Origin: Afipia sp. OHSU_II-C1 | GTDB taxonomy: Bacteria > Pseudomonadota > Alphaproteobacteria > Rhizobiales > Xanthobacteraceae | DNA length: 64,000 nucleotides | Direction of reading: 5' to 3' | Assembly (NCBI RefSeq): GCF_000497575.1 | Contig: NZ_APJI01000010.1 | Span: 372,001 to 436,000 of the forward strand | In this document: positions 1 to 64,000 of the stretch, piece by piece | Layout: each line of letters opens with the position of its first letter | Numbering within the stretch: position 1 is the first letter of the stretch | The notes under the pieces: model-generated | Seen by the model: the letters and a program-made list of their open reading frames with translations, nothing else | What the model was told of the DNA's origin: nothing | Databases searched by the model: none | Program-made: the position numbers and the translations under genes

Positions 1-420
1 GCGCACAGGCGAGGCTCAGGATGCGAAACGAATCCGGCGTCCAGATCAGCCGCGCAAGCGCGAAGCCGAACGCCATAAACAGCGCGAGGCCTGCCGGCAG
101 GCCCATGACCGCGAACGGGAGCAGCCACGCAAAAGTCTGGGCGTCGACGAGGAAGGCGTAGCCCACCCAATAAAGTCCCGCGACGAAATAGCCGAAGCCG
201 AACCACCAGCCGCTCATCGCCGCAGCGGGAATGCCGCCGAGACGTCCCGCGCCCGCGCCGTCGATCAGCCAGACCGCGACCGGTACCGTCAGAAAGAGAA
301 TCGGCCACGCATTGAATGGCGCCATCGCCAGCGCGGACAGGGCGCCCGCGGTGAGCGCGATCATCGCGCGCTTCCATCCCCATGACAGGATGATGCCGGA
401 GCTGAGCGCGCGGAAGGATT

Positions 421-424
<4 letters not shown>
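1..424 (-). CDS. lnt: Apolipoprotein N-acyltransferase, N-terminal part (cut by window edge)
   Basis: Transfers the third acyl chain to the N-terminal cysteine of lipoproteins in the inner membrane, the last step of lipoprotein maturation. Only the first 141 codons are present; the gene continues past base 1. The translation begins MKSFRALSSG and has hydrophobic segments near residues 22-40, 43-52, 68-85 and 95-125, with the family-like stretches FVAGLYWVGYAFLVD and LPAGLALF. The start ATG at 424 overlaps the stop of the upstream CBS-domain gene in an ATGA arrangement, so the two are translationally coupled. The pair corC-lnt is a conserved order in proteobacteria, which supports the call. 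The catalytic Glu-Lys-Cys residues lie outside the window. Confidence 0.88.
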
Positions 425-1554
<1,130 letters not shown>

Positions 1555-2058
1555 TTAGTTCACCTGGTCGTCGTGCGCGTAAGGATCGGGAATTCCGAGC
1601 TGCGCAAGAATATCACGCTCGAGACCTTCCATGATCTCGGCGTCGTTATCGTTTTCGTGATCGTAGCCGATCAAATGGAGAAAACCATGCACCGCCAGAT
1701 GGCTGAGATGGTGCTCGAACGGCTTGTGCTCGGCATCGGCCTCGGAGCGTGTGGTTTCATAGGCAATTGCAATATCGCCGAGCATGCGCGGGGTGTCGTC
1801 GTCGGCGCGCTCCGATTGCTGCGCGGGAAACGACAGCACGTTGGTCGGCTTGTCGATGCCGCGCCAGTTCTTGTTGAGCGTGCGGATGCCTGCATCGTCG
1901 GTCAGCATGATCGCCAGTTCGGCATCGGCGGTGTCGGCGTCGACCATGACGGCGGCCGTTTCGATGGCGCGATGAATCGTCGTCTCCGCGTCGCTTTCGC
2001 TGTTCCAGCAGTCGGCGGTGACGAGGACTTCGGTCGCGGGTATGTCGGCGGACGTCAT
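1555..2058 (-). CDS. ybeY: Endoribonuclease YbeY, rRNA maturation factor
   Basis: A 167-residue metal-dependent single-strand RNase involved in 16S rRNA 3' end maturation and ribosome quality control. The zinc-binding motif HGFLHLIGYDH (H-x3-H-x5-H) is intact near residues 125-135. The neighbours phoH (44 bases upstream) and corC (abutting) form the order phoH-ybeY-corC-lnt widely conserved in proteobacteria. The length is usual for alphaproteobacterial YbeY. The start ATG at 2058 gives MTSADIPATE. Confidence 0.95.
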   Translation of the reverse strand: MTSADIPATEVLVTADCWNSESDAETTIHRAIETAAVMVDADTADAELAIMLTDDAGIRTLNKNWRGIDKPTNVLSFPAQQSERADDDTPRMLGDIAIAYETTRSEADAEHKPFEHHLSHLAVHGFLHLIGYDHENDNDAEIMEGLERDILAQLGIPDPYAHDDQVN

Positions 2059-2102
2059 GTCAAAGATCTTGGTTGCAACTGGCGCTCTGTTTCATCGATG
2101 CA

Positions 2103-3158
2103 TCAAGGGGTGCCTGCGCCGGGCTGCTTCGGCACGCCTTCATATGCGGCAACGATCCGCGCCACCAGTTCATGGCGGATGACGTCCTGCGCCTGGAATC
2201 TCACCTGGGCGATGCCTTCGACGCCGTCGAGCAGCTTGGCGGCTTCCGCCAGCCCCGACGGCTGGCCATTGGGCAGATCGACCTGGCTCGGATCGCCGGT
2301 GATGATCATGCGGCTGTTCTCGCCAAGACGCGTCAGGAACATCTTCATCTGCATCGATGTGGTGTTCTGCGCCTCATCCAGAATGATCGCGGCATTGGTC
2401 AGGGTACGGCCGCGCATGAAGGCCAGCGGTGCGATTTCGATTTCGCCGCTCTGCAGGCCGCGCTCGACGATGCGCGAGTCCATCAGGTCATACAGCGCGT
2501 CGTAGATCGGCCTCAGATACGGATCGACCTTCTCGCGCATATCGCCGGGCAGGAATCCAAGCCGCTCGCCCGCTTCAACGGCGGGGCGTGAGAGGATGAT
2601 GCGGTCGACTTCCTTGCGTTCGAACAACTGACAGGCCTGCGCCACCGCGAGCCATGTCTTGCCGGTGCCGGCGGGGCCGATGCCGAACACCAGTTCGTGC
2701 CGCTTCAACGCGCGAATGTATGAATCCTGCGCGGCGGTGCGCGCGCGCACCGGGCGCTTGCGCAGATTGATTTCCTCGAACTGCGATTTCGCGGCTTTCG
2801 GATCGAATTCAAACAGCGAGCCCTGCGCGATCACGGCGCGGATCGCGCCTTCGACATCGCCCTGGGCAATGTCCTGGCTGCGCACAGCCTGCTCATAGAG
2901 CATTTCAAGTACGCGCCGCGCGGCATCGCAGCCGTCGCGCGAGCCGGCGACGGTGATGTGATTGCCCCGCGAGTCGGCGACAACGCCAAGGCGGCGCTCG
3001 ATCAAGGCGAGGTTTTGTCCGTAGGGACCGACCAGTGCGGAGGCTGCGCCGTTGTCATCGAAGGCGACGACGATCTGGGCTTCGTGCGGTGTTGGAACGT
3101 CTCGGTCGTTTTTGCGGCCAGGGGCGAGTGTCGGCGAATCCGATGCGCTTTTTGGCAA
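2103..3158 (-). CDS. phoH: PhoH family ATPase
   Basis: A 351-residue cytoplasmic P-loop ATPase of the PhoH/PhoL type, often linked to RNA metabolism with YbeY. Walker A is GPAGTGKTWLA (about residue 160) and Walker B is IILDEAQNTT, followed by the MIITGDPSQVDLP motif typical of the family. The N-terminal 120 residues resemble a KH-like RNA-binding region (VGPYGQNLALIERRLGV). It starts 4 bases after the miaB stop, so both are probably in one transcript. The exact biochemical role of PhoH is not settled in most bacteria. Confidence 0.92.
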   Translation of the reverse strand: MPKSASDSPTLAPGRKNDRDVPTPHEAQIVVAFDDNGAASALVGPYGQNLALIERRLGVVADSRGNHITVAGSRDGCDAARRVLEMLYEQAVRSQDIAQGDVEGAIRAVIAQGSLFEFDPKAAKSQFEEINLRKRPVRARTAAQDSYIRALKRHELVFGIGPAGTGKTWLAVAQACQLFERKEVDRIILSRPAVEAGERLGFLPGDMREKVDPYLRPIYDALYDLMDSRIVERGLQSGEIEIAPLAFMRGRTLTNAAIILDEAQNTTSMQMKMFLTRLGENSRMIITGDPSQVDLPNGQPSGLAEAAKLLDGVEGIAQVRFQAQDVIRHELVARIVAAYEGVPKQPGAGTP

Positions 3159-3162
3159 GGGT

Positions 3163-4566
<1,404 letters not shown>

Positions 4567-4728
4567 CGAAACCTTGGGTCTGGCGGCGCTCCGGGCCGCT
4601 CTCTCTGGCGCTTCAAATATAGATAAAGGGCGGCGAAATCCAGCGACCGGGTGGTATTCAGAATGTTCCAAATAGAGTCTATCTATTTGTTCTGTTGGGG
4701 GTTTTCAGGGGCGAACCTAATCGCGTCC

Positions 4729-5427
4729 CTAAATGGCGCTTATTTCAGCGTGGTCGAGGCTTGGTTCGATCAGGCCGGGCAATGCGCGCATATCGCCGAT
4801 GACAATGCTCGCGCCGGCCGCCCGCAGGCGGTCGGCATCGCCGGGCCGGCAGTGGCTGCCGCCGGTAAATCCGATCACGGTCATTCCCGCGGCATGCGCG
4901 GCGGTCACGCCGGGCACGCTGTCCTCGATCACGACGCATCGCCTTGGCGGCGTATCCATCTGTGCGGCGGCAAACAGAAACAAATCCGGCGCAGGCTTGC
5001 CGCGTTCGACCTGCATCGCAGAGAACAGATGCGGGTCGAAGCGATTGAGAAGCCCGGTGGTGCCGAGGCTGCTGCGAATGCGCGTCGGGGTGCCGGACGA
5101 TGCCACGCAGATGCGCCGGGACAATCGATCCAGCGCCTCGAAGATGTGCGGAACGGGCTGCAACTGCGCGCCGAACACCCGGTCAATCGTCGCTCGCAAC
5201 TGCGCGGTGTAGGTGTCGGGGAAGGCGCGGCCAAGTTCGCTCTCGACCTCAAGCCGTGCCTCGCGTGCGGAGCGTCCAAGGAAGCGCTCGTGCACCTGTT
5301 CGGCGGAGATGGCGTAACCATATTCCGTCAGCACCTCGGCATGAACGACGCAGGCCAGCGCTTCGCTGTCGACGAGCACGCCGTCGCAATCGAAGATAAT
5401 GAGATCGTAAGGGGAGGACGTGCTCAA
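4729..5427 (-). CDS. HAD-superfamily phosphatase (beta-phosphoglucomutase/phosphoglycolate phosphatase-like)
   Basis: A cytoplasmic haloacid-dehalogenase family hydrolase of 232 residues. HAD motif I is IFDCDGVLVDSEAL (nucleophile Asp and acid/base Asp), motif II is CVASSGTP, motif III is the lysine in VERGKPAPDLF, and motif IV is CVVIEDSVPGV. The alpha-helical cap between motifs I and II makes it subfamily IA. The best start is TTG 5427, which overlaps the fur stop as TTGA and puts motif I near the N-terminus. An ATG at 5469 inside fur would add 14 residues unlike the family. The substrate is not predictable. Confidence 0.85.
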   Translation of the reverse strand: MSTSSPYDLIIFDCDGVLVDSEALACVVHAEVLTEYGYAISAEQVHERFLGRSAREARLEVESELGRAFPDTYTAQLRATIDRVFGAQLQPVPHIFEALDRLSRRICVASSGTPTRIRSSLGTTGLLNRFDPHLFSAMQVERGKPAPDLFLFAAAQMDTPPRRCVVIEDSVPGVTAAHAAGMTVIGFTGGSHCRPGDADRLRAAGASIVIGDMRALPGLIEPSLDHAEISAI

Positions 5428-5888
5428 GTCTTGTCGTCGTCCCGAGTCTTTTCGTCCAACGGCACGCAATAAAGCTCCAGCCGGTGGTCGACCAGCTTGT
5501 AACCAAGCTTGCGCGCGATTTCGGTCTGGAGCTTTTCGATTTCCTCGGAGGTGAATTCGATCACCTTGCCGTCGCGCAGATTGATGAGATGGTCGTGATG
5601 ACTCTCCGGCACCTGCTCGTAGCGGGCGCGGCCCTCGCGGAAATCGTGGCGTTCGATGATGCCGGCGTCCTCGAACAGCTTGACGGTGCGGTAGACGGTC
5701 GAAATCGAAATCTTGTCGTCGACTGCGACACAGCGCCGGTAAAGTTCCTCGACGTCGGGATGGTCCATGGCTTCGGCGAGCACGCGCGCAATGACGCGGC
5801 GCTGCTCGGTCATGCGCATGCCGGCTGCGGCGCAGCGCTTCTCGATATCCGTATGCTTGCCTGTGGGCACGGGCTTCAAGGACGACAT
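5424..5888 (-). CDS. fur: Fur-family metal-responsive repressor (Fur/Mur type)
   Basis: A 154-residue DNA-binding regulator. The winged-helix part contains RMTEQRRVIARVL and ISISTVYRTVKLFEDAGII (recognition helix). The dimerisation/metal domain has the HHDHLINL metal-binding motif. No CxxC structural-zinc motif is present: the only cysteines are isolated (RCAAAG, RRCVAV, ELYCVP). That fits the rhizobial Fur/Mur branch, which senses manganese or iron, but sequence reading cannot tell which metal. It lies between rimI and miaB as in other Rhizobiales and is translationally coupled to the HAD gene. Confidence 0.88.
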   Translation of the reverse strand: MSSLKPVPTGKHTDIEKRCAAAGMRMTEQRRVIARVLAEAMDHPDVEELYRRCVAVDDKISISTVYRTVKLFEDAGIIERHDFREGRARYEQVPESHHDHLINLRDGKVIEFTSEEIEKLQTEIARKLGYKLVDHRLELYCVPLDEKTRDDDKT

Positions 5889-5936
5889 CTTGCGAGGTTC
5901 CGGTGGATAGAGCGGTGTTTTGCCACCGGGGGCAGC

Positions 5937-6443
5937 TTACGACAAGTCTCGTTGCATCACCACGGCGTTCAATTGTTCGCCGCTGGCGTCCTTGTAGTAC
6001 CGTTCGCGGCGTCCGACGACGCGAAATCCGGCGCGTTCATACAAGGCGCGGGCAGGGCGGTTGTTTTCCTCGACTTCCAGAAAAACGGTTTTCAGGCCAT
6101 GTCCCGCGAGATGTCCGATATGGGTGCGCAGCAGGTCGCGCGAGAAGCCGCGCCCGCGATGCTTCTGTGCAACCGCAACGGAGAGGATCTCGGCCTCGTC
6201 GGCGGCGGTTCGGGACACGATAAATCCGATGGTTGATCCGCCGAGCCGCAGCCGGTGCGCGAGGGTGTTGCGCTCGATCAGGATCTGCTCGAATTCCTCC
6301 GTGCCCCAGCCGCGATGAAACGACGCGCGATGGAGTTGCGAGAGACGCGGCGCATCGCGAAGGCTCGCCGGCTCGACCGTGGCATCGACGCGTCCGAACA
6401 GTTTCGGGAACAGATTGGAAAGAAATGCAGGAGCGCGCGCCAT
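5937..6443 (-). CDS. rimI: Ribosomal-protein-alanine N-acetyltransferase RimI-like (GNAT)
   Basis: A GNAT-fold acetyltransferase of 168 residues. The acetyl-CoA pyrophosphate loop appears as KHRGRGFSRDLLRTH, and the C-terminal NRPARALYERAGF motif is typical of RimI. It starts 2 bases downstream of the tsaB stop, a linkage (tsaB-rimI) conserved in many bacteria. I chose ATG 6443 (MARAPAFLSNLF) over an upstream ATG at 6557 because the latter lies well inside tsaB. The product may acetylate ribosomal protein S18 or other N-termini; the target is inferred from family and context. Confidence 0.88.
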   Translation of the reverse strand: MARAPAFLSNLFPKLFGRVDATVEPASLRDAPRLSQLHRASFHRGWGTEEFEQILIERNTLAHRLRLGGSTIGFIVSRTAADEAEILSVAVAQKHRGRGFSRDLLRTHIGHLAGHGLKTVFLEVEENNRPARALYERAGFRVVGRRERYYKDASGEQLNAVVMQRDLS

Positions 6444-6445
6444 GG

Positions 6446-7135
6446 TTATGTCCGCGTGTCCGGAAGCGCGTAACCGGCCTTCGGCTTGGCGTCGGGCGCG
6501 CGCAGATAAAACGGTTTCGCCGGCGCTGCACTCGGGTCGGTCGCCGCTCCGATCCATGCGACCCAGGTAATATCGGGGCCGGGTTTCGGGTCGACCAGCA
6601 CCGGTGCAGCGACGTTTCGCGGCCAGCGGTCCGCCAGCAATTTTGCGGCGTTACCGACCATGCGCAACGCGCCAAAGCGCGATGCCGCGAACGTCTCCTC
6701 GATCGGCATGACCGCCGGACGCATCAGGACCGATCCGTTGCCGGCGACGACCTGGAAATAAACATGATCATGCCGGGCATCGATCGCAGCGATGATCGGA
6801 TTCTCCTGCTTCTCGGCGACCAACGGCGCGGCATAGGCCGCAAGGGTGGTGAGGCCGATCACCGGCTTGTCGGCGGCGAGGCCGATGCCGCGCGCGGCGG
6901 AGATGCCGACGCGCAGACCGGTAAAGCTGCCGGGGCCAGTGGTGACGGCGATACGGTCGAGTTCGAGATAGCTCAGGCCTGATGCGGTCATGACGCGCGC
7001 GATCAGCGGCATCAGCGCTTCGGCATGGCCGCGCTTCATCTCCAGCGTTTCCTGCGCGATCACGGCTTTGGTGGCCGCATCCAGCACGGCGGCGGAGCAG
7101 TAATCCAGCGCGGTATCGATGGCGAGAACGATCAT
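6446..7135 (-). CDS. tsaB: tRNA threonylcarbamoyladenosine biosynthesis protein TsaB (YeaZ)
   Basis: A 229-residue ASKHA-fold protein, the partner that supports TsaD in making t6A37 in ANN-decoding tRNAs. The N-terminus MIVLAIDTALDYCSAAVLD and the TTGPGSFTGLRVGISAARG motif are diagnostic. It sits directly upstream of rimI with a 2-base gap. The region between it and the nfu gene (7136-7242) contains a strong terminator-like hairpin, so tsaB probably heads the long leftward operon through lnt. Confidence 0.95.
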   Translation of the reverse strand: MIVLAIDTALDYCSAAVLDAATKAVIAQETLEMKRGHAEALMPLIARVMTASGLSYLELDRIAVTTGPGSFTGLRVGISAARGIGLAADKPVIGLTTLAAYAAPLVAEKQENPIIAAIDARHDHVYFQVVAGNGSVLMRPAVMPIEETFAASRFGALRMVGNAAKLLADRWPRNVAAPVLVDPKPGPDITWVAWIGAATDPSAAPAKPFYLRAPDAKPKAGYALPDTRT

Positions 7136-7180
7136 TCAGGGACCGGTAAGATGGCAAAGGTGGCGGCAACGTGCCGCCGA

Positions 7181-7225
7181 AAAAGCAAAGGGGCAAGCGG
7201 TTCGGCGCTTGCCCCAAGGCCTTTT
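7181..7225 (-). terminator. Rho-independent terminator downstream of the nfu gene
   Basis: A 10-base perfect stem (7190-7199 with 7206-7215) closes a 6-base loop. On the minus strand it is followed by a T-rich tract (complement of 7179-7189). A T-run also lies on the plus-strand side (7222-7226), so it could work in both directions. It separates nfu from tsaB. Confidence 0.8.
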
Positions 7226-7242
7226 TGGAAAATTTCGGTAAT

Positions 7243-7809
7243 TTACATCGGCCGGACTTCGACCACATCCGGGATGAAGTGCTTCAACAGGTTCTGAATG
7301 CCGTGCTTCAGCGTCGCCGTCGACGACGGGCAGCCGGCGCAGGAGCCCTTCATGTCGAGATAGACGATGCCGTCCTTGAAGCCGCGGAAGGTGATGTCGC
7401 CGCCGTCGCTGGCGACAGCTGGGCGAATCCGGGTCTCGAGCAGATCCTTGATGACCGCGACCGTCTCGGTGTCGGCCTCGCTGAAGAACTCCTCGGCATG
7501 CGGCGCATCGCCGTCCGGCTGCTGGCCGTCGGCGAGCAGCGGCGCGCCGGACATATAGTGTTCCATGATGACACCGAGGATCGCCGGCTTGAGGTGCTGC
7601 CAGTCGCTGTCGTCCTTGGTGACGGTCACGAAGTCCGAGCCGTAGAACACGCCGGTGACGCCCGGCACGCTGAACAGCCGTTCGGCGAGCGGGGAGCGGG
7701 TGGCGCTGTCGCGGTCGGTGAATTCCATGGTGCCGCTGTCGAGCACGGCGCGGCCGGGAATGAACTTCAGGGTCGCGGGATTGGGGGTCGCTTCGGTCTG
7801 GATAAACAT
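7243..7809 (-). CDS. NifU/Nfu-type Fe-S cluster scaffold or carrier protein
   Basis: A 188-residue cytoplasmic Fe-S cluster carrier. The N-terminal Nfu domain starts MFIQTEATPNPATLKFIPG, which is highly typical. The C-terminal NifU-like domain carries the cluster-binding motif GSCAGCPSS (CxxC) near residue 160, with GGDITFRGFKDGIVYLDM upstream. This two-domain build matches mitochondrial Nfu1 and alphaproteobacterial homologues. It appears to be monocistronic: a terminator hairpin follows and a 164-base gap with no gene precedes it. Confidence 0.94.
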   Translation of the reverse strand: MFIQTEATPNPATLKFIPGRAVLDSGTMEFTDRDSATRSPLAERLFSVPGVTGVFYGSDFVTVTKDDSDWQHLKPAILGVIMEHYMSGAPLLADGQQPDGDAPHAEEFFSEADTETVAVIKDLLETRIRPAVASDGGDITFRGFKDGIVYLDMKGSCAGCPSSTATLKHGIQNLLKHFIPDVVEVRPM

Positions 7810-7973
7810 TTGATTCTCCGGCGCATCGCCGGTTCAAGGCCGGCGCGAACGGGTTAGGTGAGCGGTTCCTATAGCACAGATGGCGCCTGAAACAGCCCGA
7901 TCAAGGGTGCATGGCGGGTGTTCCGGGAAGCCGCCCGGCCGCCGCAGGACGCCGTTTTGAGGGGAAAATCCGT

Positions 7974-8468
7974 CTATGACAGCGCGTCGATATCGAGGTC
8001 GCTGAGATTGCCCGGCACGATCGTAATCGGGATCGGAAAAGTGCCGGCGGTTTTCGCCAGCATGGTGATGATCGGACCGGGGCCTTCCGCACCGGCGCTG
8101 GCCGCAAGCACCAGCATGGCAATGTCGACATCGTTATCGATGACGTCGAGGATCTGCTCGCCGGGATCGCCCTCGCGGATGACACGCTCCGGCGTGATGG
8201 CGGCGATGCCGTTGGCGCGGCCCGAGGCGCGGTCGAGCGCCGCATTCGCGATCTCCTCGGCTTCCGCGCGCATGATATCTGCGACACCGAGCCATTGCTG
8301 GTTGCGGTCTTCCGTCTCGATGACACGCAGCATCACCACGCCGCCGCCGACGCGAACCGCCCAGCGGCTTGCGTAGTACACCGCGCGGTCGCCTTCTGCG
8401 GTGTCGTCAACGATGACGAGGCATTTCGGCTTGTGGCCCTGTTCGTAGCTTCGTCGCTGGTTGCTCAT
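7974..8468 (-). CDS. Universal stress protein (UspA family)
   Basis: A 164-residue single Usp domain. The N-terminal strand reads PKCLVIVDDTAEGDRAVYYA and the C-terminal part has the ASAGAEGPG and PIPITIVPGNLSD stretches in the nucleotide-binding region. The usual G-x2-G-x9-G(S/T) ATP loop is only partly recognisable, so ATP binding is unsure. Start ATG 8468 (MSNQRRSYEQ) was chosen; a longer reading frame upstream runs into the palindromic repeats at 8480-8588 and is not coding. Downstream of it is a 164-base gap before nfu. Confidence 0.85.
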   Translation of the reverse strand: MSNQRRSYEQGHKPKCLVIVDDTAEGDRAVYYASRWAVRVGGGVVMLRVIETEDRNQQWLGVADIMRAEAEEIANAALDRASGRANGIAAITPERVIREGDPGEQILDVIDNDVDIAMLVLAASAGAEGPGPIITMLAKTAGTFPIPITIVPGNLSDLDIDALS

Positions 8469-8479
8469 GCATGTCCCTC

Positions 8480-8527
8480 GCGCGTATTCCGCAAAAGTGG
8501 GCACGGTTTTGCGAGCAGAATACGCGC
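8480..8527. repeat. Extragenic palindrome, variant 1
   Basis: An imperfect palindrome: a 10-base outer arm (8480-8489) is the exact reverse complement of 8518-8527, and the inner arms 8490-8496 and 8507-8513 also pair. The core CGCAAAAGTGGG...GGTTTTGCG resembles the CCGGAAAAGTGGGAACCGG core at 35046-35092, so both belong to one repeat family. Confidence 0.75.
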
Positions 8528-8540
8528 AATTTATTGATGG

Positions 8541-8588
8541 GAGCATTTTCTTGCGGCTAACCGGTTTCCACTTAGCCGGAAAATGCTC
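8541..8588. repeat. Extragenic palindrome, variant 2
   Basis: Nine outer bases (8541-8549) are the exact reverse complement of 8580-8588. An inner pair GGCTAA (8555-8560) and TTAGCC (8572-8577) continues the stem, giving a long hairpin with a small bulge around CCGGTTTCCAC. It lies 14 bases from the neighbouring palindrome, in the gap between trpS and the Usp gene. Confidence 0.75.
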
Positions 8589-8683
8589 CATCGACGAACT
8601 GGCATCATGCTGCCACGCGCGAGGCCGCGCCGACAAGGCGAGAAGAGGCTTGACGGAACTTGATTCGCGCGTTCGTGGCGCGG

Positions 8684-9721
8684 CTACTTCTTGCGGATAA
8701 AGCCGACGATGTCCTTCACCGCATTCATGGTTTCGGCGGCGATGACGCGCGCGCGATCGGCGCCGTCGGCCAGAACCGAATCCACATAGGCTGCGTCCTG
8801 CGTCAGCTTCTTCATCTCCGCGCCGATCGGCCCGAGCTTTGAGACCGCAAGGTCGACCAGCGTCGCCTTGAAGCCGGAGAACTGCCCGCCGCCGAATTCA
8901 CGCAGCACGTCCGGCCGCGACTGGCCTGACAGCGCCGCGTAGATGCCGACCAGATTGTCGGCTTCGGGACGGTTCTTCAGGCCTTCTTCCTCGCTCGGCA
9001 GCGGCTCCGGATCGGTCTTCGCCTTGCGGATCTTCTGCGCGATCCCATCGGCATCGTCGGTGAGATTGATGCGCGAATAATCGGAAGGGTCCGACTTCGA
9101 CATCTTCTTGGTGCCGTCGCGCAGCGACATCACCCGCGTCGCTGGGCCAGTAATCAGCGGCTCCGGCTGCGGGAAGAATTTCTCGCCGAAATTGTGCGCG
9201 CGGATGGAATCCGAAAAGTCGTTGTTGAACTTCTGTGCGATGTCGCGCGCCAGTTCGAGATGCTGCTTCTGGTCCTCTCCGACCGGAACATGGGTCGCGC
9301 GATAGACCAGAATGTCAGCCGCCATCAGATTCGGATAGGCGTACAGACCCACCGACGCGTTCTCGCGATCCTTGCCGGCCTTCTCCTTGAACTGGGTCAT
9401 GCGGTTCAGCCAGCCGAGGCGCGCAACGCAGTTGAATACCCAGGCGAGTTCGGCGTGCTCGGACACCTGGCTCTGGTTGAACACGATGTGCTTCTTCGGA
9501 TCGATGCCCGCGGCGATGAACGCCGCTGTCACCTCGCGGATGTTGCGGGTCAGCTCGGCAGGGTCCTGCCAGACGGTAATGGCATGCAGATCCACCACGC
9601 AGTAGATGCAGTTGTGGGTGTTCTGGAGTTTCACGAAGTTGACGATGGCGCCGAGATAATTGCCGAGGTGCAGATTGCCCGTCGGCTGGACGCCCGAAAA
9701 AACCAGTTCTTTTGCAGCCAT
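8684..9721 (-). CDS. trpS: Tryptophanyl-tRNA synthetase
   Basis: Class I aminoacyl-tRNA synthetase charging tRNA-Trp; 345 residues. The HIGH-like signature is in [13 protein letters not shown] and the KMSKS loop in [12 protein letters not shown]. The start ATG 9721 ([15 protein letters not shown]) matches the family N-terminus. The open frame extends upstream into the murJ region, but that extension is the complement-frame shadow of murJ and is discarded. It lies 65 bases downstream of murJ on the same strand. Confidence 0.96.
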
Positions 9722-9786
9722 CTTGTTGTTCCTGTGCCGCCGTCCGGCAGCCGATCCGTGTACGCGCGTCTTTAGCCATGCAGGCG

Positions 9787-11343
9787 CTACTCGCGCAAGC
9801 GGCCATCGCGCAAATTGCTGATCGCCTCGCCCCAGTTGACGACGCGGAGCAGGTCCAGCAGCAGGCCGTAGAACGAAACGCCCGCCGCGACCAGACCGCC
9901 GAGGATGGTAATCTGGGCCGCGAAGCCGGCCGCTTCCGTGACCGGCGCCACGAAGGACTCGGCGAGAAACAGCATCGCGCCCATCACGGCGGCGCAGATC
10001 GCGATCCGCGGCAGCCGGCGCTGCGCAATGGCGTCGATGGAAAATCCGAATGTCGTCGCGCCTCGCCAGCCCAGCACCGCGGCGCAGAACCACGCGCCGA
10101 GGGAGATGCTGGCCGCGACACCACTGGCGCCGTAGGCGTGCCCGAAGACCAGTCCGCAGACCACGGCGACCACGATGCCCGACAGCGTCGCCGCCAGCGG
10201 CGTCTTGGTGTCCTCGCGAGCGAAGAAGGCCGGGGCCAGCACTTTCACCAGGACATGCGCGGGCAGGCCGAGCGCGAGGACCGACAGCGCCTGCGCAGTG
10301 GCGACGGTATCCGCCGCGGTGAATGCACCGTGCTCGAACAGCACGCGGATGATCGGCTGGCTCAGGACGATCAGGCCGATGGTCGCCGGCATGACCAGTG
10401 CGGTCGCAAGTTCGAGGCCGCGGGATTCGGCCTGCATCAGGGCTGCGTGATCGCCACTGCGGATCGCGCGGGTCATCTCCGGCACGAGAACCGTGCCCAT
10501 CGCCACGCCGACCATGCCGAGCGGCAGTTCGATCAGGCGGTTGGCGAAATAGAGCCAAGACACAGCGGCCGGTGAATTCGACGCAATGATCGCGCCGCCG
10601 ACAATCAGGAATTGCGGCCCGGCATTGGCGACCATGCCGGGAATTCCCTGGCGCAGAAACCCCCGGATCTGCGGGTCGAATGAAATCCGTATCGGGGTGG
10701 CGATGCCGTCGCGCCAGGGCCTGCGCTGTATCAGGATCAGCATTTGCAGACACCCGGCGACACCGACCGCGCCCGCGATCACGGTGGCCGAGAACAGCGG
10801 ATCGTGCCGCCAGACCAGCAGCACGACCAGCACGATGATCATGGTGATGTTGAACAGCACCGGCGAGAACGCGGTCAGCATGAAGCGATGCTCGGCGTTC
10901 AGCACGCCGATCATCACGATGGACGGTCCGACGAAGGCAAAGTACGGCATCATCAGCCGGGCGTTGTCGACGGCGAGTTGCAGTGTCTCTCGGCCGACGA
11001 AGCCGGGTGCAAGCACTGCGATGACGAGGGGCATCAGCAATGTCAGAACAAGCGCGATGCCGATCAGGATCAGGCTGACGCTGCCGAGCAGGCGCCCGGC
11101 GAAGGCCGCGGCGGCGACTGTGCCTTCGGTTTCCCGAACGCGCAGATAATGCGGGATCAGGGCTGCGTTCAGCGCGCCTTCCGCGAAGGACCGGCGTGTC
11201 ACGTTGATGAACTGGAATGCCACCAGGACCGCGTCTGCGACCGATCCGGCGCCCAGCAGCGCGGCCACCAGGGCATCGCGGATGAAGCCCAGCGTTCGCG
11301 ACGCCAGCGTTCCGGTCGAGATGGTCAGGATATGACGGATCAT
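9787..11343 (-). CDS. murJ: Lipid II flippase MurJ (MviN)
   Basis: An inner-membrane flippase of the MOP superfamily moving lipid II across the membrane for peptidoglycan synthesis; 518 residues with about 14 hydrophobic segments. The N-terminus [23 protein letters not shown] contains the typical SRxxGFxRD motif, and [12 protein letters not shown] and [12 protein letters not shown] are characteristic. The start ATG 11343 gives the usual MurJ N-terminus; an upstream in-frame codon at 11412 would add 23 polar residues. Followed by trpS. Confidence 0.95.
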
Positions 11344-11493
11344 CGAGCTATTCTGCGGATCACATGCTTGCTGGCGGGCGCGTTGTCGTGATAGGTCGCC
11401 GGTTGCTTCCAAGACCCTGGAACCGGCCTTCCAGTCCCTCCCTGAAATACCAGCTTTTGCCGGTTTGGCTTTCTCCCATCAGGAATATCATTA

Positions 11494-12495
11494 ATGACCG
11501 CAGCGACATACGACGTTCTCGGGATCGGGAATGCCATCTTCGATATTCTGGTTCGCACCGACGATGCGTTTCTCGCTCAGCACGGCATGGCCAAGGGATC
11601 GATGGCGCTGATCGACGAGGCTCGCGCCGCTGCAGTTTACCAGGCCATGGGCCCGGCGACCGAGATGTCCGGCGGTTCCGCGGCGAATACGATTTTCGGC
11701 GTGGCAGGCTTCGGTGCCAAGGCGGCGTATGTCGGCAAGGTCAAGGACGACCAGATCGGCCGCATGTACACCCACGACATTCGCGCGGCGCATGTGGCGT
11801 TCACCACCGCGGCTGCGACCGACGGTCCCGCGACCGGATGCTCCTACATTCTGGTGACGCCGGACGGTGAGCGCACCATGAACACGTATCTCGGCGCGGC
11901 GCAGGATCTCTCCCCCGCCGATATCGATCCCGCCCAGATCGCGGCGTCCTCGATCGTTTATCTGGAAGGCTATCTGTGGGATCCGGCCAATGCGAAGGAA
12001 GCATTCCTGAAGGCCTCGAAGATCGCGCACGACAACAGGCGCAGCGTCGCGCTGACTCTCTCGGACGCATTCTGCGTCGGCCGTTATCGCGATGAATTTC
12101 TCGATCTGATCCGGACCGGGACGGTCGATCTGGTGTTTGCCAATGAAGCCGAACTGGCATCGCTCTACCAGACCGAGGATTTCGACAAGGCGCTGGCGCA
12201 ACTGCGCGGCGACGCGCAACTCGCTGTTGTCACGCGCAGCGAAAAGGGCTGCGTGGTCGTTGCGAAGGACAAGGTGACGCCGGTTCCCGCGTCTCCGGTG
12301 AAACAGGTGGTGGATACCACGGGCGCGGGCGATCTGTTCGCGGCGGGTTTCCTGTTCGGTCTGGTGCGCGGTTTTGGCCATGAACAGTGCGGACAGCTTG
12401 GGGCGCTCGCCGCCGCCGAGGTGATCCAGCATATCGGCGCGCGTCCGCAGACTTCGTTGAAGGCGCTGGCCCAGGCCGCCGGGTTGCCGGTCTAG
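11494..12495 (+). CDS. PfkB-family carbohydrate/nucleoside kinase (adenosine kinase-like)
   Basis: A 333-residue ribokinase-fold kinase. The N-terminal PfkB signature region is SGGSAANTIFGVAGFGAKAA and the C-terminal anion-hole and catalytic motif is DTTGAGDLFAAGFLFG, with the catalytic Asp in TGAGD. Alphaproteobacterial proteins of this type are commonly annotated adenosine kinase, but ribokinase-family specificity is hard to assign without structural comparison. The gene is divergent from murJ across 150 bases that should hold both promoters. Confidence 0.85.
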   Translation: MTAATYDVLGIGNAIFDILVRTDDAFLAQHGMAKGSMALIDEARAAAVYQAMGPATEMSGGSAANTIFGVAGFGAKAAYVGKVKDDQIGRMYTHDIRAAHVAFTTAAATDGPATGCSYILVTPDGERTMNTYLGAAQDLSPADIDPAQIAASSIVYLEGYLWDPANAKEAFLKASKIAHDNRRSVALTLSDAFCVGRYRDEFLDLIRTGTVDLVFANEAELASLYQTEDFDKALAQLRGDAQLAVVTRSEKGCVVVAKDKVTPVPASPVKQVVDTTGAGDLFAAGFLFGLVRGFGHEQCGQLGALAAAEVIQHIGARPQTSLKALAQAAGLPV

Positions 12496-12687
12496 CGGTT
12501 AACTATTCACGATCGAGTGACTTCCGGTTAACCGCGTTTGTCCTTGAAGGGCTCGCGGCCTGCATCCATATGACGAAAGACGATTTTCGGCGGGAACCAT
12601 TGCCTGTTGCGTTCGTTGGAACTTTTCCCGCTATGCGGGCAGACATGTTTTGTAAGAGTAGCGCGCAGGGCGCGGCGGAAGGTCACC

Positions 12688-13017
12688 ATGATTTCAACTT
12701 GGAGCGAGTGGAAACGTTATCCGAAGGCCGCGCGCGGCGAAAAACTCGAAGCGCCGATCGGGCCGGGGATTTTCGAAGTCAGGCACACCTCGTCCGGCGC
12801 TCTGTTCGCCTTCGACTCTGCTGACAACCTCGCTCTCGCGCTGTCGTCGATTACATCTGGGTCGAAATCATTCGCATCCTGGTTCGGCAAGCGCGACCCC
12901 GCGACGTCGCTCGATCTCGAATATCGCACTTACGCAACTTCAACGCGCGAAGACGCAAAGGTTGCAGCGGAGCGCATGATCGGCCGCCGCGAAGCCTTCA
13001 TGAGTCACGTTGCCTGA
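12688..13017 (+). CDS. Conserved hypothetical protein (109 residues)
   Basis: Unrecognised family. The protein begins MISTWSEWKRYPKAARGEKL, has no signal peptide or membrane span, and is rich in Ser, Ala and charged residues. The ATG at 12688 is preceded by a GGAAGG ribosome-binding sequence (12676-12681), which favours it over the upstream ATG at 12607. It stops 3 bases before the convergent end of the SulP gene. The short spacing and reasonable amino-acid composition suggest it is real; function unknown. Confidence 0.6.
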   Translation: MISTWSEWKRYPKAARGEKLEAPIGPGIFEVRHTSSGALFAFDSADNLALALSSITSGSKSFASWFGKRDPATSLDLEYRTYATSTREDAKVAAERMIGRREAFMSHVA

Positions 13018-13020
13018 CGC

Positions 13021-15231
13021 CTAGCGGCGCAGTACGCCGATCATGCGGCTGGCGAAGGTGAGCCGTTCGGCCAGGACGGACATGAAGTAGGTCAGGAGTT
13101 TCTGGCCGAGCGCCGGATTGCTGGCGGTGATTGCGTCGAACGCTTCGGCGCGCAGCACGTAAAGGACGCTGTCAGCCTCCGCGCGAATCGTGGCGCTGCG
13201 TGGCTGGCGCGCCACAAGCCCCATTTCCCCAACCGTTGTATGACGGCCGAGGCTGCGGACCCGTGTGGTGTGGCCCCCGCCCGCGTCCACGATGACACCG
13301 ACCCGGCCGTTGAGAATAAAGAGCATCGAATCTGCCGGTTCGCCCGCGCGCGCGATGGTCTCGAACGCACGGACTTCAAGGCGTTCGCAGTGCCGCGCCA
13401 GTTCGGTGGCGTCATGGTCGCTGCCGAGAATGCCGGCGAACCAGCCGTGCAGGTCGCCTTCCTCCTGCTCCAGCCCGCGGTGCCGCGCGATAAGTTCGTT
13501 CTCGCACCACTCGAGCGCGTGATCGAGGTCCGGCATGACCAGGATGTCGCCGGACAGGAATTCTCCCGACCGCAGCATCTTTTCTGTTTTGCGCGGCAGG
13601 TTGACGAGAACGAGCTTCACGTCGCTTTCGATCGCCGCCCGCCTGATCTGGGCGAAGCTGTAGGCGGCCGATGAATCGATGCCGGTCACCAGCTTGAAAT
13701 CGAAAACCAGATAGCGGCACTCGGGATGATGGTCGAGCAGTGTCTTCACATGCTGATAGAGACGATTGGCCGAACCGAAGAACAGGTAGCTTTGCAGGTT
13801 GAGCCCGTGGATTTCCTTGCCATGGGCGGCGAGCAGCGCCAGATCCTGCCGCGAGCGATCGAGCGAACTGCGATACTCCGCGCCGTTGAAACCGAATTTG
13901 ATCGAACTGATCCGCGACACGCTCAGGGCGAATGTCGCGCAGCCGATGATGGTTCCGATCAGGACGCCGGCGATAAAACCCCACTTCACGATGATGAAAA
14001 TGATTGCAAGCAGCGACAGGTATTCGATGGTGGACAGCCGTTGCCGCGATTCGACGATCCAGCGGTTGAGCTGATCGACGCCGAGATAGATCAGCAGGCC
14101 GCCGAGAATGAACTTCGGCATGAAACTGAGCAGCGCCGGATCGGCCACCAGCATCAGCACCGCAATGAAGGCGACCGCCAGCCCGGAAAGACGTCCGGTA
14201 GCTCCGCCGTTGCTGTTGAGCAGCGAGCGGCTCAGCGAGATACAGCCCGCGTAGCCGCCGAAAAGTCCCGACAGGATGTTGGCCGCTCCCGCGACATTGA
14301 GTTCGCGCTCGAGATTCGCTTCGCGGCTGGTCGCCACCTCAAGGCCCGTGGTGTTGAACAGCGTGCTGATCGCGGTCACGAAGATCACCGCAATCAGGTT
14401 GCCGATCAGTCCCGGCGCGGCACGCCACGGGTAGTTTTCGATATCGCCGAGATGCCACGGCATCGAAATCGTCGCGCGCGGCAGCGACTGAAATGTCCAG
14501 CCGAGAGCCTGCGCCTGCTCCACCGAAATGCCCGCGAAGTTGAAAACGATGTGGGTCGCCACCACGCCGGCGATCAGCAGCGCCGGCAGCGCCAGTGGAT
14601 TGCGCGAGCGATGCCAAGTCAGATAGATCGTGAATGCGAGCGCGACGCCGGCGAGCAATTCGTACATCGTCATGGGGTTCGCGAACGCGGCGAGATTATC
14701 GAACCTCGGAGACTCGTTCGTGATGACCCGGACGCCGCCGAGCGCAATCAGCAGCGCGGTCGCGCCGAGAAATCCGCCGATCACTGGATAGGGCACGTAG
14801 CGGATTGCGCGGCCAATCCGGGTCAGGCCCAGACTGCACAATGCGAGGCCGGTGATGATGGTTGCGGCAGACAGTGTCAGCAGCACGGGGCCAAGCAGGT
14901 GTGCAGACGAATCGCTTGCCGTGATGTGCTCGACCACCGACGTCGCCAAAATGGCGGTGACCGCCGCCGTGGATGTCTCGGGGCCTCCGACCGCGGTGGG
15001 AAAGGTGCTGCCCAGCGCAACGACCACTGCGATGATGGCGGTGGCCGTGAAGGTCGCCGCGATTCCATAAGGCAGATATTGGGCCAGCGGACCGGAGAAG
15101 ATCAGAACCGAATATGACAGTCCAAAGGACACCGTCAGGACCGCGGGCGCCGCGCTGGCAAAGATGTCATTCAGCCAGGCGCGAAGTTTCACACTCGGGC
15201 TTTGAACTGGGCTGACGGAAGGGAAGGCCAC
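13021..15231 (-). CDS. SulP-family anion transporter with STAS and cyclic-nucleotide-binding domains
   Basis: A 736-residue inner-membrane protein in three parts. Residues about 20-430 contain 10-12 hydrophobic segments of the SulP/SLC26 sulfate-permease fold. Residues about 445-560 form a STAS domain (YLVFDFKLVTGIDSSAA). Residues about 600-736 form a cNMP-binding domain with the cassette GEMGLVARQPRSATIRA. The fused nucleotide sensor suggests transport is gated by a cyclic nucleotide or is a relic of this control. The transported ion could be sulfate, bicarbonate or another anion. It is a single gene, converging on the 109-residue hypothetical gene. Confidence 0.9.
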   Translation of the reverse strand: MAFPSVSPVQSPSVKLRAWLNDIFASAAPAVLTVSFGLSYSVLIFSGPLAQYLPYGIAATFTATAIIAVVVALGSTFPTAVGGPETSTAAVTAILATSVVEHITASDSSAHLLGPVLLTLSAATIITGLALCSLGLTRIGRAIRYVPYPVIGGFLGATALLIALGGVRVITNESPRFDNLAAFANPMTMYELLAGVALAFTIYLTWHRSRNPLALPALLIAGVVATHIVFNFAGISVEQAQALGWTFQSLPRATISMPWHLGDIENYPWRAAPGLIGNLIAVIFVTAISTLFNTTGLEVATSREANLERELNVAGAANILSGLFGGYAGCISLSRSLLNSNGGATGRLSGLAVAFIAVLMLVADPALLSFMPKFILGGLLIYLGVDQLNRWIVESRQRLSTIEYLSLLAIIFIIVKWGFIAGVLIGTIIGCATFALSVSRISSIKFGFNGAEYRSSLDRSRQDLALLAAHGKEIHGLNLQSYLFFGSANRLYQHVKTLLDHHPECRYLVFDFKLVTGIDSSAAYSFAQIRRAAIESDVKLVLVNLPRKTEKMLRSGEFLSGDILVMPDLDHALEWCENELIARHRGLEQEEGDLHGWFAGILGSDHDATELARHCERLEVRAFETIARAGEPADSMLFILNGRVGVIVDAGGGHTTRVRSLGRHTTVGEMGLVARQPRSATIRAEADSVLYVLRAEAFDAITASNPALGQKLLTYFMSVLAERLTFASRMIGVLRR

Positions 15232-15360
15232 GCAGGACGTCCATCGATGGAGGCCCGCCAGTCCTAGACGACGGCAACGCGAACGTAAAAGAGATTTTTG
15301 TGACAGTTACTGTCGCTTTGCGCGAAATGAGATATGCCCCCCGGTGTGCAGCGATGATCG

Positions 15361-15395
15361 CAAAAAGGGCTGCGCCGTTTCCGGCGCAGCCCTTC
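15361..15395 (-). terminator. Rho-independent terminator of the crotonase gene
   Basis: A 12-base perfect stem (15365-15376 with 15383-15394) with a 6-base loop, followed on the minus strand by a T-run (complement of 15362-15366). It lies 22 bases downstream of the crotonase stop codon. Confidence 0.88.
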
Positions 15396-15416
15396 GTACA
15401 ATTCCGTGACTGCGGA

Positions 15417-16208
15417 TCAGCGGCCCTTGAATTTCGCGGGGCGCTTTTCGAGGAACGCGCCGACGCCTTCCTTGAAATCTTCACTGCGTCCGGCGATGCG
15501 CTGCGAGCTTTGTTCCAGATCGAGCTGTTCCTCGAATGAATTGTTCTCGCTCTCCCAGTAAAGTTTGCGGATCAGCGACAGCGCCACGGTCGGGCCGTTG
15601 GCCAGATCATGGGCAAGCTTTTTGGTTTCCTCGGCCAGTGCCGCATCGTCCACCACGCGGTTGACGAGGCCCCATTCCAGCGCCTTCTCGGCAGGCAGCC
15701 GTTCGCCCAGCAGCGACAGTTCGACGGAGCGGGCCTTGCCGATCAGGCGCGGGAGAATCCAGGTCGATCCGCAGTCCGGCACGAGGCCGATCCGCCGGAA
15801 GGCCTGCAGGAAGTAAGATGAGCGGGCGCACACGATGATGTCGCCCATCAGTGCGAAGCTCATGCCCGCTCCGGCCGCCGGTCCGTTGACCGAAGTGACG
15901 ATCGGGCAGTGCAGGTCGCGCAGACGGCGCAGGAACGGATGAAACGCCGTTTCCAGTGTGGTCCCCGCGCTCTGGCGCTTGCCGCTCTGGTTGTTGCGGC
16001 CCTGAAGATTGGCGCCGGTGCAGAACGCCTTGCCCGCGCCGGTGATGACGAGGCAGCGGACTTCCGCGCGCTTCTCCTCGAGAGTTTCCATCGCTTCCGA
16101 GAGACCCGCGAGCATGTCGACAGAGACCGCGTTCATGACCTCCTGATGATCGAGCACAAGGGTTGCGACCGGTCCGTCGAATTCCAGCCGGCAATGATTG
16201 AACTGCAT
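15417..16208 (-). CDS. Enoyl-CoA hydratase/isomerase (crotonase) family protein
   Basis: A 263-residue crotonase-fold enzyme acting on acyl-CoA thioesters. The first oxyanion-hole region is GKAFCTGANLQG and the second is SVNGPAAGAGMSFALMGDI. The segment GLVPDCGSTWILPRLIG places an Asp where hydratases use Glu, as in PaaG-type isomerases, so an isomerase role is plausible. Start ATG 16208 (MQFNHCRLEF) has the GAAGAG purine-rich sequence just upstream. The family is broad and the substrate cannot be fixed. Confidence 0.87.
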   Translation of the reverse strand: MQFNHCRLEFDGPVATLVLDHQEVMNAVSVDMLAGLSEAMETLEEKRAEVRCLVITGAGKAFCTGANLQGRNNQSGKRQSAGTTLETAFHPFLRRLRDLHCPIVTSVNGPAAGAGMSFALMGDIIVCARSSYFLQAFRRIGLVPDCGSTWILPRLIGKARSVELSLLGERLPAEKALEWGLVNRVVDDAALAEETKKLAHDLANGPTVALSLIRKLYWESENNSFEEQLDLEQSSQRIAGRSEDFKEGVGAFLEKRPAKFKGR

Positions 16209-16459
16209 CTCTTCCTCGCTTGATGGGGTTGACTGATCGTCACGCCCGGCCAGCCGCCGCGTGCGTTTCATCGCGACTATTCCGGAAACCGAATCGGCTG
16301 TAAACGGCGCGATTCGGCACACGAAGTCTGACCTGCCATGCGTTGCGAACTTTAATTTCGCATGGCGAAAGAGCGCAGCGTGGCCGTTCGCCGTTTGATT
16401 TTGCGTGGCCGATTGGCCAATGTCGCCTCCAAACAAGATCAGCGGGAGATCAAGCGATC

Positions 16460-17239
16460 ATGAGCATTTTCGATCTGAGCGGCCGCGTTGCGGTGGTCAC
16501 TGGCGGCAACGGCGGCATCGGCCTCGGTATCGCGCAGGCACTGGCGGAAGCTGGCGCAACGGTTTCGATCTGGGGCCGCAACGCCGAGAAGAATGCGAAA
16601 GCGCTCGCATCGATCACCGCCAAAGGCGGCAAGGCCGAAGCGCGCGTTTGCGACGTCACCGACGCGGCGTCCGTGAAGGCTGCGATGCAGGGCACGCTCG
16701 ACACATTCGGCCGGGTCGATGGCTGCTTCGCCAATGCAGGCATTGGCGGCGGCGGACGGCAGTCCTTCATCGATCGTACCGAGGAAGACTGGCGCAAGAT
16801 GTTCGCCACCAATCTCGATGGCGTGTTCCATGTCTTCCAGGCCGCGGCACGGCACATGACGGAACGTGCGGCAAAGGGCGATGCCTTCGGGCGGCTGGTG
16901 GCGACGTCCAGCATGGCGTCGCTGTTCGGCACCGCGCGCAACGAGCACTATGCGGCGACCAAGGCTGCGATCAATGCGCTGATCCGCGCGCTCGCGGTCG
17001 AGCAGGCGCGCTACGGCATCACGGCCAACGCGATCCTGCCGGGCTGGATCAAGAGCGACATGACGCAGGGGCTGATGGCGAACGACAAATTCGTCGACAA
17101 CGTGATGCCGCGGATTCCGATGCGGCGGTTCGGCGAACCGTCGGACTTCGGCGGCATCGCGGTCTACCTGATGAGCAAGGCCTCGTCGTATCACACCGCC
17201 GACATGATCGTGATTGACGGCGGCTACACCGTCTTTTGA
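16460..17239 (+). CDS. Short-chain dehydrogenase/reductase (SDR)
   Basis: A classical SDR of 259 residues. The nucleotide-binding motif is VTGGNGGIGLG (TGxxxGxG), NAGIGG follows, and the catalytic triad is Ser in ATSSMAS with Tyr and Lys in HYAATKAA. The C-terminus VIDGGYTVF is typical of FabG-like enzymes. The start ATG 16460 gives MSIFDLSGRVAVVTGG. It is divergent from the crotonase gene, and its 3' end overlaps the convergent gene at 17224 by 16 bases. The substrate is unknown; FabG-type 3-oxoacyl reductase is one option. Confidence 0.88.
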   Translation: MSIFDLSGRVAVVTGGNGGIGLGIAQALAEAGATVSIWGRNAEKNAKALASITAKGGKAEARVCDVTDAASVKAAMQGTLDTFGRVDGCFANAGIGGGGRQSFIDRTEEDWRKMFATNLDGVFHVFQAAARHMTERAAKGDAFGRLVATSSMASLFGTARNEHYAATKAAINALIRALAVEQARYGITANAILPGWIKSDMTQGLMANDKFVDNVMPRIPMRRFGEPSDFGGIAVYLMSKASSYHTADMIVIDGGYTVF

Positions 17240-17811
17240 TCTTTAATGCCTGGATCGGGGTGGCCGTATTTCTTGCGGAAAGCCTCCCCATCGCCGAAGT
17301 CGGCGAAGCCGATATAGTGCTGGTGTGCCGTGATCGCCTTGCGGGCGTGCTTGATAGGACACCAGTACTGTTCGGTGCGTCCGGCAATCTCACTGGCATA
17401 GGCCATCAGGCCGTTGCCGTACGAGCAATAGGCGCAGTTGATCGCCTCCAGGATGTTCAGGTAAGCGAGGTGATAGCGGTCGAAGTAATCGCTGCGCTTC
17501 ACCTTCTCGATGCCGTACACCGGAAAACAGATCCATTGATAGATCGTGATGGTGATGTCGAGGATCACGAACGGAATGATCATCGCATAGATCACAGGCG
17601 CGGTGATGATCGTCAGCAGGTTCGCGTTGAAGATGTACTTGGCCAGCCCGACGCGCAGTTCGCGATGGGCGCGGAGAATTTCTTCTTCGAAGACGACGCG
17701 GGTGCCTTGCAGGGTATAGCGTAGTTTCGCCCGGCGGATCGCGAACTCGGCCTCAAGCTCGCCTTCAAGCAGCCTGATCTGTGCGATCAGCCGGTCGATG
17801 TTTTCGCTCAT
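17224..17811 (-). CDS. Conserved hypothetical membrane protein (195 residues)
   Basis: Unrecognised by name. The first 55 residues form a probable amphipathic or coiled-coil helix (MSENIDRLIAQIRLLEGELE). They are followed by a hydrophobic hairpin around residues 62-92 (LLTIITAPVIYAMIIPF, then ILDITITIYQWICFPVYG). The soluble C-terminal part contains several Cys, Tyr and His residues (NCAYCSYGNGLMAY, HQHYIGFADFGDGEAF). Its end overlaps the convergent SDR gene by 16 bases, which is short enough for both to be real. Confidence 0.72.
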   Translation of the reverse strand: MSENIDRLIAQIRLLEGELEAEFAIRRAKLRYTLQGTRVVFEEEILRAHRELRVGLAKYIFNANLLTIITAPVIYAMIIPFVILDITITIYQWICFPVYGIEKVKRSDYFDRYHLAYLNILEAINCAYCSYGNGLMAYASEIAGRTEQYWCPIKHARKAITAHQHYIGFADFGDGEAFRKKYGHPDPGIKDQKTV

Positions 17812-17861
17812 GGACTATCCATTGGAATGAGGGGTTCCGGTGCCGCCGCGCTTCCGTACCG

Positions 17862-18779
17862 TCACTCCGGCAGCGGAATGAATTCGTGCTCGTTGGGCAC
17901 ATGGGCGAAGCGGCCAGCCTTCCAGTCGGCCTTCGCCTCTTCGATGCGCTCCTTGCTCGACGAGACGAAATTCCACCAGACGTGGCGCGGTCCTTCCAGC
18001 GCGGTGCCGCCGAGGAACATCATCCGCGTCGGGCGCACGGCCTTCACGGTGATGCGGTCGCCGGGGCGGAAGATCAGCAGCTTCGGACCTTCATACTTTT
18101 CGTTCGTGATTTCGATCTCGCCGTCGACAATATAGATCGCGCGCTCCTCATGATCGGCATCGAGCGGCACGCGCATGCCCTCGTCCAGCGCCACTTCGGT
18201 GTAGAACCACTCCGAGACCATATCGACGGGCGATTTCTTGCCGAACGACGAGCCGGCGATGATGCGTGCCTTGAATCCGGTGTCCTGCACCGTCGGCAGG
18301 ACGTCGGCGCCGAAATGCTGGAACGACGGCGCGATCTCCTCCTTGCCGGCCGGCAGCGCGATCCAGCTTTGCAGGCCGAGCATCTTCTGGCCGTTGGCGC
18401 GCTGCACGTCCGGCGTGCGCTCGGAATGCGCGATGCCGCGGCCGGCGGTCATCAGGTTCATGGCGCCGGGCTGGATTTCCTGGATGTTGCCCTCGCTGTC
18501 ACGGTGCATGATGCTGCCGTCGAAGAGGTAGGTGACGGTGGCGAGCCCGATATGCGGATGCGGGCGCACGTCCATGCCCTTGCCGGCGACGAACTGCACC
18601 GGGCCGAAGTGATCGAAGAAGATGAAGGGGCCGACCATCTGCCGCTTGCCGTGCGGCAGCGCGCGGCGGACGGCGAAGCCGTCGCCGAGATCGCGGGTGC
18701 GCGGCACGATGATGAGATCGAGCGCGTCACAGGTTTGCGGATCGCCGAGGATCGGATCGTTCGAGGGCATCCAGCTCAT
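17862..18779 (-). CDS. Pirin family protein
   Basis: A 305-residue bicupin. The N-terminal cupin holds the metal-binding histidines in RPHPHIGLATVTYLF and the later His-x-Glu in GRGIAHSERTP, matching the iron ligands of pirin. Bacterial pirins can have quercetin dioxygenase activity or modulate metabolic enzymes, so the exact role is open. The start ATG 18779 is preceded by AAGGAG at good spacing. It is followed on the same strand by the 195-residue membrane protein. Confidence 0.9.
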   Translation of the reverse strand: MSWMPSNDPILGDPQTCDALDLIIVPRTRDLGDGFAVRRALPHGKRQMVGPFIFFDHFGPVQFVAGKGMDVRPHPHIGLATVTYLFDGSIMHRDSEGNIQEIQPGAMNLMTAGRGIAHSERTPDVQRANGQKMLGLQSWIALPAGKEEIAPSFQHFGADVLPTVQDTGFKARIIAGSSFGKKSPVDMVSEWFYTEVALDEGMRVPLDADHEERAIYIVDGEIEITNEKYEGPKLLIFRPGDRITVKAVRPTRMMFLGGTALEGPRHVWWNFVSSSKERIEEAKADWKAGRFAHVPNEHEFIPLPE

Positions 18780-18801
18780 GATGTCGCTCCTTTTTTAGCA
18801 A

Positions 18802-18886
18802 TGTCTCCGCCGGACCTGATCCGGCAAATCCATCTTCCAGGAAATTTGATTCTCGATGGATACGCGGGTCAAGCCCGCGCATGGAC
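18802..18886. repeat. REP-like palindrome pair in inverted orientation
   Basis: Left arm 18802-18834 contains CCGGACCTGATCCGG and ends in AATCCATC. Right arm 18855-18886 starts GATGGAT and contains CGCGGGTCAAGCCCGCG. Each arm is itself a palindrome, and the two face each other across a 20-base spacer. The same design appears at 35753-35826 and, with a gene between the arms, at 28874-29234. It lies in the gap between the pirin and malonyl-CoA decarboxylase genes. Confidence 0.75.
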
Positions 18887-18914
18887 AGTTGAGATTGTTG
18901 CGCCTTCGGCGGCT

Positions 18915-20291
18915 CTACGCGCTCGCCGATGTCTCCGCGAGCGCGCGCGCTGGCAGCAGCTTGCGAACGGCGGACGACGATGCAATCTGGCCCTTTTCGG
19001 CGAACGCCTCGTGGTTCGCTTCGATCTGGTCGAGTGCATAGAGATAGTTGACCATCAGCCCGTGCGACTGCTGCATGCCCTTCTCGGAGCGGTCGCCGAG
19101 GAAGTTCAGCCGCTCCAGCCGTGCGCCGTTGCCGAGATGGAAGCGAGCGACGGGATCGAGCGGATGCCCGCGGGTGCCCTTGGCCTCGATGAAGTAGTAC
19201 GCCGCCAGCGGCAGCAGTTCGGCCTTGACCTGCTCGGCGGTGTCGGGATCGTTGGCCCAGTTCGGCGTATCGAGGGCATTGAGGGTGGCGCGCGAGGCTG
19301 CATCGAGCAGCGGCGAGGTTTCGGAGGCGCGTTCGCGCGCGAGCCAAGCGGCGAAGCCGGGCACGGGCGAGAGCGTCACGAAGGTCTGCACGTTCGGCAG
19401 TTCGCGCTTGATCTCCTCGACCACCTGCTTGATCAGGAAGTTGCCGAAGGAAATGCCGCCGAGCCCGCGCTGCGTGTTCGAGATCGAGTAGAACACCGCC
19501 GTTGTGGCATCGGTCGCCGCGATCGGTGCGCGCGTGAGATCGAGCAGGGGCGCGATGGCCGCCGGACTTTCGCGCGTCAGCGCCACCTCGACGAAGATCA
19601 GCGGCTCGTCCACGAGCTGCGGATGGAAGAAGCCGTAGCAGCGGCGATCCGACGGCGCGAGACGGCTGCGCAAATCGTCCCAGTTGGAGATGGCGTGCAC
19701 CTGCTCGTAGCGGATGATCTTTTCCAGAATGTTCGCGGGCGTGGTCCAGTCGATCCGTTGCAGCACGAGAAAACCCCTGTTGAACCACGACGCGAACAGA
19801 TGAACGAAATCGCTGTCGACATGCTTGAGCGCGGGATGATCCTTGATATGGGTCAGCAGCGCTTCGCGCATGCGCACAAGTGATGCAGTGCCACCGGGTG
19901 CAAGATTAAGGCGCCGGATCAGTTCCTGGCGCCGCGGCTCGGCGGCTTTGAGAAGTTTGCTAATAGCATCGGGCGACGTGCCTTTATCGCGCACCACGGC
20001 CAGCGCGGCGTTCAGTTCGTCCATGTCCGGACCGAACAGATCGGCCAGCGCATTGAGGAAGGCCAGTTGGTCGGCCTCGCTTGCGGCGGAGTAACCCGCG
20101 AGCAGGGTGTTGGCGAGCGCGACGCCGGTGGCTTCGCCGCGCCGCGACAGCAGGGTTTCGCCCAGCCCGATCAGTTCGACCTGCGACATTGCGCGGGCGC
20201 CGTTCGACAGGCCAAGCAGGCTGCGTCCCCGCGCGGTCAGCGTGGTGAGCAGGTTGCTCAAGGAGGCCCGATCAAGTCCCAGCGTCGCCAT
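18915..20291 (-). CDS. Malonyl-CoA decarboxylase
   Basis: A 458-residue enzyme converting malonyl-CoA to acetyl-CoA and CO2. The N-terminal all-alpha domain (to about residue 185) is followed by the GNAT-like catalytic domain with VHAISNWDDLRSRLAPSDRR, CYGFFHPQLVDEPLIFVEVA, FYSISNTQRGLGGISFGNFL and FVTLSPVPGFAAWL. The last two are diagnostic of MCD, and catalytic Ser and His candidates lie in them. In rhizobia the homologue is MatA of the malonate operon, but no matB or matC is adjacent here, so it probably serves fatty-acid or malonyl-CoA balance. Confidence 0.92.
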   Translation of the reverse strand: MATLGLDRASLSNLLTTLTARGRSLLGLSNGARAMSQVELIGLGETLLSRRGEATGVALANTLLAGYSAASEADQLAFLNALADLFGPDMDELNAALAVVRDKGTSPDAISKLLKAAEPRRQELIRRLNLAPGGTASLVRMREALLTHIKDHPALKHVDSDFVHLFASWFNRGFLVLQRIDWTTPANILEKIIRYEQVHAISNWDDLRSRLAPSDRRCYGFFHPQLVDEPLIFVEVALTRESPAAIAPLLDLTRAPIAATDATTAVFYSISNTQRGLGGISFGNFLIKQVVEEIKRELPNVQTFVTLSPVPGFAAWLARERASETSPLLDAASRATLNALDTPNWANDPDTAEQVKAELLPLAAYYFIEAKGTRGHPLDPVARFHLGNGARLERLNFLGDRSEKGMQQSHGLMVNYLYALDQIEANHEAFAEKGQIASSSAVRKLLPARALAETSASA

Positions 20292-20418
20292 TCGTCAGCT
20301 TGCTCCTGCGCAGTCGGACATCATCCGCAGATGATAGACAGCGAATGCGACCGATTCCAGACGGTCCGGCCCCGACTTTCGTTTGGGAATGCCCGATCCG
20401 CAGGCCGCCTGATGCGAC

Positions 20419-21786
20419 TCAAAGCCGCGCGAGCGACGTGACGCGGTCGATGCGGTCGAACTTGTCGAGCGACAGGATCGCGTCCGCGAAACGGTCGGCG
20501 CGCTCGTTGAGCACCGGACGCGCGAGTTGCAGGAATTTCTGCTGCATCGCCGCTGCATCCGGAAACGACGACGGCTCGCCCGACGGGTCAGGGATCAGCC
20601 GTTCCAGCGTGCCTTCGCCGCTTTCGATGCTGACGCGCGCGCCAAACGGATGGCTCTTGCCCTCCAGCCGTGCGTCCTGCACGACCTCGATCCTGTCGGC
20701 GAGCGCCTCGATCGCAGGATCGCCGAGCCGCTTATAATCGTCCCAGCCGAACGAGCCCTGATCGAGCGCCAGCGCGCCGGTGAAGAACATCGAGAACTGT
20801 CCGCCGACCACACTGCGGGCATGGCGCTTGGTTGCGGCATCGCCGGTGAGTGTGATGCCGTTGCGATGCAGGCCGATCTCGACGCTCTTGATGTTTTCTG
20901 GCGTGAGATTGTGCTCGCGGCGCATGGCGATCAGGGCGTCGATGGCGGCGTGGGTGTAGCGGCAACTCGGATAGGGCTTTACGCCGATCTTCATGGTCTC
21001 GTAGATTTTGCCGAGCCCGGCGGTCGCCTTGTCCGGATGCGCGTCATCGCTGTAGCCGACTAAGAGGCCGTGCTTGCCTTCAACCGATTCCGTCGCGCCG
21101 ATGAATCCCTCGCGTGCCAGCGAGGCGGCAACGACGCCGTTCATCGCGGCGGCGCCGACCTGATAGCGCTTGTTCCACGCGCCGTTGACCAGAAACTGCA
21201 GCGAGCCGGCAGCCTGGCTGCCGGAGACGCCGAACGCGGCGACAATCTGCTCGGCGTTGAGCTTGTACAGTTTCGCGGCCGCGGCCGCCGCGCCGTAGGT
21301 TCCGGCAGTGGCGGTTGGATGGAAGCCCTTGGCATAGTGCGATGTCGGATCGAGCGCGTTGCCGAGACGGCAGCAGACTTCATAGCCTGCGACAATGGCT
21401 GTCAGCACGTCGCGGCCGCTGGCCTCCACGATCTCGCCGACGGCGAAGGCGGCGGGCACCACCGGCGCACTCGGATGCAGCGAGGAATCCGCGTGGGTGT
21501 CGTCGAAGTCGAGCGAGTGGCCGAGCGCGCCGTTGAGCAGCGCCGCGATGGCGGGCGTATAGGTTTTGGCGTCGCCGCACACGGTCGCATCGCCCTTATT
21601 GTCGAGGCCGAGGGTCGCCAGCATCGCCAGCAGCGACGGCGTCGATTCCGCCTCGCTGCGCGCCCGCACGGCGCTGCCCAGAAAATCGAGGGTCAGCGCC
21701 TTGGCGCGCTCCAGCACCTCTGGTGGAATGTCTTCATATCTGAGGTTTGCGACGTAAGCGGCCAGCGTTGCGGTTTCATTCGCCAT
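20419..21786 (-). CDS. MmgE/PrpD family protein
   Basis: A 455-residue protein of the family that includes 2-methylcitrate dehydratase PrpD and cis-aconitate decarboxylase. Recognisable segments are LDFLGSAVRARSE, GALGHSLDFDDTHADSSLHP, GFHPTATAGTYGAAAAAAKL and KPYPSCRYTHAAIDALIAM. The all-helical N-domain and mixed C-domain fit the family length. No prpB, prpC or other methylcitrate-cycle gene is nearby, so the substrate is uncertain. It is transcribed toward the malonyl-CoA decarboxylase gene with a gap of 127 bases. Confidence 0.85.
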   Translation of the reverse strand: MANETATLAAYVANLRYEDIPPEVLERAKALTLDFLGSAVRARSEAESTPSLLAMLATLGLDNKGDATVCGDAKTYTPAIAALLNGALGHSLDFDDTHADSSLHPSAPVVPAAFAVGEIVEASGRDVLTAIVAGYEVCCRLGNALDPTSHYAKGFHPTATAGTYGAAAAAAKLYKLNAEQIVAAFGVSGSQAAGSLQFLVNGAWNKRYQVGAAAMNGVVAASLAREGFIGATESVEGKHGLLVGYSDDAHPDKATAGLGKIYETMKIGVKPYPSCRYTHAAIDALIAMRREHNLTPENIKSVEIGLHRNGITLTGDAATKRHARSVVGGQFSMFFTGALALDQGSFGWDDYKRLGDPAIEALADRIEVVQDARLEGKSHPFGARVSIESGEGTLERLIPDPSGEPSSFPDAAAMQQKFLQLARPVLNERADRFADAILSLDKFDRIDRVTSLARL

Positions 21787-21946
21787 TGTTGTTTTCCCAT
21801 TCGTTGGGCGGCAGACTAGGCATCCCGTGACGGATGTTCAACCCGGCGGCGTTCAACCCGCCTTGCGCGAGCCCGCCTTGACATCGGCCGGCTTGCGGGA
21901 CGACCTTTGAGCCCGGTTCAGGTCCATTTTCACCAGTTGATGGGTC

Positions 21947-22702
21947 ATGTTTACCGGCGCCGGTTTGATCGCCTTCATCTGTATCTTCGGCGCAGCCATG
22001 CTGGGCTTTGTGCTCAGCCGTTTTCTGCCGGATCATCACCTGACCGATCAGACCGGCAAGGCCATTCACAACGTGATGGGAGTGGTCGCGCTGCTGGCAG
22101 CGCTTGTGCTGGGACTTCTGGTTGCCAACACCAAGGCGAGTTTCGATCTGCGAAGTCAGGAAACCCAGCAATTCAGCGCCAATCTGACGCTGCTTGATCG
22201 CGAGCTGATGCATTTGGGTCCCGATGCAGCAAGAATGCGCGAGATGTTGCGCACATTTACAGCACGCAAGATCGCGCAGTTATGGACCGATCGCGACCTG
22301 GACATCGAGAATGATACGATTGAATCGGTTCGCCTGCTCGATCAGATCGAGGGTGATCTGCGGGGCCTGCTGCCGCAGAATGCAACCCAGACCGAAGGGC
22401 GCAAAAATGCGCTCGACATTATCCGGGAGCTGAAGCGCACCAGCCGCCTTCTTTCCGTCCAGCAAATCAATACGACGCCGCGTCCGTTTCTGATCGCCGG
22501 CATTTTCTGGGTCAGTGTGCTGTTCCTGTGGCGGGGGGTATTTGCCCCGTTCAACGCAAGTGTGATCGCCGCATTTTTCCTTGCCGCACTGTCAGTTTCG
22601 GTGGCGATCAATCTGATCTTCGATATGGACCGGCCGTTCACGGGCTTCATCAAGGTCTCGCCCGTGCCGATGCAGCAGGCGCTGGACCGGATGACGCGTT
22701 AA
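21947..22702 (+). CDS. DUF4239 (bestrophin-like) membrane protein
   Basis: A 251-residue inner-membrane protein with four hydrophobic segments: about residues 5-24, 45-63, 183-200 and 205-225. The central soluble part (65-175) carries LLDRELMHLGPDA, resembling the DUF4239 bestrophin-like family whose transport role is unproven. Start ATG 21947 gives MFTGAGLIAFICIFGA. It is divergent from the MmgE/PrpD gene. Confidence 0.78.
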   Translation: MFTGAGLIAFICIFGAAMLGFVLSRFLPDHHLTDQTGKAIHNVMGVVALLAALVLGLLVANTKASFDLRSQETQQFSANLTLLDRELMHLGPDAARMREMLRTFTARKIAQLWTDRDLDIENDTIESVRLLDQIEGDLRGLLPQNATQTEGRKNALDIIRELKRTSRLLSVQQINTTPRPFLIAGIFWVSVLFLWRGVFAPFNASVIAAFFLAALSVSVAINLIFDMDRPFTGFIKVSPVPMQQALDRMTR

Positions 22703-22732
22703 GCCGGGCGCACTGTCTGGCCAAATATCGGA

Positions 22733-22906
22733 TCAGGTCTTCGACTTCCGGATGTAGGGCCAGAACGCGAAAACCGCGACAATGATGGTGGCGATCACGG
22801 TGGCCATCAAGGTCTGGATGATGTCGAAGTGCTGGCTATCGCGGGCGACAAACAGCGCGGTGATCGGAGCCGCCAGCGTGAGCAGCAAACGCACAAATAA
22901 GGACAT
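22733..22906 (-). CDS. Small membrane protein (57 residues)
   Basis: The translation MSLFVRLLLTLAAPITALFV continues to a second hydrophobic stretch (TLMATVIATIIVAVFAFWPY) and a basic tail RKSKT, so it is a likely two-span inner-membrane peptide. The ATG at 22906 is preceded by AGGGAG at normal spacing, which favours it over an in-frame GTG at 22924. It converges on the DUF4239 gene. Function unknown. Confidence 0.6.
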   Translation of the reverse strand: MSLFVRLLLTLAAPITALFVARDSQHFDIIQTLMATVIATIIVAVFAFWPYIRKSKT

Positions 22907-23016
22907 GACCGGACTCCCTTGCACATGCCGCCCTTTGCGGGTGCCAGAAGTCCGATAGCGCGCCGGGGTTCATTTGCCTTTGATCCGTGTCAAGAGGCGG
23001 CCAGGTTCGATACGCG

Positions 23017-23499
23017 TCAGACCTGCCGCAGCATGGCCGGAACGATGATCCGGTGAAACGGCATGATGGTCGCAAGATAGACTCGGCCGAGCAGGTTGTG
23101 GGTCATCACCAACGTGGTCGCGGTGACCTGACAGCGGGGCGGGTTGTCGGCAACATCAACGATCACACGGAAATCGAGATGCCTGTCGTCGAATCCCGCC
23201 ACCAGCCGCTGCGGCGTTTCGCTGATGACGGGAAACGGCCCGATCGAGTTCGCGGCGATGGCCTTCGTATGCGTGGGCGTCTTGAGGCCAAGAGGCGCCA
23301 CGACAAGATTCCGCAATCTCATCAGGGTGTCGATCCAGCGCGGCAGACGGAGAAACATCCGCTCCGCCGCCTGCCGGGCGGTGAGGGTGTCGTCACTTAC
23401 CGCAATCCGAAATGCATCGGCGAACTGCGCGCCGGGAAGCAAACCTTGCATCCCGGCATCGGTTTTGAGTTCCTGAACGCTAAGAGCCTGACCGGTCAT
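23017..23499 (-). CDS. DUF2867 family protein
   Basis: A 160-residue protein with the DUF2867 hallmarks: GAQFADAFRI near the start, FPVISETPQRLVAGFDDRHL in the middle, and THNLLGRVYLATIMPFHRII near the C-terminus. No enzymatic role is established for the family. Its start lies 20 bases inside the 3' end of the upstream MATE gene, suggesting coupled translation. Confidence 0.75.
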   Translation of the reverse strand: MTGQALSVQELKTDAGMQGLLPGAQFADAFRIAVSDDTLTARQAAERMFLRLPRWIDTLMRLRNLVVAPLGLKTPTHTKAIAANSIGPFPVISETPQRLVAGFDDRHLDFRVIVDVADNPPRCQVTATTLVMTHNLLGRVYLATIMPFHRIIVPAMLRQV

Positions 23500-24898
23500 G
23501 TTGCAACCTCAGCCGCTGCGTCAGGGTGCGGAAGCGCAGCACGAGCAGGATGGCATAGATACCGGTTCCGATCGACAGGCCGATCCAGACACCGATTGCG
23601 CCCAGGTGAGTCCAGAATGCGAGCCCGCAGGCCGCGGTGAAACCGATCAGCCAGTAGCTGATGGCAGCAAGCAGCAGCGGAATGCGCGTATCGCTGAGAC
23701 CGCGCAGCGCACCGGCGGCCACGGTCTGGATGCCGTCGGCGATGAAGAATGTCGCGCCGACCAGCATCAGGGTCGCGGCCAGTTCAATCGCGGCCAGACC
23801 TTGCCGCGTATCACCGAAGAAAAATCCGGCCAGATCAAATCGCACGACGATCACGGCAAGGGTCATCGTCGTCATGAAGACGATGCCGAGCACAATCGCG
23901 GCGACGCCGGCGCGGCGGATCGCCAGCGTGTCGCCCCGCCCCAGCGCCTGTCCGACGCGCACGGTGGCCGCCATACCGATGCCGAACGGCACCATGAACA
24001 GGATAGCCGCGATTTGCAGCGCGATCTGATGCGCCGCCAGCGCCGTCGTGCTGATCAGGCCCATCAGCAGACCGGCGGCGGAGAACAGTCCGTATTCCAG
24101 CAGGAACGACACCGCGATCGGCGCGCCGATGATGACGAGCTGGCGCATCAACGGCCAGTCGCTCCGCCAGAAATGTCCGAGCACGTGAAATTTCCTGAAC
24201 GGGCGCTGGCTATAGGTGAACCACAGCGCAGCGGCACACATGCCGAAGTTCACGGTGGTCGTCGCAACGCCTGCGCCCAGCAGTTCCAGTTTCGGCATGC
24301 CCCAGTGGCCATGGATCAGCGCATAGCCGAGGACGGCGTTGGCGGGGATCGCGGCCAGGGTGATCCAGAGACCGGGCTCGGGACGATTGACCGCGCCCAT
24401 GAAATTGCGGATGGCCATGAAGCACAGCGCGGGCGCCATGCCGGGTGCGAGACCGAGCAGGTAACGCTGCGCGAGGCGGGCGTTCTCCGGCGCCTGGCCG
24501 AGCATCAGGAGAATCTTCTCGCCAAACAGCGGCAGCAGCATCATCGGCACGCACAGCAGCAGCGCCGCCCACAGCCCGACACGCAGGGCGCGGCGGACGA
24601 TGCGCGGCTGGCGCGCGCCCAGCGCCTGTGCGGCCAGCGGCGCCACGGCGGACACCAGCCCCATGCCGATCACGAAGGCGACGAAGAACACGGTATGCGC
24701 CAGCGAGGCGGCGGCAACCGCAGTGTCGCCGAGACGTCCGATCAGCGCGAGATCGGTGGTCATCATGGCAATCTGCCCCAGTTGCGTCAGCGCAATGGGC
24801 AGGGCGAGCCTGATGGTTTCGATGAACTCCGTCGCAGTCGGCGAGGGATAGGCGGTGACGGCGGCCCGTTCGGGCTCTGTTTTGCTGAAGGTCGTCAT
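23480..24898 (-). CDS. MATE family efflux transporter (NorM type)
   Basis: A 472-residue inner-membrane multidrug/sodium antiporter-like protein with 12 hydrophobic segments in two related halves. The family marks are AMMTTDLALIGRLGDTAVAA, SAVAPLAAQALGARQPRIVRRA and, in the second half, FGIGMAATVRVGQALGRGD. It also retains GATFFIADGIQTVAAGALRG near TM10. Its 3' end overlaps the DUF2867 gene by 20 bases. Drug and ion specificity cannot be inferred. Confidence 0.9.
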   Translation of the reverse strand: MTTFSKTEPERAAVTAYPSPTATEFIETIRLALPIALTQLGQIAMMTTDLALIGRLGDTAVAAASLAHTVFFVAFVIGMGLVSAVAPLAAQALGARQPRIVRRALRVGLWAALLLCVPMMLLPLFGEKILLMLGQAPENARLAQRYLLGLAPGMAPALCFMAIRNFMGAVNRPEPGLWITLAAIPANAVLGYALIHGHWGMPKLELLGAGVATTTVNFGMCAAALWFTYSQRPFRKFHVLGHFWRSDWPLMRQLVIIGAPIAVSFLLEYGLFSAAGLLMGLISTTALAAHQIALQIAAILFMVPFGIGMAATVRVGQALGRGDTLAIRRAGVAAIVLGIVFMTTMTLAVIVVRFDLAGFFFGDTRQGLAAIELAATLMLVGATFFIADGIQTVAAGALRGLSDTRIPLLLAAISYWLIGFTAACGLAFWTHLGAIGVWIGLSIGTGIYAILLVLRFRTLTQRLRLQHDRSGS

Positions 24899-24994
24899 GA
24901 AGGCAACCCTAGCACAGCCGCCTGACGAAATGATGGCTCTGCGTCAGATCGACGCCCCGTGCATGACGGGCGCGTCCCGATAAATGCCTGAAGC

Positions 24995-27535
<2,541 letters not shown>

Positions 27536-27684
27536 CTAGGACAAAGTGACGTCCCGCAAGCTATTGAATAGATGGGGTTTTCAGGCTGTTTTTCAAGGCT
27601 CCGAAACGGCATTTTCGGGGCTGTGGAAAAGCCTGATTCGGACCGCCCGAAAGAGGGTCTCCGTCAGCGGGATTGCCGCCTGAT

Positions 27685-28830
27685 TCAACCGCGCGGGCGG
27701 CGCTTTACGGTCCCTGCATCGACCTCGAAGACATCCGCGCGCGCGCCGATATCCGCGAATGCCGCCGGATCGGCGCCGGTCATCCAGACCTGCGCACCCA
27801 GCGCCGCGAGTTCGTCGAACAACGCGGCGCGGCGATTGGGGTCGAGATGGGCGACGATTTCATCGAGCAGCAGGAGTGGCGTGATGCCGGTCATCTCGGC
27901 CACCAGCGTGGCATGGGCCAGCACCAGCCCGATCAGGAGTGCTTTCTGTTCGCCGGTGGAGGCGTCGCGTGCCGGCATGTTCTTCGGTGCGTAGATGACC
28001 TGCAAATCGGTCAGGTGCGGCCCGTTCAGCGTACGGCCTGCGGCTGCATCCTTCGCACGGCTCTCGCGCAGTATTTCGCGATAGCGATCCTCGACGGCGA
28101 TGGCCGTGTCGGCAAGCAGCGCGTTCTCCATCCAGCCATCCAGTGCGATCAGGGCGGATGGAAATGCCGACGCCGAACCGCGTGCGGCCAGCATCGAACT
28201 CAATCGCTGCAATGTCTGGCCGCGCTGGGCGGCGACCGCGACCGCAAGTTCCGCGGTTTCGCGCTCGATGGCGTCGCACCAGTGCGCATCGAAGTTGCGG
28301 TCTTCCAGCAGGCGGTTGCGCGACCGCAGCGCGCGGTCCAGCGCCGAGACGCGGCTGGAATGTTCGCTGTCGATCGCCAGCACCAGACGGTCGAAGAAAC
28401 GCCGGCGCTCCGATGCGGCGCCCATGAACAGGCCGTCCATCGCCGGCGTCAGCCAGACCATGCGCAGATGGTCGCCAAACGCTGTTGCAGATGTCACCGG
28501 TTCGCGGTCGATGCGCACGCGGCGGGAGGAGGCTGCGCCGTCCGCGCGCGGGGCATCGATGCCGGTGCCGAGCGTCGCAAGGCCGAGTTCGCCTTCCACC
28601 TCGGCGGACACCGCCCACGAGCCGTCGCCCTGGATATCCGCGACGTCATCGAGCGTGGCGCGGCGCAGGCCGCGTCCGGGCGAGAGAAACGAAATCGCCT
28701 CCAGGCAATTGGTCTTGCCCGCCCCATTGGCGCCGACCAGCACCACGACATCGCCGCGCACGTCCATGCTTGCCGCGCGGTAGTTGCGGAAGTGCGTGAG
28801 ACTGAGGCGCAGAATGCGGGAGACGGTCAT
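27685..28830 (-). CDS. recF: DNA replication and repair protein RecF
   Basis: An SMC-like ATPase of 381 residues that loads RecA at gaps with RecO and RecR. Walker A is VGANGAGKTNCLEAI, the ABC signature-like region is TGEQKALLIGLVLAH, and Walker B is LLLLDEIVAHLDPNRR. ATG 28830 (MTVSRILRLSLTHFRNYRA) was selected because RecF proteins start this way; an upstream frame to 28890 reads into the palindromic repeat. A GIY-YIG cassette lies between recF and dnaN, which are normally close neighbours. Confidence 0.96.
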   Translation of the reverse strand: MTVSRILRLSLTHFRNYRAASMDVRGDVVVLVGANGAGKTNCLEAISFLSPGRGLRRATLDDVADIQGDGSWAVSAEVEGELGLATLGTGIDAPRADGAASSRRVRIDREPVTSATAFGDHLRMVWLTPAMDGLFMGAASERRRFFDRLVLAIDSEHSSRVSALDRALRSRNRLLEDRNFDAHWCDAIERETAELAVAVAAQRGQTLQRLSSMLAARGSASAFPSALIALDGWMENALLADTAIAVEDRYREILRESRAKDAAAGRTLNGPHLTDLQVIYAPKNMPARDASTGEQKALLIGLVLAHATLVAEMTGITPLLLLDEIVAHLDPNRRAALFDELAALGAQVWMTGADPAAFADIGARADVFEVDAGTVKRRPRG

Positions 28831-28873
28831 GGTGGTGATATAGCCCAATGCGCCCGCTCTGAAACCCCGAACT

Positions 28874-28904
28874 GTCATTGCCGGGCTCAACCCGGCAATC
28901 CATC
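28874..28904. repeat. REP-like palindrome, left arm of the GIY-YIG cassette
   Basis: A 31-base element with a 9-base perfect stem (28877-28885 with 28891-28899) and loop CTCAA. It matches the reverse complement of 29204-29234 at 29 of 31 positions and an element at 35753-35783 equally well. Confidence 0.88.
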
Positions 28905-28911
28905 TTCCGCG

Positions 28912-29195
28912 TCAGCGGACAATCTCGTCGTAAAGATCCAGCCACTCGGGATTGTTTGCGACGATAAGGTCGATTTTCCACTCGCGCGACCAGTGATGTT
29001 TTTTTCGCGCTGGAGTGCGGCAGCGATAGTGTCATGCTGCTCGAAATAGACGAGCGTTTTAACGTCGTAGCGTTTGCTGAAACTCTCAGCGAGTCCTTCA
29101 CGGTGTTCGTAGATGCGCCGTACCAGATCGTTGGTAACACCCACATACAGGGTGCCGCCCGGCCTGCTGGCAAGGATGTAAACCCAATAGCTCAT
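28912..29195 (-). pseudogene. GIY-YIG nuclease family protein, frameshifted
   Basis: The reading frame from ATG 29195 encodes MSYWVYILASRPGGTLYVGV and continues through RIYEHREG and YFEQHDTIAAALQREKNI, a full GIY-YIG N-terminal part of the small UPF0213-like type. Just after the seven-base T-run at 28999-29005 (A-run on the coding strand) the frame becomes unrelated, ending at 28887 inside the palindrome. The expected C-terminus, KHHWSREWKIDLIVANNPEW then LDLYDEIVR and a stop at 28912, lies intact in another frame. A single-base gain or a net four-base loss at the homopolymer explains this. A sequencing error is possible. Confidence 0.82.
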
Positions 29196-29203
29196 TCAAA
29201 GAG

Positions 29204-29234
29204 GATGGATTGCCGGGTCAAGCCCGGCAATGAC
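29204..29234. repeat. REP-like palindrome, right arm of the GIY-YIG cassette
   Basis: Inverted partner of 28874-28904, with a 9-base stem around TCAAG. It sits 8 bases upstream of the nuclease start codon on the minus strand. Confidence 0.88.
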
Positions 29235-29316
29235 GATCTTCAGTTTTGCGAGATCGCACCTCAGGTCTCCTCTCCCACAAGGAGAGGGGAAAGCGCAGCA
29301 GTCTGTTCTGGGCGTA

Positions 29317-30435
29317 CTACACCCGCATCGGCATCAGGACGTAAAGCGCGCCCTTGGAGTCCTTGTCCTGCACCAGCGTCGGCGAGCCTGGATCGGCAAG
29401 GCGCAGCACGGCGACCTCGCCTTCAATCTGGGCGGCAATGTCGAGCAGGTAGCGCGAGTTGAAGCCGATATCGAGCGCATCGGCGGCGTATTCGACTTCG
29501 AGTTCTTCCGTCGCGCTTCCCGAGTCGGGATTAGTCACCGACAGCACCAGCTTGCCGGCGGACAGCGCGAGTTTCACGGCGCGGCCACGCTCCGAGGAAA
29601 TCGTCGAAACGCGGTCCACCGCCGCCTCGAAATCCTTCTTGTCGACGATCAGTTCCTTGTCGTTGTTCTGCGGAATGACGCGGCCGTAATCGGGGAACGT
29701 GCCGTCGATCAGTTTCGAGGTCAGCACAACATCGCCGATGGTGAAACGGATCTTGCCTTGCGACAGTTCGATCTTCAGTTCGGCCTCGTTGTCCTCGATC
29801 AGGCGCTGCACTTCGCCGACGGTCTTGCGCGGTACGATGACGCCAGGCATGCCCTCGGCGCTCTTGGGCAGCGGCAAATCGACCTGTGCGAGGCGATGAC
29901 CGTCGGTCGCGACCGCCCGCAGCGTCGCAGCCTTGGCGGCGCCTGCTGCGTGCAGATAAATGCCGTTGAGGTAGTAGCGGGTTTCTTCGGTCGAGATCGC
30001 AAACTGGGTGCGGTCGATCAGCCGCTTCATGTCCGCGGCGGCCAGCGTGAACGAGTGGGTCATGTCGCCGGCGGCGAGATCGGGGAAATCGCTTTCCGGC
30101 AGCGTCTGCAGCGTGAAGCGCGAGCGCCCCGCGCGGATGGCCAGCACGGAGCGATCGCCGTCGCCTTCCAGCACGATCTGCGAGCCGTCCGGCAGCTTGC
30201 GCACGATGTCGTAGAACATGTGCGCCGGAACGGTGGTCGATCCGCCGGTCGCGGTTTCAGCCGCCAGCGTTTCGGTCACTTCAAGGTCGAGGTCGGTGGC
30301 CTTCAGGCTGAGGCGCGACTTGTCGGCGCGGATCAGCACGTTGCCCAATATCGGAATTGTGTTGCGGCGTTCGACCACGCGATGGACGTGGCTCAGCGAT
30401 TTCAGGAGTTGCGCCCGCTCGACCGTAACCTTCAT
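29317..30435 (-). CDS. dnaN: DNA polymerase III sliding clamp (beta subunit)
   Basis: A 372-residue ring-forming clamp that tethers Pol III and other enzymes to DNA. The three clamp domains are visible: the N-terminus MKVTVERAQLLKSLSHVHRV, the middle with EETRYYLNGIYLH and ATDGHRLAQVDL, and the C-terminus ending LYVLMPMRV, which forms part of the peptide-binding pocket. Start ATG 30435 matches the family; the open frame upstream to 30645 is unrelated. It is followed by a small hairpin (29269-29287) and the GIY-YIG cassette, then recF. Confidence 0.98.
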   Translation of the reverse strand: MKVTVERAQLLKSLSHVHRVVERRNTIPILGNVLIRADKSRLSLKATDLDLEVTETLAAETATGGSTTVPAHMFYDIVRKLPDGSQIVLEGDGDRSVLAIRAGRSRFTLQTLPESDFPDLAAGDMTHSFTLAAADMKRLIDRTQFAISTEETRYYLNGIYLHAAGAAKAATLRAVATDGHRLAQVDLPLPKSAEGMPGVIVPRKTVGEVQRLIEDNEAELKIELSQGKIRFTIGDVVLTSKLIDGTFPDYGRVIPQNNDKELIVDKKDFEAAVDRVSTISSERGRAVKLALSAGKLVLSVTNPDSGSATEELEVEYAADALDIGFNSRYLLDIAAQIEGEVAVLRLADPGSPTLVQDKDSKGALYVLMPMRV

Positions 30436-30661
30436 GACAATTCCGCCCGATCCCAAGTCCATAGCGTGATTGGAGGTGCCGGGCGACTGGACAGCGCGCC
30501 GCGGCGACTGAACCCTGCGATCCGGCGAAACGGGAATTTCGCCGGAGCCGCAGGGGACCGTAAGGTGGCGCGGTTGAACGCGAAGCGCAAGGGCGAGAGC
30601 CGCCGGAAGGCGGCTTTCCCCCTTTGTTATCTCAGGTTTTTCCAACCCGGGCTGGGCTGGA

Positions 30662-32203
30662 TCACTCCTGAAGCTGGCGCTTCAGCAGTTCGACCTCGTC
30701 GGACAGCGACACGTCCTTGGCGACCAGTGCCTCGATCTTGCGCACCGCGTGCAGGACCGTGGTGTGATCGCGGCCGCCGAACCGGCGCCCGATTTCGGGC
30801 AGGGAGCGCAGCGTCAGTGTCTTGGCCAGATACATGGCGACCTGACGCGGGCGGACCACATTGGCGGTCCGGCGCGAGGAGAGCAGGTCGGAACGGCTGA
30901 CATTGTACTGTCGGGCGACCACGCGCTGGATGTCCTCGATCTTGACCCGCTTCGGCTCCATCGGCCGGACCAGATCGCGCACTTCGCGCTCGGCCATTTC
31001 CAGCGTCACGGCGGTGGCATTGAGCTTGCTGTGAGCGAGGAGGCGGTTGATCGCGCCTTCGAGGTCACGGCCGTTATGGGTGATGGTCTTGGCGAGATAT
31101 TCCAGCACCGGCATCGGCACATCGAAGGTGGCGTGATGTGCCTTCGCGGCCGACACGCGCGACTTCAGGATTTCGAGCCGCAGTTCTTCGCCAAGCGAAC
31201 CCATCTCGACGACGAGACCGCCAGCGAGGCGCGAGCGCACGCGGTCGTCGAGGCTTTCCAGATCGGACGGCGGCCGATCGGCCGCGATCACGACCTGACG
31301 GCCGGCGTCGATCAGCGCGTTCAGCGTGTGACAGAACTCGGACTGGGTCGACTTGCCCTGCAGGAACTGAAGATCGTCGATCACCAGCACGTCGATGCCG
31401 CGCAGCGCTTCCTTGAAGGCGAGCGCCGTCTGGGATTTCAGCGCGGCGACGAAGCCGTACATGAATTTCTCGGCGGTCAGGTACAGCACCTTGCGCTCGG
31501 GATTTGAATTCCCGGCCCAGGTCACGGCCTGCAGCAGGTGGGTCTTGCCGAGGCCGACGCCGGCATGAATGTAGAGCGGGTTGAACATCACGCTGTCGCC
31601 GCGACGGCCTTCCGCGACCTGACGCGCGGCGGCATGCGCCAGCGTGTTCGAGCGGCCCATCACGAAGGTCGCAAAGGTCAGGCGTGGATCGAGCGGCGAT
31701 CCGCCGAGCGCGTCATGGCTTGCGGACACCGGCGCGGTGGCGGTGTTGCGCAATTCGGGGGCAGGGCGGCTTGCGCCAGTGCCGAGTTCCGGCCGGCGCA
31801 GGTCCTGCGGCGCCTTGGCGTCCTTCACCGGCACGGCGCAGCGCATCGCGGTGCGCACGGTCAGTTCAATTCGCTTCACGCTCGGCGCTTCCGACTGCCA
31901 GCAGGCGAGAACCCGGTCGGCGTAGTGCGCCTGGATCCAGCTCTTCAGGAACTTGGTCGGGACCGTCATGTGAACGCAGTCATCATGAATGCGCTCGAGG
32001 TCCATGCGGGCAAACCAGCTCGTGTAAAAATCCTCGCCGACGTTGGTCCGCAGCCGTCCTTTGAAGCGCGCCCACTGATCGCGCTCGATGTCTGCCAGTT
32101 CGATGCCTGCCGGGATTGATTCTGCCGAGATTGTCATTTGCGTTCTGATCTTTTGATTGAGTTGTGGTCCGGCCATTGCCGTGGTGGTGCTCCCCGCTGA
32201 CAT
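30662..32203 (-). CDS. dnaA: Chromosomal replication initiator DnaA
   Basis: The AAA+ initiator that binds DnaA boxes and opens the origin. Domain I contains [20 protein letters not shown]. The AAA+ domain has Walker A in [13 protein letters not shown] and Walker B in [16 protein letters not shown]. Domain IV ends with the DnaA-box-binding signature [23 protein letters not shown] 32203 (513 residues) has a good GGAAGAAG ribosome-binding sequence 4 bases upstream, but ATG 32137 ([11 protein letters not shown], 491 residues) is closer to the usual family N-terminus, so the start is uncertain. Leftward, 226 bases before dnaN. Confidence 0.97.
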
Positions 32204-33249
32204 GCGCTTCTTCCGTCACTTGCAGACGCTCCGCCGTTCGGCGCTGACCGCCGCGGGCATCGCTCAGCTTTGGGAAGGAAACGCGTGTCGCGTTAGCGCG
32301 TACTGGAATGAGGTGGCGGACCGCAGGGCGCGGCTGGAGTGCTCGCTGAAATGAATTCGCTGGAAATGATTGCTGTAAAGTCGATGTGCCTGCTCTGACT
32401 GCTGGACATAGAAATTCCCCCTCCTGCCACGGTAAAACCATGGCAAGTTGTTATCGCCTTGATCTGTTCTAGTCTTTTGTTTCGCCCGACCAGTTGACTG
32501 ATCAGGCTTCAGCCGCCGCTTCGTTTTGCCCGTCCAAACCTATCCCCTGCCTTCAAGCCGGTGGGTTTTTCCTCTGCGGGGTTTCTCGCTTTGTTACGCG
32601 GAGCCCGGAATGATCCGGCCGCCGCGGCGGAGAAATTTTTCGCACAGAAGACCGCTCTCACAACTCACGTGAGCTCAGGCCCGACCATCGCTAGGAAAGC
32701 GTCGCTAACTTGCAGACCAACTGACTTGCATGCCCGCCCAAGAGTCTCAAACCGCGCTGATCAAGAGAGCCGTGGGCGACGCGACGTAATAAGAAATACA
32801 CGAGGCGCTGCGGCTCGCAACGAAATTGATTTCGCATCGCGCGCTCAAAGCGCGACTTGCCGCTGATGCGAAACACCGAGCGGTTCATGACAAAACAGCA
32901 AGGTTTTGAATCTGTGCGCAGATTCGAAAAGTCGGACAACTGTCACAAATGGAGCAATCGGCAAAACTTCCTTCATAAATAATTTATGATTCCTCAGGCG
33001 ACGCATGCGTTTTCCAACTGCTGTCCGCCACTATGCCGATAAGGCCTTCGCCAAGCGTGTTTTTTTGTGATCGGCAGAACAGGGTAACCCCAGCGCGCGC
33101 TTCAAGGCCGGCGCATCAACGCGCTTGCATTTTCAAAATGTCGAAGGCGCGGCGCGTGCCGTTGGCTTGCGCATTTTGAATGGTGCTCGCGTGCCGCTCG
33201 CGTTGTCACATGCCGGAGATTGTTTGCGCGTGATGGTGCACGTGCAAAA
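32204..33249. other. Gene-free region between rpsT and dnaA
   Basis: About 1 kb with no convincing gene: the short open frames here have poor composition and no family resemblance. It must hold the dnaA promoter and could include part of the replication origin, because an AT-rich patch (around 32971-32991), a T-run near 33060 and a strong dyad (32908-32925) are present. I found no clear match to the DnaA box TTATCCACA or near variants on either strand, so an origin here is not supported by boxes. Confidence 0.5.
32908..32925. repeat. 18-base inverted repeat upstream of dnaA
   Basis: GAATCTG (32908-32914) and CAGATTC (32919-32925) pair exactly around TGCG. It could be an operator for dnaA or a minor hairpin; no T-run follows on either strand, so it is not a terminator. 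Confidence 0.45.
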
Positions 33250-33277
33250 GAAAAAGCCCGGCGCTGGCCGGGCTTTT
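33250..33277 (-). terminator. Rho-independent terminator downstream of rpsT
   Basis: A GC-rich stem GCCCGGC/GCCGGGC (33256-33261 region with 33267-33273) with A-run and T-run on either side. It follows the rpsT stop by about 50 bases on the minus strand, so it ends the rpsT transcript before dnaA and may act in both directions. Confidence 0.85.
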
Positions 33278-33328
33278 GCAGACGATCTTTTTGAAGATCA
33301 GTTTTTCGAGACGCGTGCGCCGCGGAAC

Positions 33329-33595
33329 TTACTTGGCGAGCTTGGCGATCTGGTGGGTCAGGCGCGACACCTTACGGCTCGCGTTGTTCTTGTGAATGAT
33401 GTTGCGCTGCGCAGCCTGCATCAGATCCGGCTCGGCCTTCTTCATCGCTTCGAGAGCGGCGGCGCGATCGCCCTTCTTGATGGCTTCTTCGACGTTGCGA
33501 ACCGAACCGCGCATCTGGGTGCGGCGCGATTTGTTGATCAGGGTGCGGCGAGCAATCTTGCGAGTCGCCTTCTTGGCGGAGGTGGTATTGGCCAT
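33329..33595 (-). CDS. rpsT: 30S ribosomal protein S20
   Basis: An 88-residue basic 16S rRNA-binding protein of the small subunit. The sequence [20 protein letters not shown], the Lys/Arg-rich three-helix build, and [20 protein letters not shown] are typical of alphaproteobacterial S20. It is a single gene with its own terminator at 33250-33277. The location upstream of dnaA on the same strand is common in this order. Confidence 0.97.
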
Positions 33596-33902
33596 GGTCT
33601 CTCGGTTTCTCTCGGTCCGTCAGACCGCGGCTGTCGTTGTGAGCCGCAGGGCTGATCGCTATCGACCGTTCGGCCGATGATGGGTGAAAATCGGTGGTCC
33701 TGAAAATGTTCTTCGCAAAGAGCCTGTCCAAACAACACACTCTTAAAGAACATCGGCGGCAGGATTGCGCCCGCCGCCAGTTGCGGGTTCTTATAGGGAT
33801 ACTGGCCTGCACCGTCAACGATTTCCGGGCCCATTTTGGGGTTTCCGGGGCCGGGTGGGGCGCCCGCCGGGACCGGCGAAGTGATTGAAATAAATGGGGT
33901 GA
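33596..33902. other. Intergenic region between rpsT and a rightward membrane-protein gene
   Basis: Divergent spacer of 307 bases that should hold the rpsT promoter and that of the gene at 33903. I see no gene, repeat or clear promoter box in it. Confidence 0.5.
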
Positions 33903-34223
33903 ATGATGATCCGTGGGTTTTTTCGTCTGATTGGGCTGTTTCTGCTGGTGATCGGCTTCTTGTCGCTGGTTTACGACGGAGCCCGGACCATTGCCGACCA
34001 GACCCTGCGGATTACGCGGCTCGGAGAGCTCTGGAACGACATCAACCAGGCCAGCCAGCAGTCGTTTCAGGCCATGGTCGAGGGCGTTTCGCCGTTGCTC
34101 TGGAGCAGCGTGATGAAGCTTCTGCTCAACCAGCCGGCCTGGGCGGTTCTGGGCATTCTCGGTATCGTGCTGATGCTGCTGTTCCGGCCCTCGAAGCCGT
34201 TGATCGGTTATTCCCGAAACTGA
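33903..34223 (+). CDS. Small membrane protein (106 residues)
   Basis: Unnamed family. Two hydrophobic spans are evident, about residues 8-25 (FRLIGLFLLVIGFLSLVYD) and 75-95 (AWAVLGILGIVLMLLF), joined by a soluble segment with LRITRLGELWNDINQASQQS. The protein begins MMIRGFFRLIG, with a GGGG-type ribosome-binding sequence upstream. Homologues in Bradyrhizobiaceae are usually annotated hypothetical. It is a lone gene between rpsT and msrA. Confidence 0.65.
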   Translation: MMIRGFFRLIGLFLLVIGFLSLVYDGARTIADQTLRITRLGELWNDINQASQQSFQAMVEGVSPLLWSSVMKLLLNQPAWAVLGILGIVLMLLFRPSKPLIGYSRN

Positions 34224-34391
34224 GCGGCCGCCTGCCGCAAGGGAATTCGCCTGGCGGGCGGACGGCAAAAGCGGATCGCGGATATTTCAAGGGGCGATGC
34301 CGGACATATGATGAGCCGGCCGTCCGTAACGCTCTGACAATTGCCGCGTAGAGGCCCATATAGAGAGACGCGAACCCGTAAGGAGCACGCC

Positions 34392-35045
34392 ATGTTCTTC
34401 TCCCGCAAACCCCTCGATCTGCCGAGCACCGCCGATGCCCTGCCGGGCCGCGCGACCGCGTTGCCGACGGCGAGAACCCATTTCGTCAACGGGCACGCGC
34501 TGAAGGGGCCTTATCCGGAAGGCCTTGAGACTGCGGTTTTCGGTCTCGGCTGTTTCTGGGGCGCCGAACGCAAGTTCTGGGAAATGGACGGTGTCTATGT
34601 GACCGCGGTCGGCTATGCTGGCGGGGTGACGCCGAACCCGACATATGAAGAGACCTGCTCGGGCCGCACCGGCCACACCGAAGCGGTGCTGGTGGTGTTC
34701 GATCCGAACAAGGTGTCGTACGACGCGCTGCTGAAGACGTTCTGGGAAAGTCACGATCCGACCCAGGGCATGCGTCAGGGCAACGACATCGGCACGCAGT
34801 ATCGCTCGGCGATCTACACCACCAGCGACGCGCAGATGGCGGCGGCGCTGGCGTCGAAGGACGCCTATAACAAGGCGCTCAACGCCAAGCGGTATGGCTC
34901 GATCACCACCGAGATCAAACCGGCCGGCGAGTTCTATTTTGCCGAGGACTATCATCAGCAATATCTGGCGAAGAATCCCGCCGGCTACTGCGGTCTCGGG
35001 GGAACCGGCGTGTCGTGCCCGATCGGAGTGGGTGTGAGCGCGTAA
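34392..35045 (+). CDS. msrA: Peptide-methionine (S)-S-oxide reductase MsrA
   Basis: Repairs methionine-S-sulfoxide in oxidised proteins using thioredoxin. The catalytic cysteine lies in [13 protein letters not shown] near residue 53, and the family motif [20 protein letters not shown] is intact. The C-terminal Cys residues in [16 protein letters not shown] can serve as resolving cysteines. The protein has 217 residues, with a long N-terminal extension (about 45 residues) as in other rhizobial MsrA proteins. ATG 34392 is preceded by AAGGAG at good spacing. Confidence 0.95.
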
Positions 35046-35092
35046 CGCATGATCCGGAAAAGTGGGAACCGGTTTTCCGATCAGATCATGCG
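35046..35092. repeat. Extragenic palindrome of the GATC/CCGGAAAA family
   Basis: Outer arms GCATGATC (35047-35054) and GATCATGC (35084-35091) are exact reverse complements, and the inner CCGGAAAA...TTTTCCG arms pair as well. It begins right after the msrA stop. Related elements are at 8480-8527 and 61182-61230. It could double as a transcription attenuator. Confidence 0.82.
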
Positions 35093-35179
35093 CAACTAAC
35101 CCCGCGCTTACCCTTTATTAACCATAAATGCTGCAAACCGGGCCTGTCTCTCATCACGAGGACAGGTCCGGAGCGTTTC

Positions 35180-35746
35180 ATGCGTGCGTCGCGGTTGTCG
35201 CTGATCGCTGTCGTTGTTACTGCGCTCGCGCTGACGGGCTGCATGCAGACGTCTGCGTCTGTGACGACCGGCTATGCTCCGGTTGATGAGCCGTATCGGC
35301 TCGACGCCGGAGACCGGCTTCGCATTGTTGTTTACGGCCAGGAAGGTCTCACCAACACCTATGCGGTCGGTGCCAGCGGGTCGATCACCATGCCGCTGAT
35401 CGGCTCGGTTCCCGCACGCGGTCTGACGCCGGCCGAGCTTGCAGCCGCGGTGACGGCGCGCCTGAAGCGAGGCTATCTGCGCGAGCCTTATGTGGCGGCG
35501 GAAGTCGAGAGCTACCGTCCGTTCTTCATCCTCGGCGAAGTGACTGCGCCGGGCCAGTATCCCTATGTGCCCAACATGACGGTCGAGAGCGCGGTGGCGA
35601 TCGCCGGCGGTTTCACCCCGCGCGCGGAGCGCAAGGCCATCCGGCTGACCCGCGTTGGTGAAGGCGGCGCAGCACAGGCCGTTGTGCCCCCCGGCACGTT
35701 CCTCAAGCCCGGCGATACCATCTCGGTCGCAGAACGCTGGTTTTAA
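35180..35746 (+). CDS. Polysaccharide biosynthesis/export lipoprotein (Wza/KpsD-like)
   Basis: A 188-residue outer-membrane lipoprotein candidate. The signal peptide MRASRLSLIAVVVTALALTGC ends in a lipobox LTGC. The Poly_export domain follows (YRLDAGDRLRIVVYGQEGLT and GSITMPLIGSVPARGLTP), then a SLBB-like segment (FFILGEVTAPGQYPYVPNMTVESAVAIAGG). It lacks the longer C-terminal part of Wza. No glycosyltransferase, Wzc or Wzx gene is nearby, so it is an orphan here. Start ATG 35180 is required for a proper signal peptide. Confidence 0.87.
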   Translation: MRASRLSLIAVVVTALALTGCMQTSASVTTGYAPVDEPYRLDAGDRLRIVVYGQEGLTNTYAVGASGSITMPLIGSVPARGLTPAELAAAVTARLKRGYLREPYVAAEVESYRPFFILGEVTAPGQYPYVPNMTVESAVAIAGGFTPRAERKAIRLTRVGEGGAAQAVVPPGTFLKPGDTISVAERWF

Positions 35747-35752
35747 GGGCCT

Positions 35753-35826
35753 GTCATTGCCGGGCTTGACCCGGCAATCCATCTTTTCAACGCGCGATCG
35801 ATGCGTGGTTTAAGCCCGCGCATGAC
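35753..35826. repeat. REP-like palindrome pair in inverted orientation
   Basis: Left arm 35753-35783 is the same 31-base element as the arms of the GIY-YIG cassette (two differences from the 28874 copy, none from the reverse complement of the 29204 copy that I can see). Right arm 35800-35826 carries AAGCCCGCGCATGAC. The spacer is 16 bases. It begins just after the export lipoprotein stop codon. Confidence 0.8.
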
Positions 35827-35879
35827 TTGCGGACGTCCTTCCATCAGATGTCGGGGATGCCAGAGAGAAGGATGCGGGC

Positions 35880-36227
35880 TTATCGCCACATCCAGTTGCG
35901 GCTCCAGTCGGCCTTCCAGCCGGTGAGGCGGCCGCCGCGGAATTGCAGATAGAGCGGATCGTCGCGGAACGACCACCGCGCGCCGACATTGCGGATCACG
36001 ACAAAAATTTCGTTGCCGGGCTGCCCGCTGACATAGCTCAGCGGTTGCCCGAGCGCGTCGGTTGCGTCCTCCACGCTCATGCCGAACACCAGCGGGGTGT
36101 GGTTGGATAGCGTCGTGGTGAAGGGGGAGGGCGGCAGCCGCTCCGCGCGCGCAGCCGCCGGGGTATGCGCAAGAGCGATGGCGACAAGCGAGGCGAAGGC
36201 AACTAGTTTCATGCCCAAAGTGTTCAT
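35880..36227 (-). CDS. Secreted hypothetical protein (115 residues)
   Basis: An N-terminal signal peptide (MNTLGMKLVAFASLVAIALA, followed by AHTPAAARA) points to export to the periplasm. The mature part has TPLVFGMSVEDATDALGQPL and RDDPLYLQFRGGRLTGWKAD, resembling the small SmpA/OmlA-like or lipocalin-like pattern of repeated short beta segments, but I cannot assign a family. It is divergent from the AtuA gene, with only 33 bases between start codons. Confidence 0.65.
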   Translation of the reverse strand: MNTLGMKLVAFASLVAIALAHTPAAARAERLPPSPFTTTLSNHTPLVFGMSVEDATDALGQPLSYVSGQPGNEIFVVIRNVGARWSFRDDPLYLQFRGGRLTGWKADWSRNWMWR

Positions 36228-36260
36228 CGGTTTTGCCGGTCAAGGCAAGCCGAAAGACAA

Positions 36261-37646
36261 ATGAAAATTCCGGGGAAGGATCAATTTTTGTCGGGTTTAC
36301 GGATAGGTGCGGGATCGGCGTGGTGGGGTGACCGCATCGAGCCTGCGAAGCTCAACGCCGAGCAGGGCGATCTCGATTATCTCTGTTTCGAGACCATGGC
36401 GGAGGCGACCGTCTCCGCCGCGCAGGTGCGCAAACGGCGCGATCCCTCGTTCCCCGGATATGACACCTATCTTGACGACCGCATGAAGGCGGTGCTGCCC
36501 GGTTGTTTGAAACGCGGCACCAAGATCATCAGCAATCAGGGTTGGATCAATCCGGACGGCGCGGCCCAGCGCATCGTTGAATTGCTGCGCGCGCACGGCG
36601 CAGCGGGGAAGAAAGTCGCCGCGGTTTCCGGCAGCCTGATCACCGAGCGGATCGCGAAACTTGGCGGCACCATTCTGGAAAACGGCGCGGCGGTGAGTTC
36701 GATCGCGCCGGAGATCATTTCCGCCGAAGCCTATCTCGGCGCGGAGCCGATCGTTGAAGCCCTGCGGCAGGGCGCGGACATCGTGATCACCGGGCGTGTT
36801 GCCGATCCCTCATTATTTCTCGCGCCGATGATGCATGAATTCGGCTGGCGCTCCGATGACTACACAACGCTCGGCGCGGGTAGCGGCCTCGGGCATCTGC
36901 TGGAATGTGGCGCGCAGGTCACCGGCGGCTATTTCGCCGATCCGGGCTTCAAGGATGTGCCCAACCCGTGGGATCTGGCGTTTCCCATCGCGGAGGTCGA
37001 GAGCGACGGCTCTGCGGTGATCGCGAAGGTCGCGGGCACCGGCGGCGTCATCAACGCCATGACGGTGAAGGAGCAGATGCTCTACGAGGTGCATGATCCG
37101 GCGAATTACATCACGCCGGATGTGGTGGTGGACTTCACCACGGCTGCGCTTGAACAGGTGGGGCCGGACCGCATGCGTGTCAGTGCCATCGGCGGCAAGC
37201 CGCGCACGCCGACTTTGAAAGTCTCGATGGGCTGCATGGGCTTCATCGGCGAGGACATGTTCTTTTATGCCGGTCCCGGTGCGCTGCGCCGCGCGCAGCT
37301 CGCCAAAAAGATTCTGGAAGAGCGGTTCCGCATCGTGAATCTCAAGGCCGACGACTTGCGGATCGATTTCCTCGGTCTCAACGCGATCCACGGTGAAGCG
37401 ACTCCAAACGATGCACCAGAGCCTTATGAGGTCGCGATACGTGTCGCAGCGCGTTGCAGGACGCGCGAGGAAGCCCTGAAGGTCGGCCGCGAGATCGACG
37501 GCATGGCGGTGTCCGGTGTCGGCATGACCGGCAAACGGGTGCCGCATCAGGACCGCGCCCGCGAGATCATCGGCGTGTGGTCCACGCTGGTGCCGCGCGA
37601 GGCGGTCCCGCCCGTCATCACCTGGTACGAGCTGACGCCATGCTGA
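36261..37646 (+). CDS. AtuA family protein (DUF1446, acyclic terpene utilisation)
   Basis: A 461-residue protein of the DUF1446/AtuA family. Typical segments are RIGAGSAWWGDRIEPA, LDYLCFETMAEATVSAAQ, GADIVITGRVADPSLFLAPM and NAMTVKEQMLYEVHDPANYI. In Pseudomonas, AtuA belongs to the citronellol/geranyl-CoA catabolic cluster, but the biochemical role is not established and no geranyl-CoA carboxylase genes are adjacent. The 3' end overlaps the next gene by 7 bases (start at 37640). Likely a two-gene operon with it. Confidence 0.82.
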   Translation: MKIPGKDQFLSGLRIGAGSAWWGDRIEPAKLNAEQGDLDYLCFETMAEATVSAAQVRKRRDPSFPGYDTYLDDRMKAVLPGCLKRGTKIISNQGWINPDGAAQRIVELLRAHGAAGKKVAAVSGSLITERIAKLGGTILENGAAVSSIAPEIISAEAYLGAEPIVEALRQGADIVITGRVADPSLFLAPMMHEFGWRSDDYTTLGAGSGLGHLLECGAQVTGGYFADPGFKDVPNPWDLAFPIAEVESDGSAVIAKVAGTGGVINAMTVKEQMLYEVHDPANYITPDVVVDFTTAALEQVGPDRMRVSAIGGKPRTPTLKVSMGCMGFIGEDMFFYAGPGALRRAQLAKKILEERFRIVNLKADDLRIDFLGLNAIHGEATPNDAPEPYEVAIRVAARCRTREEALKVGREIDGMAVSGVGMTGKRVPHQDRAREIIGVWSTLVPREAVPPVITWYELTPC

Positions 37647-37984
37647 TCAAACTCGAGCAGGTGGCGCATGTGCGGTCCGGCGACAAGGGCAACACCTCGA
37701 ACATCGCAGTGATCGCCTATCGCGATGAATTCTATCCGCTGCTGAAGGCGCAATTGACTGCGGCAAAGTTCAAGGAATTCTATCGCGGGGCGATCAAAGG
37801 TCGCGTCACGCGTTATGAAGCCGACAATCTGGCGGCGCTGAACTTCGTGGCGGAAGGCGCGCTCGGCGGCGGCGTGTCGCGCAGCCTCAGTCTCGACAAT
37901 TACGGCAAGGCGCTATCGGCGGCGATCCTCGGCTTTCCGATCGAGGTGCCGGAGAAGTATGCCAACCTGCTGCGCGGCGGATAA
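37640..37984 (+). CDS. AtuA-associated small protein
   Basis: A 114-residue protein starting MLIKLEQVAHVRSGDKGNTS. The GDKGNTSNIAVIAY segment and the C-terminal FVAEGALGGGVSRSL match the small domain that is often fused to or encoded next to AtuA. It overlaps the AtuA gene, so translation is probably coupled. In many bacteria this part is the C-terminal domain of a single longer AtuA protein, so here the pair may be a split form. Function unknown. Confidence 0.8.
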   Translation: MLIKLEQVAHVRSGDKGNTSNIAVIAYRDEFYPLLKAQLTAAKFKEFYRGAIKGRVTRYEADNLAALNFVAEGALGGGVSRSLSLDNYGKALSAAILGFPIEVPEKYANLLRGG

Positions 37985-38050
37985 ACTTCGATCCGCATCG
38001 AAACAACGATTGTCTGATATGAGCGAGTATCTGGCTACGAACGAAAAGTG

Positions 38051-38163
38051 CTCCCTCTCCCCGGCGGGGAGAGGGTGGGGGTGAGGGGATCTCAATCTAT
38101 CGAGAGATTCTACGCCCTCACCCGGCACGCTTTGCGTGCCGACCTCTCCCCACGGGAGAGGTG
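38051..38163. repeat. GC-rich palindromic repeat, CCTCTCC/GGAGAGG family
   Basis: Two hairpin modules, 38051-38088 and 38115-38163, in the gap between the AtuA pair and the DMT exporter. They contain facing CCTCTCCCC and GGGGAGAGG arms and a CCGGCACGC/GCGTGCCG stem. A smaller relative lies at 29269-29289. Such elements are abundant in Bradyrhizobiaceae genomes. Confidence 0.75.
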
Positions 38164-38209
38164 AATCATTGCTAACCGATACTTCTGGAAAAGAACGTTA
38201 TAGGCCGAC

Positions 38210-39127
38210 ATGACTCTCGCCATCGAGACGCCTCCCGCGCGCACCGCGGTCAACCTTGCCCTGCTGGTGCTGCTGGCGACGCTGTGGGGCGCGGCCTACA
38301 CACTGGTCAAGATCGGCGTGGAAACCATCCCGCCGCTGACTTTTATTTCCGGGCGTACGCTCATCGCAGGCGGCATCCTGCTGGCGATCATGGCCCTGCG
38401 CGGCATCGCCCTGCCGCGCGATCCGGCGGTGTGGAAGCGTTTCATGATTCAGGCCTGTCTCAACAGTGTGGTGCCCTTCACGCTGATCGCCTATGCGGAA
38501 ACCCATGTTGGTGCCGGCCTCGCGACCATCCTGGGTTCGAATGCGCCGATCTTCGCATTTCTGCTGGCGCTGCTGTTCGTGCGTCACGAACGTCCGACCC
38601 TGCGCCAGTCGTTTGGCGTGGCGGCGGGTCTGGCCGGAATCTGTCTGGTCGTGGGCGTCGACGCGTTGAACGGACTGGGGCAGGACGTTCTCGCGCAGCT
38701 GGCGCTGGTCCTCTCCGCCGTGATGTTTGGTGCTGCGGCGTTGTTCGGGCGCAATTTCAACGGGCTCGATCCGATGGTGCCGGCTGCCGGATCCATGATC
38801 TGCGGCGCGGTGATGCTGACGCCGCTCAGTCTCATCATCGACCGGCCGTGGACTCTGACGCCGTCGGTGACGTCCATCGCGGCCCTGATTGCACTCGCGG
38901 TGTTCTCGACCGCGCTCGCCTTCGTGATTTACTTTCGGCTGATCCAGACGCTTGGATCTGTGGGCACGACCGCGCAGGCTTATCTGCGCGTGCCGCTTGG
39001 TGTCGGCCTTGGCGTGGTGGTTCTGGGCGAAACGCTCTCGCCAACGGTCTGGATCGGTCTGGTATGCGTGGTCGTGGGGATCGCTGCGATGACAATTCCC
39101 AAGCGCGCGGTCGCACCCATCAGCTAG
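38210..39127 (+). CDS. DMT superfamily (EamA) transporter
   Basis: A 305-residue inner-membrane permease of the drug/metabolite transporter superfamily with two EamA repeats and about 10 hydrophobic segments. The N-terminal repeat has LLATLWGAAYTLVKIGVETI and the second has FSTALAFVIYFRLIQTLGSV, both typical. Substrates range from amino acids to nucleosides and cannot be inferred. It stands alone between the AtuA pair and the molybdenum hydroxylase genes. Confidence 0.88.
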   Translation: MTLAIETPPARTAVNLALLVLLATLWGAAYTLVKIGVETIPPLTFISGRTLIAGGILLAIMALRGIALPRDPAVWKRFMIQACLNSVVPFTLIAYAETHVGAGLATILGSNAPIFAFLLALLFVRHERPTLRQSFGVAAGLAGICLVVGVDALNGLGQDVLAQLALVLSAVMFGAAALFGRNFNGLDPMVPAAGSMICGAVMLTPLSLIIDRPWTLTPSVTSIAALIALAVFSTALAFVIYFRLIQTLGSVGTTAQAYLRVPLGVGLGVVVLGETLSPTVWIGLVCVVVGIAAMTIPKRAVAPIS

Positions 39128-39333
39128 CCCTTTATCGGCTTGTCGCATCGCACAACTGCAGCGCTGCGTTGCCGCGCATCATTTCATTTTGACCGATTCT
39201 AATTCTGTTGCCAGCAGTTGCAAACGCGACCATGCTCCGGTGGCTCGTTACCGACCGGTGCGTGACGGGCGGACGACCTCGATGTGAGTCATCGCCGTAA
39301 GCGATGTCGTGCACCGGCGGGGAAACGCAAAAG

Positions 39334-39825
39334 ATGCCAACGATAAGCATTAACGGACGGAATGTGTCCGTCGACGCGGCGAACGACACGCCGCTGCTCT
39401 GGGTTATCCGCGAACAACTTCAAATGACAGGGACGAAATTTGGCTGCGGCGCAGGTCTTTGCGGCGCATGCACCGTGCACGTCAACGGCGAAGCGGTGCG
39501 CTCCTGCCAGACCGCACTGAGCGACGTCGCCGGCAAGAAGATCACCACCATCGAAGGGCTGAGCGCCAAGGGCGATCACCCGCTGCAGAAGGCATGGATC
39601 CTCGAGCAGGTGCCGCAATGCGGTTACTGCCAGTCCGGCCAGATCATGCAGGCGGCCTCGCTGCTCGCCAAGAACACCAATCCGACGAAGGATGAAGTCG
39701 TTGCGCATATGGACGGCAATCTGTGCCGCTGCATGACCTATTCGCGCATTCAGAAGGCGATCATGCGCGCTGCCAATGACATGCGCACCGCGTCGAATGC
39801 GCCGACCAATCGGAGCGCAACATGA
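39334..39825 (+). CDS. Molybdenum hydroxylase small subunit, 2Fe-2S (isoquinoline oxidoreductase alpha type)
   Basis: A 163-residue electron-transfer subunit. The plant-type 2Fe-2S cluster cysteines are in FGCGAGLCGACTVHVNG and EAVRSC, and the second helical-domain cluster in QCGYCQSGQIM and LCRCMTY. This is the eight-cysteine pattern of xanthine dehydrogenase-family small subunits. The ATG at 39334 follows purine-rich AAAAG. The stop overlaps the start of the large subunit as ATGA. The small-plus-large arrangement without an FAD subunit fits IorAB-like enzymes. Confidence 0.92.
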   Translation: MPTISINGRNVSVDAANDTPLLWVIREQLQMTGTKFGCGAGLCGACTVHVNGEAVRSCQTALSDVAGKKITTIEGLSAKGDHPLQKAWILEQVPQCGYCQSGQIMQAASLLAKNTNPTKDEVVAHMDGNLCRCMTYSRIQKAIMRAANDMRTASNAPTNRSAT

Positions 39826-42107
39826 ACAAGCACATCAAGGCCGATTCACCGGCAGACCTCAGCCGCCGCTCGTTCATTGTCGGCACATCCGCAGCAGGCC
39901 TCGCGCTTGGCTTCGCCTCCGTTCCGGGATCATCGGCGCTCGCCGCCCCGGCCACGCCCGCGGCGTTCGATCCGAGCGTGTGGTACTCGATCGCGCCGGA
40001 CGGGCTTGTCACCGTGACCTGCGGCAAGGCCGACATGGGCCAGCACATTGCGTCCACCATGGCGCAGCTTGTGGCCGAAGAACTCGGCGCGAGCTGGAAG
40101 GACATGCGGGTTCAGCTCGCGTCCAACGATCCGAAGTACAACGATCCGGTTCTCGGCGCGCAGATCACGGGTGGCTCCTGGAGCACCATGATGAACTTCG
40201 ACGCCATGAGCCGCGCGGGCGCTGCCGGCCGCATTGCGTTGACCGAGGCTGCTGCCGGTATCATGGGTGTCCCGGCCAGCGAACTCGTGGTGCGTGATTC
40301 CAGAATCTCGCATGCGAAGTCGAAGAAGTCGCTGAGCTTCGCGGAGATCGTCAAGAGCGGCAAGGCCACCAAGAAGTTCTCTGCCGATGAGCTAAAGGCA
40401 CTCAAGCTCAAGACACCGGATCAGTACACCTTGGTCGGTCAGTCGATTCCGCAGATCGACATTCCGTCGAAGACCAACGGCACGGCGAAGTACGGCATCG
40501 ATACGTTCCTGCCCGGCATGGTCTACGGCAAGATCGTGATGCCGCCGGTGCGCTATGGCGCAACGGTGAAGTCGGTCGATGACAGCGCAGCAAAGAAGGT
40601 GCCAGGCTTCATCAAGGCGGTGACGCTGGAGGACAAGACCGGCACCACCACGGGCTGGGTGGTGGCGGTGGCCAACACCTACGCCAACGCCAAGAAGGCG
40701 GCGGAAGCGCTCAAGGTCACCTACGACAACGGGCCGAATGCCAAGGTCTCCAGCGAATCCCTGCTGGCAGAAGCCAAGCGGTTGCAGGCCGACAACGCAT
40801 CGGGTCTGTTCTTCGTCAAGAACGGCGACACTGCGGAAGCGCTTGGCAAGGCATCGAAGGTGATGGAGGCGGAATATACCACCAACATCAATATCCATGC
40901 GCCGATGGAGCCGATGAATGCCACGGCCGAGCTGAAGGGCGACATCTGGCACGTCTACACCGGCAACCAGTTCGCCACCCGCTCGGGTGCGATTGCCGCC
41001 GGTGCGCTCGGTGTCGATCCGAAGTTCCTTGTCATGCATCAGGCATGGCTGGGCGGCGGCTTCGGCCGGCGTCTTGACGGCGACATGCTGATTCCGGCGG
41101 TGCTTGCGGCGAAAGCCGTCGGCAAGCCGGTCAAGGTCATTTACTCGCGCGAAGACGACACCACCATGGACTTCTCGCGGCCGTTGACCTTCCAGAAGAT
41201 CAAGGCCGGTCTCGACGACAGCGGCAAGCTGATCGCGTTCAATCATGACGTGGTCAGCGCGTGGCCGACCAAGCGCTGGGGCATCCCGGCGTTCCTATCG
41301 CCGGATGTCGAGAAGAAGGGCGCGCTCGATGCCTTCACGGTGAACGGCGCGGATTTCTTCTACACCGTGCCCAACCACAACGTCCGCGCCATCATCAACG
41401 AGATGGCGCAGTCGGCGACGCCTTCGGGCCAGTTGCGCTCGGTGGCTCCCGGCTGGACCTTCTGGGCGGTGGAAAGCATGCTCGACGAACTTGCGGTGGC
41501 GGCGGGGAAAGACCCGGCGCAATTCCGCATCGACATGCTCGACGGCGCGGGCGCCAATGCCGGCGGCGCGCAGCGGCTGCGCAACACGCTGCTCGCGGCG
41601 ATGGGCCTTGCCGGTTACGGCACCAAGAAGCTGCCCAAGGGCGAAGGCATGGGCGTTGCCTGCGTGTCGTCGCAGGAACGCGCCACCGCGAGCTGGACGG
41701 CGTGTGTCGCCCATGTCGCGGTGGACGACAGCGGCGAGGTCAAGGTGAAGAAACTTACCGTGGCCACCGATGTCGGCACGCAGGTCAACCCGGACGGCAT
41801 CCGCGCCCAGGTCGAGGGCGCGGCGCTGTGGGGCATGTCGCTGGCGCTGTTCGAGAAGGCCACCATGAAGGATGGTGCGATCGAACAGACCAATTTCGAC
41901 ACCTATACCCCGATGCGGATGAGCCAGATTCCGGAGGTGGCGCTTGCCGTCATCGCCAATGGCGAACCTGCCACCGGTGTGGGCGAACCTGCGGTGACCG
42001 TGGTCGCTCCGGCGCTGGCCAATGCGATCTACAACGCGGTCGGCGCGCGGGTGCGCTCGTTGCCGATCACGGCGGAAGCGGTGAAGGCCGGCATGAAGAA
42101 GGCCTGA
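39822..42107 (+). CDS. Molybdenum hydroxylase large subunit with Tat signal (IorB-like)
   Basis: A 761-residue molybdopterin-binding subunit. The N-terminus has a twin-arginine signal (LSRRSFIVGTSAAGLALGF), so the complex is probably exported to the periplasm with its small partner. Family marks are GKADMGQHIASTMAQLVAEE, the pterin-binding WLGGGFGRRLDGD and the C-terminal GEPATGVGEPAVTV, with the active-site glutamate in GVGEPA. IorB relatives oxidise N-heteroaromatics or aldehydes; the substrate here is unknown. No xdhC/coxI-type maturation gene and no cytochrome gene are adjacent. Confidence 0.9.
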   Translation: MNKHIKADSPADLSRRSFIVGTSAAGLALGFASVPGSSALAAPATPAAFDPSVWYSIAPDGLVTVTCGKADMGQHIASTMAQLVAEELGASWKDMRVQLASNDPKYNDPVLGAQITGGSWSTMMNFDAMSRAGAAGRIALTEAAAGIMGVPASELVVRDSRISHAKSKKSLSFAEIVKSGKATKKFSADELKALKLKTPDQYTLVGQSIPQIDIPSKTNGTAKYGIDTFLPGMVYGKIVMPPVRYGATVKSVDDSAAKKVPGFIKAVTLEDKTGTTTGWVVAVANTYANAKKAAEALKVTYDNGPNAKVSSESLLAEAKRLQADNASGLFFVKNGDTAEALGKASKVMEAEYTTNINIHAPMEPMNATAELKGDIWHVYTGNQFATRSGAIAAGALGVDPKFLVMHQAWLGGGFGRRLDGDMLIPAVLAAKAVGKPVKVIYSREDDTTMDFSRPLTFQKIKAGLDDSGKLIAFNHDVVSAWPTKRWGIPAFLSPDVEKKGALDAFTVNGADFFYTVPNHNVRAIINEMAQSATPSGQLRSVAPGWTFWAVESMLDELAVAAGKDPAQFRIDMLDGAGANAGGAQRLRNTLLAAMGLAGYGTKKLPKGEGMGVACVSSQERATASWTACVAHVAVDDSGEVKVKKLTVATDVGTQVNPDGIRAQVEGAALWGMSLALFEKATMKDGAIEQTNFDTYTPMRMSQIPEVALAVIANGEPATGVGEPAVTVVAPALANAIYNAVGARVRSLPITAEAVKAGMKKA

Positions 42108-42126
42108 TCACCCCGACTGGTTAAAC

Positions 42127-42162
42127 GAAAGCCGGAGCATCAACGATGCTCCGGCTTTCTGT
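42127..42162 (+). terminator. Rho-independent terminator after the molybdenum hydroxylase operon
   Basis: A 14-base perfect stem (42127-42140 with 42146-42159) with a 5-base loop, followed by TCTGTTGG, only weakly T-rich. It starts 19 bases after the large-subunit stop codon. Confidence 0.85.
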
Positions 42163-42241
42163 TGGCATGCGATCCGGAAAATAGCCCTCATATGGAAAGC
42201 TGTGCAATTGACCACGATTGCGCCGCGCGCGATCATGACAA

Positions 42242-42475
42242 ATGACTGGAAAATTCCAGAACAAGCTTCCGGAGTGGCGAGGCAGTCTTGAACGGGCCTT
42301 GCTGCCGATCCTGATTTTCGCACCGTCGGTCACCGTGCTGTGCTGGGTGGCGGCCTGGATCTTCCGCGACGAATTTGTCTTCAAGGCCGTGCTGATCGGG
42401 CTTGGCTGTTTCGCCATCGTGCTCGGAGCCGTGGCCTGTCTGCTGGTGCTTTTGAAGCGGATCGACCGCGAGTGA
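42242..42475 (+). CDS. Small membrane protein (77 residues)
   Basis: Begins MTGKFQNKLPEWRGSLERAL and has two hydrophobic spans, about residues 20-40 (LLPILIFAPSVTVLCWVAAW) and 48-70 (AVLIGLGCFAIVLGAVACLL), then a basic KRIDRE tail. It converges on the SDR gene with a 2-base gap. No family recognised. Confidence 0.6.
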   Translation: MTGKFQNKLPEWRGSLERALLPILIFAPSVTVLCWVAAWIFRDEFVFKAVLIGLGCFAIVLGAVACLLVLLKRIDRE

Positions 42476-42477
42476 GG

Positions 42478-43338
42478 TCAGTCCTTTTTCACCGGCACCC
42501 TTCGCCGGGTCATCGTATCGACCACGCGGTCCGGTGTCAGCGCGCGGCCGAAGGGGCCAAGATGCGCGATCACGCCGACGCTGTAACGCGTTCGCGGCCG
42601 CTTCACCGTCGCAGCCTTGAACACCGCACGGGCGACTGTTTCGGCGCTCATCACCCCGAACCCGCGCGGATCGAGAAAATCGTGCATATAGGCCGCGAGC
42701 CGCTGCTTGAAAAAGGCATAGGGGCTGTCCGGCCCGGTATCCGGAATCTGTTTCAGCAGTGTCGCCTCGAAGTGCGTGGCGATGGGCCCCGGCAGCACGT
42801 TGACCACGTCGATCCCGAACGGTTCGACCTCGGGACGCAGCGCATCGGTCAATGCTTCAATGGCGAATTTCGTGGCGTGATACGCGCCGCCGCCGATTGA
42901 ACTGACACGGCCGGCGACTGAGCTGACATTGACGATCCGCCCATGCCCGGTGCGGCGCATCGCCGGCAGCACCAGCTGCGTCAGCCGCAGGCCGCCAAAA
43001 ACATTGGTTTCGAACTGCCGCCGAAGCGCGTCGAGCGTAATTTCCTCGAGCGGGCCGTACTGGCCATAACCCGCGTTGTTGACCAGTATCTTCACTGCGC
43101 CGAATTCGTGCTCAATGGCCTCCACCGCTGCGCGCCGCGCTGCTTCATCGGTGACATCGAGTGCGAGCGTGCGGCAGCCCAGCGTGCGCAGCTCCTCGAG
43201 TGTGGAAATGTCGCGCGCCGTTGCGAACGTCTCGTAGCCCGCGGCGCGGAAGAGTCTTGCCGCTGCCCGGCCGACGCCGCTTGAGCATCCGGTTATGAGC
43301 ACAGGGCCCATCGCATTCCTGCTGAGGGCTTCCGTCAT
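42478..43338 (-). CDS. Short-chain dehydrogenase/reductase (SDR)
   Basis: A 286-residue classical SDR. The cofactor loop is ITGCSSGVGRAAARLF, then NNAGYGQYGPLEE, and the catalytic residues are in VSSVAGRVSS (Ser) and AYHATKFA (Tyr, Lys). The FETNVFGGLRLTQLVLPAMR segment is characteristic of the retinol-dehydrogenase/3-ketosphinganine-like clade. The C-terminal 30 residues form a longer tail than FabG. Its start overlaps the stop of the upstream 72-residue gene as ATGA, so the two are co-translated. Substrate unknown. Confidence 0.88.
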   Translation of the reverse strand: MTEALSRNAMGPVLITGCSSGVGRAAARLFRAAGYETFATARDISTLEELRTLGCRTLALDVTDEAARRAAVEAIEHEFGAVKILVNNAGYGQYGPLEEITLDALRRQFETNVFGGLRLTQLVLPAMRRTGHGRIVNVSSVAGRVSSIGGGAYHATKFAIEALTDALRPEVEPFGIDVVNVLPGPIATHFEATLLKQIPDTGPDSPYAFFKQRLAAYMHDFLDPRGFGVMSAETVARAVFKAATVKRPRTRYSVGVIAHLGPFGRALTPDRVVDTMTRRRVPVKKD

Positions 43339-43553
43339 TTGCGGCGGGCGGTTGTCTTCTTGCGCTTGGCGCGGGGAGCAGAGGCTTTTGCGCTTCTGCG
43401 CAATGCCTCCCGCAGGTCCTTCGGCACGCCGTGCTTTTTCAGGAGATCGGCGAAGGATTCATCGGCCAGTTCCTGAAGCGTCGCCATCCGGTCACGGCCG
43501 AGCTGCACCAGGGCCTGATAGGTTGTCTCGTCGAATTCGATGACCTTGCGCAT
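43335..43553 (-). CDS. Small basic protein, possible ribbon-helix-helix type (72 residues)
   Basis: The N-terminal MRKVIEFDETTYQALVQLGR and DRMATLQELADESFADLLKK resemble the strand-helix-helix pattern of RHH DNA-binding proteins or antitoxins. The C-terminal part is strongly basic (RAKRKKTTARRK), suggesting nucleic-acid binding. No toxin partner is next to it; the SDR follows by an ATGA overlap. The assignment is a suggestion from pattern alone. Confidence 0.6.
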   Translation of the reverse strand: MRKVIEFDETTYQALVQLGRDRMATLQELADESFADLLKKHGVPKDLREALRRSAKASAPRAKRKKTTARRK

Positions 43554-43625
43554 GCCAACCCCTCATATGACCGGGCATTCAGGCTGTCATCATACAAGGG
43601 ATTCCATCGCCTCCGGTCAACGCTT

Positions 43626-44111
43626 TCAGCGTGCGACAAGTGCGACCACGAACAATGCGCTGGCAGCGGCCGAGGCAACCGTCCGCACATGATTCCAGAA
43701 GGTCCAGTCCTTCAGGTAACGCGCCCACACCGCCGCGGCGTCGGCACTGGCCGGATCGACGGCGTCGAGGGCGTTGTTGAGCGGCACGTTGAAGATCACC
43801 GTGCAGACGAACATGCCGACCACATACAGAAGACCGGCCGCAAGCGTAGCTGTCGCGGCGGTCTCTCCGAGGCGAAACAGCGCCAGTCCCGCGAGCAGCA
43901 GGGCCGCCAGTGTCGTTCCCCAGAACAACGGCATGAACAGCGATTGCAGGATCGTGGTGTTGATCGACTGCATCGCGGAAATGCCATGCGCCTGCGGAAT
44001 TCGGCCAAGCGCGGTCATGATGAAGGTGGAAAAGGCAAAATACAGCCCGGCCATCATGCCGCAGCCGAGCGCCGAGAACCACAGCAGCACTGTAGAAACG
44101 GACTGGTCCAT
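43626..44111 (-). CDS. DUF1772 membrane protein
   Basis: A 161-residue protein with four hydrophobic segments, at about residues 6-30, 52-75, 82-105 and 138-158. The FAFSTFIMTALGRIPQAHGI and FNVPLNNALDAVDP stretches match the DUF1772 (anthrone oxygenase-like) family: small membrane proteins, some of which oxidise polyketide anthrones in fungi. No enzymatic role is shown for bacterial members. It is a lone gene with a 72-base gap to the 72-residue gene. Confidence 0.8.
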   Translation of the reverse strand: MDQSVSTVLLWFSALGCGMMAGLYFAFSTFIMTALGRIPQAHGISAMQSINTTILQSLFMPLFWGTTLAALLLAGLALFRLGETAATATLAAGLLYVVGMFVCTVIFNVPLNNALDAVDPASADAAAVWARYLKDWTFWNHVRTVASAAASALFVVALVAR

Positions 44112-44290
44112 GTCTCATGCCCTCCATGCGCCGGTTGCGGCTGCCTTGCAGACATAGTGGCTGCGTTTTCGAGCGGGCGCTACGGGAGTGCCCGCCCCAC
44201 GCGCATGGTCACATATTCGTTTCTTGACGGATCGGGAAAGCCGGAGGAACGCTTCAAGGCGGGCCCGTTCCGCTCGGGAGATTGCCAACG

Positions 44291-44545
44291 ATGAATGGAC
44301 AGAAGATTATTGTGGCCGCGGCGGCGTTTGCGGCGTTTTTGATTCTCGGTACCGGCCCATCGGCCGCGCGCGATTATCCGTTTTGCAGGAAGGCTGAGGC
44401 GGGGCCGGGCGATTGCCGGTATGATACATACGAGCAGTGTCTGGCTGCGGTCTCCGGCACGGCTGGTTACTGCCAGCAGAATTTCTGGCTCGCGCCCGCA
44501 GGGCAGGGAAGTCAGCCGCGCCGCGCGCGCGCCGTGCCCCGATAG
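44291..44545 (+). CDS. DUF3551 small secreted protein
   Basis: An 84-residue protein with a signal peptide (MNGQKIIVAAAAFAAFLILG, to about residue 26) followed by RDYPFCRKAEAGPGDCRYDT and CLAAVSGTAGYCQQN. The four cysteines in conserved spacing are the hallmark of DUF3551, a family abundant in Bradyrhizobium and its relatives. Likely periplasmic with two disulfides. ATG 44291 is chosen over an upstream ATG at 44282 so that the signal peptide begins at the usual place. Confidence 0.8.
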   Translation: MNGQKIIVAAAAFAAFLILGTGPSAARDYPFCRKAEAGPGDCRYDTYEQCLAAVSGTAGYCQQNFWLAPAGQGSQPRRARAVPR

Positions 44546-44849
44546 CAATACCGCTATCTTGCCAAAGGAGACGGCGAGGCGTGTAAACGATGCGCCTTGT
44601 TGATGCGTCCGCCCGTTATACATGTCACGGCCGGTTAAGCTGAATTTTCCCCTAACGCGCTCGAACCATGCGTGAAGATACGGCGCTGTTGCCGGTGTTT
44701 GCGCAGCTTTTCCCCGTACGCTCAACCGGCGCTCGGGTGCAGCCAGCTGTGGGTCCAATCTTAACTGTGTCATTTTACTCAAATGAAATCTCCGCATGTG
44801 CTTATGGCGGCAGATGCAGAAGCGCCGTGATGAAGGACCAGCAAGAACG
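44546..44849. other. Intergenic region upstream of the diguanylate cyclase gene
   Basis: 304 bases with no convincing gene; the AT-rich segment 44759-44790 is the likeliest promoter zone for the next gene. No repeat or terminator hairpin noticed. Confidence 0.5.
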
Positions 44850-46739
44850 ATGACCTCGCGGTCCATCAACCATTTCGGAGCGAGCCTGCAACGGATGAAA
44901 AGCCGGTTCGTGCGCAGCATGCCGTGCGGCAGCGACCACAGCCTGCGCCGCAAGCTGCTGATCGGCACCGGCATTGCTCTCATCTGCACCGCGATCCTTG
45001 CCGTCAGCGTGATCGGTCAATCGCTCGATGATTATCGCCACGCCCGGCAGAATCTTCGCGGGCTGGAAAGTTTCCGGCTGATCCTCGATACCGCCAATCT
45101 TCTGTCGGCCGAGCGGGGGCCGTCGAACAGTGTGCTGGGCGCGACCGCCGCGGAGCATGGTGTGCTCCGCGAACGCCTGACCGCATTCCGCGCCCGCTCG
45201 GACGCGATTCTCGATCAGCTATCCACGGGGGCCGGTGTTCCGCCGGAATTGCTCGATGCGACAAGGGCGCAGCTTCGGAAAGGCCGGCAGGAGGTAGACC
45301 GGGTCGCAGCCATTCCGCGCGATCGCCGCCGGCTCGAAGACGTGCAGTCGGTCATCGAGAACATGTTCGAGGTGGTCGATATCTTTCAATCCGTGGTCAC
45401 ATGGAAAGCCGGGGACCTGACGACGCAGAATCCCGAACTGGCGGCGCCTGTCATGGTCGGGCGGATTTTCGGAGAGCTGCGGGAGTATGGCGGCAGGATC
45501 GCGTCGCAGATCATGGCGCCGATCGCCGTCAGTCAGCCCTTGCAGTCGAAACACCTCGTGGACAGCAACCGGACGCGTGGCCGCATTCTGGAGCTGTGGC
45601 GGCTGGCCGGGAATCAGAAAGTTATCGGCATCCACGATCCGCGCCTTGCGTCTGACCTGGGCGATGCTGAACTGATGTTTTTCGGTGAAGGCTTGGGCAT
45701 ACTCGACGGGCTGATTGCGGAGGGCCGGAAATCGGGCAACTACTCCATGACAGCCGACGAGTTCACCGTCCGCTTCGTAAAAACCCTGAAGCCGCTGGAA
45801 CGTCTGCGCGGAGATTTTCTCGACGTCACCATTGAGCGTTTGACCGAGCTCCGCAACGGCGCTCTCACGATCCTTGCGGTGACGATCACGATCACCATGG
45901 TTATCCTGGCCATTCTCGCCGGCCTGCTGATCGCGGCCCAGCGCTTTGTGTTCGGTCCGCTGATGCGGGCGCGGGAAGCCGTGATCGTGCTGGCGGAAGA
46001 TCGGCCCACCGTGCCGTATCAGGAGCCGCCTCATCACGCCACCGAGATGCGACGGCTGTTCGACGCCATCGCGATCCTGCGCGACAGTCTGGCCGAGCGC
46101 GCCTCGCTGACAAAGAAGCTCAAGCAGCAGGCGGAGACAGACGGCCTGACCGGTCTGATGAATCGCCGCGCAATCGATATGATCGGCGAAAGTCACACCA
46201 GCAGTCAGGTGATGGCAGACGGCGCCTGCCTGATTCTGATGGATATCGATCACTTCAAGTCGATCAACGACCGTTACGGTCATCTCGAAGGCGATCACGT
46301 TTTGAAGGAGAGCGTGCGGCTGGTGCGCGCGATGCTCAGCCAGAACGATATCTTCGCCCGGTTTGGCGGCGAGGAATTTGTCATCCTGATTCCGGGGCAT
46401 GATCTTGGCGAGGCGAATGCGCTGGCGAAGCGGATTCGCGCCGCGCTGGAAACGCACGAGATTATCCTGTCCAACGGCGCCGCACTGAGCGTGACGGCGA
46501 GCTTCGGCGTTGCCAGAGGCAATCTCGGTCAGTTCGCATGGCGGCGGCTGGTCGAGGCCGCCGATGCCGCGCTCTACCGTGCAAAATCCGACGGCCGCAA
46601 CTGCGTGCGTCATGCCCTGACATCGCAGCCGACATTGGTGCCGGATCTGCCGGAAGAAGGCGCTCTGAATTTGTCGCTTGAAAATGCGCCGCAGACGCTG
46701 GCCATTGTCGGAGGAGCGCCTGCGGCGAAGCGTTCGTAG
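44850..46739 (+). CDS. Membrane-bound diguanylate cyclase (GGDEF) with periplasmic sensor region
   Basis: Makes cyclic di-GMP from two GTP. The 629-residue protein has a first membrane span (KLLIGTGIALICTAILAVSV), a roughly 280-residue periplasmic region, a second span ([18 protein letters not shown]), and a C-terminal GGDEF domain with DGLTGLMNRRAIDM, LMDIDHFKSINDRYGH and ARFGGEEFVIL (GGEEF near residue 506). The residues five before the active site read SQND, so the RxxD inhibitory site lacks its arginine. ATG 44850 is preferred to 44796; 44895 is also possible. Divergently placed from nothing; converges on ssuA-like gene 46755. Confidence 0.9.
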   Translation: MTSRSINHFGASLQRMKSRFVRSMPCGSDHSLRRKLLIGTGIALICTAILAVSVIGQSLDDYRHARQNLRGLESFRLILDTANLLSAERGPSNSVLGATAAEHGVLRERLTAFRARSDAILDQLSTGAGVPPELLDATRAQLRKGRQEVDRVAAIPRDRRRLEDVQSVIENMFEVVDIFQSVVTWKAGDLTTQNPELAAPVMVGRIFGELREYGGRIASQIMAPIAVSQPLQSKHLVDSNRTRGRILELWRLAGNQKVIGIHDPRLASDLGDAELMFFGEGLGILDGLIAEGRKSGNYSMTADEFTVRFVKTLKPLERLRGDFLDVTIERLTELRNGALTILAVTITITMVILAILAGLLIAAQRFVFGPLMRAREAVIVLAEDRPTVPYQEPPHHATEMRRLFDAIAILRDSLAERASLTKKLKQQAETDGLTGLMNRRAIDMIGESHTSSQVMADGACLILMDIDHFKSINDRYGHLEGDHVLKESVRLVRAMLSQNDIFARFGGEEFVILIPGHDLGEANALAKRIRAALETHEIILSNGAALSVTASFGVARGNLGQFAWRRLVEAADAALYRAKSDGRNCVRHALTSQPTLVPDLPEEGALNLSLENAPQTLAIVGGAPAAKRS

Positions 46740-46754
46740 CGAGCCGTCAGCGCA

Positions 46755-47741
46755 TCACGGCGCGTTCGGCGTCCAGATCTTGACGGCGGCAGTGTCCAGC
46801 TTTTTCGGAATCAGGCCCTCGCCGAGGAACGCATCGGCGATTTTCTGCTGCTCGCTGAGGCCCACAGGCGTGACCGCACCGACGCCGTAGCTGCGGTGGC
46901 TGTTGGCTTCCTCGACAGTCGCGGCGTCGATGCCCCACAGTCCGGCCAGCAGCGTGGCGGCTTCCTTCGGATTGGCCTTCACCCATTTGCCGGTATCGCG
47001 CAGCTTGGCGAACACGATGTTCAGCACGTCGCTGCGGCGGTCTGCGAAGCTTTCCGAGGCGAGATAGTAGCGCTTGTAGCTCGCAAGGCCGCCGCTGCCG
47101 TCGGTGAGAATGCTCGCGCCGGACTGCCGCTGCGCGCTGGTGAGGAAGGGATCCCATGCCACCCAGGCATCGACATTGTTGCTGACGAACGCCGCGCGGC
47201 CGTCCGCCGGTGCAAGATAGGCGGGCGTGATGTCCTTGAAGTTCAGTCCAGCCTTGCCGAGTGCTGCGAGCAGCAGATAGTGGCTGCCGGCGCCCTTGGT
47301 CACCGCGATCTTCTTGCCCTTCAGATCCGTCAGCGTCTTGATCGGCGAATCCTTGGTCACGAGGATCGCCTGTGCTGCGGGGGACGCGCTTTCTTCCGCC
47401 ACGTAGGCGAGTTTCGATCCCGCCGCCTGCGCGAAGATCGGGACGGTGTCGGCGACATCCGCACCGAAGTCGAGATTGCCGACGCCGAGCGATTCCAGCA
47501 GTGGAAGACCGCTGGAGAATTCATGCCATGAGACCTTCACGCCGAGCGGCGCGAGCGCCTTGTCGAGTTCGCCGTTGGCACGGAGAACCGCAATCAGCGT
47601 CGATGATTTCTGCAAGCCGATGCGGATCTGATCGGCAGGCTTGTCCTGCGCGAGCGATGCCGTCGCTGCGAGCATGATCGACGCGGCAGTGAGCGCGCCG
47701 GAAAGCAATCTGGAACCGGATAATCTGAAGCGTTGCGTCAT
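46755..47741 (-). CDS. Aliphatic sulfonate ABC transporter substrate-binding protein (SsuA-like), copy 1
   Basis: A 328-residue periplasmic binding protein of the SsuA/NrtA/TauA group. A Sec signal (LLSGALTAASIMLAATASLAQ) precedes the mature part, which carries IRIGLQKSSTLIAVLRANGE, WHEFSSGLPLLESLGVGNLD and DAWVAWDPFLTSAQ. It is divergent from two further SsuA-like genes across a 426-base spacer. Its first ligand-loop GADVADTVP differs from the GNTGEAPP of copy 3, so it may bind a different sulfonate. ATG 47741 gives MTQRFRLSGSR. The last residues end in KIWTPNAP. Confidence 0.88.
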   Translation of the reverse strand: MTQRFRLSGSRLLSGALTAASIMLAATASLAQDKPADQIRIGLQKSSTLIAVLRANGELDKALAPLGVKVSWHEFSSGLPLLESLGVGNLDFGADVADTVPIFAQAAGSKLAYVAEESASPAAQAILVTKDSPIKTLTDLKGKKIAVTKGAGSHYLLLAALGKAGLNFKDITPAYLAPADGRAAFVSNNVDAWVAWDPFLTSAQRQSGASILTDGSGGLASYKRYYLASESFADRRSDVLNIVFAKLRDTGKWVKANPKEAATLLAGLWGIDAATVEEANSHRSYGVGAVTPVGLSEQQKIADAFLGEGLIPKKLDTAAVKIWTPNAP

Positions 47742-48167
47742 CGTTTCTTGATCCTTGGCATGGGTTGATCCGCTGATCTTGCTTGTGAAGCGCAATCATG
47801 ACGGCCTCTGGCGAGAGACTGTAGGAAACAAGCCGGACAATGAGTTGCCAAAGTTCCGATACCCGCCGCGCGTTTCATTCTCAATTTCAACGGCGGCGTG
47901 AAATGAATGCGCGACGATAAATTGTTGTTTGTTGTGCGCGCATGAGGGATCGGGGACTTCAATGCTGTGGTTTGTTTGGCTCACACCGGCGTGAACAAAA
48001 TCCGTGCAGAAAATCAGTCTGCGTTCAGTGCGCTTCCTGAAACATTCGTATTGAGCGCGCGCATAACGGCAGCGCAGGCATCGCTATTTTTGTGGAGCAC
48101 TCGACACCCCTAATTCGCATGATCATCATTCCAGACAACGAACGCAGGTATGTGCGGGAGATCTGGA
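47742..48167. other. Divergent promoter region between sulfonate-binding protein genes
   Basis: 426 bases without a gene. It separates the leftward ssuA copy 1 from the rightward ssu operon and should contain promoters for both, where a sulfur-starvation regulator of the CysB/Cbl type could bind, though no site could be identified by eye. Confidence 0.5.
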
Positions 48168-49118
48168 ATGAAGCGGCGAGAATTTCTGAAACTGTCGACG
48201 GCGGTCATCGCCGCTGCGGCGTCGCCGGTGGCGACGTTCGCGCAGTCAGCGCCGAGAGAAGTTCGCATTGGCTATCAGAAGACCGGCGTTCTGGTGATCG
48301 CGCGCCAGCAGAGAACTATCGAGAAGCGATTTGCCGCCGGCGGTGTGTCGGTCAAGTGGATCGAGTTTACATCGGGCCCGCCATTGCTCGAAGCCATCAG
48401 CAACGGTGCGGCGGATTTCGGCGCGGTGGGGGATTCGCCGCCGATTTTCGCGCAGGCCGCGAATGCCAATATCGTCTATGCGGCGGCATCGCCGATCAGC
48501 AACGGGCAGGGAATTCTGGTTCCGCCCGGCTCGTCCATCCGCACCATCGCCGATCTGAAGGGCAGGCGTGTCGGCTTTACCAAGGGGTCAAGCGCACACA
48601 ACATTGTCGTACAGACCCTCGAGAAGGCAGGGCTTACCTATGAAGACATCACTCCTGTCTATCTGACGCCGCCGGACGCGGGACCCGCGTTTGCCAATGG
48701 CAGCATCGATGCATGGGCGGTGTGGGACCCTTACTTCGCGATCGGCGAGAGGAAGCAGAATGCCCGCATTCTCATCAACGCGTATGAGGTCGCGAAAACC
48801 AATGCCTTCTTCATCGCCAATCGTGACTTTGCCAGCAAGCAGCCGGGACCGCTGCGCGAAGTGATCGCGGGGCTGGCGGTGGCCGCGAGTTGGGCGGAGA
48901 GCAATCGCGACGCAGTGGCAAAATCCCTGCATGAAATCACCGGCGTGCCGCTCGATATTCAAGCGGTTGCTGCGAGCCGCGCGTCGTTCGCCATCGGTCC
49001 GGTAACCGACGGCATCATCGAAACCCAGCAGGGTGTTGCCGATCGCTTCCACAAGCTCGGACTGATCCCGAAGAAGATCGCCGTCCGGGACATCGTCTGG
49101 AAGCCGGCGCAAACCTGA
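48168..49118 (+). CDS. Aliphatic sulfonate ABC transporter substrate-binding protein (SsuA-like), copy 2
   Basis: A 316-residue periplasmic binding protein. The N-terminus MKRREFLKLSTAVIAAAASP has a twin-arginine-like signal, in contrast to copy 1. The mature region has [40 protein letters not shown] and DAWAVWDPYFAIGERKQN. Start ATG 48168 is chosen as the signal peptide must begin here. It is the first gene of the rightward ssu operon; the next start is 35 bases downstream. Confidence 0.88.
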   Translation: MKRREFLKLSTAVIAAAASPVATFAQSAPREVRIGYQKTGVLVIARQQRTIEKRFAAGGVSVKWIEFTSGPPLLEAISNGAADFGAVGDSPPIFAQAANANIVYAAASPISNGQGILVPPGSSIRTIADLKGRRVGFTKGSSAHNIVVQTLEKAGLTYEDITPVYLTPPDAGPAFANGSIDAWAVWDPYFAIGERKQNARILINAYEVAKTNAFFIANRDFASKQPGPLREVIAGLAVAASWAESNRDAVAKSLHEITGVPLDIQAVAASRASFAIGPVTDGIIETQQGVADRFHKLGLIPKKIAVRDIVWKPAQT

Positions 49119-49153
49119 TGCGTCATCACCATTCTCCTTCAAAGGATATTTCC

Positions 49154-50122
49154 ATGCACACCCGTCGCGCGTTTACGAAGCTTGGCCTGATGGCCTCTGC
49201 CACGGCAGCGTTGGTGCTTACGGCGCTCCTGCCGGCTGCTCCGGCTCAGGCGCAGGACAAGGTCGTCCGTATCGGTTTTCAGAAGTACGGCAAATTGGTG
49301 CTGCTGAAGAGCAAGGGCTCGCTCGAACCCAAACTGAAGGCGCTTGGTTATAACGTCGTCTGGACCGAATTTCCGTCCGGCCCTCCACTGCTCGAAGCGC
49401 TCAACGTGGGCGCGATCGATTTCGGCAACACCGGGGAGGCGCCGCCGATTTTCGCGCAGGCGGCCGGCGCACCGATCCAGTACGTCGCCTATGAGCCGCC
49501 CGCGCCGCAAGGCGAGGCCATCCTTGTTCCAAGAGACAGTCCGCTGAAATCGATCGCCGACCTGAAAGGCAAGAAGGTCGCGCTGAACAAGGGTTCGAAT
49601 GTTCACTATCTGCTGGTGAAGGCGCTGGAAAAGGCCGGGGTCAAGTACAGCGAGATCACACCGGTGTTCCTTGCGCCGGCTGACGCCCGCGCAGCCTTCG
49701 AGAAGGGCGCGGTCGATGCCTGGGTGATCTGGGATCCGTTCCAGGCAGCGGCGGAAGTCGCCACGCAGGCACGTACGCTGGCGGACGGCACCGGCATCGT
49801 CTCCAACTATCAATTTTATTTCTCGTCGCAGAAATTCCTCGCCGCCGATCCGAAGATCGTAGATCTGGTTCTGGCGCAACTGAGCGAAGTCGACGACTGG
49901 GCCAAGGGGGACATCAAGGCGGTTGCCGAGCAGCTCAGTCCCTCGGTGGGCTTGCCGGTGCCGGTGCTCGAACTGGCGCTGAAACGTCAGTCCTACGGCA
50001 TCAAGCCGATCAACGACGCCGTGATTGCCGAGCAGCAGCAGGTTGCAGACACGTTCCTGTCCCTCGGCCTGATCCCGAAAGCCATCAAGATTTCCGACGT
50101 TGCACGAAAGTCCGGATCATGA
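49154..50122 (+). CDS. ssuA: Aliphatic sulfonate ABC transporter substrate-binding protein SsuA, copy 3
   Basis: A 322-residue periplasmic binding protein delivering alkanesulfonates to the SsuBC permease. The signal peptide is [20 protein letters not shown] with cleavage near AQAQDK. Mature features are [60 protein letters not shown] and [18 protein letters not shown]. Its stop overlaps ssuD as ATGA, so this copy is the one tied most closely to the enzyme and transporter. The AAGGAT sequence upstream fits ATG 49154. Confidence 0.9.
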
Positions 50123-51285
50123 GCACAAATACCACGCCAGCCAATATCCTCTGGTTCCTGCCGACGCACGGCGACAGCCGCTATCTCGGCACCACCACAG
50201 GCGGGCGCGAAGTGAACTTCAACTACCTGCGCCAGATCGCGCAGGCCGCGGATCAGCTCGGCTATTTCGGGGTGCTGCTCCCGACCGGGCGGAGCTGCGA
50301 GGATTCGTGGGTCGTGGCATCGGCAGTTGCGCCATGGACAGAGCGACTGCGCTATCTCGTCGCCGTGCGTCCCGGTCTGCAGTCGCCGAGCGTGGCGGCG
50401 CGCATGACCGCGACACTGGATCGCGTCTCGAACGGACGGCTGCTGATCAATGTCGTGACCGGCGGCGATCCGGTCGAGAACAAGGGGGATGGCATCTTCC
50501 TGGATCACGATGAACGCTACGCCGTGACGCGCGAGTTCCTGAACGTCTACAGCGATCTGCTCGCGGGCAAGACCGTCAACGTGAAAGGCAAGCATATCTC
50601 GATCGAGGACGGGCGGCTGCTGTTCGAACCGATCCAGTCGCCGCGTCCGCCGCTCTATTTCGGCGGTTCGTCGGACGCCGGCATCGACGTCGCCGTCGAT
50701 ACCGTCGACAAGTATCTCACCTGGGGCGAGCCTCCGGCGCAGGTCGCCGAGAAGATTGCGCGGGTGAAGGCGGCTGCCGACAGGAAGGGCCGCAAGCTCT
50801 CCTTTGGCATTCGCCTGCATGTGATTGTGCGCGAGACCAACGAAGAGGCGTGGCGCGCAGCGGACGAACTCATTCAGTACGTTACGGACGACACTATCGC
50901 CGCGGCCCAGAAGATTTTCTCGCGGATGGATTCCGTCGGTCAGCAGCGCATGGCGCAGCTTCACGGCGGGCGTCGCGACAAGCTCGAGATCAGCCCGAAT
51001 CTGTGGGCTGGTGTCGGTCTCGTTCGCGGCGGCGCAGGCACCGCGCTGGTCGGCGATCCGCAGACGGTGGCAGCGCGGATCAAGGAGTATCAGGACGTCG
51101 GTGTCGATACCTTTATCCTCTCGGGTTATCCGCATCTCGAAGAGGCCTATCGCTTTGCCGAACTGGTGTTCCCGCTGCTCAACCTGAACCGGTCCAACGT
51201 TGCGCACCTGCGCGTCAACACCGGACCGTTCGGAGAGACCATCGGCAACGATTTCCGTCCTCAGAAACAGGCCTCGTCGTCATGA
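50119..51285 (+). CDS. ssuD: FMNH2-dependent alkanesulfonate monooxygenase
   Basis: Cleaves alkanesulfonates to aldehyde and sulfite using reduced FMN and oxygen, releasing sulfur for assimilation; 388 residues, close to the E. coli SsuD length. Luciferase-like fold marks are [59 protein letters not shown] and [20 protein letters not shown]. The end has the [19 protein letters not shown] segment typical of SsuD. It overlaps ssuA and ssuC by ATGA junctions. The FMNH2 is probably supplied by the flavin reductase at 52967. Confidence 0.95.
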
Positions 51286-52094
51286 GTCTCGCCGAATCCC
51301 TGTCACAGGCGCGGTCGCGCAGCTTTCGCATTCCACGGGCCGATGGCCTGACGCAGTGGATCGTCCCGCTGGTCATTCTGCTCGTCTGGCAGGTGGCCTG
51401 CGTCACCGGTTTCGTATCCGCACGCGTCCTGCCTGCGCCCTCGGATGTAGCGGTGGCGGGGTGGAAGCTGCTGCTGTCCGGTGAACTCGTCCGTAACATC
51501 TGGGTCAGCTTCTGGCGCGCGAGCGTCGGGTTTCTGATTGGCGGCGGCATTGGATTCATCTTCGGGTTGGCCAACGGGCTGTCGGAGCTCAGCAGCAAGC
51601 TCACCGACACCACATTGCAGATGGTGCGCAATGTCCCGCATCTCGCGCTGATCCCGCTGGTGATCCTGTGGTTCGGGATCGACGAGTCGGCCAAGCTGTT
51701 CCTGGTCGCCCTCGGGGTGTTCTTCCCGATCTACCTCAACACGCTGCACGGCATCCGCACGGTCGATCCACAGCTCATCGAAATGGGCCGGATTTACGGG
51801 ATGGGCAACGGCGAGCTGTTTCGCCGCGTGATCTTTCCGGGTGCGCTGCCGTCGATCTTTGTGGGCCTGCGCTTTGCGCTCGGCATCATGTGGCTGACAT
51901 TGATCGTGGCGGAAACCATCGCGGCGTCGTCCGGGCTCGGTTACATGGCGATGCAGGCGCGCGAGTTCATGCTGATCGATGTCGTCGTCCTGAGCATCCT
52001 GATTTACGCCTTGCTCGGCAAGGTGGCGGACTCAACCGCGCGCGTGCTGGAGCGGTTTACGCTGTCCTGGCACCCGGCGTTTCAGAAACATTGA
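51282..52094 (+). CDS. ssuC: Aliphatic sulfonate ABC transporter permease
   Basis: A 270-residue inner-membrane permease with six hydrophobic segments. The BPD_transp_1 motif, where the ATPase EAA loop docks, is [20 protein letters not shown] near residues 167-186. TM segments are at about 28-48 ([16 protein letters not shown]), 83-103, 120-140 and further on. Start ATG 51282 overlaps the ssuD stop. The next gene, ssuB, begins 7 bases after its stop. Confidence 0.93.
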
Positions 52095-52101
52095 GGCTCT
52101 C

Positions 52102-52959
52102 ATGCAGCAACTTGTCCGGCTTGTGCCCTCGAGCGCCGAAAGTTTGCAGGCTGCGGAACTGATCCGCCGCGCGGCATTCGTTCGGGAAGACCGGCGGGAG
52201 CCCGTCGCGTCCCGCGCGTTATCGTTGACCATTCGCGGTGTTCGCAAATCCTTCGGCGACAACGAAGTGCTGCGCGGCATCGATCTCGATATTCCGGCGG
52301 GGCAGTTTGTCGCCATCGTGGGAAAGTCCGGTTGCGGAAAGAGCACGCTGCTGCGTCTGATCGCGGGACTGGACAAGCCGACGGCGGGCAAGATCGAGTT
52401 CGGCGATCATGAGGGCAATCCCGGCGATCATGTTCGCGTCATGTTTCAGGAGCCGCGGCTGCTGCCGTGGGCGCGGGTATTGTCGAATGTCGAGGTCGGG
52501 CTCGGGCGCGACCGCGACACCACCGACGCGAAGACGCGGGCGGACGAGGCGCTTGTCGAGGTCGGTCTGGATGACAAGCGGGATCAGTGGCCAGCAGTTC
52601 TCTCCGGAGGACAGAAGCAACGCGTGGCGCTGGCGCGTGCGCTGGTCAGCCATCCGCGGGTTCTGGCCTTTGACGAGCCGCTCGGCGCGCTTGACGCACT
52701 GACGCGCATCTCCATGCAGCGGCTGCTCGAACGCGTCTGGCGCGATCAGGGGTTCACCGCGATCCTGGTAACGCACGACGTGTCGGAAGCCGTGGCGCTC
52801 GCGGATCGCGTCCTGGTCATCGACGACGGCCGCATTGCACAGGATATCGATGTCGATCTGGCGCGCCCGCGTGAGCGCGGCTCGGCGGAGCTCGCCGCGC
52901 TCGAAGGCACTATCCTTCGCGAGTTGCTCAGGGAAACCGGCGAACCTGCCGGCGCATGA
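52102..52959 (+). CDS. ssuB: Aliphatic sulfonate ABC transporter ATP-binding protein
   Basis: A 285-residue ABC ATPase energising sulfonate uptake. Walker A is [17 protein letters not shown], the Q-loop is [10 protein letters not shown], the signature is [15 protein letters not shown] and Walker B is [16 protein letters not shown], with the switch His in VTHDVSEA. The N-terminus is longer than usual by about 40 residues ([14 protein letters not shown] onward); an internal start is possible, but the first ATG follows ssuC closely. The flavin reductase start lies 7 bases after its stop. Confidence 0.94.
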
Positions 52960-52966
52960 GGCTGTC

Positions 52967-53554
52967 ATGAATTCGGTGGTCCGGAATATTCGCGAAAGCA
53001 GGATCGAAGCGTCGGGCGATAATTTCCGGAGCGCGATGCGCTCGCTGGCGGGCGGCGTCAGCGTTATCACGGCGGGGCGGGGGAACGATCTCTCCGGCAT
53101 GACCGTGACGTCGGTGTCGTCGCTATCGGTTGAACCGGCGACGCTGATCGTCAGCATCAACCGCAAGGCGTCGTCATGGCCGTTGCTTCAGCGGCATGGC
53201 GTGTTCGGCGTCAACATCCTCAGTTCCGATCATATCGACATCGCGGAGCGGTTTTCCGGAATCGGCGGGCTGAAGGGCGCGGAGCGCTTTGCCGGCGCCA
53301 AGTGGATCAGCCTCGTTTCCGGCGTGCCGTTGCTGGCCGGCGCGCTTGCTGCGTTCGATTGCGAAGTCGAGCATGTCGTCGAGCGTCATTCGCATGCCAT
53401 TGTGATCGGGCGTGTGCTCGATCTGAGAGTCTCGCCGGGTAAACCCGCGCTGACCTACTGGCAGGGCCAGTATGTCGCTCTCGACCAGAATGAGGACGCG
53501 GCGCGGCTTGCGGAAGTGAGTTTCCCGACGTCGCGGGCACTCTGGCAGATCTGA
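52967..53554 (+). CDS. Flavin reductase (FlaRed/HpaC-like domain), probable partner of SsuD
   Basis: A 195-residue FMN reductase-like protein. The flavin_Reduct domain has FRSAMRSLAGGVSVITA, LSGMTVTSVSSLSVEPATLI, INRKASSWPLLQRHGVFGVN and LPLLAGALAAFDCEVEH-like spacing (VPLLAGALAAFDCEVEHVVE). This is the HpaC type rather than the SsuE type of E. coli. Its position as the last gene of the ssu operon implies it feeds FMNH2 to SsuD. ATG 52967 lies 8 bases past the ssuB stop. Confidence 0.9.
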   Translation: MNSVVRNIRESRIEASGDNFRSAMRSLAGGVSVITAGRGNDLSGMTVTSVSSLSVEPATLIVSINRKASSWPLLQRHGVFGVNILSSDHIDIAERFSGIGGLKGAERFAGAKWISLVSGVPLLAGALAAFDCEVEHVVERHSHAIVIGRVLDLRVSPGKPALTYWQGQYVALDQNEDAARLAEVSFPTSRALWQI

Positions 53555-53709
53555 CGGCCGCGCGCCTGTCGATGAGCCGCCTATATCGAGCGCCTGCAAA
53601 TCCTATGAAATGGCTATATTCGCGGCGGCGCTTCCCTCTCGAATTCCAATGACGTTTCGCTCATCTGGATAGCGTGACCATGCGTGGTTGCTATCGAGAG
53701 GAGGCCGCC

Positions 53710-54180
53710 ATGTTATTCCATCTCACGCACGCCGAACGGCTGGACAGAGCCGCGGATCGCTTGCAGTCCACCGATGTGGTGACGGCCGGTCTTGTGTCGG
53801 AGATCATCGCGGAATGCTGCGATCGCCTTCCGGTCTCGGGTCAGGGCCGCGCCGCTGCGCACCTTCGCGAGCTTATAGCGGCCGGCGCCTGGACTGACGC
53901 GGTCGTGATGCTCATGGAGACAGAACTGCCGCGATGGAGGCTGCGTCGCCTGGTGTATGACGAGGGTGAATGGCACTGTGCGCTCTCCCTCCAGCGCGAT
54001 CTTCCTGATTGGCTGGATCAGGCAGTCGAGACCAGCCATTCCGAGCTGCCCCTGGCTTTGCTCAAGGCATTCGTCGAAGCGAAGAGGCGCGATGGCAAAA
54101 TTGTCGAAGACGCGCGCCGTCCCACCGGTCTCGGTGTCTCGCCGCAGCAGCCTTCAGTGTCCTGCGAGAACTTCACCTGA
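53710..54180 (+). CDS. Hypothetical protein (156 residues)
   Basis: Unrecognised. It starts MLFHLTHAERLDRAADRLQS after an excellent GAGAGGAGG ribosome-binding sequence, which chooses ATG 53710 over the upstream ATG 53674. The helical, soluble sequence includes IIAECCDRLPVSGQGRAAAH and DAVVMLMETELPRWRLRRLV. No signal peptide or membrane span. It lies in a row of poorly known rightward genes between ssu and kdp. Confidence 0.65.
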   Translation: MLFHLTHAERLDRAADRLQSTDVVTAGLVSEIIAECCDRLPVSGQGRAAAHLRELIAAGAWTDAVVMLMETELPRWRLRRLVYDEGEWHCALSLQRDLPDWLDQAVETSHSELPLALLKAFVEAKRRDGKIVEDARRPTGLGVSPQQPSVSCENFT

Positions 54181-54236
54181 ATCGCGGTAGCTGCGTGAAG
54201 GTGTTCGGGCTGGATCCAAAGAAACGCTTCCAAGAC

Positions 54237-54521
54237 ATGGCGCAGTCACCCAACACGCCGAACGGCGCGATATCCGTGCAAGTGTTTGTCCGGTTCTGTT
54301 TGCGGATCGTCGTCCTCTGCGTCTTCGCGACGCTGGGAAGTGTCGGTTTCGGCAGGAGCCTTGCGGCGCTGTTGTGGTTCTCGACGATCCTGTGCACCCT
54401 CGCTGCGATACTGCGCAGAGAATTGCCGTTGGGTTCCACGCTGACGCACTGGGATGAGGGCGCCGCTTATGGCGCCCTCTACTGCCTGACGCTGACCATC
54501 AATCAGGCGAGCGGCACCTGA
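54237..54521 (+). CDS. Small membrane protein (94 residues)
   Basis: From ATG 54237 the translation MAQSPNTPNGAISVQVFVRF leads into two or three hydrophobic stretches, about residues 20-38 (CLRIVVLCVFATLGSVGFG) and 41-58 (SLAALLWFSTILCTLAAIL). A GTG at 54195 in the same frame would add 14 residues. No family recognised. Confidence 0.5.
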   Translation: MAQSPNTPNGAISVQVFVRFCLRIVVLCVFATLGSVGFGRSLAALLWFSTILCTLAAILRRELPLGSTLTHWDEGAAYGALYCLTLTINQASGT

Positions 54522-54693
54522 CCCGCAACTCGCAACCCCCATCCTCCATCACTTTACTTTCCCTATGAGACAGCCATGGCTCTGTTCTCGAATTCATATG
54601 CCGGTGATCGGATATTGGCGGAGTGAAACTCCACGGGATTGCCCTCAGGCAGTCCTCCATCTCTCCAACAAGGCTCTCATCAGGAGACGAATC

Positions 54694-54978
54694 GTGAAGC
54701 AGACTGAACCTCCGTCGTGTCGCTCCGGACTTGTATTTGTCGGTAAAAACAGTCGCGGCAACTGGGTTGCCCAGGAAGAGCACGGTCTTTTCGGCGGCCT
54801 TTTCATTAACCGCGCCGAGGCGATTCGATATGCACTGTTCGAGAATGGCCACCGGCCCGAGGCCGTGGTGACGGCACCAAATGGACTCGAGATCGACATG
54901 GGCCGGACGCCACACCCCTCTGATCTCGCGCCGGCACGCGCCAACGACGAAAGCGCCGCTCAGCGGCGGGCCGCGTGA
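54694..54978 (+). CDS. Hypothetical protein (94 residues, GTG start)
   Basis: A GTG at 54694 is preceded by AGGAGACG at ideal spacing, so it is preferred over an ATG at 54565 that has none. The product starts (M)KQTEPPSCRSGLVFVGKNSR and contains GNWVAQEEHGLFGGLFINRA and ALFENGHRPEAVV, a compact alpha/beta pattern. Rhizobial homologues are annotated hypothetical. Its neighbour at 55008 starts 29 bases later. Confidence 0.65.
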   Translation: MKQTEPPSCRSGLVFVGKNSRGNWVAQEEHGLFGGLFINRAEAIRYALFENGHRPEAVVTAPNGLEIDMGRTPHPSDLAPARANDESAAQRRAA

Positions 54979-55007
54979 GGCATCGTTTCAACCCTGCCAG
55001 TCAGGAC

Positions 55008-55454
55008 ATGACAATGCTTAAGCCAGTATCAGATCCCGCGCGCGAGCAGATCATCCGAACCATGATCGAACTCACACGCCCGTCCAGCCTTCACCGGATT
55101 GCCGTCGCCGGCAGCGAGAGTACGGAAATCGATCTTGAACTGCGGCGCCGGGGCTATTTCCGGGTCGCGACGACACTCACCTGTGTGCCACGGGCGCAGT
55201 ATTCGATTGGCCTCGTCGTCGGTCAACATTCGCTTCACGCCCTTGAAACCGCGTTGACCCAGATTTCTCATTTTCTGAGTGCCAACGCGACGATCGCCGT
55301 CGTGATCGATTCCTGTGAGAAAGGCCTTGGCCTGAAGGTTCGAGACAGGCTGGAGCAGCTCGGCTTTCGAATCCAGGCCGGTGTGAAATGCCATCGGCAA
55401 TTCGTGCTCGCGGCGCACCGGCACGGTTTCAGTCACATGGCCAAAGCGGCATAA
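55008..55454 (+). CDS. Hypothetical alpha/beta protein (148 residues)
   Basis: Begins MTMLKPVSDPAREQIIRTMI and shows alternating strand and helix segments: LHRIAVAGSESTEIDLELRR, YSIGLVVGQHSLHALETALT, ATIAVVIDSCEKGLGLKVRD. This resembles a reduced Rossmann-like or methyltransferase-like fold, but the glycine-rich cofactor loop is missing. It stops 4 bases before the DapA-like gene, so the two are probably co-transcribed. Function unknown. Confidence 0.62.
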   Translation: MTMLKPVSDPAREQIIRTMIELTRPSSLHRIAVAGSESTEIDLELRRRGYFRVATTLTCVPRAQYSIGLVVGQHSLHALETALTQISHFLSANATIAVVIDSCEKGLGLKVRDRLEQLGFRIQAGVKCHRQFVLAAHRHGFSHMAKAA

Positions 55455-55458
55455 AGAA

Positions 55459-56391
55459 ATGCCTTCGATGATGAACCATCCGGCTCCCTGGTTAGCCGGC
55501 TACATCGCCGATCTGCCGACACCGTTCGACGACAACGACGAAATCGACGCGGCTGCGTTCAGGCAATTGTGCGAGCGCCAGATCGCGGCCGGCGCGAAAG
55601 CGCTTGTGGTCGGAGAAACGGCCGGCGAAGACTCGACGCTGTCGCCGCCGGAGCATTCGGCCCTTGTTCGTATCGCAGTCCGGGCTTCACGCGGCCGTGC
55701 GGCGGTCATTGCCGGCGCGGGCTCCAACTCAACGAGCCAGGCCATTGAGTTGTCCAGGCGGGCCGAGGCGGACGGCGCCGACGCCGTGCTTTCCGTGGTG
55801 CCTTACTACAACAAGCCGACGCAGGCGGGCATCTATGCCCACTTCCGGACCATCGCGGATTCGACGCGGCTGCCGATCATTCTGCATGATGTTCCATCCC
55901 GAACGGTCCGCGAGTTGGCGGATGACACTCTCGTACGGCTGGCTGAGTCGGATCAGTTCATCGGCGTGAGAGATGCAACCGGCGATGTTGCGCGCCCGTT
56001 GCGTTTGCGGCCGCTGGTTCGGCCGGATTTCCGGCTGCTGTCGGGAGACGACAGGACCGCGCCGGCCTTCCTGGTTCACGGAGGCGACGGATGCATGTCG
56101 GTGACATCGAACGTCGTGCCGGAACTCTGCCGGCAACTGTATCTCAATTGCAAGCAGGGTGAATTGCGATTTGCGCGGCATTCCGCATTCCGGATCGGGC
56201 AACTGACGGATGCATTGCTGCGGGAGGCTACTCCCGCTCCGCTGAAGTATGCGCTCAGCCTGTTTGGCCTGATGTCGCCCCGTCTCCGTCTGCCGCTTGT
56301 TGAACTGGCAGAGCCGGCAAAAGCGGAGGTGGCGCGGGTCGTAGCGCTCGTCTGCAACGGCGCGAGGCCTGTGTCGTTGAACTGCGGCTGA
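55459..56391 (+). CDS. DapA-like (DHDPS/NAL family) protein with the Schiff-base lysine replaced by arginine
   Basis: A 310-residue TIM-barrel protein of the dihydrodipicolinate synthase/N-acetylneuraminate lyase family. The tyrosine motif VVPYYNKPTQ (residues 113-122) and HDVPSRTVREL are present. However, the position of the catalytic lysine, in the GIKEATGD motif of true members, reads FIGVRDATGD, with Arg171 instead. The loop that normally reads GTTGES reads GETAGEDS. Canonical Schiff-base aldolase chemistry is therefore doubtful. It sits between two hypothetical genes with 4-base spacings and not in a lysine-synthesis context. Confidence 0.85.
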   Translation: MPSMMNHPAPWLAGYIADLPTPFDDNDEIDAAAFRQLCERQIAAGAKALVVGETAGEDSTLSPPEHSALVRIAVRASRGRAAVIAGAGSNSTSQAIELSRRAEADGADAVLSVVPYYNKPTQAGIYAHFRTIADSTRLPIILHDVPSRTVRELADDTLVRLAESDQFIGVRDATGDVARPLRLRPLVRPDFRLLSGDDRTAPAFLVHGGDGCMSVTSNVVPELCRQLYLNCKQGELRFARHSAFRIGQLTDALLREATPAPLKYALSLFGLMSPRLRLPLVELAEPAKAEVARVVALVCNGARPVSLNCG

Positions 56392-56395
56392 GCGC

Positions 56396-56815
56396 ATGAC
56401 AGACACCGGCGAGCACAATGAGAAGCTGGTTCAGTCCTGGCTGTTGGCGGTGCTGCGATTTGCGGTCACGCTGGACAACAACGACAGACTGGCGGTCCAT
56501 GCAATCGCGACCGAGATCGACGGGCGGGACGCGCGATCAACCGGCTTCAGTTTCTTCCGCAAGACCAGTGCGGAACTCTGTAATGCGATCGCCGATCCGC
56601 AGCACGCATCCAGTCCTGCCATTCTGCAGCGTCATCTCGACCGGATGGGGAGCGGTCGCCTGAAACAGGCTTTCGCCGCTACCGTTGGACTTTGTGGTCC
56701 ACAGCCAGGATCGAAGCTGAAGCCGGCTGGACCGGACGGGCGGCATGATTTGTGGAAAGGGCTTCCGGCGCGATCCCGGTCACCACGACAAGCAATGGTC
56801 CCGGCAAAGTCATAG
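56396..56815 (+). CDS. Hypothetical protein (139 residues)
   Basis: Begins MTDTGEHNEKLVQSWLLAVL 4 bases after the DapA-like stop, which suggests one transcript. The first 95 residues look like a helical fold with RFAVTLDNNDRLAVHAIATE and TGFSFFRKTSAELCNAIADP; the C-terminal 40 residues are Pro/Lys/Arg rich and low in complexity. No family recognised. Confidence 0.55.
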   Translation: MTDTGEHNEKLVQSWLLAVLRFAVTLDNNDRLAVHAIATEIDGRDARSTGFSFFRKTSAELCNAIADPQHASSPAILQRHLDRMGSGRLKQAFAATVGLCGPQPGSKLKPAGPDGRHDLWKGLPARSRSPRQAMVPAKS

Positions 56816-56927
56816 AGCAATTCCGGCCAAATCCAGAGCAATCGGGACGCACCTTATTGCTGTTCGGAGTATATACGGCCTTTGCGGTGCCGGCCGGCCG
56901 ATACAGCAGTGGGTCAACGGAACCCAC

Positions 56928-56946
56928 GGAACCTTTATAAGATTCC
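56928..56946. promoter_or_regulatory. Candidate dyad upstream of the kdp genes
   Basis: An imperfect inverted repeat GGAACC-TTTATAA-GATTCC centred on TTATAA, in the 281-base gap before the first kdp-linked small gene. It could be a KdpE operator or part of a promoter. This is a suggestion only. Confidence 0.3.
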
Positions 56947-57096
56947 TATAACGTCGCGTTCCCGCCCATCTCGAAACTCTATGGCGCAGATGCCATTCCA
57001 TCCCGTGCAGAAGCTGCGGGATGTGCTCGTGCTTCGGTTGAGACACATGAGACAGCGCCGGCATCGATGGTGCCGTCGCACCGCAAGGAGCATTCA

Positions 57097-57180
57097 ATGT
57101 TGGACGTCATCATGCTGGCCCTCGGACTGGGCTTCTTCGTGTTGTCGGTGGGCTACGCCTACGCTTGCGACAGACTCTGA
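57097..57180 (+). CDS. Very small membrane peptide upstream of kdpF (27 residues)
   Basis: The peptide MLDVIMLALGLGFFVLSVGY ends AYACDRL and forms one hydrophobic span. A GCAAGGAGC sequence (57082-57090) sits at a good distance upstream of ATG 57097. It lies 12 bases before the kdpF start. It resembles KdpF in size and single-span build but is a different sequence, so it may be an extra accessory peptide of the Kdp complex. Related peptides at the same place are known in rhizobial kdp operons. Confidence 0.7.
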   Translation: MLDVIMLALGLGFFVLSVGYAYACDRL

Positions 57181-57192
57181 GGGAGAACGATC

Positions 57193-57282
57193 ATGATCTT
57201 CGATTACGCACTCGCCGGCGTCGTTTCCGCCGGGCTGCTGTTTTACCTGACCTACGCGCTGCTGCGGCCTGAACGGTTCTAA
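57193..57282 (+). CDS. kdpF: K(+)-transporting ATPase subunit F
   Basis: A 29-residue single-span peptide, MIFDYALAGVVSAGLLFYLT then YALLRPERF. The LLRPERF ending is the KdpF hallmark. It stabilises the KdpABC complex in the inner membrane. It is preceded by GGGAG at close distance and followed by kdpA 51 bases later. Confidence 0.9.
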   Translation: MIFDYALAGVVSAGLLFYLTYALLRPERF

Positions 57283-57333
57283 GCGCCGCTTCCTCGAGCG
57301 AACAGGCGCGCAATTTCACGAAAGCACACGACC

Positions 57334-59037
57334 ATGACTGTCATTGGCTGGATTCAAATTCTGTTGTTCTGCGCGATTATCGTCGCGCTGGCGAAGCCGC
57401 TCGGCGGCTATATGACGCGCGTCTTCAATGGCGAGCGTACGTTTCTCTCGCCGATCCTGCGCCCTGTTGAGGCAGGGCTCTACTGGATCGGCGGCGTCGA
57501 TGAGAAGCGTGAGCAGCATTGGCTGACCTACACGGTCGCGATGCTGTTCTTTCACGTCGGCGGTTTCGTGATTCTCTATGCGCTGATGCGCTTCCAGGCT
57601 GTTCTGCCCTTCAATCCGATGGAGCAGTCCGCCGTCGCGCCGGATCTGTCGTTCAACACCGCCGTCAGCTTCATCACCAACACCAACTGGCAGAACTACG
57701 GCGGCGAGACCACGCTGTCGTATCTGACCCAGATGCTTGGTTTGACTCACCAGAATTTCCTGTCCGCCGCGACAGGCATCGCAATCGCCGTGGCGCTGAT
57801 CCGCGGCTTCGCCCGCTCGTCCGTGCGCACCGTCGGAAATTTCTGGGTCGATGTCACACGCACCACGCTGTACGTGCTGCTGCCGATCTGCGTTGTGTAC
57901 GCGCTGTTTCTGGTCTGGCAGGGCATTCCGCAAACGCTCGGCGCCTATGTCGACGCGACCACGCTCGAGGGCGCCAAACAGACCATCGCGGTCGGTCCGG
58001 TCGCATCGCAAATTGCGATCAAGATGCTGGGCACCAACGGCGGCGGCTTCTTCAACGTCAATGCCTCGCATCCGTTCGAGAATCCGACGGCCTTGTCGAA
58101 CTTCGTGCAGATGCTTTCGATCTTCGCGATCGGCGCGGCGCTCACCAACGTATTCGGCCGCATGGTCGGCAACCAGCGCCAGGGCTGGGCCATTTTGGCC
58201 GCCATGGGCGTGCTCTTCATTGCTGGCGTCGCCGTCACCTACTGGGCGGAGGCCTCGGGCACGTCGATCATGCACGCGCTCGGCCTGACCGGCGGCAACA
58301 TGGAAGGCAAGGAAGTCCGCTTCGGCATCGTTGCATCGTCGCTGTTCGCCGTCATCACCACTGCGGCCTCCTGCGGCGCGGTTAACGCCATGCACGATTC
58401 GTTCACCGCGCTCGGCGGCATGATCCCGCTGATCAACATGCAGCTCGGCGAACTGATCATCGGCGGCGTCGGCGCCGGTCTCTACGGCATGCTGCTGTTT
58501 GTCGTGCTGGCGATCTTCGTTGCCGGTCTGATGGTCGGGCGCACGCCGGAATATGTCGGCAAGAAGATCGAGGCGCGTGAGGTCAAGATGGCGATGCTCG
58601 CCATTCTGATCCTGCCGCTGATGTATCCGGGCTGGACCGCGGTGGCCGTCGTTCTGCCGTCGGCCGTCGCCTCGATGGCCAATGCGGGGCCGCACGGTTT
58701 CAGCGAAGTGCTCTATGCCTTCACATCCGCGACCGGCAACAACGGCTCGGCGTTCGGCGGCCTCACCGGCAACACGCTGTTCTACAATCTGACGCTGGCG
58801 TGCTCGATGCTGGTCGGCCGCTTCTTCATGATCGTGCCCGCCATGGCGCTGGCCGGATCGCTCGCACAGAAGAAGTCGATCCCGCCGTCCGCCGGCACGC
58901 TTCCCACAACAGGCGGTCTGTTCGTTGGGCTCGTTGTCGGCGTGATCCTCATCGTTGGAGGCCTCACGTTCTTCCCGGCGCTCGCGCTCGGGCCGATCGT
59001 CGAGCATCTGGCGATGACCGCGAACACCCTGTTCTGA
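57334..59037 (+). CDS. kdpA: K(+)-transporting ATPase subunit A
   Basis: The 567-residue potassium-selective channel-like subunit of the high-affinity Kdp pump, with about 10 membrane spans and four selectivity-filter regions derived from K+ channels. Recognisable stretches are [20 protein letters not shown] (filter 1), [20 protein letters not shown] (filter 2), and [16 protein letters not shown] (filter 4). It acts with KdpB, KdpC and KdpF in the inner membrane and is normally induced by potassium limitation. Confidence 0.97.
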
Positions 59038-59061
59038 TCGATCCCTTTTGGAGTGACACTC

Positions 59062-61181
<2,120 letters not shown>

Positions 61182-61182
<1 letters not shown>

Positions 61183-61230
61183 CGCATGATCCCGAAAGCC
61201 GGACCACCGGCTTTCGGGAGCACCGTGCGC
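61182..61230. repeat. Extragenic palindrome between kdpB and kdpC
   Basis: A 12-base perfect stem (61191-61202 with 61207-61218) with loop ACCA, and weaker outer pairing (GCGCA with TGCGC). It shares the GCATGATC start with the repeat at 35046-35092. It lacks a T-run, so it may stabilise mRNA or trim expression between kdpB and kdpC. Confidence 0.8.
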
Positions 61231-61253
61231 AAGAATCTCGAAGGAGAGACACC

Positions 61254-61856
61254 ATGTTGAAAGAAATCCGGCCCGCATTCTTTATTCTCGTCGGCCTCAC
61301 GCTCATCACCGGCCTGGCCTATCCGCTCGCCATCACCGGCATTGCCGGCACGATCTTTCCATATCAGGCGCAGGGCAGCCTGATCGAGAAGGACGGCAAG
61401 ACGATTGGCTCGGCGCTGATCGGGCAGGAGTTCAAGGAAGACAAGTATTTCCACGGTCGTCCGTCCGTGACCACGGCGGCGGACCCCGCGGATTCGACCA
61501 AGACCGTTCCGGCGCCCTATAACGCCGCGAATTCGTCGGGATCGAATCTCGGCCCGACCAGCAAGGCGCTCAGCGACCGCGTGAGCGAGGATGTCGCCAA
61601 GCTGAAGGCCGAGAACCCGTCGATGCCGGTCCCGGCCGATCTGGTCATGAGTACGGGCAGCGGCCTTGATCCCCACATCACGCCGGAAGCCGCGCTGTTT
61701 CAGGTCCCCAGGGTCGCGACCGCGCGCAAACTGCCGGAGGATGCGGTGCGCAAACTGGTTAACGACAACGTGGAGGGCCGTTTTGCAGGGCTGCTCGGCG
61801 AGCCGCGCGTGAATGTGCTTGCGCTCAATCTGGCGCTGGATCGCGCGGCGAAGTAA
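61254..61856 (+). CDS. kdpC: K(+)-transporting ATPase subunit C
   Basis: A 200-residue subunit with one N-terminal membrane span ([20 protein letters not shown]) and a periplasmic part. Family segments are [37 protein letters not shown] and [20 protein letters not shown]. It assists assembly and potassium binding by KdpAB. ATG 61254 is preceded by GAAGGAGAG. It follows kdpB after the palindrome and precedes kdpD by 12 bases. Confidence 0.96.
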
Positions 61857-61868
61857 CCTGCATGTCTG

Positions 61869-64000
61869 ATGGCAACCATCCGCGACCCTGAACAACGGCC
61901 CTCACCGGAAGCGCTGCTTGAGGCGGCCCGCCGTGAAAACGGCGGCGGCCGTCTCAAGATCTTTCTTGGCGCGGCTCCCGGTGTCGGCAAGACCTACGAG
62001 ATGCTGCAAAGCGCGCATGCCAAGGTGAAGGCCGGCGTGGACGTGGTGGTCGGGGTTGTCGAGACCCATGGCCGGCTGGAAACGCAGGCGCTGCTGCACG
62101 GTCTTGAAATCCTTCCCCGCAAGGCGCTGGCCTACAAGGGCCAGACCCTCGACGAGATGGATCTCGATGGATTGCTGGCACGGCGGCCGAAGCTCGCCAT
62201 CGTCGACGAGCTCGCGCATACCAATGCGCCGGGTAGCCGCCATCCGAAGCGCTACATGGATGTCGAGGAACTGCTGGATAACGGCATCGATGTCTACACC
62301 GCCGTCAATATCCAGCACATCGAAAGCCTGAACGATGTCGTGGCGCAGATTACCCGCGTGCGCGTGCGCGAGACCGTCCCGGATTCCATCATCGACCGCG
62401 CCGACGACATCGAACTGGTCGATCTGACGCCGGGCGACCTGATCCAGCGGCTCAAGGAAGGCAAGGTCTACGTTCCCAGGCAGGCCGAGCGCGCGCTCGA
62501 GCATTACTTTTCGCCGGGCAATCTGACCGCGCTGCGCGAACTGGCGCTGCGGCGGACCGCCGAGCGCGTCGACGAGCAGCTGCTCAATCACATGCAGGCC
62601 AATGCGATTTCGGGGCCATGGGCGGCGGGCGAGCGGATTCTGGTTTGCGTCAGCGAAGACCCGCGCGCCGCCGGTTTGATCCGTTACACCAAGCGCCTCG
62701 CGGACCGGCTGCATGCGCCGTGGACGGCCATCTGCATCGAAACCCGGCGGAGCCTGCAGCTCAGCGATGCCGAGCGCGACCGGATTGCGACCACGCTGCG
62801 GCTTGCGGAGGCGCTGGGTGCCGATGCCCTGACGATCCCGGCCGTCGAACGCCGCATTGCCGACGACATTCTCACCTTCGCACGTGCCAACAATGTCACC
62901 CAGATCGTGATCGGGAAGGCTACCCGTTCCTGGTGGTTTGAACTGGTGCGCGGCTCGGTGGTTCACGATCTGGTGCGGCGCGCCGGCAATATCAGCATTC
63001 ATGTTATCGCCGGCGACAAGCTCGATCCGGAGACATTCGCAGGCAAGGGCGTGCGGACGGCGGAGCGCGCGGAAGCTGCCGACCCCGTGCCGTATGTCTG
63101 GTCTTTGGCGCTTGTCGCCGTCGCCCTCGGAATCAGCAAACTGATCTTTCCGTTTCTCGGCATCGAGAATGTCGACCTTGTGTTCCTGACCGTCGTTGTC
63201 ACTGTGGCGGTGCGGTTCGGTCTGTTCCCGTCGCTGGTCGCCAGTATCGCGGCGTCGCTGTGTTACAATTTCTTTTTTCTTCCGCCGGTCTATACGTTCA
63301 CCATCACCGATCCGACCAATGTTGCGGCGTTCTTCTTCTTCATGCTGATCGCAGTGATTGTTTCCAACGTCGCGGCGCGGGTGCGGACCCAGGCCGTGAT
63401 GGCGACGGGCAGGGCGCGCACGACCGAGTATCTTTATTCGTTCAGCCGAAAGCTCGCCGGAACGGCGACGCTGGACGATGTGCTGTGGGCGACGGCGTAC
63501 CAGACAGCGCTGATGCTGAAGGTGCGTGTCGTGCTGCTGCTGCCCGAACACGGTCTGATCACGGTCAAGGCGGGGTATCCGCCGGAGGACGAACTCGATC
63601 AGGCCGATCTCGCGGCGGCCAACTGGGCGTGGAGCAATGATCGTCCGGCGGGGCGCGGCTCGGACACCTTGCCCGGCGCGAAGCGGCTGTTTCTGCCAAT
63701 GCGGACGGGCCGTGGGCCGATCGGCGTCATCGGAATCGACGACGATCGTACTGGCCCCATCCTCACGCCGGACCAGACCCGCCTGCTGGACGCATTGATG
63801 GATCAGGGCGCGCTCGCAATCGAGCGCGTGCGGCTCGTGGAAGATATCGATCACGTCAAGCGCGTGGTGGAGACCGACCGCCTGCGGTCGGCGCTGCTGA
63901 CCTCGATCTCACACGATCTCAAGACACCGCTGTCGTCTGTGCTCGGGTCCGCGAGCACCCTGCGCGATCTGTCGGGTCAGTTGACCGATGCAGAGAAGGG
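61869..64000 (+). CDS. kdpD: Osmosensitive K(+) channel sensor histidine kinase KdpD (cut by window edge)
   Basis: The sensor kinase of the kdp operon; the first 710 codons are present. The N-terminal KdpD domain has Walker A in FLGAAPGVGKTYEMLQ and the VDELAHTNAPGSRHPKRYMD motif. A USP-like domain follows (residues about 245-370), then four membrane spans (about 410-510), a GAF-like region and the DHp phosphoacceptor in SISHDLKTPLSSVLG near the window end. The ATP-binding domain and kdpE lie beyond it. ATG 61869 was picked because the overlapping ATG at 61862 meets a stop within ten codons. Confidence 0.96.
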   Translation, partial: MATIRDPEQRPSPEALLEAARRENGGGRLKIFLGAAPGVGKTYEMLQSAHAKVKAGVDVVVGVVETHGRLETQALLHGLEILPRKALAYKGQTLDEMDLDGLLARRPKLAIVDELAHTNAPGSRHPKRYMDVEELLDNGIDVYTAVNIQHIESLNDVVAQITRVRVRETVPDSIIDRADDIELVDLTPGDLIQRLKEGKVYVPRQAERALEHYFSPGNLTALRELALRRTAERVDEQLLNHMQANAISGPWAAGERILVCVSEDPRAAGLIRYTKRLADRLHAPWTAICIETRRSLQLSDAERDRIATTLRLAEALGADALTIPAVERRIADDILTFARANNVTQIVIGKATRSWWFELVRGSVVHDLVRRAGNISIHVIAGDKLDPETFAGKGVRTAERAEAADPVPYVWSLALVAVALGISKLIFPFLGIENVDLVFLTVVVTVAVRFGLFPSLVASIAASLCYNFFFLPPVYTFTITDPTNVAAFFFFMLIAVIVSNVAARVRTQAVMATGRARTTEYLYSFSRKLAGTATLDDVLWATAYQTALMLKVRVVLLLPEHGLITVKAGYPPEDELDQADLAAANWAWSNDRPAGRGSDTLPGAKRLFLPMRTGRGPIGVIGIDDDRTGPILTPDQTRLLDALMDQGALAIERVRLVEDIDHVKRVVETDRLRSALLTSISHDLKTPLSSVLGSASTLRDLSGQLTDAEK

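What the first reader, a model, noticed from the sequence alone, without database searches (positions are those of the whole stretch)
28874..29234. Small GIY-YIG nuclease gene framed by inverted REP-like palindromes between recF and dnaN
Seen: two 31-base palindromes face each other (29 of 31 positions match as inverted copies) and enclose one GIY-YIG gene, only 7-8 bases from its ends. Elsewhere in the window (18802-18886 and 35753-35826) the same arm types face each other across 16-20 bases with no gene. Known: REPINs are pairs of inverted REPs moved by a RAYT (a Y1 transposase). Inference: here a GIY-YIG nuclease could hold the RAYT-like role, with the gene-less pairs as its non-autonomous derivatives. 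I know of no established description of such an element, though I cannot search.
Basis: partly seen in the sequence, partly recalled or inferred. Interest (0 to 1): 0.75.

Follow-up and report, generated by a model that had tools for sequence, protein, structure and literature searches.

The report
Nuclease gene inside CGTC-type REP palindromes
A tiny DNA-cutting enzyme gene sits inside a matched pair of small palindromes, and this pairing recurs in many bacteria, which suggests that the enzyme is the missing partner of a widespread family of repeated DNA.

Summary

The arms are CGTC-tagged REPs, the superfamily said in 2013 to lack a dedicated transposase (PMC3733652).

The arrangement is general. 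Inverted arms flank 75 of 92 related genes in the host family and 54 of 76 from diverse taxa, against 5 of 7560 control windows. Another GIY-YIG subfamily has inverted flanks in 1 of 28. The same kind of test recovers the known RAYT-GTAG pairing (20 of 25 Y1 transposases have inverted repeats, none CGTC).

Arms co-vary with their own protein beyond the genome's REP flavour (r 0.48; 0.11 when shuffled within genomes). Homology between copies ends at the arm edge in 502 of 630 cases. No target duplication. Orthologues show dN/dS of 0.03-0.05 in three of four comparisons.

Reading: a REP-bounded element whose GIY-YIG nuclease is the cognate enzyme of CGTC REPs, with gene-less dimers as dependants. 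Cleavage and movement are inferred. Against it: 7 of 24 arm-rich phylum genomes lack a strong gene match. DUF559 genes show a parallel pairing with another palindrome (24 of 28).

The parts
28874..29234 (.). Whole element, 361 bp, from tag to tag (GTC...GAC)
   Evidence: Inverted pair. DNA homology with copies L155, L160, L187 and L204 of other genomes ends within 4 bp of both arm edges.
28874..28904 (+). Left CGTC-type REP arm (tag TGTC, 9-bp stem, 5-nt loop, CCA tail facing the gene)
   Evidence: definition of CGTC REPs in PMC3733652 section 6
28912..29195 (-). GIY-YIG nuclease gene, frameshifted at or near 28999-29005; start at 29195, conserved C-terminal frame ends with a stop at 28912-28914
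   Evidence: PF01541 E 2.7e-13; other frame read apart
29204..29234 (-). Right CGTC-type REP arm (tag CGTC, CCA tail facing the gene)
35753..35826 (.). Gene-less head-to-head pair: left arm identical to the right arm of the element, partner degenerate
18802..18886 (.). Gene-less head-to-head pair, both arms degenerate
   Evidence: not called by the strict hairpin search

Best explanation
The unit is an element bounded by REPs: two head-to-head CGTC REPs around one minimal GIY-YIG nuclease gene, the counterpart of the RAYT 'REPtron' for the other REP superfamily. The nuclease is most likely the cognate enzyme of its REP subtype: it recognises the hairpin (extruded cruciform or single strand) with its YGTC tag and cuts at or next to it. 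Host repair or replication then copies the arm-bounded segment to new places. The gene itself is inherited for long times and duplicates rarely; most copies made are short gene-less dimers (REPIN-like) served in trans. SHOWN by sequence: the class-specific arm-gene-arm unit in many taxa, arm-protein co-variation, homology ending at the tag, hairpins kept by compensatory change, a protein under purifying selection with invariant putative catalytic residues, and occupied, gene-less and empty states of one site. INFERRED: hairpin cleavage. SPECULATIVE: the route from cleavage to insertion. The window's own copy is a decayed member, or carries a sequencing error at the T run.
For: Association: 75 of 92 and 54 of 76 against 5 of 7560 random and 6 of 992 displaced windows; strict CGTC arms on both sides 39 of 92 and 33 of 76 against 0 of 3780. 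Specificity: YhbQ-like GIY-YIG 1 of 28 and no CGTC pair, Y1 transposases no CGTC pair in 25, DUF559 no CGTC pair in 28. Cognate pairing: arm similarity follows protein identity more than under shuffling within genomes. Ends: 502 of 630 homology ends within 4 bp of the arm edge, 56 locus pairs at both edges, and two copies 87.5% alike tag to tag in G072. Hairpin kept: 7 of 8 stem pairs compensatory, all 272 cells paired (these arms were picked by a hairpin search that allows up to two mismatches). Protein kept: dN/dS 0.05, 0.03, 0.05 and 0.31. Fold close to UPF0213 and to Slx1, a nuclease of branched DNA. No target duplication. Co-occurrence. No Y1 transposase match in arm-rich G000, G025, G065 and G072.
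Against: No cutting or movement was observed. GIY-YIG enzymes are hydrolases without known strand transfer (recalled). Some genomes have many arms and no strong gene match (G141 154, G267 110, G157 47, G258 29, G317, G350, G320; family G023, G034), which needs gene loss or another enzyme. Many genomes with the gene show no arm of the one pattern used (25 of 61 in the family, 26 of 59 in the phylum). Copies within one genome are mostly old and divergent (mean 53% protein identity). 17 of 92 and 22 of 76 copies fail the flank test.
Confidence: 0.68

Rival explanations
1. Homing-like gene: the nuclease cuts empty or gene-less REPIN sites and the gene spreads by gene conversion with the arms as homology, with little true transposition; arm types at a site are exchanged by conversion.
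For: At site L001 the relatives carry the gene element, a same-arm dimer without the gene, a different CGTC dimer, or a near-empty site. GIY-YIG nucleases include homing endonucleases (recalled; weak hits to such models).
Against: The gene is found at many unrelated sites with homology ending at the tags, so it must reach sites without flanking homology. No conserved target sequence was seen outside the arms beyond the pyrimidine before GTC.
Confidence: 0.15
2. Passenger: another transposase, such as a RAYT or an IS enzyme, moves the arm-bounded unit and the nuclease gene is cargo or a regulator.
For: RAYTs are known REP enzymes (PMC8266576 abstract). 10 of the 24 arm-rich family genomes also have a Y1 transposase.
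Against: Y1 transposases are not significantly associated with the arms (p 0.06-0.23), are not matched by PF01797 in G000, G025, G065 and G072, and none of 25 has CGTC arms. Arms co-vary with the nuclease. Other transposase classes were not searched here; Di Nocera et al. report only a few fortuitous associations.
Confidence: 0.09
3. Host function: the arms are terminators, RNA stabilisers or regulatory sites of a conserved repair nuclease, and nothing moves.
For: Purifying selection. One Caulobacter COG2827 gene has an SOS box (PMC1839093 passage). REPs have RNA and DNA roles (abstracts).
Against: Arms recur without the gene, up to hundreds per genome; homology ends at the tags; related sites are empty; the gene is patchy.
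Confidence: 0.07
4. Chance: a small gene in REP-rich intergenic DNA.
For: REPs are common in these genomes.
Against: Random, displaced, sister-subfamily and class controls.
Confidence: 0.01

Closest known systems
REPtron / REPIN-RAYT system (TnpA-REP with GTAG REPs)
   Same: One small enzyme gene flanked by inverted tagged palindromes, many gene-less dimers, enzyme and palindrome subtypes that co-evolve (PMC8266576 abstract; PMC3733652 section 16)
   Different: The enzyme is a GIY-YIG nuclease, not an HUH Y1 transposase; the palindromes are CGTC, not GTAG
CGTC REPs (Di Nocera et al. 2013)
   Same: Tag, stem, loop, CCA tail and head-to-head dimers
   Different: That paper reports no dedicated transposase; here a nuclease gene is nested in the dimer
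UPF0213 / small UvrC-like GIY-YIG proteins (COG2827)
   Same: Sequence and fold relatives: 1ZG2 and 1YWL; Caulobacter crescentus has three such small genes (PMC1839093 passage)
   Different: Described there as possible repair nucleases without palindromes; the YhbQ-like subfamily tested here lacks arms (1 of 28)
Slx1 structure-selective nuclease
   Same: GIY-YIG fold acting on branched DNA; among the nearest solved folds
   Different: A eukaryotic repair enzyme that works with Slx4 (PMC9071465 abstract in a search listing); not mobile (recalled)
Free-standing GIY-YIG homing endonucleases
   Same: Selfish GIY-YIG genes (recalled)
   Different: No conserved target gene and no tagged hairpin ends in those (recalled); only weak model matches here

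Membership tests
CGTC REP superfamily (the arms) | Tag CGTC or TGTC at one end, CCA tail at the other | tested here: met
   Window arms have TGTC and CGTC tags and CCATC tails; base before GTC is C or T in 97% of flanks of 72 elements that were picked by GTC and CCA
CGTC REP superfamily (the arms) | 8-9 bp stem beginning with A-T pairs, 4-5 nt loop, mostly head-to-head dimers | tested here: met
   Window arms have 9-bp stem and 5-nt loop; 34 arms with 8-bp stems co-vary; 11 of 20 own-genome arm places are strict head-to-head dimers
REPtron / REPIN-RAYT | Enzyme is an HUH Y1 tyrosine transposase | tested here: not met
   Window protein matches PF01541 GIY-YIG; own genome has no PF01797 match
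REPtron / REPIN-RAYT | Enzyme gene flanked by inverted REPs of a cognate type | tested here: met
REPtron / REPIN-RAYT | Enzyme processes its REP in vitro | not testable with these tools
   needs biochemistry
Insertion sequence with target duplication | Direct repeats of the target at the ends | tested here: not met
   0 of 72 gene elements with a repeat of 4 or more bases (expected 0.23); 1 of 27 dimers with 4 bases (expected 0.08)
GIY-YIG homing endonuclease | Residence in an intron or beside one conserved target gene | tested here: inconclusive
   Sites are intergenic and varied where read; no systematic survey of neighbours
GIY-YIG nuclease superfamily (the protein) | Conserved Tyr, Tyr, Arg and Glu of the fold | tested here: met
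   Y8, Y19, R29, E66 at 100% (rounded) over 174 relatives; which residues are catalytic is recalled. The window copy keeps them, in the part before the frameshift

The most novel reading that the evidence does not exclude
Bacteria carry a whole class of minimal mobile elements without a classical transposase, each a small nuclease gene between its own tagged hairpins with many gene-less dimers in tow. Unrelated enzymes have taken the role separately: HUH (RAYT) with GTAG, GIY-YIG with CGTC, and DUF559 (Vsr-like by recall) with the CCCTCTCCCC / GGGTGAGGGG palindrome. Cutting a hairpin, followed by host repair, is enough to spread DNA.
Probability: 0.4. Interest if true: 0.95.

Novelty: new variant of a known kind. 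Interest (0 to 1): 0.87.

Why it matters
CGTC REPs occur in five phyla by the 2013 survey and reach hundreds per genome (574 arms of one narrow pattern in G193). That survey reported no dedicated enzyme and proposed that CGTC REPtrons had disappeared or that other transposases move the repeats. A conserved enzyme of about 100 residues with cognate hairpins makes that question directly testable, and would mean that nucleases other than HUH transposases can maintain REP populations.

Tried and rejected
Chance pairing: rejected by random, displaced, sister-subfamily and class controls.

RAYT in trans as the mover: no PF01797 match in several arm-rich genomes, no significant association, no CGTC flanks.

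Target duplication or insertion motif: none found beyond the pyrimidine before GTC. Filled and empty sites at recF-dnaN could not be aligned to a single insertion event.

A strict hairpin grammar alone undercounts, because tags and tails vary, so a model-free inverted-match test was used beside it. That test accepts any inverted pair, not only CGTC arms. A first null made of flanks from different gene loci was inflated, since those flanks hold similar REPs; by that null 31 of 76 exceeded its 99% point. The controls replaced it.

DUF559 was searched to follow a lead from recF-dnaN, and turned out to be a second positive.

SAMPLING: of the places listed, plus the window's own genome, 94 copies were taken (5 own, 29 and 60 others; 2 dropped at contig ends). 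They were chosen by score and by genomes with several copies, not by flanks. The listing was itself cut. YhbQ-like: 28 of 30 loci; Y1: 25 of 30, with 400-bp flanks (control at that width 7 of 3680); DUF559: 28 of 30; short loci were dropped. The control stretches were 20 places picked by hand at round coordinates. Arm counts use one narrow CGTC-1 pattern and miss other subtypes, including the window's CGTC-3 type. 'Strong gene match' means E below 1e-16.

NAMES recalled, not from a call: YhbQ-like, Vsr-like, the role of catalytic residues, hydrolase chemistry. 'A1-type' is my label for the window's subfamily.

PAPERS: PMC3733652 abstract, passages, sections 6, 7 and 16; PMC5082802, PMC12306157, PMC6006769, PMC9465073 and PMC1839093 passages only; PMC8266576 abstract and outline; the rest search listings only. 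No listed paper links GIY-YIG genes with REPs (searches; several lists were capped). The one paper with both 'GIY-YIG' and 'repetitive extragenic' uses them apart. One search listed no paper that holds DUF559. The library lacks preprints and most subscription journals, so a prior description cannot be excluded.

Full report
OBSERVATION. The two 31-base arms are at 28874-28904 and 29204-29234 (2 and 0 mismatches to the consensus; no match in shuffled windows) and form an inverted pair. Between them lies a GIY-YIG gene (PF01541, E 2.7e-13). As read it is frameshifted: at or near a 7-T run the frame leaves the conserved C-terminus, which continues in another frame to a stop at 28912-28914, 7 bp from the left arm; the start at 29195 is 8 bp from the right arm. 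So the anatomy is as described, but this copy is probably a pseudogene, or carries a sequencing error.

WHAT THE ARMS ARE. They fit the CGTC-tagged REPs of Di Nocera et al. 2013: tag CGTC or TGTC, 8-9 bp stem, 4-5 nt loop, CCA tail, mostly head-to-head dimers (PMC3733652 section 6). In 34 distinct 26-nt arms from beside genes in many taxa, all 272 stem cells pair and 7 of 8 pairs show compensatory change, above shuffles and slid controls. These arms were picked by a hairpin search that tolerates up to two mismatches, so full pairing is partly by selection; the variety of pairs is not. The base before GTC is C or T in 97% of the flanks of 72 gene elements.

IT IS GENERAL. The own genome has 7 GIY-YIG matches. 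Five are small and of the window's type, and all five have inverted palindromes, of different subtypes. In the host family 68 of 80 genomes have a match to the profile of these five, with 0-10 per genome, weak matches included. A model-free test (best inverted match between 200-bp flanks, score at least 18) gives 75 of 92 family copies and 54 of 76 copies from diverse taxa, against 5 of 7560 windows in 20 stretches of 20 kb and 6 of 992 windows displaced within the same loci. 42 of the 47 family genomes represented have at least one armed copy. A strict CGTC grammar gives 39 of 92 and 33 of 76 with both arms facing inwards, against 0 of 3780. Armed diverse copies include Bacteroidota isolates (Arenibacter, Flagellimonas, Hanstruepera), and MAGs or single cells labelled Omnitrophus, Moraniibacteriota, Marinimicrobia, LCP-89 and Nitrospirae (MAG labels may err).

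CLASS SPECIFICITY. In the same family genomes, a different small GIY-YIG subfamily (YhbQ-like) has inverted flanks in 1 of 28 and no CGTC pair. Y1 transposases have inverted repeats in 20 of 25 with 400-bp flanks (control at that width 7 of 3680); in 16 of the 20 the printed repeat shows GTAG, the known RAYT pairing, and none of 25 has a CGTC pair. DUF559 genes have another inverted palindrome in 24 of 28 and no CGTC pair.

GENE AND ARMS BELONG TOGETHER. Across 75 armed family copies, arm similarity rises with protein identity between genomes (0.26-0.28 at 40-60% identity, 0.53 at 60-70%, 0.68 above 70%). The correlation of 0.48 over 2711 pairs exceeds all 1000 shuffles of arms among copies of one genome (mean 0.11, maximum 0.31; 16 genomes have two or more armed copies), so it is not just the genome's REP flavour. 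DNA homology between copies in unrelated neighbourhoods, where it extends more than 30 bp past the gene and a strict arm is known, ends within 4 bp of the outer arm edge in 502 of 630 cases (random 4.8%), 352 of them at the tag or one base outside; 56 locus pairs end at both arm edges, among them the window element with L155, L160, L187 and L204. These are pairwise comparisons, not independent events. Genome G072 holds two copies 87.5% alike over 416 bp, tag to tag.

SELECTION AND FOLD. At site L001, G000 with G065 and with G104 give dN/dS 0.05 and 0.03, and G065 with G104 0.31; at site L002, G000 with G096 gives 0.05. Over 174 relatives Y8, Y19, R29, H33, E66, K77 and W88 are at 100% after rounding; 5 of 174 have an in-frame stop. 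The predicted fold is confident (pLDDT 94) and nearest to UPF0213 and Slx1, though no Foldseek E-value is below 0.001. By sequence 1ZG2 and 1YWL match.

SITES. The recF-dnaN interval could be read in 26 of 28 genus-mates searched. Nine are empty (26-30 bp). Eight hold at least one strict CGTC hairpin, two of them (G088, G092) as a strict dimer. Three hold a DUF559 gene and a fourth (G102) DNA 80% alike to one of them over 500 bp. Five hold other or degenerate sequence. None has the GIY-YIG gene (tblastn E 0.18 or worse). Sites L001 and L002 show gene-bearing, gene-less and near-empty states among relatives. No target duplication is seen at 72 gene elements (0 with 4 or more bases, expected 0.23); 1 of 27 dimers has 4 bases (expected 0.08).

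GENE-LESS DIMERS. Of 20 own-genome arm places fetched, 11 are strict dimers: seven CGTC-1 dimers of 105-125 bp and four CGTC-3 type dimers of 68-87 bp; the other nine have one strict arm. CGTC-1 dimers resemble the L002 element inside the CCA tail, e.g. CCCATCACCCCTGTCG in dimer L350 and CCCATCACCTCTGTCG in L002; a G072 dimer and the L157 element share CCCATAACCCCTGG.

CO-OCCURRENCE AND EXCEPTIONS. With one narrow CGTC-1 pattern, whose reversed control found nothing in the 80 family or 249 phylum genomes: in the family, at least 4 arms in 29 of 61 genomes with a strong gene match and 2 of 19 without (p 0.003); in the phylum, 25 of 59 and 16 of 190 (p 1.5e-8). These tests do not correct for relatedness. 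Against the idea, G141 (154 arms), G267 (110), G157 (47), G258 (29), G317 (13), G350 (11) and G320 (10), and in the family G023 (13) and G034 (11), have arms without a strong gene match, and many genomes with the gene lack this arm pattern. Y1 transposases do not associate significantly (p 0.06-0.23) and are not matched in G000, G025, G065 and G072.

MECHANISM. Most likely the nuclease recognises its cognate hairpin and cuts at or beside the tag, and host repair or replication disperses the arm-bounded DNA, mostly as gene-less dimers. The pairing and its ends are shown; cutting is inferred from co-variation and fold; the insertion route is speculative.

LITERATURE. Di Nocera et al. [quoted passage not shown] No paper listed in my searches links GIY-YIG genes with REPs. 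Subscription papers and preprints were not searchable.

Noticed in passing
L122, L137, L142, L124 (recF-dnaN of G083, G090, G081, G102); L368-L397: DUF559 genes (PF04480; nuclease by recall) are flanked by a different inverted palindrome (CCCTCTCCCC...GGGTGAGGGG) in 24 of 28 family copies tested; gene-less stretches of that type occur at site L001 in G080 and G085 by eye. A parallel gene-palindrome pairing.
   Followed up: partly
window 29269-29289: A piece of the same CCTCTCCC palindrome (CCTCTCCCACAAGGAGAGGGG) lies just right of the element.
   Followed up: no
L133 (G094, recF-dnaN): A single symmetric GTCAT...ATGAC hairpin without CCA tails, as if the two arms had been joined by a deletion between their shared ATTGCCGGG; possibly an excision or deletion footprint.
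   Followed up: no
L003, L089, L090, L092, L103, L184: Arms with a variant tag (GCTC or GTTC in place of CGTC) around genes that share 69-81% DNA identity with L003, i.e. a gene clade with its own tag.
   Followed up: partly
L004, L152, L154, L203, L206: Genes flanked by long palindromes of the type GTCATTGCGAGGAGCGCAGCGACGAAGCAATCCA, sometimes as whole dimers on either side.
   Followed up: no
G193 contig C87, 1566-1851: The genome with the most arms of the pattern in the phylum sample (574) has its only strong gene match split in two overlapping frames, with a stop: a broken gene beside a very large arm population.
   Followed up: no
L001 and L002 sites in the genus: The same intergenic spot holds different REPIN types, gene-bearing elements or near-empty sequence in related species, which suggests turnover at preferred sites.
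   Followed up: partly
L288 (G000 C13, near 181441): The one YhbQ-like GIY-YIG gene with inverted flanks has the CCCTCTCCCC palindrome of the DUF559 type.
   Followed up: no
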